A stretch of DNA of 43,863 bases from contig CALMML010000354.1 in NCBI GenBank assembly GCA_937868485.1, positions 1 through 43,863 on the forward strand, given 5' to 3'. The number at the start of each line of letters is the position of its first letter. Position 1 is the stretch's first letter. The position numbers were made by a program, and so were the translations under genes. The notes beneath the pieces are model-generated. The model saw only the letters and a list, made by a program, of their open reading frames with translations, was not told where the DNA came from and did no database searches. Origin of the DNA: an uncultured Myxococcales bacterium. Lineage in GTDB: Bacteria > Myxococcota_A > Polyangia > Palsa-1104 > JAEUJZ01. This document shows, piece by piece, positions 1 to 43,863 of the stretch.

Positions 1-1834
1 CGGTGAGCACGAAGCTCTCGACCAGCGTCGGCACCATGTGATGCGAGATCTTGGCCTGAAGCGGAGCCAGCCCAACCGGACGCATCTTGAAGTCACCAAG
101 CGCCGGATGTGCTGCCACCGATGCTTTCCAGTGCGTCTCCAGGATCTGCGCGAGCTTTTGGAACTCCTCGAAGTCTTGGGTCTTGCTGACCACCGCGAAG
201 TGCGTCTGCGCGACGTTGGTCTTTTCGACAAAGCTCTGGAGCAGCGGCTCTTTGCCCAGCTGGTTTTCCAGCGTATCGGTCAGCGCTTCCAGCCCCGCAT
301 CGTCCGTCGGCAGCGCATCGCCAGCACCCGATAGATAGCGCAGCGTCGAGAGGATCGTCACCACGCTGGTCGCTGAGCCCACTTCGGGTTCTTTGTCGAG
401 TCGCTGCTGAAAATCGACCAGCCCGCGCAGCACCGGCGCGCTCGACACCATGCCGGGCTTTCCCGACAGCCAGATGTTGGTGATCGACAGGCCGCCCATC
501 AGCTTTTCCAGCTCTTTGGTGTTTTTGTACATGTCCGAGTCGTGCGGGATGTACTCGATGGCGGCGGTCTCTAGCTTCATCGCGGGCAGCACACCAGGGA
601 TGCCAAACAGCGCAGCGGCTCCGACGCCACACAGCAAAAGCGAGCCAAACACCAGGCTGTAGCGATGACGGTACGAAAACAGCGGCAGCCGACCGACCAG
701 CTTTTCAAACCAGACGCCGGCAATCTGCCGCTCGTTGCCGGTCGGACAGCGCAGGACGCGAACCAGGGCCGGAAACAGCGTAAACACCGTCACCCAGGTG
801 ATCATCAGACCGACGGCAACCCAGAGGCCCATCTCGCGAATCGGACGAATCTTGGACACCGCGAGCGCGGCAAAGCCGACGGCAGATGCGACGATCGAAG
901 CGGTACACGCGAGGAACTTGTTACAGAGCGCGAAGATCTGATGGTCTTCGACGCTGCGATCCGGGGGCCGATCGACGTAGCGAGAGTGTAGATACACCAG
1001 CGTCGCGGTACAGACGATCAAGATGGTCATCGGAACCAGCGACGACACGATGGTGAAGACGCCGCCGGTCAGTCCGACAAATCCGACGGTAAACGCCGCG
1101 CAGACCGCGAGCGTGACGATAAACGCCACGAGCGCCTGCCACGATCGATACAGCCCGACGTTGAGGACGACGACAAACAGAAAGAACAGCGGGAAGTAGC
1201 GCATCCCGGCGCGCTGCGTGTCCTGATCCAGGTAGGCGTTGACGATGGGCTGACCGACCTTGCGCAGTCGTGACAGCGGCGCTGGGCTCTTTTCTAGATC
1301 GGCGATGGCTGCTTCGACCAGCTGGAGCGTGGCTTGTCGCTCGGCGCTGTCTTTGACGGCCAGCACGAGCGCGACCGAGAGGAAGTGATCTCCGATGAGA
1401 CCTTGCTTGCGAAAGAGCTGCGTGCCGGTGGCAAACTTTTTGAAGTCGGCGACGCTGCTTTCGTTTGCGGTAAAGCCTGCTTTGGCCCGTCGGTAAATCG
1501 ACAGTGCAGAGTTGACCGAGACGCGCGGAAGCTGACGGAGGCGCTGCTCCAGATCATCGACGCGCTGGAGCACGGGCGCTTGATACGGATCGTCGGCCTC
1601 GGCCAGCAGGATGACGTATTCGGATTCACCGAAGACTTTGGCAAAGTCGCGCGAGGCCAGATAGTCGGGATCGTCGCGGACGATCAGCCGATCAATCGAG
1701 TTGTCCTGCGGGACTTGCATTGCGAAGTAGGCGGCAGGCCCCAGCAGGATTGCGTAGACCGCAATGACCAGCCAGCGGGCCTTGAGGATGAGACGGAATG
1801 CCGACCACAGCCGACTGGGATTTTGTTCGCTCAT
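1..1834 (-). CDS. MMPL/RND-family membrane transporter, 3' end cut by window edge
   Basis: The reading frame is open from an ATG at 1834 (protein begins MSEQNPSRLWSAF) to the window edge, giving 611 codons with no stop, so the C-terminus is missing. Residues about 15-40 form one membrane helix (WLVIAVYAILLGPAAYFAM), then a roughly 170-residue extracytoplasmic loop, then a cluster of about five helices (FPLFFLFVVVLNVGLY, FTIVSSLVPMTILIVC, GLWVAVGLMITWVTVFTLFP), then another helix (YSLVFGSLLLCGVGAAALFG) starting the second half, and a second large loop. One helix, a loop and a helix bundle, repeated, is the layout of RND/MMPL exporters (hydrophobic lipid or hopanoid carriers in studied members). 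The substrate cannot be told. No clear Shine-Dalgarno precedes the start. It is divergent from the 2076 gene. Confidence 0.85.
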   Translation of the reverse strand, partial: MSEQNPSRLWSAFRLILKARWLVIAVYAILLGPAAYFAMQVPQDNSIDRLIVRDDPDYLASRDFAKVFGESEYVILLAEADDPYQAPVLQRVDDLEQRLRQLPRVSVNSALSIYRRAKAGFTANESSVADFKKFATGTQLFRKQGLIGDHFLSVALVLAVKDSAERQATLQLVEAAIADLEKSPAPLSRLRKVGQPIVNAYLDQDTQRAGMRYFPLFFLFVVVLNVGLYRSWQALVAFIVTLAVCAAFTVGFVGLTGGVFTIVSSLVPMTILIVCTATLVYLHSRYVDRPPDRSVEDHQIFALCNKFLACTASIVASAVGFAALAVSKIRPIREMGLWVAVGLMITWVTVFTLFPALVRVLRCPTGNERQIAGVWFEKLVGRLPLFSYRHRYSLVFGSLLLCGVGAAALFGIPGVLPAMKLETAAIEYIPHDSDMYKNTKELEKLMGGLSITNIWLSGKPGMVSSAPVLRGLVDFQQRLDKEPEVGSATSVVTILSTLRYLSGAGDALPTDDAGLEALTDTLENQLGKEPLLQSFVEKTNVAQTHFAVVSKTQDFEEFQKLAQILETHWKASVAAHPALGDFKMRPVGLAPLQAKISHHMVPTLVESFVLT

Positions 1835-1875
1835 GGCGGTATTTGATGTCGGTCTCAGCGTCGGTAAGTAAAGGA

Positions 1876-1903
1876 TTGAGACGCTGAGCCACAGCCCTAT
1901 TTT
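1876..1903 (+). promoter_or_regulatory. Possible sigma70-type promoter for the binding protein/kinase operon
   Basis: TTGAGA (1876-1881) and TATTTT (1898-1903) are separated by 16 bp in the 241-bp divergent intergenic region. The match to TTGACA/TATAAT is moderate and would give a leader of about 165 nt. This rests on motif matching by eye only. Confidence 0.25.
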
Positions 1904-2075
1904 TCTGCGGCCATGCTAGCCGATGATGGGCGCGGGGAAAATGCTTTTGCGGGATCTGCGCGAGGCGATAGGCAGTCGGCAGCGCAGGCTTACAGCCCGG
2001 TCGAGCGCGGTGCGCGTGCTTTTGTAGGTGCTGGCGCTGGCAGCGAATAACAATTCCCCACACAATCAGGGAGAT

Positions 2076-3026
2076 ATGGCGATCGCGGTCGGAATGCTGA
2101 TCTTTAGTGCGCTCTCACTGGGGATGTCGTTTCCCGACACGCCTGCGGAAGGTGGCGGCGGAGCCGTGCAGCGCGTCGTGGCTCCGGTGGTGGTGGTGAA
2201 GACTGCCAACGTCAAAGTGTTCCAAGAGGTGGCGGAGTCGTTTCGCGACCGCTGTCGTGTGCCGGTTCAGTTTTTGAACGTCCACTACGAAGACGCGGAT
2301 GAAACGGCGAAGGTGCGCGAGCGGGTGATGGGGGCGCGGCTGCTGGTGGCGCTGGGTCAGCCCGCCGCAGAGATCTTGAAAGGTTCGCGCGCGCACATTG
2401 TCTACGCGATGGTGCCAGCACCGCCGGTTGGATCGGTGGGAACCAACAGCACGGCAGGTCCGCGCGAGGCGCTGGCTGCGCTGCACATGCTGCGTCCCGA
2501 CATTCGTACGGTCGGTGTGATCTACACGCGATATGGGCTGCTGAAGATGCCAGCGGCGCGGTCGACGGCGCGCGTGATGGGCATTGAGCTGCAAGAACAG
2601 CTGGTAGAGACGAGTCCCGACGCGATTCGTGCGGTTCACACGATGGCGATGGGTCGATCGGACTCGTCGGGTGTGCGTCGTCCCAAGGTGGATGCGCTGT
2701 GGGTGGGGCCCGATCCGCTGGTCGTCGATATGCCGCTTGTGCAGTACCTGCTGACGCTGCAGCTCAGCTCGCGGATTCCGGTGCTGGCGGCGACGCGGCA
2801 GATGGTGTCGCACGGGGCGCTGCTGAGCGTGGACTGGTCGCCGGAAGCGGTCGGTCAGAGCCTGGCGATGCAGGTGAACCAGATTCTCGACGATCCCAAC
2901 CACTTCGAAGTAAACCGTGATCATCCTGCCACTGCGCCGGACGTGACGATCAACCGTCAGGCGGCGCGACGGCTGGGGATTCGGGTGGATCCGGCACTTG
3001 GTCCGGGCTGGAGGGTTCTCGAATGA
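2076..3026 (+). CDS. ABC-type periplasmic substrate-binding protein (ABC_sub_bind/TrpX-like)
   Basis: This predicted exported solute-binding protein has about 316 residues. A short hydrophobic N-terminus (MAIAVGMLIFSALSLGMSF) resembles a signal peptide. The body follows the ABC_sub_bind pattern: an early segment asking whether a value is available (LLVALGQPAAEIL), then IVYAMVPAP, then a hinge-like LRPDIRTVGVIYTRYG, and a late segment of the form IPVLAATRQMVSHGALLSVDWSPEAVGQ. I chose ATG 2076 because AGG (2068-2070) lies 5 bp upstream; an in-frame start at 2028 has no such site. No permease or ATPase gene is nearby. Instead the stop overlaps the start of a membrane histidine kinase by 4 bp, so the protein more likely delivers a ligand signal to that kinase than feeds a transporter. 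The ligand is unknown. Confidence 0.8.
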   Translation: MAIAVGMLIFSALSLGMSFPDTPAEGGGGAVQRVVAPVVVVKTANVKVFQEVAESFRDRCRVPVQFLNVHYEDADETAKVRERVMGARLLVALGQPAAEILKGSRAHIVYAMVPAPPVGSVGTNSTAGPREALAALHMLRPDIRTVGVIYTRYGLLKMPAARSTARVMGIELQEQLVETSPDAIRAVHTMAMGRSDSSGVRRPKVDALWVGPDPLVVDMPLVQYLLTLQLSSRIPVLAATRQMVSHGALLSVDWSPEAVGQSLAMQVNQILDDPNHFEVNRDHPATAPDVTINRQAARRLGIRVDPALGPGWRVLE

Positions 3027-5830
3027 GTGGCGAAGACGAGATCACTCCGAAGGTGCGCGTCGAGCCGGTCAGCCCACCGGACGCGTCATCATCCGCCGGG
3101 GCCGCAAGACAGGTGTCCGTGGTTCGTCCAGAGGAGCCATCCGGTCAGGTGCCAAAGCCTGCGTCGGCGTTTTCGTCTGCACAAGAGCCTTCGAGCCAGA
3201 CCTCCGGTGAGCCGATCGAGCCAAGCTCGTGGCCGAGTCCGTCGGGTGAAGAACAGCTGCCGTCTTCGACGGTGAGCCCGTTGCCGTCGGCGGATAGTCC
3301 TGCTCCGCGCATTGATCCGGCGATGCTGGCACAGCGAGAGACGCTGCCGATTGCGCGGCCTCCTGACGAGCCGCAGAGCTTGCCACTGTCGCAGGTTCGT
3401 CCGCCGCGTATGGAAGAAACGGTCGAAGTGCCGTCGATCAGCGCCGAAGCGCCGGGCGAGTTTTCGATCTGGAGCGGTCCGCTGTGGCAGCGACGCAGCA
3501 GCTTCTTTCGGCAGGTGTTCTTTTGGCTGCTCGGGATGGCGCTGTTTATGTCGCTCGGCTCGGGCGCGGTGTTCTACAACCAGCAGTATCGGTTCCTGGA
3601 AGAGGATCAGCGTCAGCGCTCGCGGCTGCTTCTGGGATCGCTCGCGTCGCAGTGTCAGCTGGGTGCGTATGCGATGGATCGCGCCATCCTGTCGCAGCCG
3701 GTGCAGCGGATGGCGCAGATTGACGACGTCGAGTTCGTCGCGGTGTACGACGCGCAAGGGATGGAGCTGCTCAAGACCACGACGCGCAGTGGCAAGCAGA
3801 TGCTGGAGCCACCTCCGGCGAAGCTGCGTGCGTACCTGGCGGATGTGGTGATTCAGACGATGAAGTACGGATCGTCGCAGAAGAGCCCGCGAGACACGCT
3901 CGACTGGGGACTGGTGACGAGGCCGCTTGAAGAGAGACACGATACGTTCATCGACCTGTATGCGCCGATTTTGCTGAGCGACCGAGGCCAGCAAGGGATC
4001 GCGGCGTTTTTGAACCCGATTGATCTGGGTGTGCGCGAGCGTGTCGTCGGCATTGTTCGCATCGGCCTGTCGATTGAGCCCGCGCAAGGACGACTGCGGC
4101 AGGTGCTGGCGTTTAGCGTCGGACTCGGTCTGGCGCTGATGGTGCTCGGGGTGGTGGCGGCGCTGCTGATTGCCGGGCGTCTGAGCGGTCCCATCATGTC
4201 GCTGGCGCGTGGGGCGGACGAGATTCGCAGCGGCAACCTACATCCGCGCATCAATGTCCGGCGCAGCGACGAGCTGGGGCTTTTGGCCGACTCGTTTATG
4301 CGAATGGCTGAGCGACTGCGGGAGAGCATGCAGGCGCTGTCGCAGCTTAACCGCAACCTGGAAAACGAGGTCAAGCGACGGACCAAGCAGCTGCGGCTGG
4401 CGTATGCGTTTACGTCGGTCCTAAACTCTCCAATCGATCGCAGCGTCGATGCGATGGATGCAGCCGACCTGACGGTGATGCTCGATCAGGCGCTGGCGGC
4501 ACTGGTGGAAGCGACGAGCACGCGCGGTGGTGGCGTGTTCCTTATCGAAGACGGTCCAGGTGGTGAGCCCGAGTTTTTGGTGCGCGCAGCCTACGGTGTG
4601 TCGACGCACAAGCTGGGAACGCCGCCGCCGGTTCGGGAGTTTATGGGATCGGGACTTGCGCCACCGCCGCCGTCAGCTTCGTCGCTGAATGAAGCGGTGA
4701 AAGTGCAAGGACGACGGATCTTGGTGCCGCTCACGTTCCGCAATCAGCCGCTTGGTCTGCTGGTGATGGTGATGACGAGCGATGAGCCGCCCGATGCGTC
4801 ACTGCTGGAGTTTGTGCGTCAGGCCGCCGCGCAGCTGTCGATTGCGGTGTCCAATGCGCGGGCCTATTCGCGTGTCGGACGTCTGGCGCACGAGCTGGTG
4901 CTCAACAACGAAGCGCTGGCGGCGCAGCGCGATCAGATGCAGCAGCAGCGTGACCAGCTGGTTCATCAGCGCAATCAGCTCGAAGAGCAGCGCGATCAGC
5001 TGGAACAGCAGTCGTTTCAGCTGCGGATTCAGCGCAATCAGCTTCGTGAGGTGAACCGGCTCAAGTCGGAGTTTTTGGCCAATGTCTCGCACGAGCTGCG
5101 GACACCGCTCAATGCCATCATGGGCTACACCGAGCTGATTCGAGACGGAGTCTACGGACTCATTTCCGATGAAGCGGCGGATGCGACCTCTGGCGTGCTG
5201 GCGTCGAGCGCGAACCTTCTGCGGCTCATCAACCAGATCCTGGATTTGTCGCGGATCGAAGCGGGCAAGATGGATCTTCACCCGGAGTCGGTGGATCTGT
5301 CGCTGCTCGTCTCGGCGGTGATCAAAGAAGCGGAAGCGATGGGTCGCGACCGTCCGTATCGGGTGCAGCTGGATTGTCCTCGGGATCTGCGCGTCGATAC
5401 CGACCCGGCCAAGCTTCAGCAGATCTTGACCAACCTGGTGGCCAACGCGATCAAGTTTACGTCGCAGGGCTCGGTCACGGTCGAGGTCAAAGCCGAAGAG
5501 CCCAACGAGGTGACGATCTCGGTGGTCGATACCGGCATCGGCATTCGTCCCGAGCACCTGGAAATCATCTTCGAGGAGTTTCGCCAGGTAGACGGTAGCT
5601 CGACGCGGCGCTTTGGCGGAACGGGGCTGGGTCTGGCGATCGCAAGGCGACTGACTGAAATGCTAGACGGTAAGCTTGAGGTGAAGAGCACCTACGGTGT
5701 GGGCTCGACCTTTACACTGCGCATTCCTCGTCAAATTCGGACGCCAAGACCTACGCCGCGTCGTGCCGTCGATATGGATAGCAATCCCAGCATAGACGCT
5801 CCACAGCGCTTGCAAGGCGTGAGAGAGTAA
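3023..5830 (+). CDS. Membrane sensor histidine kinase (TM-sensor-TM-HAMP-GAF-coil-HisKA-HATPase)
   Basis: The 935-residue protein starts at an ATG inside the ATGA overlap with the upstream binding-protein gene. Residues 1-155 are Pro/Ser/Glu-rich and probably disordered. Membrane helix 164-186 and helix 360-384 flank a periplasmic sensor of about 170 residues. HAMP lies at about 385-435, GAF at about 470-612, and a strict heptad coiled coil at 632-678. HisKA carries SHELRTPLN with phospho-acceptor His690. The ATPase domain has the N box (NLVANAIKF, 804-812), DTGIG (836-840) and GGTGLGLA (865-872). All residues for autophosphorylation are present and there is no attached receiver. The receiver gene follows 8 bp downstream, so the phosphate is expected to pass to it. 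The long N-terminal cytoplasmic tail ahead of the first helix is unusual for this class. Confidence 0.93.
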   Translation: MSGEDEITPKVRVEPVSPPDASSSAGAARQVSVVRPEEPSGQVPKPASAFSSAQEPSSQTSGEPIEPSSWPSPSGEEQLPSSTVSPLPSADSPAPRIDPAMLAQRETLPIARPPDEPQSLPLSQVRPPRMEETVEVPSISAEAPGEFSIWSGPLWQRRSSFFRQVFFWLLGMALFMSLGSGAVFYNQQYRFLEEDQRQRSRLLLGSLASQCQLGAYAMDRAILSQPVQRMAQIDDVEFVAVYDAQGMELLKTTTRSGKQMLEPPPAKLRAYLADVVIQTMKYGSSQKSPRDTLDWGLVTRPLEERHDTFIDLYAPILLSDRGQQGIAAFLNPIDLGVRERVVGIVRIGLSIEPAQGRLRQVLAFSVGLGLALMVLGVVAALLIAGRLSGPIMSLARGADEIRSGNLHPRINVRRSDELGLLADSFMRMAERLRESMQALSQLNRNLENEVKRRTKQLRLAYAFTSVLNSPIDRSVDAMDAADLTVMLDQALAALVEATSTRGGGVFLIEDGPGGEPEFLVRAAYGVSTHKLGTPPPVREFMGSGLAPPPPSASSLNEAVKVQGRRILVPLTFRNQPLGLLVMVMTSDEPPDASLLEFVRQAAAQLSIAVSNARAYSRVGRLAHELVLNNEALAAQRDQMQQQRDQLVHQRNQLEEQRDQLEQQSFQLRIQRNQLREVNRLKSEFLANVSHELRTPLNAIMGYTELIRDGVYGLISDEAADATSGVLASSANLLRLINQILDLSRIEAGKMDLHPESVDLSLLVSAVIKEAEAMGRDRPYRVQLDCPRDLRVDTDPAKLQQILTNLVANAIKFTSQGSVTVEVKAEEPNEVTISVVDTGIGIRPEHLEIIFEEFRQVDGSSTRRFGGTGLGLAIARRLTEMLDGKLEVKSTYGVGSTFTLRIPRQIRTPRPTPRRAVDMDSNPSIDAPQRLQGVRE
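4918..5055 (+). repeat. 21-bp coding repeats for a heptad coiled coil in the kinase
   Basis: Six consecutive 21-bp units encode heptads of the form xxQRDQL (QRDQM, QRDQL, QRNQL, QRDQL, QSFQL, QRNQL) between the GAF and HisKA domains. The unit length equals the coiled-coil period, so unit gain or loss would keep the helix in register. This is seen directly in the sequence. Confidence 0.85.
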
Positions 5831-5838
5831 GAGCCACG

Positions 5839-6231
5839 ATGTCAGCCGCTGCCAAAATTTCGACCGTCTTGTTGGTGGATGACGACATCCACAACCAGAA
5901 GATCTTCGAGACGGTGCTGCGCCACTCGGGATTCGTTGTCCGTCAAGCCAGCAACGGTGAAGAAGCGCTGCGAGAAGCCCGCGCCCATCATCCCGATCTG
6001 ATCCTGATGGACTTGTCGATCCCTGTCATCGACGGCTGGGAGTGTACGCGGCAGCTCAAAGCGGACGAAGTGACGCGCGACATCATCATCTTGGCTCTGA
6101 CGGCACATGCGATGCATGGCGACGAAGAGCGTGCGCTGGCTGCGGGTTGTGACGGGTATCTATCGAAGCCGATTTCGCCACGCAAGCTGGTGGAAGAGGT
6201 GAAGTCGCGTCTCCTCGGGACGCGTGCGTAA
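5839..6231 (+). CDS. CheY-like single-domain response regulator
   Basis: This 130-residue protein consists of one receiver domain and nothing else. Acidic pocket residues are in VDDD (13-16), the phospho-acceptor is Asp58 (LILMDLS), the switch Thr is T88 (ALTAH) and the conserved Lys is K110 (LSKP). It has no output domain, so it must act by binding a partner or by relaying phosphate. It begins 8 bp after the histidine kinase stop and is probably its direct target. The next gene (fasciclin) lies on the same strand 33 bp downstream and might be cotranscribed. Confidence 0.93.
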   Translation: MSAAAKISTVLLVDDDIHNQKIFETVLRHSGFVVRQASNGEEALREARAHHPDLILMDLSIPVIDGWECTRQLKADEVTRDIIILALTAHAMHGDEERALAAGCDGYLSKPISPRKLVEEVKSRLLGTRA

Positions 6232-6264
6232 GAGTCTGCGGAGTTCGCTTTGGGGGGGAAGTCG

Positions 6265-7032
6265 ATGATGCGGGTTCGAAACATCTGGCTGCTCAGCGGC
6301 GCGGTGCTGCTGGGATGGGTCATGCCGTGGCAAGTGCAAGCGAATGACTCATCGGTCGGTGAGGCGGTGGCCACTGCGGAGCGCGCTCGTTCCGTCGATC
6401 GCGGGTCCAAGCTTGGCGAAGGTGCTGAGACGCAAGGTCACGACAAAGCGGCGACCAAGCCTGCGGAGTCAGCGTCCGACAAGCCAGCGGAACACTACAT
6501 CGACAAGATGTTCGACGGTGGACCGGGAAACGATCGACTGACGAAGATGCACGCGTCGCACGATGATCTGATGGCGGCACTGCGTACCGACGGTCACTTT
6601 TCGCAGTTTTTGCACCTGGCTGAGTCGTCGGGCTTTGACAAGACGCTGCATGGTCGCGGTCCGTTTACGGTGTTTGTGCCGACGGACGAAGCGTTTGCGA
6701 AGCTCCCGAGTGAGCTGCGCGAGTCGATGCAGAAAGAGCCGTCGCGGATGCGTGGGCTGCTCGCTTATCACGTCATTCGCGGGCTGGTGTCCAAAGACGT
6801 GCTCAATCACCTGCGCAACGTCAAGACGATGAGCGGCGCGGTGGTCAACGTCGACTACACGAGCGGAATCCGCATCAATCACGCGCACCTGACGAGCGGT
6901 GATCACTACGGCTCAAATGGCATGTTCCACGCGGTGGATGAGCTGTTGTCACTGCCCGAGCGTCCGTCGGCAGCCAAGGCTGATCCGTCGTCCCGCAAGA
7001 AGGGTCCGCGCAAGGTCTCTCCGACTTCGTAA
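6265..7032 (+). CDS. Secreted fasciclin (FAS1) domain protein
   Basis: The 255-residue product starts at ATG 6265, with a G-rich stretch GGGGGGGAA (6252-6260) just upstream. A signal peptide (IWLLSGAVLLGWVMPWQVQA) ends near residue 27. A charged, low-complexity spacer follows, then one FAS1 domain at about 95-225 with the three hallmark segments FTVFVPTDEAF, LLAYHVIRG and NGMFHAVDELLSLP. FAS1 domains mediate adhesion or bind small hydrophobic ligands outside the cytoplasm. A basic Lys/Arg-rich tail ends the protein. It lies upstream of a photolyase; whether the two respond to the same stress is inference. Confidence 0.9.
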   Translation: MMRVRNIWLLSGAVLLGWVMPWQVQANDSSVGEAVATAERARSVDRGSKLGEGAETQGHDKAATKPAESASDKPAEHYIDKMFDGGPGNDRLTKMHASHDDLMAALRTDGHFSQFLHLAESSGFDKTLHGRGPFTVFVPTDEAFAKLPSELRESMQKEPSRMRGLLAYHVIRGLVSKDVLNHLRNVKTMSGAVVNVDYTSGIRINHAHLTSGDHYGSNGMFHAVDELLSLPERPSAAKADPSSRKKGPRKVSPTS

Positions 7033-7136
7033 GCCCCGAACCAGCGATTGAAAAGCCAGCTCATCCGTCGGCGAAATCGACGGCTTTCGCAGCGGGACGC
7101 GCTGACAATGTCGTGCGGGCGGCATCGTACTTTGCG

Positions 7137-8624
7137 ATGAGCCATGCCACGTTGCCTGCGTTTTCCCTCGATCCGCGTCGTGTGATTGTTCTGAGAGCTG
7201 GGGCACCGCGTCCGCAGGGTCGCTACGTCCTGTACTTCTGTCAGGTGCAAAAGCGCGCGGAGTGGAACCCTGCGCTTGACTACGCGATTGAGTGGGCGAA
7301 TCACCTGGGCCTGCCGGTGGTGGTGTACGAAGGCCTGCGACCTGATTATCCGCATGCGAGCTGGCGACATCATCGCTTCATCCTCGACGGCGTTCAGGAG
7401 CTGGCGACGCGACTTTCGGCGCGTGGGATTGCGCACTGGTTCTTTCTGCCCGCGCTCGGGGATCGCTTCCCGATGGTGGCGGAGCTGGCAGCGTCTGCCG
7501 CGCTGGTGGTGACCGACGACTATCCGACGTTTATCGTGCCTCGGCACAACGCGAAGCTTCAGCAGACGCTCGACTGTCCGCTGTATGCCGTCGATGGCTG
7601 CGATGTGGTGCCGCTGCGGGTGTTTGCGCGTTCGTTTCCGTCGGCGGCGGCGCTGCGTCCTCACTTGCACAAGCTGCTACCGGACCTGCTGATTCGCGAG
7701 GATCCGTCGCCGGTGCCGCTGCGAGACTCGCTGTCTATGCCGCTGCCGAGCCTGCCGGGTCTGCGCCGAGGCACTGAGCTGCCCAGTGACGCAAGCGAGC
7801 TGGACCAACTGGTGGCTGCGACGGGCGTGGATCGATCGGTTCGGCCTGCGCTGGGTGTGCGTGGGGGACGCTCGGCGGGTCTTTCTCGGCTGACGAAGTT
7901 TCTGCGCGACGGGCTGCCTCGCTACGGAGACGGACGGAACCTGGCGGATGTCGATGTCACGTCGGGAATGAGCCCGTATCTGCACTACGGCATGCTGTCC
8001 GCTGACGAGATCGCGCGTGCGGCAATCTGTGCGCATCCAGCGGGACGAGGGGACTCGTCGGTGGCGGCGTTCATCGAAGAGCTGCTGGTGCGACGACACC
8101 TGGCCCACAACTTCTGTCTGTTTACCAAGGAACATCAGACGGTGGCTGCGCTGCCGGCGTGGACGCAAGCCAGCATGCGAGAGCACGAGCAGGACAAGCG
8201 CGTGGCGCTCTACGACCTGCAGCAGCTTCTGCACGGACGCACGTCGGACCCGCTGTGGAACGCGATTCAGACCGAGCTACGCGAGCTGGGCGAGCCACAC
8301 GGCTACATGCGGATGCTGTGGGGCAAGCGCGTCATCGAGTGGTCGCCGAGCTACGAAGAGGCGCTCCAGCGACTGATTTACCTCAACGATCACTACGCGT
8401 ACGACGGACGCGATCCGAACGGCTACACCAACATGCTGTGGTGCTTTGGGCTGCACGATCGACCCTTTGCTCGGCGTCCGGTGTTTGGGCTGATGCGTCC
8501 GATGTCGTCCGACGGTGCAGGCAAGCGGGCGCAAGGGCCGCTGTACATCGATCGGGTGCGACGGACGCTGCTTGGTCAGAGCGCGAGAGGCCGTTCCGAG
8601 CAGCTGACGTTTGCCGGACGCTGA
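7137..8624 (+). CDS. Class II-type CPD photolyase (deoxyribodipyrimidine photo-lyase)
   Basis: This predicted FAD-dependent enzyme splits cyclobutane pyrimidine dimers using blue light. An N-terminal alpha/beta antenna region (VIVLRAGAPRPQGRYVLYF; YAIEWANHLGLPVVVYEGL) is followed by a helical FAD domain. The C-terminal part carries the class II signature: LWGKRVIEWSPS, AIYLND-like IYLNDHYAYDGRDPNGYTN, and RPVFGLMRPM. The length (495 residues from the ATG at 7137) fits class II enzymes. The start is uncertain: GTG 7113 is also possible and neither has a good Shine-Dalgarno. The last 49 bp overlap the 3' end of the convergent outer-membrane gene. The gene stands alone and has no cryptochrome-type extension. 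Confidence 0.9.
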   Translation: MSHATLPAFSLDPRRVIVLRAGAPRPQGRYVLYFCQVQKRAEWNPALDYAIEWANHLGLPVVVYEGLRPDYPHASWRHHRFILDGVQELATRLSARGIAHWFFLPALGDRFPMVAELAASAALVVTDDYPTFIVPRHNAKLQQTLDCPLYAVDGCDVVPLRVFARSFPSAAALRPHLHKLLPDLLIREDPSPVPLRDSLSMPLPSLPGLRRGTELPSDASELDQLVAATGVDRSVRPALGVRGGRSAGLSRLTKFLRDGLPRYGDGRNLADVDVTSGMSPYLHYGMLSADEIARAAICAHPAGRGDSSVAAFIEELLVRRHLAHNFCLFTKEHQTVAALPAWTQASMREHEQDKRVALYDLQQLLHGRTSDPLWNAIQTELRELGEPHGYMRMLWGKRVIEWSPSYEEALQRLIYLNDHYAYDGRDPNGYTNMLWCFGLHDRPFARRPVFGLMRPMSSDGAGKRAQGPLYIDRVRRTLLGQSARGRSEQLTFAGR

Positions 8625-9574
8625 GCGAACACGCCACGAATCGACACAAACGCGCGGGCGTCGGGTGACATCGGGCCAAAGCCAGCGCCTCCGCCGAAGT
8701 CGAGTGCGGCTTGACGAAGTCCGAGTCGCAGACCGCCGCGTAGCTCGTTGGAGACGACCGGTGTGCCGATGGCGTAGCTGCCGACCGTTTCGATCAAGAT
8801 CGCGAGGCCGACGCGACGGGTTGGCAGCGCGGTGCTGACGGCGGCTCCCCACCAAAGCGAGTGCTGTAGCGTGGTGTCATAGAGCGAGCGCAGCGGGGCA
8901 ATCTGCGCGGACAGGTTGACCGACGCAGAGACGGGACCGCGCAAAAACCAGCCAATGAGACGTGGTGCCACCGTTGGTCCCGAGGTTGCAACGAAGTCGC
9001 TCTGGCCACCGCCGGGAATCGTAAAGTCGAGCGCGACAGCCAGCGCCCAGAACCAGTCCGTCGGCGTCAGACGAACCTTGGCGCGCAGGCGAATGTCTCC
9101 CACCGCGCTCCGCTTGAGCGGTCGCTCGACAGACAGATCACTTCCGCCGGTCGCAGTCAGTCGATCCCCGATCTGCCACAGCGCGACCGGAACTGCGACA
9201 CCAAGGGCCAGCCGCTGCTTCCACAGACCCAGCTCTCCACCCAGATCGAGCGAGACACGATAAGCAACGGGAGTAGCCAGCAGATCGTCGCTGTAGCGCT
9301 GACGCAGGCGCAGGGGATTGGCGACAAACGAAGCGGCGCTGTGAAGCCATAGCTCAGACGGCGCTGCGACTTGGCCTCCTTCGACGGAATAAAAGGCCGA
9401 AGGTCCGCTGTGAAACGTCATGCGATCCGCAGCAATTCCGGTGGACTGGGCGTGCGCGGCGGTGGGCGCTCCACTGGCCAGCGCCAGCAGGGCAGCGGGC
9501 AGGAATGCACGAAAACCTCGGGACAGAGACGGAAGCGAGCGCAGCACGTCGAAACCATACACGCTTGCTGGCAA
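8576..9574 (-). CDS. Predicted outer-membrane beta-barrel protein
   Basis: The frame begins at a TTG (9574); GTG 9562 or GTG 9547 are equally plausible starts, since no in-frame ATG exists. A signal peptide (FLPAALLALASGAPTAAHA) is followed by about 280 residues of alternating polar/hydrophobic strands with many Gly and aromatic residues: YRVSLDLGGELGLW, LALGVAVPVALW, DIRLRAKVRL, WALAVALDFTIPGG, VSASVNLSAQIAPL, AFVSIRGVF. This resembles the barrel half of myxobacterial OmpA-family proteins, but no OmpA peptidoglycan domain follows. The function is unknown. The 11-bp tandem repeat sits directly upstream of the start, where the promoter should be. Confidence 0.72.
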   Translation of the reverse strand: MPASVYGFDVLRSLPSLSRGFRAFLPAALLALASGAPTAAHAQSTGIAADRMTFHSGPSAFYSVEGGQVAAPSELWLHSAASFVANPLRLRQRYSDDLLATPVAYRVSLDLGGELGLWKQRLALGVAVPVALWQIGDRLTATGGSDLSVERPLKRSAVGDIRLRAKVRLTPTDWFWALAVALDFTIPGGGQSDFVATSGPTVAPRLIGWFLRGPVSASVNLSAQIAPLRSLYDTTLQHSLWWGAAVSTALPTRRVGLAILIETVGSYAIGTPVVSNELRGGLRLGLRQAALDFGGGAGFGPMSPDARAFVSIRGVFAQRPANVSCSERPLAL

Positions 9575-9603
9575 ACGCCCAAATTCCCGAACCGCAGCAG
9601 CTG

Positions 9604-9713
9604 AGAATCGGAAAGGAATCAGAAAGGAATCGAATAGGAATCGAATGGGAATCGAATAGGAATCGAATGGGAATCGAATGGGAATCGAATGGGAATCGAA
9701 TGGGAATCGACCG
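9604..9713. repeat. 11-bp tandem repeat array, GGAATCGAATG
   Basis: There are ten consecutive 11-bp units. The two at 9604-9625 are degenerate; from 9626 the units read GGAATCGAAT(A/G), and the last (9703-9713) ends in CCG. It lies between two minus-strand genes, 30 bp upstream of the outer-membrane protein start. Eleven bp is close to one helical turn. The period is not a multiple of three and no gene is read through it. Confidence 0.95.
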
Positions 9714-9802
9714 GGCGTGTGCAGCGTGCCTTCTGGGTGAAGACGTCGCTGCGTGAGGGCTTGAAGGGAGTCGGAGAGACGTGCGAAAGGGGCGTGCAGA
9801 GA

Positions 9803-10978
9803 CTACGGCTTGACCTCGGTCAGCTCGACGCTGCCGATGCCATAGTAGACACCGTTTACGTCGTTTTTGAGGCCGGTGACATAGCCGCGTACGGTGGTGC
9901 CATCCACATACAGCGTGGGAGAGAACGATCCTTCGGAACGGAAGGACGAAAATCCCGCGAGCTGAGGAACCAGCGCCGCGCCGCTCTTGGTGCCCACTTG
10001 GAAGGTCTTTCCGTCGGAGCTGACCGCGACTCCGACCGTTCCGGTGGCGAGTGCGTTGCGGATCGACTTGCGATCCTTGGTCGGGATGTCTTTGACGGCG
10101 GTGTAGGCCATCGTGTACTGGCCGTTGCGCAGGATGATGCTCGGACCCGCGACGCCACCGGCTTCTTCGGGAACACCAGAGCGACCGGACAGAACGACTT
10201 CACCCGGTGGGAAGGACGTACCGCCATCGGGGCTCTTCGAGCGGAGGATCTGGAACTTACATGTGCCGCTGCCGCAGTCGAGTCCGGGGTAGTACATGTA
10301 GACGTTCGTTCCGTCGACCAAGATCCACGGATCGGTGGCTCCGTAGGCATCAGGACGCGAGGTATCGGGGGCTCCTGCTGTGAAGTTGGGAGTCCCAATC
10401 ACAGGCTGGCTGGCGCGCGAAAAGCTCTTCAGATCCGAGCTGGTAGCGCGGCCAATTTGCAGAACGTAGTCCGGCTTGGTGCTGTCTCCGTTGGCTCCGT
10501 AGTAGATCGTCCAGCCGTCGGCCTGACGATAGGAAGCAAAGGGAGCCATTACGTCCAGCTTGTCCCAGCTTGTGCTCGTCGGTCCGTCGAACATCAGCGT
10601 CCAGGTGGACGACTTGGTTGGGACTGCGGTGTCTTTGTAGTAGGACAAAGACCAGCGCTCTGCGGTGGTAGAGGAGTCGCCTCCCGCGATGAACAGATAG
10701 TTCGATCCGTTGGCCGTGACGTAGTGCGGATCGCGCTTCCAGCGACGATCTTTGTCGGCAACGATGCTGGTTTCGGAAGGGAACTCGAACGGGTCCGCGA
10801 CCTTGGCAGTCCAGGTTGACAGAGACGGATTGATGGTTCCGCCATCGCTGTCCGTAGTGGTTCCGCCATCGACGAGCTGATCGTAAATGGTCGCTTCCGC
10901 GCAGCTTGCATACAGACCGAGCGCAACAGGCGCACACAAAGAGACAAGAGCGTACACTAGGTTTGAGCGTGTAGTCAT
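9803..10978 (-). CDS. Secreted five-bladed beta-propeller protein, GH43-like
   Basis: The start is ATG 10978, preceded by GGGGGA (an in-frame extension to 11200 lacks support). It encodes about 391 residues. A signal peptide (LVSLCAPVALGLYASCAEA) is followed by a Gly/Asp/Thr linker (DGGTTTDSDGG) typical of exported proteins in this type of organism. The body has the repeating pattern of the GH43/GH32/GH62 propeller superfamily: RDPHYV near the first blade, a WTIYYGANGD blade, YGATDPWILVDGTNVYMYY, and PEEAGGVAGPSIIL. These supply candidate acidic residues Asp, Asp and Glu, but I cannot confirm glycosidase activity. The substrate is probably an external polysaccharide if it is active. The family assignment is moderate. 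Confidence 0.68.
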   Translation of the reverse strand: MTTRSNLVYALVSLCAPVALGLYASCAEATIYDQLVDGGTTTDSDGGTINPSLSTWTAKVADPFEFPSETSIVADKDRRWKRDPHYVTANGSNYLFIAGGDSSTTAERWSLSYYKDTAVPTKSSTWTLMFDGPTSTSWDKLDVMAPFASYRQADGWTIYYGANGDSTKPDYVLQIGRATSSDLKSFSRASQPVIGTPNFTAGAPDTSRPDAYGATDPWILVDGTNVYMYYPGLDCGSGTCKFQILRSKSPDGGTSFPPGEVVLSGRSGVPEEAGGVAGPSIILRNGQYTMAYTAVKDIPTKDRKSIRNALATGTVGVAVSSDGKTFQVGTKSGAALVPQLAGFSSFRSEGSFSPTLYVDGTTVRGYVTGLKNDVNGVYYGIGSVELTEVKP

Positions 10979-11225
10979 GAAGATCCCCCGCTTTAGTGTA
11001 TCACGGGGCTGGTTCAGCGAGGGCGATTTCACAATCGAACCCAGTAGTTCGCCAAAGTCCGCTCCCTTCGCGCTGCGGCATTCCTTCCGCGTAGGAATCC
11101 ATCGCTGTCGCCGAGATCTCCCCTTGTGAAGAGAGCGCGATGCGTGATACGACTTAATAGCTTGGCTCCGTTCCGAACGCGCGCAAGCCCTGAGTAGCAC
11201 TCAAAAAAAGGCCAAGGTAAGCGCT

Positions 11226-12611
11226 GTGATTCCTTGTGGGTCCAGCATGCGGCGTCAGACGTCCAGAACAGAAACCACCGACGAGCAAAACATCGTGCCT
11301 GACCGTACCAAGAGCCTGTTGGAGATTAAGTTCTACGCAGCGACGGACATTGGACGTCAGCGCGATCACAATGAGGACAACTACCTCGTTGATCCGCGTC
11401 TTTCTCTGTTCGTGGTGGCGGACGGAATGGGTGGTCACGCCGCCGGAGAAGTCGCTTCCCAGATCGCTGTTCATGCGGTGTGCAAGACCGTTCGGGACAA
11501 CGCGGATGTGATCGAAAGACATCGCGATCAAGCAGACTCTGGGACGGCACGCCAAGAGATCTTGGGAGTCCTAGAGCACGCGATCCAGTCCGCTTCCGCA
11601 GAGGTGTTTCGGCGCGCGCAGGAAGACTCCGATAAGCGCGGAATGGGAACCACATGTAGCTGTCTGCTGCTGGTTGGGAATCGCGGCTTTATCGCACATG
11701 TGGGGGATTCCCGAATCTATCTGCTGCGCCAAAGTCAGGTTCATCAGATCACCGAAGATCACTCTCTGCTCAACGAGCTGGTCCGTCGAGGAAAGCTCAA
11801 GCGAGAAGAGATCGAAGGGTCTCCGTACGCGAAGTACAAAAACGCGGTCACGCGCGCGATTGGTGCGTACGAAACGGTGGAAGCAGACACGTTCGATTTT
11901 GAAGTTCTGCCAGGTGATCAGTTCCTGCTGTGTTCGGACGGACTACACGCGTATCTCAAAGAGCGTGATGTCAAAGAGATCCTGGGCGGAACCGACATCA
12001 CAGAGTCTCCCAAGGACTTCATCGCGCTCGCAAACTCAGGCGGTGGACACGACAACATCACGGCGGTGGTGGTGCGGGTCGAATCTTCGGATCCGGGCCA
12101 GTCGACAGCGCTCATCAGCGAGCTGGCGAACAAGGTCTCGGTGCTAAAAGGAATGCCGCTGTTTAAGCACCTGACCTACAAAGAGGTCATTCGGGTGCTG
12201 AACCTGACGAGCGTGCTGGAAGTCGGTGCGGGAGAGACGATCTTCCGCGAGCGCGAGCCCGGTGAAGAGCTGTTCGTGATCCTGAGCGGACGGGTGCGGG
12301 TTCACAAAGACAACGTGGCGCTGACCGTGATTGGCAAAGGCGCGCACTTTGGCGAGATGGCGCTGGTCGATCGTGCGACGCGCTCGGCGTCAACCACGGC
12401 AGAGGAACCGACGCGACTGCTGGCGCTGCGTCGTCGCGACTTCTACGAAATCCTGCGCAAGGAATCGCCGCTGGCGGTGAAGCTCTTGTGGTCGTTTGTG
12501 CAGGTGCTGACCGAGCGGCTGCGCAAGACCACCGCCGAGCTGTCCGCCGGTCGCGCGGAGCAGCAGGCCAGCAGCTCCTCGATTCCCGGCGAAGACGAGT
12601 TCCAGCCGTAA
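11226..12611 (+). CDS. PP2C-type Ser/Thr phosphatase fused to a cyclic-nucleotide-binding domain
   Basis: The product has 461 residues. The PP2C domain spans about 36-285, with metal ligands in TDIGRQRDHNED (Asp41, Glu50, Asp51), DGMGG (66-70), GDSR (160-163), SDGL (237-240) and GGHDN (273-277), so it should be active on phospho-Ser/Thr. The cNMP-binding domain spans about 311-440, with the phosphate-binding cassette FGEMALVDRATRSAS. It is cytoplasmic, with no membrane helix. Ligand binding may gate the phosphatase. The natural partners in this window are the Ser/Thr kinase at 18876-21872 and the FHA readers at 29732-33398, by inference. GTG 11226 has AAGG 9 bp upstream; ATG 11247 is an alternative start. 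Confidence 0.9.
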   Translation: MIPCGSSMRRQTSRTETTDEQNIVPDRTKSLLEIKFYAATDIGRQRDHNEDNYLVDPRLSLFVVADGMGGHAAGEVASQIAVHAVCKTVRDNADVIERHRDQADSGTARQEILGVLEHAIQSASAEVFRRAQEDSDKRGMGTTCSCLLLVGNRGFIAHVGDSRIYLLRQSQVHQITEDHSLLNELVRRGKLKREEIEGSPYAKYKNAVTRAIGAYETVEADTFDFEVLPGDQFLLCSDGLHAYLKERDVKEILGGTDITESPKDFIALANSGGGHDNITAVVVRVESSDPGQSTALISELANKVSVLKGMPLFKHLTYKEVIRVLNLTSVLEVGAGETIFREREPGEELFVILSGRVRVHKDNVALTVIGKGAHFGEMALVDRATRSASTTAEEPTRLLALRRRDFYEILRKESPLAVKLLWSFVQVLTERLRKTTAELSAGRAEQQASSSSIPGEDEFQP

Positions 12612-12659
12612 GTCCTGCGACGGACTGGCTGGGCTGCATCGACGCGTCTTTTGGACTTG

Positions 12660-13655
12660 CTAGCGCAGCACGGTGAGCTGATCCGCTGGGCCGGTGCGCT
12701 CGATCTGCAAGCACGAGGGCGCGCCACCGATGGTCCAGCGCGACATGCCCACGTCAATGAGCGCGATCTTGCCGCCCGCTCGCAGGGAGATGCCTTTGTC
12801 CTGAATCGTATGACCCATTACGATTCGCTGCGCACCTTGGGCCTCGGCCAGCTCTTTGAGGTACGCCTGCGTCACCTGATCTTGAAGTGACTCCGCGAGG
12901 CCGCGAAACCACAGCGGACCTTCGGGATCGCTGCCCACGCCAAAGCTGCCGGGTGAGGGACGCTGAAGCTCGCTGCGCACCGCTTGGTTTAAGTCACTGA
13001 GCTTGCGTCGAACGTAGCGAGGGCTCAAGCCTCCGTGCATAAACAGCGTGTCGTTCACTTTGACGATCGCGTTGTGCGACATCAGCCAGCGACCGTACTT
13101 GCTCTGTGGACTGAATGCGGCGCGGTACTTTTCGACGCTGCAAGCGGGCTCGCGACCGACCGGCGTGATGCGTGGACCGTCGCCAAACGCAGCGAGTTCT
13201 CCGTCGGAGACATAGCGCAAATCACCCGCGATCGTCATGTATTCATGGTTGCCGATGAGCGCGTGAACCTTGCCCGCCGCTTTGCTCGCTTGGTCTTCCA
13301 GCTGGATCAGTAGATCCATCACCTTTTTGGAATCGGGCCCACGATCGAGCACATCGCCGGTCTGCACCAGGTGCGTCTTGCCCGCGATCCAGCTGCCTTT
13401 GTCGTCGATGATTCGGCACAGCTTGAGCGTTGCGACAAAGCGATCGTAGTCGCCATGGACATCACCGATGGCAACGATGCGCTGGACGCCCGAAAAGCTG
13501 TCCGACGGGATGTCTTTGGGCTTCGCGATGTCGGCCTGCGCTGTTTTCGTCGCCCACGGGCCAAGACCAACGATCAGCGCACCGATCAAGGTCAGCGTGT
13601 GGATGGTGTGAAGGGATCGCGCGTGACGAGAGAAAGAGAAGGGAAACAAGGCCAT
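12660..13655 (-). CDS. Shewanella-like metallophosphoesterase (PPP family), exported or membrane-anchored
   Basis: This 331-residue calcineurin-like phosphatase carries GDVHGDYDR (64-72), GDVLDRG (100-106), GNHEYM (135-140), FMHGGLSP and MGHT, the complete two-metal site of PPP-type enzymes. The spacing and the long insert between GNHE and the HGG motif match the bacterial Shewanella-like protein phosphatases. An N-terminal hydrophobic helix (about 19-40, LTLIGALIVGLGPWATKTAQA) ends like a signal peptide, so the enzyme probably works outside the cytoplasm. The substrate is unknown. It converges with the PP2C gene (48 bp between them) and follows the membrane-protein gene on the same strand by 18 bp. 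Confidence 0.88.
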   Translation of the reverse strand: MALFPFSFSRHARSLHTIHTLTLIGALIVGLGPWATKTAQADIAKPKDIPSDSFSGVQRIVAIGDVHGDYDRFVATLKLCRIIDDKGSWIAGKTHLVQTGDVLDRGPDSKKVMDLLIQLEDQASKAAGKVHALIGNHEYMTIAGDLRYVSDGELAAFGDGPRITPVGREPACSVEKYRAAFSPQSKYGRWLMSHNAIVKVNDTLFMHGGLSPRYVRRKLSDLNQAVRSELQRPSPGSFGVGSDPEGPLWFRGLAESLQDQVTQAYLKELAEAQGAQRIVMGHTIQDKGISLRAGGKIALIDVGMSRWTIGGAPSCLQIERTGPADQLTVLR

Positions 13656-13673
13656 GTTCGCTCTGGATGAAGG

Positions 13674-14624
13674 TTAGAAGCCCCAGCCGAGGGCTACGAT
13701 GGTGGCCATGACGATACCGACGCCAGCGAGGACCATGTCAATCGCGACCGTGCCGAGCAGCCGATGACGCGCTTCGCTCAGCAGATCTCCGACGACGAGG
13801 ATCGCACCTTTGCGCAGCCGCATCGTCTCACCGCCTCGGAAGGCTGGATCTTTTTGGTGTTCGACATCGCCTTGGATCGCAGCGCGCAGACCTTCGACGG
13901 CCATGGCATCACCGGCTTTGGCCGCACCGTGGAGCCCGATCGACAGCACTTCGCCTTCTTCGACGAAGACCGTGACGCGACGCTCACCGGAACGAATCGT
14001 CAGCGAGCCTTTGTCCGTTTCTTCCATCACACCTTCGAGCACGGGCTTGCCGCGCAGTCGTCGAACCTGCTCGTAGCTGCGATACGCGCCAAGTCCAAGC
14101 GGTGCCATCGCCAGCAGTCCCAGGATGAGCAGCACGGGATGACTCGGCGCCGCTTCTCGACGATGAACCGCACTGACCACGCGCTCGGGCTCAACCCAAG
14201 TCAGCGGTGCGACGCGATCCAGCGCTGCGGGCCGATTGTCCGGTCCCAGTCCCGGCAGGCTCTGTCCCGACGCGGTCAGCTTCAGCGCGCCGTGTCCTGG
14301 GCAGTGCGCCACCGCCTGAAGCACATCCGGCCCTTCTTCGAGCCACAGCCGACAGTCGAGCCAGTCTTTGGGCAGCGACAAGCTGGCGTAGCGCAAGATC
14401 TTGCCCTCAATGCTCGTGTCGACGACCATCAGCCGACCATGGGCCTTGTCGGGACCGATCTTCCACGGCAAGGTGCCTTGCAGCCACGCCACGGTCGCAA
14501 ACATCCCCTTCTGCCCGCCGGTCATCGCCGACAGATAGACCTGAGGCTTGCGCAGATCGTAGAGCCGCACACAAAACGCCAGTGCCAGCCATAGAAAGGC
14601 GAAGCCAAACGCCATCCGACGCAT
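13674..14624 (-). CDS. Membrane protein of unknown function
   Basis: ATG 14624 is fixed by a strong Shine-Dalgarno (AAGGAGGA, 14632-14639 read on the minus strand). It encodes 316 residues: an N-terminal helix (MAFGFAFLWLALAFCVRLY), an extracytoplasmic region of about 140 residues, a central helix (PVLLILGLLAMAPLGLGAY), a cytoplasmic or lumenal beta-rich segment (LEGVMEETDKGSLTIRSGER), and a C-terminal helix (AIDMVLAGVGIVMATIVALG). The topology is weakly reminiscent of GIDE-type or E3-like membrane proteins but has no RING motif. I do not recognise the family. It is 18 bp upstream of the metallophosphoesterase and probably cotranscribed. Confidence 0.78.
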   Translation of the reverse strand: MRRMAFGFAFLWLALAFCVRLYDLRKPQVYLSAMTGGQKGMFATVAWLQGTLPWKIGPDKAHGRLMVVDTSIEGKILRYASLSLPKDWLDCRLWLEEGPDVLQAVAHCPGHGALKLTASGQSLPGLGPDNRPAALDRVAPLTWVEPERVVSAVHRREAAPSHPVLLILGLLAMAPLGLGAYRSYEQVRRLRGKPVLEGVMEETDKGSLTIRSGERRVTVFVEEGEVLSIGLHGAAKAGDAMAVEGLRAAIQGDVEHQKDPAFRGGETMRLRKGAILVVGDLLSEARHRLLGTVAIDMVLAGVGIVMATIVALGWGF

Positions 14625-14721
14625 TGAGGGTTCCTCCTTAGCTCTTTCGTGAGATGCCAAGGCCTTCGTGGGGGCTTCCCAGCGCGACCTTTTCTACTAT
14701 GCTGCCGCCAATCGAGGCTCC

Positions 14722-16296
14722 ATGCTACAGCGCTCCGAACACTCCTTATCTCGCCATCGTCGTACCGCTCGGGAAGAGCTGTCAAACGTGGCATTTTCTC
14801 AGGCTCCCGTTCGCTCAGGCGACTGGCTTTGGTTGTGTCGGCAAGGCGCCGAGCACGATGTGTGCGAAGAACTCGCGCTCTACCGTGTCCAAGGTGAAGC
14901 GATTCAGCCCGCGCTGGTTCGCTCGTCGACGCAGCCCAAACAAGAGGTCCTGCTTACCTTCGTTCGCCAAGGAATTCCCGTCGCGACGGTGCTTCCGCCA
15001 GAGCCACGAGCGATCGCTCAGGCTGCGCTGTCGCGGATCAAGCGTCCGGTCGTGGTTCACGTCTTTGCGCCTGACTCCGACGCGGGCAACACGCTGTCGG
15101 CCCGTGCCGAAGCGCTCAAGTCCGCGCTGGTTGAAGTGCTGCGTGGCGCTGGGGTAGATATTCTGTCCGACGGAGAAGCTGCCGTTCAAGCTGGTGGTCA
15201 GATCGTTCAAGCCTGCTTTCTATCGAGCGATCAGGTTGCGGTCGGTGTGATTCCAGCGATCAAAGCGCAGAGCCTGTTTCCCGGCGGTCGGCAGCGGTTT
15301 CGCAAGCCCAAGGATGCTCCGTCGCGATCGGCTCGCAAGCTGGAAGAAGCGCTGGCCTGGTGTGGTCATACGCCCGCGCCGGGGGAAGTCTGCGTCGATC
15401 TCGGTGCTGCGCCAGGCGGCTGGAGCCAAGTGCTGGTCGACCGTCGCTGTCACGTTGTGGCGATCGATCCAGGTCGGCTGGCTCCAGAGATCGCTCGTCG
15501 GGTCGAACACCTGCGGATGAACGCGTTTTCGTTCGCGCCGGAGATTCCCGCCGACTGGGCGGTCTGCGATATGGCGTATCGACCGCTGGAGGTCGCGGCG
15601 CTGCTCGCTCGCTGGGGTCGTCATCGCTGGGCGCAGTTTTTGATCGCCAACTTCAAGCTGCCGATGAAAAAGCGCGTCGAGATGGTCGGTCGCATTCGCG
15701 AGATCCTGGCCACCGGCGGCTGGACCGGCATCAAGATGCGTCAGCTCTATCACGATCGCGAAGAGGTCACGGTCTTTGCCTGGCGTGGCTTCGGAAAAGA
15801 TACGCGGGTGCCAGTTCGAGCCAGCAAGGATTCGAGCGCTGCACCAAGTGCGCCAGCAACGGAAAGCGATGCCAAGCGATCGGGCGATCGACGCGGAGGA
15901 TTTGAGCCCGCCAAGCCCGTTGCCCGACGAGCGAGCGACGGACCCGCGAAGCCGACGAGCAAGCGAGGAAGCAGTGGACCCGCGAAGCCGACGAGCAAGC
16001 GAGGAAGCGGAGGATTTGAGCCCGCCAAGCCCGTTGCCCGACGAGCGAGCGACGGGCCATCGAAGCCGACGAGCAAGCGAGGAAGCAGTGGACCCGCGAA
16101 GCCGACGAGCAAGCGAGGAAGCAGTGGACCCGCGAAGCCGACGGCTAAGCGAGCGAGCGAGGGTTCTGCCAAGCCGGTACGTCGTAGCTCGTCAGGAAGT
16201 GCTGGCTCGTCGCGCAGCAGTGGTCCCAGCGATCGCTCGGACGTGCGCGGCGGTCGCGGAGGAGGTAAACCCAAAGGCCATGTCCGTCGCTCCTAA
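14722..16296 (+). CDS. RlmM-like 23S rRNA 2'-O-methyltransferase with repetitive basic tail
   Basis: From ATG 14722 the protein has 524 residues (GTG 14668 or GTG 14788 are alternatives). An N-terminal RNA-binding-like region is followed by an FtsJ/RrmJ-type SAM domain: VCVDLGAAPGGWSQVL (SAM motif I), VVAIDPG, WAVCDMAY, FLIANFKLPMKK and the final Glu strand EVTVFAWRG, giving the K-D-K-E type catalytic set expected of RlmM, which methylates C2498 of 23S rRNA in E. coli. After residue about 365 the protein continues about 150 residues in Lys/Arg/Ser/Pro/Gly repeats (PAKPTSKRGSSG), an addition not found in E. coli RlmM and likely an RNA-binding disordered tail. Its end overlaps the LarE-Nudix start by 17 bp. 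Confidence 0.83.
   Translation: MLQRSEHSLSRHRRTAREELSNVAFSQAPVRSGDWLWLCRQGAEHDVCEELALYRVQGEAIQPALVRSSTQPKQEVLLTFVRQGIPVATVLPPEPRAIAQAALSRIKRPVVVHVFAPDSDAGNTLSARAEALKSALVEVLRGAGVDILSDGEAAVQAGGQIVQACFLSSDQVAVGVIPAIKAQSLFPGGRQRFRKPKDAPSRSARKLEEALAWCGHTPAPGEVCVDLGAAPGGWSQVLVDRRCHVVAIDPGRLAPEIARRVEHLRMNAFSFAPEIPADWAVCDMAYRPLEVAALLARWGRHRWAQFLIANFKLPMKKRVEMVGRIREILATGGWTGIKMRQLYHDREEVTVFAWRGFGKDTRVPVRASKDSSAAPSAPATESDAKRSGDRRGGFEPAKPVARRASDGPAKPTSKRGSSGPAKPTSKRGSGGFEPAKPVARRASDGPSKPTSKRGSSGPAKPTSKRGSSGPAKPTAKRASEGSAKPVRRSSSGSAGSSRSSGPSDRSDVRGGRGGGKPKGHVRRS
15893..16160 (+). repeat. Nested 36-bp and 114-bp coding repeats in the methyltransferase tail
   Basis: A 36-bp unit encodes KPTSKRGSSGPA (12 residues) and recurs in tandem. 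A longer 114-bp unit starts at 15893 and again at 16007 (GFEPAKPVARRASDG plus two short units). All lengths are multiples of three, so copy changes keep the frame. The plus-two frame is also open through the array. Confidence 0.9.
16261..16265 (+). promoter_or_regulatory. Shine-Dalgarno (GGAGG) for the LarE-Nudix gene, inside the upstream CDS
   Basis: GGAGG lies at 16261-16265 within the last codons of the methyltransferase gene, about 14 bp ahead of ATG 16280. The spacing is a little long, but no closer in-frame start exists; ATG 16304 is farther. Confidence 0.5.
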
Positions 16297-17701
16297 CTCT
16301 GTCATGGATGGATCTACCTTGCCTTCCGTCGGTTCCTCTTCGGCGGGATCGACCCTTTCGACTGCGCTGGCTGACAAGCTGGCGCTGCTTCGTCGCGTCA
16401 TTTCTGGTTACGGTCCGTCGCTGGTTGCCTTTTCGGGCGGTGTCGATTCGGCGCTGGTCCTGAAGGTTGCTGCCGACGAGCTGGCTGATGCTGCCGTCGC
16501 ATTTACCGCCGTGTCTGAGACCATGGCGGAGCGTGAGATCGAGTCAGCAGCGGCGATCGCTCGTCAGCTTCATGTTCGCTATGAGCCGGTGCGCTCGAAT
16601 GAGCTGTCTCGGCCCGGCTTTGCCCAAAACCCGAGCAATCGCTGCTATCACTGCAAGTCCGAGCTGTTCGATCTGGCGGAGCCGACGCGAGAGCGACTCG
16701 GGCTGCGACACATTCTGCTCGGGACGAACCTGGATGACCTGGGCGATCACCGACCGGGACTGATTGCGGCCAAAGAGCGTGGAGCCAAGCAGCCTCTCGT
16801 CGAAGCGGGCCTGAGCAAAGCGGACGTGCGAGAGCTGGCGCGACACCTGGGCTTGCCGGTGTGGAACAAGCCGCAGCTGGCGTGTCTGTCGTCGCGGTTT
16901 CCGTATGGAACGACGCTGACCGAAGAGCGCTTGCGGATGGTCGATCGGTTCGAGCAGGCGCTGTACGATCTGGGCTTTGCGCAGCTTCGCGTTCGATTTC
17001 ATGAGCTTCCGTCGCTGCCTGGTGATCCGAATGCGCAAAAACCGGCGATGGCGCGCGTCGAGCTGATGCCCGAGCTGCTGCCGGAAGCGGTGCGTCTGTC
17101 CAAGCAGATCGTCGAAGCGGGCAAGCAAGCCGGGTTTTTGTATGTGACGGTTGATCTCGAAGGATTTCGCTCGGGATCGGCCAACTTGGTGCTCAAGCGC
17201 TTGCCGGTGCTCGGGAAGATTCCGCCGAGTGCGAGTCCGCCGGTTTCCGCGCCGAGTGCTGCACCGCTGTTGTCGAATGTCCCGTCGGCGACAAAGGTGC
17301 CGCGTCCGCGCAAGACCGTCGTGGCGGCGCTCATCGATCGTTTGTCCGACGGAGCGATCCTGCTGAGCCTGCGCGGACCGAACCAGTCGATGCCCGGTCT
17401 GTGGGAGCTTCCCGGCGGCAAGATCGAGCCGGGTGAGTCTCCCGAAGCGGCGCTCATTCGCGAGGTCCGCGAGGAGCTGGACGTTGAGGTGCGCGTTCGC
17501 TCGATCTACGACGTCGTGTCGTTTGCCTATCCCGACTTCGATCTGCTGATGCTGGTGTATCGCTGTGAGCTTCTCGGGGAGCCGTCGGCCAAAGAGGTCG
17601 CGCAGGTGTGCTTTGTGCCCAGATCAGAGCTGCTGCGTCGTCCGGTGCTGCCGGCGGACATTCCGCTTTTGGAAAAGCTGTCGCAGCACGGGCTGAGCTA
17701 G
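16280..17701 (+). CDS. larE: LarE-type PP-loop sulfurtransferase fused to a C-terminal Nudix hydrolase
   Basis: The 473-residue protein joins two enzymes. Residues about 30-310 are LarE, the ATP-dependent sulfur donor for the nickel-pincer nucleotide cofactor: PP-loop FSGGVDSAL (51-59), NPSNRCYHCKSELF with Cys122 and Cys125, GTNLDDLGDHRPG, and NKPQLACLSSRFPYG with Cys202. These three cysteines match the LarE subclass expected to hold an iron-sulfur cluster, rather than the single sacrificial-cysteine type. A Pro/Ser linker (315-342) leads to a Nudix domain (345-470), with Nudix box GKIEPGESPEAALIREVREEL at about 380-400. The overall sequence near the box resembles MutT-type NTP pyrophosphatases. 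No larB, larC or lactate racemase gene is in the window. The gene overlaps the methyltransferase by 17 bp and runs into the lipoprotein gene after 3 bp. Confidence 0.88.
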   Translation: MSVAPNSVMDGSTLPSVGSSSAGSTLSTALADKLALLRRVISGYGPSLVAFSGGVDSALVLKVAADELADAAVAFTAVSETMAEREIESAAAIARQLHVRYEPVRSNELSRPGFAQNPSNRCYHCKSELFDLAEPTRERLGLRHILLGTNLDDLGDHRPGLIAAKERGAKQPLVEAGLSKADVRELARHLGLPVWNKPQLACLSSRFPYGTTLTEERLRMVDRFEQALYDLGFAQLRVRFHELPSLPGDPNAQKPAMARVELMPELLPEAVRLSKQIVEAGKQAGFLYVTVDLEGFRSGSANLVLKRLPVLGKIPPSASPPVSAPSAAPLLSNVPSATKVPRPRKTVVAALIDRLSDGAILLSLRGPNQSMPGLWELPGGKIEPGESPEAALIREVREELDVEVRVRSIYDVVSFAYPDFDLLMLVYRCELLGEPSAKEVAQVCFVPRSELLRRPVLPADIPLLEKLSQHGLS

Positions 17702-17704
17702 CAG

Positions 17705-18814
17705 ATGCGGAGGCGATCGCAGCGCGGGCCCCTTGCCTGGCTGCTTGTGGCGGGGCTGTGTGGCTGTCACGCAGAGCATGTGGTGGGATCGCTCGGGCTC
17801 GGGGACGTTCGCCAGTATCCGCAGCCAGAGCTAGCGACGATCGCCGTCGGAGACTTCAACGCAGACACCCACATCGATGTGGTCAGTCAGGCGCGCGACG
17901 GTCGAACGCTCTGCCTGTTTTTGGGAAACGGAGACGGCTCGCTACAGTCGCCTCGCTGTCAGACGCTGGCATCGTCGGTGCCGCTGTGGACGGTGCAAAC
18001 GCAGGGCGCGGGACCGCCCAAGCTTGTGCGCGCTGCGTCGGACTTGGTTCGCTTTTCGCTGGCGAGCGACGGAACCTGGACGATGACGGATCAGACGGCG
18101 CTGACCGCTCCGGCGCAGGCGCTGCTGTCGGCGGATGTCGATGAAGATGGTCTAGACGATGTGCTCGTCGGGGAAGCTGCGTCGATCGAGGTCTTTCAGG
18201 CTGCCGATACGAGCCTGCGAAGAGCCGGTCGCTACGTGATTCCCTCGTCGCCGCTTCAGCTCTTGCATGACGATCTAAACGGCGATCATCGACCGGAGCT
18301 GGCGGTGCTGCTGTCCGATCGGCTGCTCGTGTGGGGACAGACAGGTCAAGCGGTGTGGTCGGGCTGTGGGGCAGGGCCTCAGTTTACGCATCCGCTGGGC
18401 CCTTGGCTGGTTTCGGGCTGGAAGGGCTTGCTGCCTGGCCTGCTGGTGTTTGATGGCTCCTTGGGGCTTCTGCGCGTGATTCGGGCCATTCCTGGGGCGG
18501 GCTTCACGTTCGCTTGTGGAGAAGTCGCGCTCTTGCCCGCTGTATCTGCGGACACCGCGACGCAAGTGACGGGTGTGACGTCCGATCTCGATGGCGATGG
18601 ACTTGCGGAGCTGCTGGTGGTTGCGTCCGACGGTGTGCTCCGCGTGATGCAAGGCAGCGATGGGTTTTTGGCGCCACGGACCGAGCGAGCGCTCGGCACA
18701 GCGGTGTCGTCGCTACAAGTCGCTGACCTGGATCATGACGATCGGCCTGAGGTGATTGCGGTGTCGGCCCGTCACGATGCGCTGCTGGTGGTTCCGAACT
18801 TGTTTCGACGCTAA
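17705..18814 (+). CDS. FG-GAP/VCBS-repeat lipoprotein
   Basis: The 369-residue protein starts 3 bp after the LarE-Nudix stop. A lipoprotein-like signal (AWLLVAGLCGC) offers Cys21, with Leu at -3 and Gly at -1, as the acylated residue. The rest carries at least five calcium-binding-like loops of the integrin-alpha propeller type: GDFNADTHID, ADVDEDGLDD, DDLNGDHRPE, SDLDGDGLAE and ADLDHDDRPE, spaced about 60-90 residues apart. This implies a beta-propeller on the cell surface or periplasmic face, probably for binding proteins or sugars. It converges with the Ser/Thr kinase gene 61 bp downstream. Confidence 0.82.
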   Translation: MRRRSQRGPLAWLLVAGLCGCHAEHVVGSLGLGDVRQYPQPELATIAVGDFNADTHIDVVSQARDGRTLCLFLGNGDGSLQSPRCQTLASSVPLWTVQTQGAGPPKLVRAASDLVRFSLASDGTWTMTDQTALTAPAQALLSADVDEDGLDDVLVGEAASIEVFQAADTSLRRAGRYVIPSSPLQLLHDDLNGDHRPELAVLLSDRLLVWGQTGQAVWSGCGAGPQFTHPLGPWLVSGWKGLLPGLLVFDGSLGLLRVIRAIPGAGFTFACGEVALLPAVSADTATQVTGVTSDLDGDGLAELLVVASDGVLRVMQGSDGFLAPRTERALGTAVSSLQVADLDHDDRPEVIAVSARHDALLVVPNLFRR

Positions 18815-18875
18815 CGGGGACGGGTGGGGGAGTCAGCGCCGCTGGAAGGAGTCCGCGACGCGACAAACAGGCGGT

Positions 18876-21872
18876 TTAGTGCAGGATCAGGCCGAACTGA
18901 CCGACGGCCCACATGTCACCGGGACGGCTGCTCCAGATGCCGGACAGGGTCTTCTTCGTCGGCGACAGGACCTTGCTCCACGACGTGCCGCCGCTCCAGT
19001 GCAGGATGACGCCGCCCGAGCCCACGGCCCACACGTCAAACGGACCGTTGCCGAAGATCGAGTTGATGTCTTCCGACGTACCACTTGGCGACGCAGCCCA
19101 GGCCTTGCCGTTGTAGTACAGGATGAGACCCTTCTGACCGCCCGCCCACAGCGAGTCCGGGCGCGAGCCGAACATGGTGTGGATGGTGCGCGGCGGCTGC
19201 GGAACGTCGTAGGTGACCTTGGCCCACGCCGAGCCGTTGTAGCGAACGATCGTGCTCTGATCGCCACCTGCCCAGATGTCTTTGCGATCGAATCCGAACA
19301 CCGAGTGCAGGTTCGTATCGACGGTGGTGGCCAGCGAAGTCCAGGACTTGCCGTCGTAGTGCAGCGAGGTTCCTTTTTCGCCCACCGCCCAGATGTCCTG
19401 TGCGTCGAGAGCGAACATCGCATTGAGGTTGCCCGCGACACCGCTTTGGACGGGTTCCCACGCCGTGCCGGTATAGTGCAGCAGCGTGCCTTTGTCGCCG
19501 CAGACCCACAGGTTCGACGGACCGCTGCCCGAGACGCCGTGCAGATCGCTGGTGGTGCCGCTCGGGACGGTGTTCCAGAGCTTGCCGTCCCAGTGGACGA
19601 TGGTTCCGGCCTTGCCGACGCCCCAGACATCGTTTTGGCTGCTTCCGAAGACGTGATCGAGGCTCTGCGTGATGCTCGTGACGGGAACAACCGACCACGT
19701 CTTGCCGCTGAAGTGACGGATGACGCCCTTGAAGCCGACGGTCCAGACATCGTTGGGACCGCTGCCGAAGACGCTCTTGAATGTTTCCGTCGTGCCGCTG
19801 ATCGACTCAGCCCACTGCGTGCCGTTAAAGTGCAGGATCGCGCCGCTGTCGCCGATGACCCAAATGTCGTGCGGGCTCGATCCCCAGATGGCGTTCAGCC
19901 ACGGGACGCGCGGAATGCGCTCTTGCAGCCAGGCCGAACCGTTCCAGTGATGGACGGTTCCTTCGGGACCGGGACGACCACCGACGGCCCAGATGTCCTT
20001 GGCCGAGTGTCCCCACAGGGAGTTCAGACGGGCTTCGACGTGACCGTAGGTTGCCCACTTGGTTCCGTCCCAGCGCAGGATGATACCGTCTGAAGCATCC
20101 GAGCCACCGACGGCCCAGATGTCGTTGGCGGCGCTGCCCCAGATGCCGCGAAGCTCGGTGTCCATGCCGCTCGGCGTCGGGCTCCAGTCGTTGCCATTCC
20201 AGTGCAGGATGACGCCGTTTTCACCGACGGCCCACGCATTGTCCTTGGCAAGACCCCAGACCTTCTTGAGTCCTTCGCGGGCACCAGACGGAACTTCGTT
20301 CCACTTGTTTCCGTCGAAGTGGATGATGACGCCTTCTTTGCCAACCACCCACACGTCTTCGGCAGAGCTGCCCCAGATCGCGTTCAAGTACGTCTTGCTG
20401 GCGTTCGCCGGAAGCTCAGCGGCGGACCATGCCGTGCCGTTCCAGCGCAGCAGCGTGCCGTTTTTGCCGACTGCCCACAGGCTCGACGGACCCGTGCCCC
20501 ACATGTCTTGCAGCACCTGCGTGGTACCGCTCGGGACATCCGCCCAGAAGCGACCGGGCGTCTCGGGACCCTTGACGACGGGCTTGACGTCCGCTGGATC
20601 GGTCGGCTTATCGACCGGCGGCGAACCAGTCAGCTTGACGGCGAGCGCTCCACCGGCGGCGACCACAAGGCCGATGACCCCGATGAGCGCGAACTTTTGC
20701 CACTTGGGACTCTGTGCGGGCGCTGGGTTCTGCATGGCGTTTTGAGAGTTACCTGCTGGGTCTTGAGCTGGATCAGACGCTCCACCGGCCTGCGACTGAA
20801 CACCAAGTCCAGCCAAAGAGCGCCTGAGCGATGTTCCGGCCAGGTTCGCGGTGCCGCCCGACTGGAGCGGACCTTGGGCACCTGCGCCGGTCTGACGAAG
20901 ACCGATCTGCGACGTGCGAATGCCAGGCGGACGCTGCGTGGTGCGCATCGGGCCGCTCGGCATGCCAGGTCCACCAGAAGAAGGAACTGGCTGGCCCGGA
21001 AGGCTCATCTCGGTGTTGATCCCGAGGATGCGACGAAGCTCTCGGGTGACGTTCGCGATCGACGGACGATCGGCGGGCACCTTCGACAGCATCTGATGAA
21101 TCAGATCGTTTACTTCGGGCGGCACATTCGGTGCCAGCTCATTGAGAGGACGCGGCGTCGCCAGGATGTGCAGCGCCATGACCTCGCTGCCGGAGTTTGC
21201 GATAAACGGCGGCTGCCCCGACAGCATCTCGTACATGATGACCGCGAGCGAGTAGACGTCCGCCTTGTCCTCGACTTCGCTTGCGCCCTTCCACTGCTCG
21301 GGCGCCATGTAGAGCGGCGTGCCCATCGGAACGCCGACTTGCGTCTTCGCCAGCGACGGACCCATGCCCTGGGACTCGGCCATTTTGGCGATGCCGAAGT
21401 CGAGGATCTTGATCTGCTCGCGGCTCGCGTCGCCCTGATCCTGGACAATCATGATGTTGTCCGGCTTGAGGTCGCGATGGATCACGCCCTTCGAGTGAGC
21501 GGCGGTGAGCGCTTCCGCAACTTGCAGGATCAGGGACAGCGCCGGTCCTGGCTCCATCCGGCCACCCATGCGCTGAAGCCGCTGCGTCAACGAATCACCG
21601 TCGAGGTAATCCATGACGATGTAGGCGCTGCCGTCGGGCAAACGGTCAAACTCGAAGATGTTGACGATGCCCGGATGCTGCACGATGTTGGCGGCGCGTG
21701 CCTCGTTGAGGAAGCGCGTTGCCATCTCGGGATTCCGAGAGAAGTCGGCGTGAAGCACCTTGATGGCGGCTCGACGATTGATGAGCTCGTGGATGGCTTC
21801 GAAGACGACGCCCATTCCACCTTCGCCAAGCTTGCGCACTATCCGGTAATTTCCGATTCGCTGGTCGGCCAT
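18876..21872 (-). CDS. Transmembrane Ser/Thr protein kinase with a 14-repeat C-terminal propeller-like domain
   Basis: From ATG 21872 the protein has 998 residues. The kinase domain (8-284) is complete: GEGGMG (16-21), Lys38, HRDLKPDN (132-139), DFG (158-160), APE (190-192). A Pro/Gly/Ser juxtamembrane region (285-392) leads to one membrane helix (393-413). The rest (about 440-998) holds 14 copies of a repeat centred on DxWAVGxxGxILHWNGxxW, separated by about 35-45 residues. The order is that of PknB-type receptors, with the repeats facing the periplasm as a sensor. The protein ends mid-unit (QFGLILH), so the last blade could be completed by the N-terminal strand (FWADVPSG), a velcro closure. 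It may be countered by the PP2C at 11226. The 45-residue repeat is known from myxobacterial secreted proteins of unknown function. Confidence 0.92.
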   Translation of the reverse strand: MADQRIGNYRIVRKLGEGGMGVVFEAIHELINRRAAIKVLHADFSRNPEMATRFLNEARAANIVQHPGIVNIFEFDRLPDGSAYIVMDYLDGDSLTQRLQRMGGRMEPGPALSLILQVAEALTAAHSKGVIHRDLKPDNIMIVQDQGDASREQIKILDFGIAKMAESQGMGPSLAKTQVGVPMGTPLYMAPEQWKGASEVEDKADVYSLAVIMYEMLSGQPPFIANSGSEVMALHILATPRPLNELAPNVPPEVNDLIHQMLSKVPADRPSIANVTRELRRILGINTEMSLPGQPVPSSGGPGMPSGPMRTTQRPPGIRTSQIGLRQTGAGAQGPLQSGGTANLAGTSLRRSLAGLGVQSQAGGASDPAQDPAGNSQNAMQNPAPAQSPKWQKFALIGVIGLVVAAGGALAVKLTGSPPVDKPTDPADVKPVVKGPETPGRFWADVPSGTTQVLQDMWGTGPSSLWAVGKNGTLLRWNGTAWSAAELPANASKTYLNAIWGSSAEDVWVVGKEGVIIHFDGNKWNEVPSGAREGLKKVWGLAKDNAWAVGENGVILHWNGNDWSPTPSGMDTELRGIWGSAANDIWAVGGSDASDGIILRWDGTKWATYGHVEARLNSLWGHSAKDIWAVGGRPGPEGTVHHWNGSAWLQERIPRVPWLNAIWGSSPHDIWVIGDSGAILHFNGTQWAESISGTTETFKSVFGSGPNDVWTVGFKGVIRHFSGKTWSVVPVTSITQSLDHVFGSSQNDVWGVGKAGTIVHWDGKLWNTVPSGTTSDLHGVSGSGPSNLWVCGDKGTLLHYTGTAWEPVQSGVAGNLNAMFALDAQDIWAVGEKGTSLHYDGKSWTSLATTVDTNLHSVFGFDRKDIWAGGDQSTIVRYNGSAWAKVTYDVPQPPRTIHTMFGSRPDSLWAGGQKGLILYYNGKAWAASPSGTSEDINSIFGNGPFDVWAVGSGGVILHWSGGTSWSKVLSPTKKTLSGIWSSRPGDMWAVGQFGLILH
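18909..20545 (-). repeat. 14 diverged coding repeats of about 120-135 bp in the kinase sensor domain
   Basis: The repeats read (S/N/D)xWxxG followed by ILHWNG-like text; units are marked by SLWAVG, DVWVVG, NAWAVG, DIWAVG, DIWAVG, DIWVIG, DVWTVG, DVWGVG, NLWVCG, DIWAVG, DIWAGG, SLWAGG, DVWAVG and DMWAVG. Copies are diverged at DNA level, so this is an old array, not a recent expansion. Confidence 0.85.
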
Positions 21873-22132
21873 GAAACGACCTTGTGGCTGTTCTCTTGAG
21901 GCAAGGCCGCGTTTCCATCCCACCACAATCGGTGAGCTTGTCGCTAAGCAGCCTTGAGTAACCAGTGTCTACGATCTGCTATTTTACCGCAAAAGAAAAC
22001 TGGTTTTAAATACTGGCAGATATGTACCAAATGTGTGCCATCTCGTCGGACAATTCAATAGCGTTTTCATAGAGATCCCATGGTCATACATTGTCACCCA
22101 GTCTGTGCCCCGGTGTGTGCCGACTTGAAAGC

Positions 22133-22138
22133 TATAAT
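22133..22138 (+). promoter_or_regulatory. Consensus -10 hexamer TATAAT, no clear -35
   Basis: TATAAT is a perfect -10 match on the plus strand inside the AT-rich gap, about 250 bp upstream of the MEMO-like gene. No TTGACA-like hexamer stands 16-18 bp upstream, so promoter function is only suggested. Confidence 0.2.
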
Positions 22139-22338
22139 ACCGTCGAAGATGTCGATTTTTTGACCGATTTATTGAGATCCGAAAAAGCGCCAATTTCACA
22201 GTGTCAATGTCGGATAAAGAATGTCGTGTATTTTGATTGTGCTGTGATTTGTGTGTATGTGCGAAGGGCTCCTGATTTGTATCGCGCTAGGGGCGCAGCT
22301 TCTACATCGTCATACGCCTGAATACATGTGCGTATGAT

Positions 22339-22366
22339 TGATGAATCCGCGAAATGATGAATCCGC
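22339..22366 (+). repeat. 12-bp direct repeat TGATGAATCCGC, 16-bp period
   Basis: TGATGAATCCGC occurs at 22339-22350 and 22355-22366, just before ATG 22386 of the MEMO-like gene. Between the second copy and the ATG lies TATACT (22373-22378). The repeats could be a regulator site; an alternative reading is that the start lies further upstream at 22341. Confidence 0.6.
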
Positions 22367-22385
22367 TGAGGTTATACTGTGGGCC

Positions 22386-23831
22386 ATGTCTGTATCCTCT
22401 AATGATCAGAATGATCAGAATGATCTAGGCACGGGGCCCGCTGCTGCGACGTCAGTTGCTGACGTCAGTGCGACCGATGGACTGGCTGCTGTCGACGGTG
22501 TTCCAGCTGCTGATGAAGAAGAGGCGGTCGAGCCGAGCGAAGAGCGTCCGATGCTGCGTCCGCTCGAAGCGTTTCCGGTGGACGGACCGGGCGGTCAAAA
22601 GCTGCTCGCGCTGTACGATCCGTCGGGAATGGCGCCTGCTCCGGTGACGCTGCCGCCGCTGGGGGCTGCCGTCATCGAGCTATGCGATGGAACGCGGACG
22701 CGCGCCGAGATCGTCGCCGAGTTTACCGCGCGCTATCGTCGAGCACTGACGGCGGATGCGCTGGAGTCGCTGCTCAAGAAGCTCGACGATGCGCTGCTGC
22801 TGGATTCGACCAACTTCCGTCTGCACTGCGCCAAGGTGTTCGCGGACTTTGCCAAAAATCCCGAGCGTGCGCCCCGTGGTGCGGGCATTCACTATCCGCT
22901 CAGCGTCGAAGAGCTTTCGCAGTCGCTGCACACTGCGTTTTCGCCGCCCAACGGTCCGGGTCTTACCGAAGCCAAGAGCGAGGCACGGACGCCGCGCGCG
23001 ATCCTGCTGCCGAGCGTCGAGCTGAAGAGCGGTGGTCCTGCCTATGCGTGGGCGCTCAAGCCGCTGCTCGAAGCGACAGAGTTTCCGACGCTGATCGTGC
23101 TGTTTGGCTGCGATCACAGTGCCGCCGATCCGACGCTGACGTTTACCAAAAAGCACTATCAGACGCCGCTTGGCGGACTCCAGACCGACGAAGCGCTGGT
23201 CGATCAGGTGATCGCGGATGCGACGGCGGTTGGCTCCGAGCTGGGTGAGCTGGTGGTGCGCGACGAGTTTCACCATCGCAACGAGCACTCGCTGGAGCTG
23301 GCGGTGCTGTGGCTGCGCTTCATCCTCGATGAGCGCAAGCGACGCGGACTTCACGACATCGAGCCGAAGGTGGTTCCGATCCTGAGCGGCTCGCTGCATG
23401 AGTTTGCGGCGATCGCTCCGCAGCGCGAACACGAAGTATCTGGACCGAGGCTGCTCGACGATGTGATTGCCCTTTTGCAAAACCGAGTGGGACAGCGTCA
23501 GTCAGACGGTGCGCGCGTGCTGTGGCTGGGTCTTGCCGATCTGGCGCATGTGGGACCACGGTTCGGCGATCCGCAAGCGATCACCGACGAAGATCGAGAC
23601 TCACTCGAGCGTCGCGATCGTCAGACGCTCAAGCCGGTGCTGATGGGCGACGCGCAGACGTTTTTGGCCGAGATCAAGCGCGAGCGCGATCGTCGTCACG
23701 TCGTCGGACTTGGGACAATCTACTCGCTGCTTCAGGCTGCTCGTCCGACGGGCGGTGTCCTGCGCTGCTATGCCCAGTGCGCGGTGTCGCCAAATTCGTT
23801 CGTCTCGACGGTCAGCGTGGTCTTTCCGTAA
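22386..23831 (+). CDS. MEMO-like (AmmeMemoRadiSam protein B type) protein with PqqD-like N-terminal domain
   Basis: From ATG 22386 the protein has 481 residues. Residues 1-55 are low complexity with an NDQ repeat. Residues about 58-145 look like a PqqD-type winged helix (PPLGAAVIELCDGTRTRAEIVAEF, then ALESLLKKLDDALLLDS). Residues about 165-481 follow the MEMO/dioxygenase-like fold: AILLPS, LIVLFGCDH, FHHRNEHSLELAVLWL, then a final strand region. In typical MEMO proteins, metal ligands are in an IPHAGYxYSG segment, a SHH segment and a CGxxP segment. Here the first is PSVELKSGG with no His, and the last reads AARPTG with no Cys, while His244 and His301 remain. It is thus a divergent member. Function is unknown. 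Confidence 0.7.
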   Translation: MSVSSNDQNDQNDLGTGPAAATSVADVSATDGLAAVDGVPAADEEEAVEPSEERPMLRPLEAFPVDGPGGQKLLALYDPSGMAPAPVTLPPLGAAVIELCDGTRTRAEIVAEFTARYRRALTADALESLLKKLDDALLLDSTNFRLHCAKVFADFAKNPERAPRGAGIHYPLSVEELSQSLHTAFSPPNGPGLTEAKSEARTPRAILLPSVELKSGGPAYAWALKPLLEATEFPTLIVLFGCDHSAADPTLTFTKKHYQTPLGGLQTDEALVDQVIADATAVGSELGELVVRDEFHHRNEHSLELAVLWLRFILDERKRRGLHDIEPKVVPILSGSLHEFAAIAPQREHEVSGPRLLDDVIALLQNRVGQRQSDGARVLWLGLADLAHVGPRFGDPQAITDEDRDSLERRDRQTLKPVLMGDAQTFLAEIKRERDRRHVVGLGTIYSLLQAARPTGGVLRCYAQCAVSPNSFVSTVSVVFP

Positions 23832-23843
23832 GCACTTCCGTCG

Positions 23844-25436
23844 CTACTCTTCTTTTAGCTTCCGCAAGAGCGTATTTCGTCCGATGCCGAGCGCGCGCGC
23901 CGCTTCCGATCGATTGCCCGCAAAGCGATCGAGTGTGTGACGGATGTAGCGCTGCTCCACGTCGGCCAGCGACAGACCATCTGGCAGCTGTAGCCCCGAC
24001 GAGCTTGCGCCGATCGCCTTTCCATCCACTGACTTTCCGTCGGATTGAAGGAGCTTGATCGAGCCATTCAGCGACGATGGAAGCGGCAAATCCGACGACG
24101 TGATGTCCGAGCCCGGACACAGCGCCACCGCGCTCTCGATGCAGTGCTCCAGCTCGCGAATGTTGCCCGGCCACAGGTGTGATCGCAGCCGCAGGAGCGC
24201 ATCCGTCGACAGCCCGCGAATCAGCTTGTTGTGTTTCTGCGCGTACAGCTTCACAAAGTGCTGTCCGAGCCGCTCAATGTCATCGCCACCACGCTCGCGC
24301 AGCGACGGCATCGCCAGCTCAATCACCTTCAAGCGATAGTACAGATCGGCGCGAAACTGTCCCGAATCCACCCACGCTTCGAGCGGGCGATTGGTGGCCG
24401 CGACGATCCGAACATCCACCGACAGCGTCTTTCGTCCGCCGACACGCTCGAACTCGCGATCTTGCAGCAGGCGCAGCAGCTTTCCTTGCAGGCTGCCTTT
24501 TAGATCGCCAATTTCGTCGAGAAACAGCGTTCCACCATCGGCCAGCTCGGCTTTTCCGAGCACGCGCTGCTCCGCCCCGGTAAACGCACCGCGCTCGTGA
24601 CCGAACAGCTCGGACTCCATCAGTCCTTCGGGAATCGATGTGCAGTCGATCTTCACAAACGGTCCGCGTGCGCGCTGCGAGTTGAAGTGGATCGCTCGTG
24701 CCGCCAGCTCTTTGCCAGTGCCCGACTCGCCGCGAATCAGCACCGTCGCTGTGGTTGCTGCTGCTCGTCCGATGATTTCATAGACGCGCTGCATCACCGT
24801 CGACGTTCCGATGATGCGGTGATAGCGCTCCGGGGTCTTCATCGTGACCCGCTCGGGAAGCTGGGTCTGGTTGAGCGCCGTCGCTACCTCGTCAGCCAGC
24901 TCACACAGCAGATCGCGATCGTCTTCATCGAAGCTGCCGCGCTGCTTGTTGAGCACCTCGATGACGCCCAGCAGCTCTTTTCCCGACTTCGAGTCGTCCC
25001 CGAGCACCGGAACCGCCAGCACCGTCACCGTTTTATAGCCCGTCAGCCGATCGATGCTCGCCGCAAAGCGCGGATGATCGTCGGCGTGCGACTGAATCAC
25101 TGGACGCTGCGTCTGCGCCACCAGCCCGGCAATGCCTTGACCGCTGCGAAGACGAATTTCAGGTAGCTCCGGCAGATGCGCTGCTTTGGACACCAGCTCA
25201 CCGCTCTGCTTGTCGATGAGAAACAGCGTCGCCCGATCGGCATCCATCGCCTGCGCCAGCAGATCAACCACCCGTCGCAGCAGCGTATCCAGATCCACTT
25301 CGGTGCGAATCAGCTCCAGCAGCGCGAGCAGCACCGAGCGACGATCGACACCACCTGACATGCGGTCTGATTCCGACTGATGAGCGAGCCGAGACTGCTT
25401 GGGCATCGCCACAAACGGTATCAAAAACCCATTCAT
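23844..25436 (-). CDS. GAF-domain sigma-54-dependent transcriptional activator
   Basis: From ATG 25436 (in a 4-bp overlap with the upstream gene's stop) the protein has 530 residues. A GAF sensor domain spans about 35-190. The AAA+ domain (about 205-445) has Walker A GESGTGKE (236-243), GAFTGA (283-288), which contacts sigma-54, and Walker B FLDEIG (305-310). The C-terminus is a Fis-type helix-turn-helix (RSEAARALGIGRNTLLRKL). There is no receiver domain, so control is by a small ligand of the GAF domain rather than phosphorylation. It is translationally coupled to the metallo-beta-lactamase-fold gene upstream. Its target promoters are not evident in the window. Confidence 0.93.
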   Translation of the reverse strand: MNGFLIPFVAMPKQSRLAHQSESDRMSGGVDRRSVLLALLELIRTEVDLDTLLRRVVDLLAQAMDADRATLFLIDKQSGELVSKAAHLPELPEIRLRSGQGIAGLVAQTQRPVIQSHADDHPRFAASIDRLTGYKTVTVLAVPVLGDDSKSGKELLGVIEVLNKQRGSFDEDDRDLLCELADEVATALNQTQLPERVTMKTPERYHRIIGTSTVMQRVYEIIGRAAATTATVLIRGESGTGKELAARAIHFNSQRARGPFVKIDCTSIPEGLMESELFGHERGAFTGAEQRVLGKAELADGGTLFLDEIGDLKGSLQGKLLRLLQDREFERVGGRKTLSVDVRIVAATNRPLEAWVDSGQFRADLYYRLKVIELAMPSLRERGGDDIERLGQHFVKLYAQKHNKLIRGLSTDALLRLRSHLWPGNIRELEHCIESAVALCPGSDITSSDLPLPSSLNGSIKLLQSDGKSVDGKAIGASSSGLQLPDGLSLADVEQRYIRHTLDRFAGNRSEAARALGIGRNTLLRKLKEE

Positions 25437-26311
25437 GCGGCGACCGCCACTCGAGCACCACTCGACATCGCGCTGGCGATCGCAAGGCTCTGTCCTTCCC
25501 GACACGCGAACGTTCCCGGGCGGATTTTCTGGGCACTGGCTTCGATCGCAGCGACGTGATCATCGCTGTGGCTGGGATCGTGATGAAACAGCGCCAAGCG
25601 TCCGACTCCGGCTGCGTTGGCGACGCGAATTCCTTCCGAAAAGGTGCTGTGACCCCAGCCAGTTCGCGGAACCCCACCCACTTCGCCCGAATATTCCGCG
25701 TCATCGTACTGTGCGTCGTAGATCAGCAGATCCGCGCCGCTCGCCAGCCGAACCAGCTTCGGATCGGGCACGCTGTAGTGCTCGGTGTCCGTCGCATACA
25801 CCAGCGATCGCCCTTGATAGTCGATGCGATACGCCAGCACGCCACCGGGATGATTCAGTCGTGCGCAGGTGATGCTCAGATCGTCGCTCAGATCGACGCG
25901 CATGCCTTCACACAGCTCGCGGAACAGAAGCTTCGACGGAACATCGTCGAGCCTCACCGGAAAGCCTGGCTCACCCATCTGCGTTCGCAGCGCGCGCTCG
26001 ACACCTTTGGGTCCAAAAAAGCGCAGCGTGCTCGACGGAGAATACAGCGGCGCAAAGAACGGCAGCCCTTGCAGGTGATCCCAGTGCAGATGGCTATACA
26101 GCACCGTCAGATCCGCGACGGGAAGCTGGCCGGTACGCAGCTCTTTTGTCAGCTTCTGTCCAAACAGCCGCATTCCCGTGCCGGTATCGAGCACGATTCG
26201 CTTTTGACCACAGACCACCTCGACGCACGACGTATTGCCGCCCACTTGCGCGGTATCTGGACCCGGCGTTGCGATCGAACCACGAACACCCCAAAACGTG
26301 ACGGAGAACAT
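25433..26311 (-). CDS. Metallo-beta-lactamase-fold hydrolase
   Basis: From ATG 26311 (AAGGA 9 bp upstream) the protein has 292 residues. It opens with FSVTFWGVRGSIATPG and GGNTSCVEV, a pattern of the MBL-fold group containing PhnP and RNase Z-like proteins. It carries the metal motif SHLHWDH (HxHxDH), then NHPGGVLAYRI, YATDTEH, LLIYDAQYDD, and a late HHDPSH. All metal ligands are present, so it should hydrolyse a phosphoester or cyclic nucleotide. The same group includes cyclic-di-AMP and cAMP phosphodiesterases, but no substrate can be read from sequence. It is coupled by ATGA to the sigma-54 activator. Confidence 0.87.
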   Translation of the reverse strand: MFSVTFWGVRGSIATPGPDTAQVGGNTSCVEVVCGQKRIVLDTGTGMRLFGQKLTKELRTGQLPVADLTVLYSHLHWDHLQGLPFFAPLYSPSSTLRFFGPKGVERALRTQMGEPGFPVRLDDVPSKLLFRELCEGMRVDLSDDLSITCARLNHPGGVLAYRIDYQGRSLVYATDTEHYSVPDPKLVRLASGADLLIYDAQYDDAEYSGEVGGVPRTGWGHSTFSEGIRVANAAGVGRLALFHHDPSHSDDHVAAIEASAQKIRPGTFACREGQSLAIASAMSSGARVAVAA

Positions 26312-26601
26312 GATCCACAGTCCTTGTCGAAGGTTGACACGCGGCTTCAATGCAGTCGGCGTGCCAAGGACGCGCGAGCGCACCATCCGATCGACCCGTT
26401 TGGTCTGCGTTTCCGCCGGAAGATTGCGGATTCTGGGCTCGTCACGCTGCGGACGTAGCGGCAAAAGACGCGCTCTTCATGCATCAAGCTGGATCACCCA
26501 CGCTGTGCCAGGATGCTGAAACTGCGCCAAAATGGATCAGTTCCTCGCTGGTTGGCCGAGCACTCTTGACAGATCGCGATGGAGCGGGCTTGCTTGGCGG
26601 C

Positions 26602-27165
26602 ATGCGTCCGACGATTGCTCGTGCTTTTGCCTTTGCTGCGCTGACCGCGCTTTGTGTGGCCTGCAACAAGCCTGCGGCTCCGGCCTCCGCTGCGAGCGAG
26701 CCCGCCAAGCCCGCGATCCCAACGATTGCTGCTGCGCCTGCTCCGGCTGCGGATCCGACGCCGGCTGCTGCGCCCGGCAAGTTCGGTGAGCCACTGTCTG
26801 CCGTCGCTGCGATTGCCGCTCAAGACGTGATCGCTGATCCGCTTAAGTACAACGACAAAGACATCAAAGTGACCGGCAAGGTGTCCGGCGTCTGTCAGAA
26901 AAAGGGCTGCTGGATGACCTTGAGCACCGGCGATCCCCAGGGTCAGTCGGTACGGATTTCGTTCAAGGACTACGGCTTCTTCGTCCCCAAAGACTGCATG
27001 GGCAAGACGGCCACCGTCGAAGGCCACTTTGCTGCCAAGACGATCTCCGCTGCTGAAGCGCAGCACTACGCCCAAGATGCAGTCAAGGAAGGCGAGACGG
27101 CTCGCAAGGTGACTGCGCCTCAGCACACGCTGGCCTTGGTCGCCACGGGCGTCGAGATCCTCTAA
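26602..27165 (+). CDS. DUF4920-like lipoprotein
   Basis: From ATG 26602 the protein has 187 residues. A signal with Cys21 (ALTALCVACNKPAAP) suggests a lipoprotein, though the lipobox is imperfect. An Ala/Pro-rich linker (22-58) precedes a domain with KFGEPL, DIKVTGKVSGVCQKKGCWM, RISFKDYGFFVPKDCMGKTATVEG, the pattern of DUF4920 proteins. The CQKKGCW pair of cysteines and a third Cys in PKDCMG could bind a metal, which is unproven. No strong Shine-Dalgarno is seen. It lies 31 bp upstream of the Hsp70-like gene. Confidence 0.75.
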   Translation: MRPTIARAFAFAALTALCVACNKPAAPASAASEPAKPAIPTIAAAPAPAADPTPAAAPGKFGEPLSAVAAIAAQDVIADPLKYNDKDIKVTGKVSGVCQKKGCWMTLSTGDPQGQSVRISFKDYGFFVPKDCMGKTATVEGHFAAKTISAAEAQHYAQDAVKEGETARKVTAPQHTLALVATGVEIL

Positions 27166-27189
27166 GCGCTTCGTCCAAGCGCTTCGTCC
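27164..27189 (+). repeat. Perfect 13-bp tandem duplication AAGCGCTTCGTCC
   Basis: Two adjacent copies (27164-27176 and 27177-27189) start within the DUF4920 stop codon and end just before the Hsp70-like ATG. Each copy holds the palindrome AAGCGCTT. Confidence 0.9.
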
Positions 27190-27196
27190 TGTTCTG

Positions 27197-28267
27197 ATGG
27201 CGGTTTCCCGCATCGGCATCGACTTGGGCCCGACCTGTGCGCGTGCGGCGTGGGTCGATGGCGATCAGTGCATCCTGTTGGAGACGCTGACCGGTCATCG
27301 CTTCATTCCCTCGGTGGTTGGGCTCGATCGCGAAGGCGCACTGCACGTTGGCGATAGTGCGCGACGCCAGCTTCTGCTGTGGCCAGAGCGATCTGCGTCG
27401 AATCTTCGACGACATCTTGGTACTTCTCAGCGCCTTGAGCTGGATCGGAAGCGCTTTTCTGCGACGGAGCTGTGTGCGGTGGTGCTGAGCCAGCTCAAAG
27501 AGCTTTCCGAGGAGCGGCTCGGTCATTCCGTGCAAGCAGCGACGATCGCAGTGCCTTGTCATTTCGCGCCAGAGCAGCACCAAGCGATGATCGATGCGGC
27601 GCGACTGGCGGGCTTTCGTGGCGCACAGACGGTGCTGGAGCCGCTGGCGATCGCGCGCGCTTATGGACTGAAACCAAGCGAGCTGCCCGACGACAAAGCG
27701 ATCCTGATCTGCGACATTGGCGCGTTTCACATTGAGGTCACGCTGCTTTCGCAAAAGAGCGGTCGCTTTGCAGTGCTATCGACGGCGCAGTGTCCAACCG
27801 GCAGCGATCTGATTGATGAGCGGCTGGCCGATCACCTCGGTCGCGCATTTCAGAGCGAGCATGGTCTGTCGGTCTGGCCGCATCGAAAGACGCTGGCTCG
27901 GCTTCGACTCGCGGCAGAGTGGGCCAAGTGTCAGCTCAGCGAGCGCGAGCCCGTCACGGTTCGGCTGCCGGGACTGATTACTCTCGTCGATACGCCCGTT
28001 GACTTGGTGGCTGAGCTGACGAGCGAACAGCTTGCACTGCTCGTCGAAGATGAGCTTCGCAAGTCGCTGGAGGTGATCGAGATCGCGCTGCGCTCAGCAC
28101 GGATCAAGTCCTCGCAGCTTCATGCGGTGCTGCTCTCAGGTGGTGGCGCACGTCTGCCGCTTCTCGCCGACCTTGTGGCGTCGTGTGCGGTGCTGCGACC
28201 TGTGACCATGGCTGCGCCCGAAGAGATGATCGCGCGCGGGGCGGCGCTGCTGTCGACGCAGAGCTGA
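27197..28267 (+). CDS. Hsp70-like protein with only the nucleotide-binding domain
   Basis: The 356-residue protein covers the actin-like ATPase half of Hsp70 and stops: there is no substrate-binding domain or lid. Visible motifs are IGIDLGPT (phosphate 1), PCHFAPEQHQAMIDAARLAGF (connect 1 region), LEPLAIARAYG, CDIGAFHIEVTLL (phosphate 2), and VLLSGGGARLPLL (adenosine motif). Phosphate 2 is normally DxGGGT; here it reads DIGAFH, so the nucleotide site is altered. A role as chaperone is therefore doubtful; a nucleotide-sensing scaffold is an alternative. It is probably cotranscribed with the DUF4920 lipoprotein. Confidence 0.85.
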   Translation: MAVSRIGIDLGPTCARAAWVDGDQCILLETLTGHRFIPSVVGLDREGALHVGDSARRQLLLWPERSASNLRRHLGTSQRLELDRKRFSATELCAVVLSQLKELSEERLGHSVQAATIAVPCHFAPEQHQAMIDAARLAGFRGAQTVLEPLAIARAYGLKPSELPDDKAILICDIGAFHIEVTLLSQKSGRFAVLSTAQCPTGSDLIDERLADHLGRAFQSEHGLSVWPHRKTLARLRLAAEWAKCQLSEREPVTVRLPGLITLVDTPVDLVAELTSEQLALLVEDELRKSLEVIEIALRSARIKSSQLHAVLLSGGGARLPLLADLVASCAVLRPVTMAAPEEMIARGAALLSTQS

Positions 28268-28268
28268 T

Positions 28269-28442
28269 CTATTCGTCGGGATCGTGCTCTGGACTGTCGC
28301 TGGGACTGGCTGCCCCAGACGATACGAGCGACGGAAAACCGTGGTTTGCGACCGCTCCTTCGCTTGGGCTCATTTCCTCTTCCGGCTCGTGTTCCGGGGA
28401 TTCCGCTTCCGACGCTTTGCTTGCACCAACGCGAAAAGACAT
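28269..28442 (-). CDS. Small acidic protein of 57 residues, unknown
   Basis: This short gene runs from ATG 28442 to a stop at 28269-28271. It has a strong ribosome-binding site: GGAGG read on the minus strand about 8 bp before the ATG, inside the palindrome GGAGGCCTCC. The protein begins MSFRVGASKASEAES and is highly acidic, with two related segments SPEHEPEEE and SPEHDPDE, the second at its C-terminus. There are no membrane helix and no cysteine. I do not recognise it. It lies about 134 bp downstream of the secreted hypothetical gene on the same strand and converges with the Hsp70-like gene (1 bp apart). Confidence 0.5.
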   Translation of the reverse strand: MSFRVGASKASEAESPEHEPEEEMSPSEGAVANHGFPSLVSSGAASPSDSPEHDPDE

Positions 28443-28445
28443 TGA

Positions 28446-28455
28446 GGAGGCCTCC
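28446..28455 (-). promoter_or_regulatory. Palindrome with Shine-Dalgarno for the small gene
   Basis: GGAGGCCTCC is a perfect 10-bp palindrome. Its minus-strand GGAGG is well spaced before ATG 28442, so the ribosome-binding site could also be masked in a hairpin. Confidence 0.45.
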
Positions 28456-28478
28456 GCTCTCTCGCCGAGAGTTTAGGC

Positions 28479-28497
28479 CAGCGGCTTAGCACCGCTG
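28479..28497. terminator. Hairpin between two minus-strand genes
   Basis: CAGCGG-CTTAGCA-CCGCTG forms a 6-bp stem with a 7-base loop. No T-run follows on either strand, so it may be a weak terminator, attenuator or processing site between the 28576 gene and the small gene. Confidence 0.35.
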
Positions 28498-28575
28498 CGT
28501 CTGTGTGGTCAAGCTGCGTTCAAGAAAGCGCTGCGACGGACTGCGGAATCGCTGCCTTCGTCCTGTCGCTGGACG

Positions 28576-29346
28576 CTATCGTTTGCGCTTGTCCGACGTG
28601 GGCTTGCTCCGAGGCTGCGACAGCTTGATCATGCCTTGCTTGACCGCTTGCTCGACGGCATCTTTGACCGCTTCTTCGAGCACTTCGCGCTCTTGACCCG
28701 GTGTCACACGCTCGCCGATCTCGATCTGAATCGTTGACTCACCGTCGCCACCGACGGCAAGCAGTCCTTCTGGATACGTCGTTCCCACCACCGACAGCTT
28801 CACGTTCTGTTCCAGCAGCCGAAAGCGCTTTCCCGCCGCCGGTGGCTTGACTCCGCGATCGAGCCGCAGCACCCGCACCGCAAACTCAAATGAGCGCAGC
28901 CCTTTGCGCTTGCACTCGGCCTTCACCGCGTCGGTATCCGCGATCGGACTTTCCAGCTCGAGCGTCACATCGGGCTGTTTCCGCAGCGACTCGACGAGCA
29001 CGCTCTTTACCATGTCACCGATCGGAGGCTTGCTTGCTTTGGTCGCTGCGTCCGAACTCGCCGAGCCGCCGTCCGGTATCCCGTCCGCCGCAGGCGCTGT
29101 CGTAGCCGTTGTAGAAGCCGCTGCAGAGAGATTTTTTGCAGCCTGTGCGTCGACACCGGGTGCAAGTTCGGTATCGCGAATTTTTATAAAGTACTTTGGC
29201 GCGGCGTGTGCATCTCCGCTGGTTCCACCGCACAACACGGCAGCGGACAGGATCGCAGCGGCCAGCGTGCGGGGAAAGTGGGTCGCAATTGCCGAACCAA
29301 TGCCCGGCAATAGGTGGGCAAACGCCAATGCGCGGAAAATCCTCAT
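28576..29346 (-). CDS. Secreted hypothetical protein
   Basis: The start is ATG 29346; an in-frame TTG at 29442 is less likely. It encodes 256 residues. An Ala-rich signal region (PRTLAAAILSAAVLCGG) ends near HAAPKYF, suggesting cleavage after AHA-A. The mature part holds a low-complexity Ala/Thr/Ser linker, then about 120 residues of mixed alpha/beta character (VLVESLRKQPDVTLELESP, FEFAVRVLRLDRG, ENVKLSVVGT-like), then Glu/Gln-rich helices (EEAVKDAVEQAVKQGM), and a basic tail. I do not recognise a family; there are no catalytic motifs. It is separated by a hairpin from the small acidic gene downstream. Confidence 0.68.
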   Translation of the reverse strand: MRIFRALAFAHLLPGIGSAIATHFPRTLAAAILSAAVLCGGTSGDAHAAPKYFIKIRDTELAPGVDAQAAKNLSAAASTTATTAPAADGIPDGGSASSDAATKASKPPIGDMVKSVLVESLRKQPDVTLELESPIADTDAVKAECKRKGLRSFEFAVRVLRLDRGVKPPAAGKRFRLLEQNVKLSVVGTTYPEGLLAVGGDGESTIQIEIGERVTPGQEREVLEEAVKDAVEQAVKQGMIKLSQPRSKPTSDKRKR

Positions 29347-29731
29347 AAGACTACGGAATAGCACGCCAAGATATTGCGCAGACAGGGAGACTTCAGACGA
29401 CAAACTGGGTCTTTGTACCCGATGTAGGTCAGCGTAATGCAATGAGGTTCAGACACAACATCAAGTCGGAACTATTCAAGCGAGAGCCAGAATTTGATAT
29501 CGTCGCAACATATTGCGCCTTCACAGTTCTAGCGGCTTTGTCAGCTGTTGCATGCGGTCTTCCTTCCGCTTGGGCGGACGAATGTTCCGTCACGACGGCT
29601 TCGCCTGGATAAATGGGCGTCTCTGTATGGCAAAAGAGCTTGACCTGTCAGCGTCGGAAAAGGTAAGTTATCGCGCAATCAGTTCGGCTTTTGCTCGAGA
29701 GCAAGGCCATCTCCAAGGAGCGTGCTGAGAG
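29347..29731. other. 385-bp divergent intergenic region upstream of the FHA cluster
   Basis: No gene is supported. ATATTGCGC occurs twice (29371-29379, 29510-29518), and the second lies in an inverted repeat CGCAA-CATA-TTGCG (29504-29517) that could be an operator. AAGGAG (29715-29720) precedes the FHA-CpaF start by 11 bp. The region should contain two divergent promoters, but I see no clear pair of hexamers. Confidence 0.55.
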
Positions 29732-31930
29732 ATGTTCTCCATCCTGATTAGTGAGAAGGGCGGCGAGACAAAGCGAATGGAGTTCGACCGACCGGAGATC
29801 ACCATCGGTCGCGTCGCTGGCAATGACATCGTCCTGCCTCGCAACAACATCTCCAAGCGTCACTCGCGCATCGTCTTCAAGGACGGCAAGTTCATCGTCG
29901 TTGATCTCAAGAGCACCAACGGAACGTTCGTCAACGGACGCAAGATCACCGGCCCTCTCGTCGTCAAAGGCTCCGATAAAATCTACGTCGGTGACTTCAT
30001 TGTCACGATTGAAGAAGGCACTGGTGCATCGACCAGCTCGACGGCAGATCTAGAGAGCGCTGGTGGTGCTGACGGGGCTGCTCGTCCAGCTCCGCCCCCT
30101 CCGCCGCGTGGTACGCGTCCGCTTCCGCCGATACCGCTGCGTGCTGAGCCAACCAGCATGGACATGCCGAGCGGAGACGCGATGGGCGACGATGAAAAGG
30201 CGGAAGCGCCAGCCGCTCCGCCCGCGCCACCTGCCAGCGCGCGTCCTTCGTCGCGACCGCCGCTTCCGCCACTCTCAGTTCGTCCGTCCACGAAGCCACC
30301 CGCGCTCGATGATGCGCCGATTCGTCCGACGGTTTCGAATGAAGCGATTCGTGATGAAAAGGCGCAGCGACTGTTCGGCGACAAGCCCGCACTGAGCCCA
30401 CTCGATCGACCGATCGTTCCGCAAGATCGCATCTCGGACAAAGCGACGGTCATGGGCGGCGACTCTCCCGCGCCGAAGATGCCTGTGCCATCAGCGACGG
30501 CGTCTCCATCGGCAGATACGCCCGTTCCTGCTTCGTCTGGGTCCAGTGATGCTCCGTCGGCACCCGCTGCGGCTCCTCCGGTCAGTGCTGCGCCACCACC
30601 GGTTGCGCCACCGTCAGCCTCGGCTCCCTCGCCGCTGCGTCCCGCGCTGTCTCGTCCATCTTCGGCTGGATCGGCATCGCCCCTTGGGGCTGCGCGTCCG
30701 CTTCCTCGTCCGTCGTCGGCTCCGGCCACGGCTCGTCCGGCTGCTCCTCCGAGCATTGCCAGCGATGATCCACAGCGTCGTCGTCACTTTGAGGCGCTGA
30801 GCCAGGTTGTAAACAAGGCGCTGGATCAGCTGTCGCTGCAAAATGCGTCGCCGGAACAGCTTCACGATGCGTCGTCCCGGTTGGAGCGCGTTGTCAAAGA
30901 GCACGCCGAAAAAGTGTTCCCGCTGCCGCTGGGTCTAGACTCCGAGTCGCTGGCCAAGCAGGCGCTGGCAGAACTGACAGGCGCAGGTCCGCTCGACGAG
31001 CTGCTCAATGACGAGACCGTTTTTGAAGTGGCCGTCGCTGGACATGATCGGATCTTTGTGGATCGCGGTACCGGACAGAGCCTGAGCGAGCGGCTGTTTA
31101 CCTCGCCAGCAGCGGTTCAGCGCGCGATTCATCGTCTGGTCAGCAAGGTTGCAGGCAAGACCGAGCAGACGCTGCTTGAAGTTCGACTGGAAAACGGAGT
31201 GCTGCTTCAGGCTGCGCTGCCACCACTGGCCCGTGTTCCTTCGCTGGTGCTCAAGCGAGTGCGCAAGTCGGGCGGACGCTTGCAGGATCTGGTCAACCAG
31301 AACGTGCTGTCGGCGGCGATGTCCGAGTTTCTCGAAGTCTGCATGCGGGAGCGTCGAAACCTCCTGGTGTCTGGCTATGGTCGTCTGGTGATGCTCGGCG
31401 CGCTTGGTGGTGCGACTGCGGCGGGTGCGCGAGTGATTACCGTCGAGCCGGTGAGCGAGCTGGATCTGTCGGGTACAAACTCGGCTTGGATCGGTCTGTT
31501 CGCTCGTGGTCCTGAGATGCGACAGGTGATCGGCCAAGCGGTGCGGATGCACCCGGATCACTTGCTCATCACCGATGTTCGTGGTCCCGAAGCGTTCGAA
31601 GTCGCTGCTTGCTTGGCGGGCGGGCAGGGCGTTGTGGTCGGCGTGGATGCTGCGTCGGCCCGAGAGGCGCTTGGTCGTATCGAGTCGCTGGCTCGTCTAT
31701 CCGGTGAGTCTCCGAGTCGTAAGGCACTGCGCGAGGAACTTGCAAACGCAGTGAACCTCGCGGTACATGTCGGACGAACTGCCGCCGGAGCTTATCGGGT
31801 CATGGAGATTTCCGAAGTCACGCTTGCTGAAGAAGGCGGCATTGACTTGATCCCGATATTTACCTTCAAACCCGAGGGTGGCGACGGACAGTTCGTGGCC
31901 ACTGGTCATGTGCCCGCTTTTGCGGGATAA
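29732..31930 (+). CDS. FHA-domain protein with CpaF/TadA-like ATPase fold lacking Walker A residues
   Basis: The 732-residue protein has three parts. An FHA domain (about 22-92) has the phosphothreonine-binding residues: IGR (25-27), ISKRHS (40-45) and STNGTFVNG (61-69). A Pro/Ala/Ser-rich linker runs from about 100 to 345. The C-terminal part (about 350-700) follows the CpaF/VirB11 family: FPLPL-type start, LTGAGPLDELLNDETVFEV, RLENGVLLQAALPPLA, LVLKRVRKSG, then where GGTGSGKTT is expected it reads VSGYGRLVMLGALGG, with no Lys-Thr. The Walker B-like segment is LLITDVRGPEA, and the usual HAN sequence is missing. It is therefore unlikely to hydrolyse ATP and may be a phosphorylation-regulated scaffold. 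First gene of a four-gene plus-strand run. Confidence 0.85.
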   Translation: MFSILISEKGGETKRMEFDRPEITIGRVAGNDIVLPRNNISKRHSRIVFKDGKFIVVDLKSTNGTFVNGRKITGPLVVKGSDKIYVGDFIVTIEEGTGASTSSTADLESAGGADGAARPAPPPPPRGTRPLPPIPLRAEPTSMDMPSGDAMGDDEKAEAPAAPPAPPASARPSSRPPLPPLSVRPSTKPPALDDAPIRPTVSNEAIRDEKAQRLFGDKPALSPLDRPIVPQDRISDKATVMGGDSPAPKMPVPSATASPSADTPVPASSGSSDAPSAPAAAPPVSAAPPPVAPPSASAPSPLRPALSRPSSAGSASPLGAARPLPRPSSAPATARPAAPPSIASDDPQRRRHFEALSQVVNKALDQLSLQNASPEQLHDASSRLERVVKEHAEKVFPLPLGLDSESLAKQALAELTGAGPLDELLNDETVFEVAVAGHDRIFVDRGTGQSLSERLFTSPAAVQRAIHRLVSKVAGKTEQTLLEVRLENGVLLQAALPPLARVPSLVLKRVRKSGGRLQDLVNQNVLSAAMSEFLEVCMRERRNLLVSGYGRLVMLGALGGATAAGARVITVEPVSELDLSGTNSAWIGLFARGPEMRQVIGQAVRMHPDHLLITDVRGPEAFEVAACLAGGQGVVVGVDAASAREALGRIESLARLSGESPSRKALREELANAVNLAVHVGRTAAGAYRVMEISEVTLAEEGGIDLIPIFTFKPEGGDGQFVATGHVPAFAG

Positions 31931-31952
31931 CCCTCTGTCAGGTTGAGCTTCT

Positions 31953-33398
31953 GTGTGGAGAATCATCGCCACTCATACCCGTGAAGGCCGCGAGATCGCC
32001 CGCAAGGAGATCGACGTTGGCGAGGTGACCATCGGTCGCGACGCCGACCGGGGACTCGTTTTGCAATCCGCGAGCGTGTCCCGCCGTCACTGTAAAATCC
32101 GCGTCGACCATACCGGCGCCACCATCACTGACGAGGGGAGCGCCAACGGTGTCCTCGTCAACGGGGTGCGGATCAACCCAAACACACCGGCGCCGATTGG
32201 CCCAGGCGTCAACGTCGAGATTGCTGAGTTTCGTATCACCGTCGAGCCGATGATGATGCAGCAGCAGCCGATGATGGGCATGCCTGGCATGGCGCCGATG
32301 CAGCAGCCGATGATGGGAATGCCCGGAATGGCTCCCATGCCTGGAATGGCACCGATGCCCGGAATGATGGGGCAGCCGATGCCGGGCATGATGCCGGGGC
32401 AGCCCATGAGCGGAATGCCGATGGGCCCGCCGCAGCCATCGGTTGATCTGGTCCGTCTGATTGCCGAAGGTGGTCAGTTCAACGGACGGATCTTCGATCT
32501 GCCACCGGTGCCAGAGATGACCGTCGGACGCGGCGTTGGCAACGACTTGGTGCTCGATGACCAGTCGATGTCGCGCAAGCACTCGAAGATCAAGCGTCTC
32601 GGCAACGGTCGGATTGAGGTCGAAGATCTCAACTCGTCGAACGGCACCTACGTGAACGGTCGCAAGATCGCCACGGCGCAGTGTGGTCCGGGTGACACGG
32701 TTCGTTTCGGCGAGCTGTCGTTCCGGATCGACGGTGCGGGCGGTGGCAGTCGCGCGGGTCAAGGCATCGAGGGCGCAGGCGGTGCGGTTGCTGCTCCGCA
32801 GTGGGCAAAGCCAGTGTTCTTTTCGCTGGCTGGTGTCACGGCGCTCATCTGGTTGCTGTGGATCGTCAAGCTGGCCAGTCCAAGTGGCGCGTCGAAGGCC
32901 GAAGTCGAAAAAGCGCTCAAGCAGAAAGAAAGCGAAGCTGGCGAGAAGATCTCGGCAGCCAAAGAAGCGCTCGACAAGTCGGACTTTTCGAAGGCCAAGG
33001 ATCTGGCAGAGCAAGGTCTGGAGACGGACCCGGCGAACCTCGACGGCATTCGGATTCGTGCGCAAGCCAGTCGTGCGATCGACGACGAGTCCAAGCATCG
33101 TCAAGGCGTGACCGAGCTGGAAAAGAACAATCCAGACGGCTTTACGGCGGCGCTGCGTATCTACGACTCCATGTCGCTCGATAGCAAGAAGCGGACGGAT
33201 CTTGGCTCGTCGCTGCGCAACAAGCTGATCCCCGGCGGTGAAGAGTTCTGCAGAAAGAAGCTCTATCGCGAGTGCTTCGATGCGCTGTGTGCAGCGGGTC
33301 GGCTCGGTGGTGAAAAGCTCAGCGCGAACACCGTCAAGATGCTCAAGGACGCAGAAAAGCGCGCCAAAGTTCCTGCACCTTGCCCACACGTTAAGTAG
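31953..33398 (+). CDS. Double FHA-domain membrane protein with Met-rich linker and helical repeats
   Basis: This 481-residue protein starts at GTG 31953, 22 bp after the FHA-CpaF stop. FHA1 (about 24-97): IGRD, SVSRRHC, SANGVLVNG. Linker 98-160: 23 Met in about 58 residues, with QQPMMGMPGMAPM-like units. FHA2 (about 175-258): VGRGVGND, SMSRKHS, SSNGTYVNG. One membrane helix (288-306), then a Lys/Glu-rich helical region (313-400) resembling TPR repeats and a C-terminal part with four cysteines. FHA domains bind phosphothreonine proteins, so this looks like a membrane-anchored reader of the kinase branch. Which side of the membrane the helical part is on is unclear. Confidence 0.85.
   Translation: MWRIIATHTREGREIARKEIDVGEVTIGRDADRGLVLQSASVSRRHCKIRVDHTGATITDEGSANGVLVNGVRINPNTPAPIGPGVNVEIAEFRITVEPMMMQQQPMMGMPGMAPMQQPMMGMPGMAPMPGMAPMPGMMGQPMPGMMPGQPMSGMPMGPPQPSVDLVRLIAEGGQFNGRIFDLPPVPEMTVGRGVGNDLVLDDQSMSRKHSKIKRLGNGRIEVEDLNSSNGTYVNGRKIATAQCGPGDTVRFGELSFRIDGAGGGSRAGQGIEGAGGAVAAPQWAKPVFFSLAGVTALIWLLWIVKLASPSGASKAEVEKALKQKESEAGEKISAAKEALDKSDFSKAKDLAEQGLETDPANLDGIRIRAQASRAIDDESKHRQGVTELEKNNPDGFTAALRIYDSMSLDSKKRTDLGSSLRNKLIPGGEEFCRKKLYRECFDALCAAGRLGGEKLSANTVKMLKDAEKRAKVPAPCPHVK
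32245..32425 (+). repeat. Coding repeats for a Met/Pro/Gly linker
   Basis: Short units such as CCGATGATGGGCATGCC and GGAATGGCACCGATGCC recur imperfectly and encode PMMGMPGMAPM-type sequence between the two FHA domains. Confidence 0.8.
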
Positions 33399-33422
33399 TC
33401 GCGCTATACATTCCGCCTCCCC

Positions 33423-34397
33423 ATGTCATTTTTCGAGTCAGTACGTCTGGCGCTTGCGCGTCATCCCGTCGGTGTTCATTCGCTGAATCAGGCTGCCACA
33501 GCGGCAGAGCTGGTGAGCGCAGAGCAGCGCGTCGGTATCTTTCCTTCAGACGACTATCGTGAGTTTCTGTCGACGTGGAACGGCGGCTCAATGTTCCACG
33601 AGTCGATCACGCTGTGTCCGGCTACGGCACTGGTTCGTCGCAGTCCTGATCGGCTGCTCATCGGCGAGTGCAGCGATGGACTGCTGTTCCTGGACGCACA
33701 AGGTCGCGTGCGGGTGATGGACGAAGAAGAGCCCGATCCGCTGACGGTCGGAAGCGACTTTGCGACGTGGCTGGATGTCGTGATGGCTCGCGAGGCACTG
33801 CTCATCGATCGGGATGGTGAGTTTCGTGATGTCTTCGACGAAGAAGATGGCGTGCTGAAGCTGGAAGTCCGGCGCAAGCGTGCGCAGCTTGGACGCAAGC
33901 GCGATCGCGGTGCCGCACTGTATTCGCTGGAACTCGCTGAGCTGGCGCTCGAAGACGGTGACGACGAGCAGGCGAAGCTGCTGCTCACGGAGTCCGTCGA
34001 GCGCGATCCGCAGACTGGTCCGGCCTGGGAGCTGCTTGCTGCGCTGTATCGTCAGGCGGGAGAGCTGGAGTTGGCTCACGATGCCTATCTGCGTGCAGCC
34101 TCGGCGACTCCGTCTGAAACGCTTCGCGCGATGCGTCTGCTTGAGGCCGCGCAGCTTCAGCCCATTCATGCGCCAGCTCTCGTCGAAGCCGCAGCGATGG
34201 CCGATCCAGATCTGGCGAGCCGCTTGCTGACCCAAGCGCGAGAGCGTCTGGCCGCACACGATGTCGAAGAAGCCAGGCAGATTCAGAACAAGCTCCAGCT
34301 TCTTGTGAGCCACCGACAGCTACCCGACGACGTGGAGCCTGAGCTGGAGCGAATCGAAAAAGACCTGCGCTCTCGTGATGCACTGCGCGTGCTCTGA
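33423..34397 (+). CDS. SMI1/KNR4-like domain protein with TPR-type helices
   Basis: The 324-residue protein has an N-terminal SMI1/KNR4-like part (about 20-125): AAELVSAEQRVGIFPSDDYREFLSTWNGGSMF, then LLIGECSDGLLFLD, and ATWLDVVM. The C-terminal part (about 155-310) is helical with TPR character: LAELALEDGDDEQAKLLLTESVERDP, GPAWELLAALYRQAGELELAHDAYLRA. SMI1/KNR4 domains act as adaptors and are often found in toxin-immunity contexts, but no toxin gene is beside it. It lies 24 bp downstream of the double-FHA gene. Confidence 0.82.
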   Translation: MSFFESVRLALARHPVGVHSLNQAATAAELVSAEQRVGIFPSDDYREFLSTWNGGSMFHESITLCPATALVRRSPDRLLIGECSDGLLFLDAQGRVRVMDEEEPDPLTVGSDFATWLDVVMAREALLIDRDGEFRDVFDEEDGVLKLEVRRKRAQLGRKRDRGAALYSLELAELALEDGDDEQAKLLLTESVERDPQTGPAWELLAALYRQAGELELAHDAYLRAASATPSETLRAMRLLEAAQLQPIHAPALVEAAAMADPDLASRLLTQARERLAAHDVEEARQIQNKLQLLVSHRQLPDDVEPELERIEKDLRSRDALRVL

Positions 34398-34403
34398 GCG
34401 ACG

Positions 34404-35225
34404 ATGACGGATCGCGGCGTCTATTCATCGCGCGCCGGACGACTGCTGCATCACGCCTCACTGCTTGTGTGTGCGGTGGGACTGGCTGGGTGGATTTTCC
34501 ACATCGTTTCGCCGCTGTGGTTTCTGCTCAGCCTGGTGCTTCGCTTCTTGGTGATTGCGCTCGGGAGCTTCTCTGCTGCGTCGGGTGTGTTTGGACGCGT
34601 GCTGCTGCGTGGTCCGACGGATAGACCGCTGCTGGCGCTGACGTTCGACGACGGGCCCGATCCCGATACCACGCCACAAGTGCTGGCGCTGCTGGCTGCG
34701 CACAATGCGCGTGCGACGTTCTTCGTCATTGGTGAGCGAGCGGTCCGACATCCCGCGCTGATTGCGCAGCTGGTGGCCGCAGGTCATCAGGTCGAAAATC
34801 ACTCGCATCGTCACTCGTGGGCGACGGCGTTTGGTCCCGTGTCACGCTTGGTTTCGGACTTTTCTTCGGCGCAAGCGAGCGTCGTGTCTGCCGGTGCGCG
34901 TGCGCCACGCTTTTTCCGTGCGCCGATCGGGATTTTGTCACCGCCCATTGTCGAGGCTGCGCGCAAGCTGAACCTTCAGCTCGTCGGCTGGTCGGCCAAA
35001 GCGCGCGATGGCTGGGAAAGCACCACGGTGAGCGCGGCCCTTGCGCGTCTGCTTTCGTCGCTAGAGCCCGGTGCGATCTTGCTGCTTCACGACGGAGGTG
35101 AGCAGCTGTCGTCTCGCGCTGCCAACCGACCGACGATTGCGCCCCAGGTGCTCGCGCAGCTGTTGCCTCAGATGGAAGCGCGCGGCTTACAGTCGGTGAC
35201 GCTCAGCGAGCTGCTGCGCGAGTAG
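34404..35225 (+). CDS. Polysaccharide deacetylase (NodB family), membrane-anchored
   Basis: The 273-residue protein begins 6 bp after the SMI1 gene. An N-terminal hydrophobic region (18-60) holds one or two membrane helices. The NodB domain has motif 1 TFDDGPD (80-86), motif 2 NHSHRH (132-137) with metal ligands His133 and His137, motif 3 FFRAPIG (170-176) and a late LLHDGG (228-233). These are the residues of metal-dependent carbohydrate esterase family 4. The likely substrate is peptidoglycan or another N-acetylated envelope or exo-polysaccharide. Last gene in the FHA-containing run, and it converges with the peptidase gene 11 bp downstream. Confidence 0.9.
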   Translation: MTDRGVYSSRAGRLLHHASLLVCAVGLAGWIFHIVSPLWFLLSLVLRFLVIALGSFSAASGVFGRVLLRGPTDRPLLALTFDDGPDPDTTPQVLALLAAHNARATFFVIGERAVRHPALIAQLVAAGHQVENHSHRHSWATAFGPVSRLVSDFSSAQASVVSAGARAPRFFRAPIGILSPPIVEAARKLNLQLVGWSAKARDGWESTTVSAALARLLSSLEPGAILLLHDGGEQLSSRAANRPTIAPQVLAQLLPQMEARGLQSVTLSELLRE

Positions 35226-35236
35226 CCGTCATCGCG

Positions 35237-36856
35237 TCATCGTCCACTCAGCAGCGAGCACGCGCGGGTGGCTTGATCCAGACGCGGACTTTTGTGCTGC
35301 TCGTAAATCGCTTTCAGACCGCAGTGGACGTTCGGATCGAAGGGACTTGTGGCCATGGCGCTATCCAGCGCTGTTTCGGCCTTCGGAAGGTCGCCCTTGC
35401 GCAAATACGCACTGCCCAGCGCCGCTTGGAGCCCAGCCCAGTCTGGATACTGCTCGCTGGCTGGCTCTAGCGCCAAAATGGCCCGTTCTGGGTCGTTTAG
35501 GTCCAAATACGTCCGTCCAAGCTTCAGACCGACCAGCGGATGCGGGGAACCGGCCTGACTTGCCGCTTTTTCGTACTCAAACGCCGCCGCATGTAGGCGT
35601 CCACGCGCACGCAGCAGCCCTCCGAGTCGCACATAGCCGCGCACCTTTGGATCGCTAATGTCACCGGACTCATCGTCTTCGCTCGTCGCTGCTTTGCTTC
35701 CAGTTGGCTTGCGAAAGCGGAGCTTTTCCGCAAATGGACCGATCTTGCTCTTCGGCTTTCGTCCTCGCAGCGCGCTTCGCCAGGCACGATCCAGCTCGTC
35801 GAAGGACACACCGAACGCTGTCTGCATCGCTTTGGACTCCGGCAGACCGTCGGACAGCGACTTGATGAGCGCCCGCAGCCCCGCATAGCCCGCTCGACCG
35901 TAGAGGTATTCGATGAACGTGTAGACCTCCGCAAACGCAAGCGCCGTGTCTTCCTGCGACGGAAGCTTCGCCATCGACGGTGACATTTTTTCAAACGAGA
36001 TCAGCCGTCGCTTCTGCACCGCCGTCGACAAGAGCTGTTCCATGGCCGGACTCAAGCTACCACCCGCCGGACCGCGCCAGCGTCGCTCCTCGAACTTGGC
36101 CAGCCCTTCGTGAATCCACAGTGGCACCAGACCGCGTCCCGCCCTCGACACGATGTAGTGCGTGTATTCGTGCGTCAGCGTATCGAGCCACGGATAGCCA
36201 CGCAGCAGCGCTTTGGGTGACACGATCATCAGTCGATTCCACTTACACAGCGCGATCGTTCCTGAGGTCTCGATTTCCTTGAGCGTCAGCGTCGACACTC
36301 GCGCCAGATCGGCAATCTCTTCGTAGATCTCGACGCGAATCGGCTTGGTCGGTGCGGCAGCCTCGGGATCGCTGCTGTCACCGAAGTCTTGAGCCAGCGC
36401 CGACCACGCTTTGTCGAGCGCTGCACTGGCATACGGAACCAGCACTTCGTCTTTTCCTCGACGATAACGGAACACAAAGTGCCCGCTCGACGAGGTCTTT
36501 TCTTCCATGCCTCGCGTCGCATCTGCCGTCGCTGTTGCCAGATCGAGCATCGCACGACCTTCGTTTTGCTCGGCGGGATGCAGTCGCGGATCCGTCAGCG
36601 CTTTGCGCAGCACTTTGGCCGCTTCTTCGTAGTTTCCAAGCTGAAACTGGATCTCGCCGCGCAGAAGCTGGACCGACGAATCAGTACTGCGCGTGGCTTC
36701 CAGCTGACGAAGCGCAGCGTCGGCCTCTTCGATTCGACTCTCGAACAGCAGCCGACTGACCCGACTCAGCGACGGATCCAGGGGACGTGCTGAGACCGCC
36801 TCGACGCCCAGCAGCCAGCCGAGCATCACACACAGGAAAAGACGAGCGAACCTCAC
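35237..36856 (-). CDS. TPR protein with peptidase MA-like (gluzincin) domain
   Basis: GTG 36856 overlaps the stop of the DUF4175 gene by 4 bp (GTGA). The product has 539 residues. The N-terminus (MRFARLFLCVMLGWLLGVEAVSA) is a signal peptide. Helical repeats at about 30-115 are followed by a peptidase MA-type domain (about 125-345) with the zinc motif HEYTH (229-233) and downstream WIHEGLAKFEE, whose Glu250 could be the third ligand. A spacer (350-400) leads to TPR-like helices (about 400-535) including PLVGLKLGRTYLDLNDPERAILALEP. It probably acts in the periplasm. The substrate is unknown. Confidence 0.86.
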   Translation of the reverse strand: MRFARLFLCVMLGWLLGVEAVSARPLDPSLSRVSRLLFESRIEEADAALRQLEATRSTDSSVQLLRGEIQFQLGNYEEAAKVLRKALTDPRLHPAEQNEGRAMLDLATATADATRGMEEKTSSSGHFVFRYRRGKDEVLVPYASAALDKAWSALAQDFGDSSDPEAAAPTKPIRVEIYEEIADLARVSTLTLKEIETSGTIALCKWNRLMIVSPKALLRGYPWLDTLTHEYTHYIVSRAGRGLVPLWIHEGLAKFEERRWRGPAGGSLSPAMEQLLSTAVQKRRLISFEKMSPSMAKLPSQEDTALAFAEVYTFIEYLYGRAGYAGLRALIKSLSDGLPESKAMQTAFGVSFDELDRAWRSALRGRKPKSKIGPFAEKLRFRKPTGSKAATSEDDESGDISDPKVRGYVRLGGLLRARGRLHAAAFEYEKAASQAGSPHPLVGLKLGRTYLDLNDPERAILALEPASEQYPDWAGLQAALGSAYLRKGDLPKAETALDSAMATSPFDPNVHCGLKAIYEQHKSPRLDQATRACSLLSGR

Positions 36857-39800
36857 TGGATCAGCTCCTCGTAATAGCGACGGACTTGCTCGCGATATTC
36901 CACTGGCGGCTCTCGCTTGGCTGCGTCGAGGATGTCTTTGCGGAACTCCTTCGGCGGACGATATTCATCCGCGCCAGGAATTTTGATCGGCTCACGCTCG
37001 GACTTCATGCCCATTCCGTCGCTGTGCGGTCTTCGCGCGTTCTGCATTTCCTTGCGAAGCTGCGACAGCTGATCCATCGCTTGGCCTTGCGCCGACGCTG
37101 CACTACGCGGAAGCAGCCGCTTGAGATCGCCTTCCGCCTGCTCCATAAACGAACCGGCTTTCTTTAACACCGACTGCGCATCGTCGCTCAGCCGCTCCAG
37201 CTGCGGCGCATCTTTGGTTTCTTTGGCTCGCTTTTGAAGCTCTTTCAAAAACTCACCGCTGCGTCGACGAAGCTGCTCTTGACCGGATCGCAGCTCGCTC
37301 AGCTGCTTTCGCTCACTCGGGTTCATCAGGTCTTCGGGACGGGGCAGGGCGCGATCCAGCTCACTGGCCATCTCGTGCGCGATCGCTTTGCCTTGCTCTG
37401 CCTTGCTGCGTGACTTCGCCAGTCGCTGACGCTGACCCCAGCGCGCCGCTTGTTCTTCGCCGCGTAGCTCTTCTTCGATCCGTCCGAGCGACTGCTCTGC
37501 TTCTTGCGCCATCGCCTTGGCTTCTTCCAGATCGCCTTGATCCAGCATCCGCAGCACATCGTCGAGCCGCTGCTGCACTTTGGCCATCTCGTCGGTGCCC
37601 CACGGACCGAGCGGATCAACATCCACATCGTCGAGCAGCCGTCGCAGCTTTTGAATGTCCGGCAGCAGCCGTCGTGACAGCGAGTCGGTTCGATCGCGCA
37701 GAAGCTGCCGCGCCCGCGCACTCGCACTCTGACGGACTTCCTCGGTTCGCTGACGAAGCTGCTGCTGATCGTGGTTCAGATCCGCGAGCTGATTTTCCAG
37801 CTCAGCCAGCGCTTTGTCCTCGGCACTGAAGCGCTCGCGACGATACCCTTGCAGGCTCTGTTCCATGCCGCGCACCAGCTGATCGAGCGACTGGGACATC
37901 CGCTCCAGCTCCTCTTGCGCGTGCTGAAGATCGCCTTTTTGCAGCATGTCGCGCAGCTTGTCGATGCGGCTCTGCATGTCGCTGTGACCCATCGACTCAC
38001 GGTTCATGAACTCGTCGGGCACTTCGTCGGACAGCGCTCGAGCTTTTTCCGAAAGCTCGGCAATCCGTCGCTCAAACGCGCGCAGCTCTCGCTCGATTTC
38101 TCGACGGAGCGCATCGCTTGGATGCTTCTTGTGTTCCGCCAAAAGCTGCCGCATCCGATCGCGAAGCTGCGTCATCTCGTCGCCGATCGAGAGCAGCTCT
38201 TCCAGTCGCTGTCGCCCAATCAGATCGTCGAGCAGCAGCACATCGCGCTCTAGCTCGACGATGTGACGATCGTTGTGCGTATACACTTCACGTCCGAAGC
38301 TGCGCGACGGACGCTGACCGGCTTTCGCCAAGGCTTTGCGCAGATCCTGATGCAGCGCCGCTTCTTCCTGATTCAGCTTGCCGATGCGATCCGCGATCTC
38401 TTGCAGCGCCGCCTGAAGATCCTTGGCGGGCCGTTCCCCTTTGGCCGAGTCTTGCTGCACCCGACCGATCAGCAAGAGCAGCGTCTCACTTTTGCGATGA
38501 ACCGCCTGCGCGCGATCGGCTCCTTCGCTACTAAGCTCCGACGAGTCTTTCCCAAGCGCACGCTCGACATCGATGCGATCGGCCAGAAGCTGCACCGACT
38601 GTTCCCGAAGCTGCGCTTGGCTTGCCAGCAGTGCTTCCTGACGCTGACGCGGACTTTGGATAAACAGCGCATATTCCCGAGATCGTCCAATGCCCGGTCC
38701 GCTGACGTTGTTTTGATCTTTGGCCTCGGCAAAGTAGGTCACGCGAACGCCCGGCTGAAGCTCTAGCTCGCTTAGGTCCCACTCGATCTTCGCTGCCAGG
38801 TTGCGCGGCACCGTCGGTGCATGGATCGCACTCTTGTGTCCCGTTTTGTCATCGGACTTCGCTTCTGTCGTCGCAGAACGCAGTCGTCTTCGTCGCTCTG
38901 GACCGCTTCCGATGCGATACACCAAGTCGATATCGCCGAGCCCAAAGTCATCTTCGGCGCTGTAGGCCAGCTCAATTCGCCGCGTCGATGTCACCTCAAG
39001 CTCCGTCGCTGGTGCAAACAGATCGATCCGCGGTGGATGATCCGTCTCGACGGAGATTCGATGACTTTGCCCTTCCCGCAGCAGCGCTTTGTGTCCGTTT
39101 TTGATCACAAAGTAGTAGCTGCCCGGCTTTTGCACCGTCAGGCTCGCCGACAGAAGCGGCAGCGGAGAATCTTGTCCGCCTTTGGGCTTGCCGACCTGCA
39201 CCGGCTGCGTCGATTCGCCCGCTTCGCCGCTCAGCACAAGCTGCGCACGCTCGACGGGAACCAGCGCCCACGCTTCGATCCGAACCTGCGTTCCCGGCAG
39301 CGCCATGATGTCTCCCGTCGAGCCAGGAATCGTGCGCTGCTGAAGACCCGTGTATTTCGGATAGACGAGCAAGAGCCGAATGTCACCGAGCAGCGGCTCA
39401 CTCGCTACCGTCACAGGCTCCGGCGGGGACAGCGTCATCACACTGTGAAGCCCTTTTCCGAGCGGAAGCCAGCCAACGCTCGTCGCAAACGTACCAAACA
39501 GCAGCAGCAGCATTCCCGTCGCAGCGGCTTGACGAACCGGCCACTCATCGACCAGCGCTTGAGGCTGAACCGTCTCCAGCGCTGCCACCGTTCGCGACGT
39601 CAGCTCGTGAATCAGCGCTCGCTCGGGCCCTCGTCCCACTTCTCGATTCAGCTCGACGGCAGATAGCAGCTCCGAGCGCAGGTCCGGCAGCTTCGCTCCG
39701 ACGAACCGAGCCATCGCATCGCGACTGGTGCGTCCTTTGGTCAGACGAACTTGCACAATTCCCAGCGCGACCAGGCTCAGCAGCGAATACATTCCGACGA

Positions 39801-40041
39801 GAGGCAGCCAAAACCAGCTCGGTCCCAGCTTCGCAGCCAAGGTCAGCAGCACCGCGCCACAGACGGACGTTGCTTGCAGCCACAGCAGCAGCCCGCGCAG
39901 TTTTTCCCGTCGCAGAAGCCGCGAACGAACCTGCTCAAGATAGGCGAAAAGCTGCTCAATCGGCGGACGCTCGACGGGAGCAGACGAGCTCACAGCCCGG
40001 CGCGTTTCCATCACCGGCTGTGAGTCGAACGCTTGCGACAT
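36853..40041 (-). CDS. Large DUF4175-type membrane and coiled-coil protein
   Basis: From ATG 40041 the protein has 1062 residues. N-terminal membrane helices (LWLQATSVCGAVLLTLAAK, WLPLVGMYSLLSLVALGI and AATGMLLLLFGTFATSVGWLP) are followed by a beta-rich extracytoplasmic part with YPKYTGLQQRTIPG and YSAEDDFGLGDIDLVY, features of DUF4175 proteins. After residue about 440 the protein is an almost unbroken charged coiled coil of several hundred residues (Gln/Glu/Arg/Leu-rich). A short C-terminus ends REQVRRYYEELIQ. It may span the periplasm. It is translationally coupled to the TPR/peptidase gene, suggesting that the two act together. Confidence 0.85.
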   Translation of the reverse strand: MSQAFDSQPVMETRRAVSSSAPVERPPIEQLFAYLEQVRSRLLRREKLRGLLLWLQATSVCGAVLLTLAAKLGPSWFWLPLVGMYSLLSLVALGIVQVRLTKGRTSRDAMARFVGAKLPDLRSELLSAVELNREVGRGPERALIHELTSRTVAALETVQPQALVDEWPVRQAAATGMLLLLFGTFATSVGWLPLGKGLHSVMTLSPPEPVTVASEPLLGDIRLLLVYPKYTGLQQRTIPGSTGDIMALPGTQVRIEAWALVPVERAQLVLSGEAGESTQPVQVGKPKGGQDSPLPLLSASLTVQKPGSYYFVIKNGHKALLREGQSHRISVETDHPPRIDLFAPATELEVTSTRRIELAYSAEDDFGLGDIDLVYRIGSGPERRRRLRSATTEAKSDDKTGHKSAIHAPTVPRNLAAKIEWDLSELELQPGVRVTYFAEAKDQNNVSGPGIGRSREYALFIQSPRQRQEALLASQAQLREQSVQLLADRIDVERALGKDSSELSSEGADRAQAVHRKSETLLLLIGRVQQDSAKGERPAKDLQAALQEIADRIGKLNQEEAALHQDLRKALAKAGQRPSRSFGREVYTHNDRHIVELERDVLLLDDLIGRQRLEELLSIGDEMTQLRDRMRQLLAEHKKHPSDALRREIERELRAFERRIAELSEKARALSDEVPDEFMNRESMGHSDMQSRIDKLRDMLQKGDLQHAQEELERMSQSLDQLVRGMEQSLQGYRRERFSAEDKALAELENQLADLNHDQQQLRQRTEEVRQSASARARQLLRDRTDSLSRRLLPDIQKLRRLLDDVDVDPLGPWGTDEMAKVQQRLDDVLRMLDQGDLEEAKAMAQEAEQSLGRIEEELRGEEQAARWGQRQRLAKSRSKAEQGKAIAHEMASELDRALPRPEDLMNPSERKQLSELRSGQEQLRRRSGEFLKELQKRAKETKDAPQLERLSDDAQSVLKKAGSFMEQAEGDLKRLLPRSAASAQGQAMDQLSQLRKEMQNARRPHSDGMGMKSEREPIKIPGADEYRPPKEFRKDILDAAKREPPVEYREQVRRYYEELIQ

Positions 40042-40260
40042 GTCGCCATTATTCCCAATATTCAGTCGGAAGGCCAGTCGGAACACTGGCGCAAGCCGTC
40101 GACAACTTCCGCGCTGGCGCACAGACTGGCTGCGTGGTCGAACCGGATTCGCACGACCGAATGGCTATCCGCCAAAGCTGTCTTGTTGCGCGAGTGACTC
40201 GGCAATGCGCCAATCCAGATTCCGCAAACGACAGCGAAATGGCTGATGAAGTTCGTAGGC

Positions 40261-40289
40261 TTGGGAACGTCAGCGTTGCTTCTTATGAT
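40261..40289 (+). promoter_or_regulatory. Sigma70-type promoter of the pseudokinase gene
   Basis: TTGGGA (40261-40266) and TATGAT (40284-40289) stand 17 bp apart, and an AT-rich stretch follows to ATG 40315, giving a leader of about 20 nt. This is the best promoter match in the window. Confidence 0.45.
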
Positions 40290-40314
40290 TTTTTAAAGTA
40301 ATTTTTAATACAAT

Positions 40315-41763
40315 ATGGGAAGAGAATTGCCACAAGGCACCACCGTAGGTGTCTGTACGATCGAACGTTTGCGTGAGCGACGCGGCCTGTATGATGTCTA
40401 TTCTGCGACGGGACCAGCCGGACAAGCCTGCCGAGTCAGCGTGTTTCACGTCGATCCCGATGGCCAGCCGTGGCTGCACTTTGTCGCAGAGTCGCAGCAG
40501 ATTCAGACCTTGTCGCATCCGTGTCTCGCGGAAGTTGTCGAGACAGCGGTTACGTCGTCCGGTCTGCCGTTTCAGTCGGTGCGACTTGGCTCAGGGGAAG
40601 CGCTGTCCGAGCGTCTGCGACGAAGCGGTGCGCTGACCACGACGGAAGCGCTGTCGTGCGCGCAGCAGCTTGGCTCGGCGCTGTCGGCGCTGCACTCGCT
40701 GGATCTGCTGCATCGTGGGCTGTCTCCCGAGCGAATTTTTGTGAGTGAAGGCGATTCAGCCATCAAGCCGCGCGTGCGACTGCTGGACGTCGGTGTCACG
40801 AGGCTGCTCGACGATGCGGTTCCGGGCGGAATGTGGGGCAGTCCCGAGTACAAAGCGCCCGAGCAGCTGACCGGCTTTTCGATTGACGTCGGGCCTGCGT
40901 CGGATGAATACGCGCTGGCGCTCGTGCTGTATCAGTCGCTGACGAGCAGTCGTCCGTTCAAGGCGGACTCTGCGGCGGCGACCATCTTGCAAGTCGTCCG
41001 AGGCGGAGCTGAGCCGCTGCGCGTGCTGCGACCGGACATTCCCAAGGCGGTTGATGCTGCGGTGATGCGGGCCCTTGCGAAAGAACGAACCGGACGCTTT
41101 GCCTCGATCGCAGAGTTTTTGACGGCCCTGCAAGGCGGTGAGCCGATCGATCGCGCGGTCGATGATCTGGTGGGTCCGTGGCTGCGCGGCGCGGCGTCCA
41201 CCCAAGCGGTGATCAAGCAAGCGGCGGCGCAAGCGGACTCGAAGCCATCGTTTCAGGTGGTGGCACTGCAGATGGGCGGCGATGGAGCGGTTCCGACGGT
41301 GGTGGAAGATCAGGCGACCGTTCCAAACACGATGGAAGAAGTGATGCGGCTCGCGGTGCCGATCGAGCGCATCTCGATTTCCGATGCGGGATCGGCAAGC
41401 GCTCCAGCGGTTTCAGACGGCTCGAAGCCGATCAAGGTGGCGCAGGTCAAGCCCGCTGCACCGGTTGAAACCACCGATCGGAATCCGCTCATCGAGTCGA
41501 TCGCGGACGCACCTTCGGCACCTACCGTCGCCGCACCCGCCAAGAGTGGACCGACCGTGGCGACGAACCAGTCGGCGAGTAAGCCAGCGGACTCGGCTGC
41601 GGAAGCGACCGGTCCTTTGGCGATTCCCGCCACTGCGATCGCGACGGCGGCTCCAACGCAAGCTGCGGCTGCACCGGCCCAATCCTCGTCGCTTGTCGCC
41701 AAGATCGGACTCGTTGTCCTGGGCCTGATTGTCGGCTTCCTGCTTCGCCACCTGCTCGGTTAG
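40315..41763 (+). CDS. Tail-anchored pseudokinase
   Basis: The 482-residue protein has a protein-kinase fold (about 10-275) with key residues replaced. The ATP-binding Lys region reads CRVSVFHVD with no Lys; the catalytic loop HRDLKPEN reads HRGLSPER (133-140), losing the Asp; DFG reads DVG (158-160). The APE motif (181-183) and the SDEYALALVLYQSLT helix remain, so the fold is kept. Residues about 290-455 are Ala/Pro-rich linker. The C-terminus (about 460-480, KIGLVVLGLIVGFLLRHLL) is one membrane helix with almost nothing beyond it, so the kinase-like part faces the cytoplasm. It probably binds a partner rather than phosphorylating it. It starts at ATG 40315 with no Shine-Dalgarno. Confidence 0.88.
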   Translation: MGRELPQGTTVGVCTIERLRERRGLYDVYSATGPAGQACRVSVFHVDPDGQPWLHFVAESQQIQTLSHPCLAEVVETAVTSSGLPFQSVRLGSGEALSERLRRSGALTTTEALSCAQQLGSALSALHSLDLLHRGLSPERIFVSEGDSAIKPRVRLLDVGVTRLLDDAVPGGMWGSPEYKAPEQLTGFSIDVGPASDEYALALVLYQSLTSSRPFKADSAAATILQVVRGGAEPLRVLRPDIPKAVDAAVMRALAKERTGRFASIAEFLTALQGGEPIDRAVDDLVGPWLRGAASTQAVIKQAAAQADSKPSFQVVALQMGGDGAVPTVVEDQATVPNTMEEVMRLAVPIERISISDAGSASAPAVSDGSKPIKVAQVKPAAPVETTDRNPLIESIADAPSAPTVAAPAKSGPTVATNQSASKPADSAAEATGPLAIPATAIATAAPTQAAAAPAQSSSLVAKIGLVVLGLIVGFLLRHLLG

Positions 41764-41767
41764 CCAG

Positions 41768-41800
41768 ATTTCTTTTTGCTTCAAGCAAAAAAATTGAAAT
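41768..41800. terminator. Strong hairpin between pseudokinase and MshEN-GAF genes
   Basis: ATTTC-TTTTTGC-TTCAA-GCAAAAA-AATT-GAAAT folds with a 7-bp inner stem (TTTTTGC/GCAAAAA) and an outer ATTTC/GAAAT arm. It is followed by a T-rich tract (41810-41815). It starts 5 bp after the pseudokinase stop and probably terminates it. Confidence 0.6.
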
Positions 41801-41899
41801 CTAGACAGCTTTTTTAAAAGGCTGAAAAAATCGCTCATCCCGAGTGAACGCCCGGTGAGGACTTGACTTTCCGGTAGCAGAGTGTGAAGTAAACATACT

Positions 41900-43570
41900 G
41901 TGCCAGAGAAAGCGTCAGCTATATTCCTAAAAACAGGTGTCCTAACCCCCCAAGGGCTCAACGCGGCCATCGCGCTCAAACAGCGAGACGGTGGCACGCT
42001 CAGCGAGGCGATCCTGCGCCTCGGGCTGCTTGACGAAGAGCACTTGGTTTCCGCGTTCCAAAAGAACATGCAGATTCCACGAGTCTCCGCTGCGGCGCTG
42101 GCTCGGGTGTCCAAGGATGTTCTCAACGCGATCCCCGCAGACCTGGCTGCCCAGCTGCGGGTGATTCCGATGGACATCGACGCGGGCGGTAACTTGACGC
42201 TGGCGATGGTGGACCCAAGCGATGATGAGGCCGTCGAACAGGTCATCATGCATACGCTTTCGGAGGTCAATCGCGCAGTGGCCTCGCCCACGGCGATGCG
42301 GGAAGCGCTGCGAACGCACTACGGTGTGGTGCTGAGCAAGCCCGGCGCGCCAGCTGGGGCTCCTGCGCAAGCGGTTCCGGCGGCGAAATCGGGTCCAGTG
42401 GCAGCGGCGGCTCCCGCAGCGGCTCCGGCTCCGACCCCAGCGCCTGCACCGGCAGCGGCTCCAGCGGCCAAGCCCGCAGCGGCTCCGGTGGTTTCGTCGG
42501 CTCCAGCGCCCGCTCCGGCAGCCAAGCCAGCCGCAGCGGCTCCAGTGCAAGCGGCCAAGCCAGCGGCTGCAGCACCCGCGCCTGCCAAGCCTGTGGCTCA
42601 GCCGGTTGCTGCGGCGCCCGCGCCTGCTGCGAAGCCAGCAGCAGCCCCGGTGGTTGCGCCCGCTGCGGCGCCTGCGGCCAAGCCAGCGGTGGTGGCTCAG
42701 CCCGTAGCGGCCCCGGTGGTTGCGCCCGCTGTGGCGCCAGCGGCCAAGCCAGCGGCAGTGGCTCCAGCAGCCCAACCGGCCCCGGTCAAGCCAGCGGCAG
42801 TGGCTCCAGCAGCCCAACCGGCCCCGGTCAAGCCAGCGGCCCAGCCAGCGCCTGCTCCCGTCAAGCCCGCAGCGGCCCCGGTTCAAGCTGCTCCAGCGGC
42901 CAAGCCAGCGGTGGTGGCTCAGCCGGTGAAGCCCGCAGTGGTTGCGACGCCAGCGGCCAAGCCAGCCGCGCAAGTGGCTCCTGCCGCGAGGCCTGCGGTC
43001 CAAGCCGGTGCCAAGCTCGAGCCCGCTTCGCTCAAAGCACTGGCGCGTGCCCTCGATGGTGTCAACTCGGCAGCCGCAGCACCAAGCGGTGGCGCTTTTA
43101 CCGCCCAGATCGAGCAAATCCGTCAAGCCGGTCAGCGCGACGAGGTGGTGGCGATCCTGCTCAATGCCATTGCTCCGCTTGCGGATCACGCAGCGCTGTT
43201 TGTCATTCAGCAAAGGCAGTTTGCTTGCTTGGATGGACGCGGACCCAGCCACGTCATCGATATGCTCAAGTGGGTGCAGCTTTCGACGGAAGAGCCATCG
43301 CCATTTACGGCGGTGGTCGCCGCCAAAGAGCCGCACCTGGGACCGCTGCCGCAGACGGCTGAAAATCAGGCTGCGATGACGGCGCTTGGCAGCTCGTCGG
43401 GTCCGCTGCTGCTGGTTCCGCTGATGTTCAAAGGTCGCGGCATCGGTGTGCTCTACGCCGACGAACTCAAGCGCGATCTGAAGCCGCTCATTGCCGATCT
43501 GAAGCTGATCGCTGACGAAGCGGCCACTGCCTTTGCCCGCATCATTCTGCAGCGCAAAAAGTCCGGCTAG
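41900..43570 (+). CDS. MshEN-domain protein with Ala/Pro/Lys linker and GAF domain
   Basis: GTG 41900 starts a 556-residue protein. Residues about 5-143 resemble the N-terminal MshEN/GspE-N domain: LSEAILRLGLLDEEHLVSAFQKNM (a typical c-di-GMP-type RLG...L...Q element), then RVSAAAL and AVASPTAMREALRTHYG. A very long Ala/Pro/Lys/Val linker (146-372) follows, then a GAF domain (about 400-550): LFVIQQRQFACLDGRG, PLLLVPLMFKGRGIGVLYAD. There is no secretion ATPase domain, so the MshEN part is not driving type II secretion. It probably reads c-di-GMP or another nucleotide and passes the signal to, or from, the GAF part. It follows the pseudokinase gene after a terminator. Confidence 0.82.
   Translation: MPEKASAIFLKTGVLTPQGLNAAIALKQRDGGTLSEAILRLGLLDEEHLVSAFQKNMQIPRVSAAALARVSKDVLNAIPADLAAQLRVIPMDIDAGGNLTLAMVDPSDDEAVEQVIMHTLSEVNRAVASPTAMREALRTHYGVVLSKPGAPAGAPAQAVPAAKSGPVAAAAPAAAPAPTPAPAPAAAPAAKPAAAPVVSSAPAPAPAAKPAAAAPVQAAKPAAAAPAPAKPVAQPVAAAPAPAAKPAAAPVVAPAAAPAAKPAVVAQPVAAPVVAPAVAPAAKPAAVAPAAQPAPVKPAAVAPAAQPAPVKPAAQPAPAPVKPAAAPVQAAPAAKPAVVAQPVKPAVVATPAAKPAAQVAPAARPAVQAGAKLEPASLKALARALDGVNSAAAAPSGGAFTAQIEQIRQAGQRDEVVAILLNAIAPLADHAALFVIQQRQFACLDGRGPSHVIDMLKWVQLSTEEPSPFTAVVAAKEPHLGPLPQTAENQAAMTALGSSSGPLLLVPLMFKGRGIGVLYADELKRDLKPLIADLKLIADEAATAFARIILQRKKSG
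42746..42829 (+). repeat. Two exact 42-bp coding copies in the linker
   Basis: Copies start at 42746 and 42788 and encode KPAAVAPAAQPAPV twice. They are part of a wider Ala/Pro/Lys-rich stretch (about 42336-43015). Confidence 0.9.
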
Positions 43571-43664
43571 ACGCTCCGCGCACCGCCCTCCAGATGGCTC
43601 TTGCCATACCCCTCAATCCCCCATATCGTGGAACTACTTGTGCGCCTTTAATGCGCGTGCAGTC

Positions 43665-43678
43665 CGCAAATTTTTGCG
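43665..43678. other. Short inverted repeat upstream of the RRM gene
   Basis: CGCAA-ATTT-TTGCG (5-bp stem, 4-base loop) lies about 65 bp before ATG 43743. It could be a terminator of the MshEN-GAF gene or a regulatory hairpin in the RRM leader; nothing decides between them. Confidence 0.3.
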
Positions 43679-43742
43679 ATTGCCGCGTAAGTGAGAACGG
43701 CCCAATACGTGGGCTTCACCGAGGCAAAAAGAGAAGGAGCAA

Positions 43743-43863
43743 ATGAGCACCAAGCTGTTTGTGGGAAACCTGTCCTACGCTATTACCGAGCAGGAGTTGC
43801 GGGATGCTTTTGCGCAAGGGGGCCGAACGGTCCAGAGTGTGCGCATCGCCCGTGACCGCGAGA
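43743..43863 (+). CDS. RRM-domain RNA-binding protein, 5' part only
   Basis: ATG 43743 follows a strong AAGGAG (43734-43739) with very short spacing. The frame is open to the window end (40 residues), beginning MSTKLFVGNLSYAITEQELRDAF. KLFVGNLSY is the RNP-2 strand of an RRM, and VQSVRIARDRE starts the next strand. RNP-1 lies beyond the window. Bacterial single-RRM proteins of this type are small and bind RNA; many are cold-induced. The third position of the leader hairpin may matter for its control. Confidence 0.85.
   Translation, partial: MSTKLFVGNLSYAITEQELRDAFAQGGRTVQSVRIARDRE

Follow-up and report, generated by a model that had tools for sequence, protein, structure and literature searches.

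A LarE-Nudix fusion protein in one family of uncultured myxobacteria

We found that a family of uncultured myxobacteria carries LarE, an enzyme of nickel-pincer-nucleotide (NPN) biosynthesis, and a Nudix hydrolase domain on a single polypeptide. The gene under study lies in the window, by which we mean the whole stretch of 43,863 nucleotides that was analyzed, and its features are collected in Table 1. We consider it fairly likely that the protein is a lineage-specific bifunctional fusion of two old enzymes, each of which would still carry out its ancestral reaction.

Table 1. Coordinates of the fusion gene, its functional elements, and the upstream gene in the window
Feature	Position	Strand	Remarks
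RlmM-type 23S rRNA C2498 2'-O-methyltransferase	14668..16296	+	PRK11760, 199.7 bits (cut-off 176)
Shine-Dalgarno-like GGAGGAGG	16258..16265	+	14 bases before the fusion-gene ATG; read from sequence
larE-nudix fusion gene	16280..17701	+	ATG to TAG, 473 aa, single open frame
LarE domain, residues 33-302	16376..17185	+	PP-loop ATP pyrophosphatase, sulfur insertase; TIGR00268, PDB, and Foldseek matches
PP-loop SGGVDS, residues 52-57	16433..16450	+	
Cys122-x2-Cys125, first two predicted [4Fe-4S] ligands	16643..16654	+	nearly invariant in alignment A1
Cys202 (ACLSSRFPYG), third predicted cluster ligand	16883..16885	+	invariant in alignment A1
Variable Pro/Ser/Ala linker, residues 306-341	17195..17302	+	predicted disordered
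Nudix domain, residues 347-466	17318..17677	+	MutT/NudG-like; PF00293
Nudix box GKIEPGESPEAALIREVREELDV, residues 380-402	17417..17485	+	Asp replaces the last Gly; one stand-alone orthologue shares this

The two domains share one reading frame, as the preliminary description had stated. The LarE model TIGR00268 scored 291 bits against a cut-off of 150 and aligned from position 2 to 259 of its 259 positions, and the Pfam NUDIX model PF00293 scored 70.2 bits against a cut-off of 21.1. In a predicted structural model, both domains were obtained at moderate to high confidence, while the region linking them (residues 294 to 340) had a pLDDT under 50 and is probably disordered. The linker differs in length and sequence among the fusions of the relatives, and all of its length changes are multiples of three. 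Comparison with the closest relative (G002) gave dN/dS values of 0.05 for LarE, 0.09 for Nudix, and 0.46 for the linker, and in more distant pairs the linker was again the least constrained section. Selection is purifying on both domains and relaxed in the linker.

Judged by its sequence, the N-terminal half is a LarE of the [4Fe-4S] type, and it passes the TIGR00268 equivalog cut-off. It matched L. plantarum LarE in the PDB (E 1.3e-39; Foldseek E 6e-23). The structural search is uninformative on the Nudix substrate, because only LarE chains were among the 50 best matches listed. The PP-loop and three cysteines that had been noted earlier are indeed present, and Cys122, Cys125, and Cys202 make up the CXXC-C triad of [4Fe-4S]-type LarE, a pattern that PMC9283937 describes for Thermotoga maritima LarE. 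Residues Ser205, Arg237, and Arg239 align with Ser180, Arg212, and Arg214 of L. plantarum LarE, which have been proposed to bind the phosphate of P2CMN. T. maritima LarE has in common with the fusion the SGGXDS PP-loop, the CXXC-C pattern, and the phosphate-binding Ser/Arg/Arg set. However, it is a single-domain protein, whereas the fusion adds a Nudix domain through a linker. An insertion of 13 to 16 residues follows the RVRFHE motif in the fused LarE proteins (window positions 17002 to 17055, residues about 242 to 256), and it is missing from all seven stand-alone LarE proteins aligned.

The domain that follows the linker is a full Nudix domain, in agreement with the earlier reading. Its Nudix box, GKIEPGE-x7-REVREELDV, is intact, and the signature Gx5Ex7REUxEExGU is complete save for the change of the final Gly to Asp. 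The residues E386, R394, E395, E398, and E399 are kept in all six fusions, as are 36 of the 44 columns that are conserved in 16 stand-alone orthologues. Among these unchanged columns are all the catalytic acidic residues of the Nudix box, as well as PAD in the LPAD segment. In genus g1, three family-conserved positions have changed (H415F, W445F, and G401D), and these changes could reflect a shift of substrate.

By its sequence, the Nudix half is MutT/NudG-like and assignable to neither equivalog: it scored 72 bits with TIGR00586 (MutT 8-oxo-dGTP diphosphatase; cut-off 97.9) and 75.5 bits with PRK10546 (NudG; cut-off 156). Among solved structures, the nearest to it are 3r03 (NUDIX hydrolase), 3hhj (mutator MutT), 3ees (probable pyrophosphohydrolase), and the CTP pyrophosphohydrolase 2rrk, which is E. 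coli NudG. E. coli MutT and NudG share the Nudix fold and the intact catalytic box with this half, and NudG also shares the C-terminal PADIPLL segment. In contrast to them, the half falls below the equivalog cut-offs, is joined to LarE, and has Asp in place of the last Nudix-box Gly. The best NCBIfam match was PRK08999, at 92 bits and below the cut-off of 245. Proteins of that type join a MutT-like Nudix domain to a second domain, presumably a cofactor-related one, and are a precedent for a MutT-like domain combined with a cofactor-biosynthesis domain, but their partner differs from LarE and their domains come in the opposite order. NMN adenylyltransferase-Nudix proteins (NadM-Nudix, NCBIfam PRK05379), which are of the slr0787 type, carry a Nudix domain fused C-terminally to a nicotinate-nucleotide enzyme, as here. 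They differ in that their Nudix domain is not of the MutT/NudG subtype and their partner is an adenylyltransferase, and PRK05379 scored 20.7 bits on the fusion against a cut-off of 449. From these two families, the joining of a MutT-like domain to a cofactor enzyme is thus already known as a general arrangement, and what appears new is the pairing with LarE.

The joined protein occurs in all six genomes of family f1 (G000 to G005), a single Myxococcota family of uncultured myxobacteria with four genera. In G001 the gene is interrupted by a contig end, and LarE from residue 129 onward and the Nudix domain share one frame on one contig. Among the genomes of the class, 193 gave a match at E<=1e-60. 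The match extended across both domains in the six f1 genomes, and the fusion was absent from the 187 other LarE-positive genomes. We also rejected independent fusions elsewhere in the phylum, because no match to both domains was found beyond f1 among 379 genomes drawn from the Myxococcota, a draw that covered fusions with clear Nudix similarity in this phylum. Since only f1 genomes match both domains in the class and phylum samples, the fusion is, as far as the data reach, a single family-level event.

This distribution bears on whether the joined frame is real and whether it matters. As far as they have been named, these genomes are metagenome assemblies in fragments, so that a frameshift or misassembly might in principle have joined two neighboring genes. 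We give this practically no weight: the six genomes represent four genera and include divergent members (about 60 to 64% identity), yet they have an identical architecture, and the linker indels keep the frame. The same in-frame junction in six genomes of the family rules out such an artifact, and the preliminary description was right that the fusion is not an ORF-calling error. It is also very unlikely that the Nudix domain is translated alone as well, from a start inside the linker, and that the joined frame is of little importance. The linker does hold in-frame GTG and TTG codons in the window gene and ATG codons in G003, G004, and G005. However, a Shine-Dalgarno-like sequence precedes none of these codons, the start positions are not conserved among the linkers of the relatives, and the frame across the linker stays open in all relatives despite the length changes. 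We therefore rejected a Nudix-only internal ribosome start on the basis of the missing Shine-Dalgarno-like sequences and the unconserved starts.

The Nudix half is, from sequence comparison, orthologous to a MutT/NudG-like gene that stands alone in neighboring families. One clear free-standing orthologue was found in each of the sister families. The open reading frames measured in families f3 and f5 encode 139 to 144 aa (G007, G009, G012, and G015) or 131 aa (G054), which leaves no space for a second domain. In a phylogenetic tree, the fused domains grouped with the stand-alone genes of f2, f3, f5, and f14 and apart from the paralogues tested. The stand-alone genes largely clustered by family, and the deeper forks were modestly supported. 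The orthologue is also present where LarE was not found, in two incomplete MAGs: G011 (80% complete), in which LarE, LarC, and LarA were not found, and G006 (95% complete), in which LarE and LarC were not found. Over 58 genomes, the co-occurrence of the orthologue with LarE was weak (Fisher p 0.04, or 0.13 without f1, both uncorrected for kinship). Proximity of larE to the stand-alone Nudix gene was seen only in G010, a genome of a sister family, where about 0.7 kb separates the two convergent genes (L066, contig C148, positions 221 to 2153). An ancestral operon of larE and a stand-alone Nudix gene was rejected, because the two lie within 1 kb only there and are convergent. For the same reason of orientation, the fusion did not arise by simple loss of a stop codon at a G010-like locus.

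The preliminary description had seen no lar partner genes nearby. This holds for the window genes examined, but it misleads in implying that the partners are missing: LarB, LarC, and a LarA-like protein are all encoded on other contigs of the same genome. LarB (286 bits) is encoded at C84:334-954, and LarC begins immediately after it. LarC itself is split into two pieces, which lie at the ends of C84 and C86. An assembly break within a single gene would give this pattern, and LarC is whole in G001, G002, and G004, where larB again adjoins larC. The LarA-like gene is on contig C189 (Lar_N, 129 bits), and its product most resembles, among solved structures, the LarA-like NPN enzymes 9q2u and 9q3j. 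With larB, larC, and a LarA-like gene in the same genome, the LarE half probably works in the ordinary NPN pathway. The LarA-like protein (L003, positions 928 to 2508) has 527 aa and is 97% identical in G001 and about 80% identical in sister families. The LarC of this genus contains a long His/Asp/Glu-rich repeat of HHHHDEH units in its N-terminal part, which varies in length (L136, positions 1501 to 2829, for the LarC of G002; L058, positions 13304 to 14539, minus strand, for the genome of the window). This repeat is likely a nickel-binding or storage segment. In G006 (L142 and L115), a LarA-like gene is present, yet no LarE or LarC match was found; this pattern may be due to an assembly gap or to a LarA-like enzyme without NPN synthesis of its own.

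We suggest the following scenario. The [4Fe-4S]-dependent LarE half would adenylylate the carboxylates of P2CMN with ATP and insert sulfur delivered by the cluster, giving P2TMN; PMC9283937 presents this conversion, with ATP and cluster-borne sulfur, as established for the family. P2TMN would then pass to LarC, encoded elsewhere, and the resulting NPN to the LarA-like enzyme. The Nudix domain would have been a separate gene, whose fusion to larE happened a single time, in the f1 ancestor. It most likely hydrolyzes (d)NTPs by analogy with its relatives, as an active MutT/NudG-type pyrophosphohydrolase that would convert a nucleoside triphosphate, possibly an oxidized or a pyrimidine one, to NMP and PPi. 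On its flexible tether it would work independently of LarE. However, the fusion has been kept across four genera although the neighbor genes differ, which suggests some benefit of coupling and weakens the case for independence of the halves.

A closer tie to the cofactor is chemically plausible, since bonds of the Nudix type do occur in the pathway: according to PMC11796402, LarC attaches CMP to the P2TMN phosphate and subsequently hydrolyzes this linkage, and LarB hydrolyzes NaAD. A dedicated NPN-pathway Nudix domain in f1 would sit beside the enzyme that handles the intermediates and hydrolyze a phosphoanhydride of the pathway, or clear dead-end adducts; its targets might be the cytidinylylated P2TMN or NPN of LarC (with release of CMP), excess NaAD, or an adenylylated by-product. 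The likeness of the Nudix half to the E. coli CTP pyrophosphohydrolase NudG (2rrk; PRK10546), the conservation of the fusion across four genera, and the proximity of the two genes in G010 are in keeping with this. We nevertheless regard it as unlikely, because the known LarB and LarC already perform these hydrolyses and no Nudix gene was found beside the larB-larC pairs examined. In addition, the orthologue is a stand-alone gene, is not near larE in genomes other than G010, is present where LarE was not found, and has family-conserved residues that the fusions mostly keep. For these last reasons, of the roles that had been offered for the second domain, sanitizing a nucleotide pool fits best, and action on the cofactor itself is conceivable and unsupported.

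Quite unlikely, in our estimate, is a role in which the domain consumes or signals a by-product of LarE (AMP, PPi, or mis-adenylylated substrate) or serves as a ligand-sensing regulatory module. LarE releases AMP and PPi at each step, according to PMC11796402, and non-catalytic Nudix domains usually occur in multidomain proteins (PMC5389931). However, all six fusions retain an intact, conserved catalytic Nudix box, Nudix enzymes yield PPi or NMP and do not consume them, and the most similar solved structures carry the annotations MutT, CTP pyrophosphohydrolase, or pyrophosphohydrolase. Present evidence favors the unremarkable capture of a housekeeping enzyme.

The joining of LarE to Nudix is apparently undescribed. 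The preliminary description knew of no account of the pairing, and we found none in the open-access literature (subscription papers and InterPro architectures lay outside the search); the available parts of PMC9283937, PMC11770544, PMC11796402, and PMC7583248 do not mention the fusion as a LarE architecture. NPN biosynthesis is regarded as three steps (LarB, LarE, and LarC), none of which involves a Nudix enzyme. If the halves are coupled, a phosphoanhydride hydrolase on LarE would add quality control of the cofactor or a missing release step, and an NPN intermediate as the Nudix substrate would mean a previously unknown step or quality control in the pathway. If they are uncoupled, the protein would be a clean case in which, within one bacterial family, a cofactor enzyme has captured a housekeeping nucleotide hydrolase. 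The fusion is a natural construct for testing LarE-Nudix coupling.

Upstream, the RlmM-type gene overlaps the start of the fusion gene by 17 bases, and this overlap makes translational coupling of the two genes probable. The same gene order is found in G001 and G002, and an RlmM-type gene was not found beside the fusion in G003 to G005. The C-terminal tail of the RlmM-type protein is long and made up of Lys/Ser/Pro/Gly-rich repeats (SKRGSSGPAKPT units). Downstream, on the minus strand (window positions 18876 to 21926), lies the gene for a large Ser/Thr protein kinase with long C-terminal repeats (WAVG...GTIVHWDGK...W units) that appear propeller-like.
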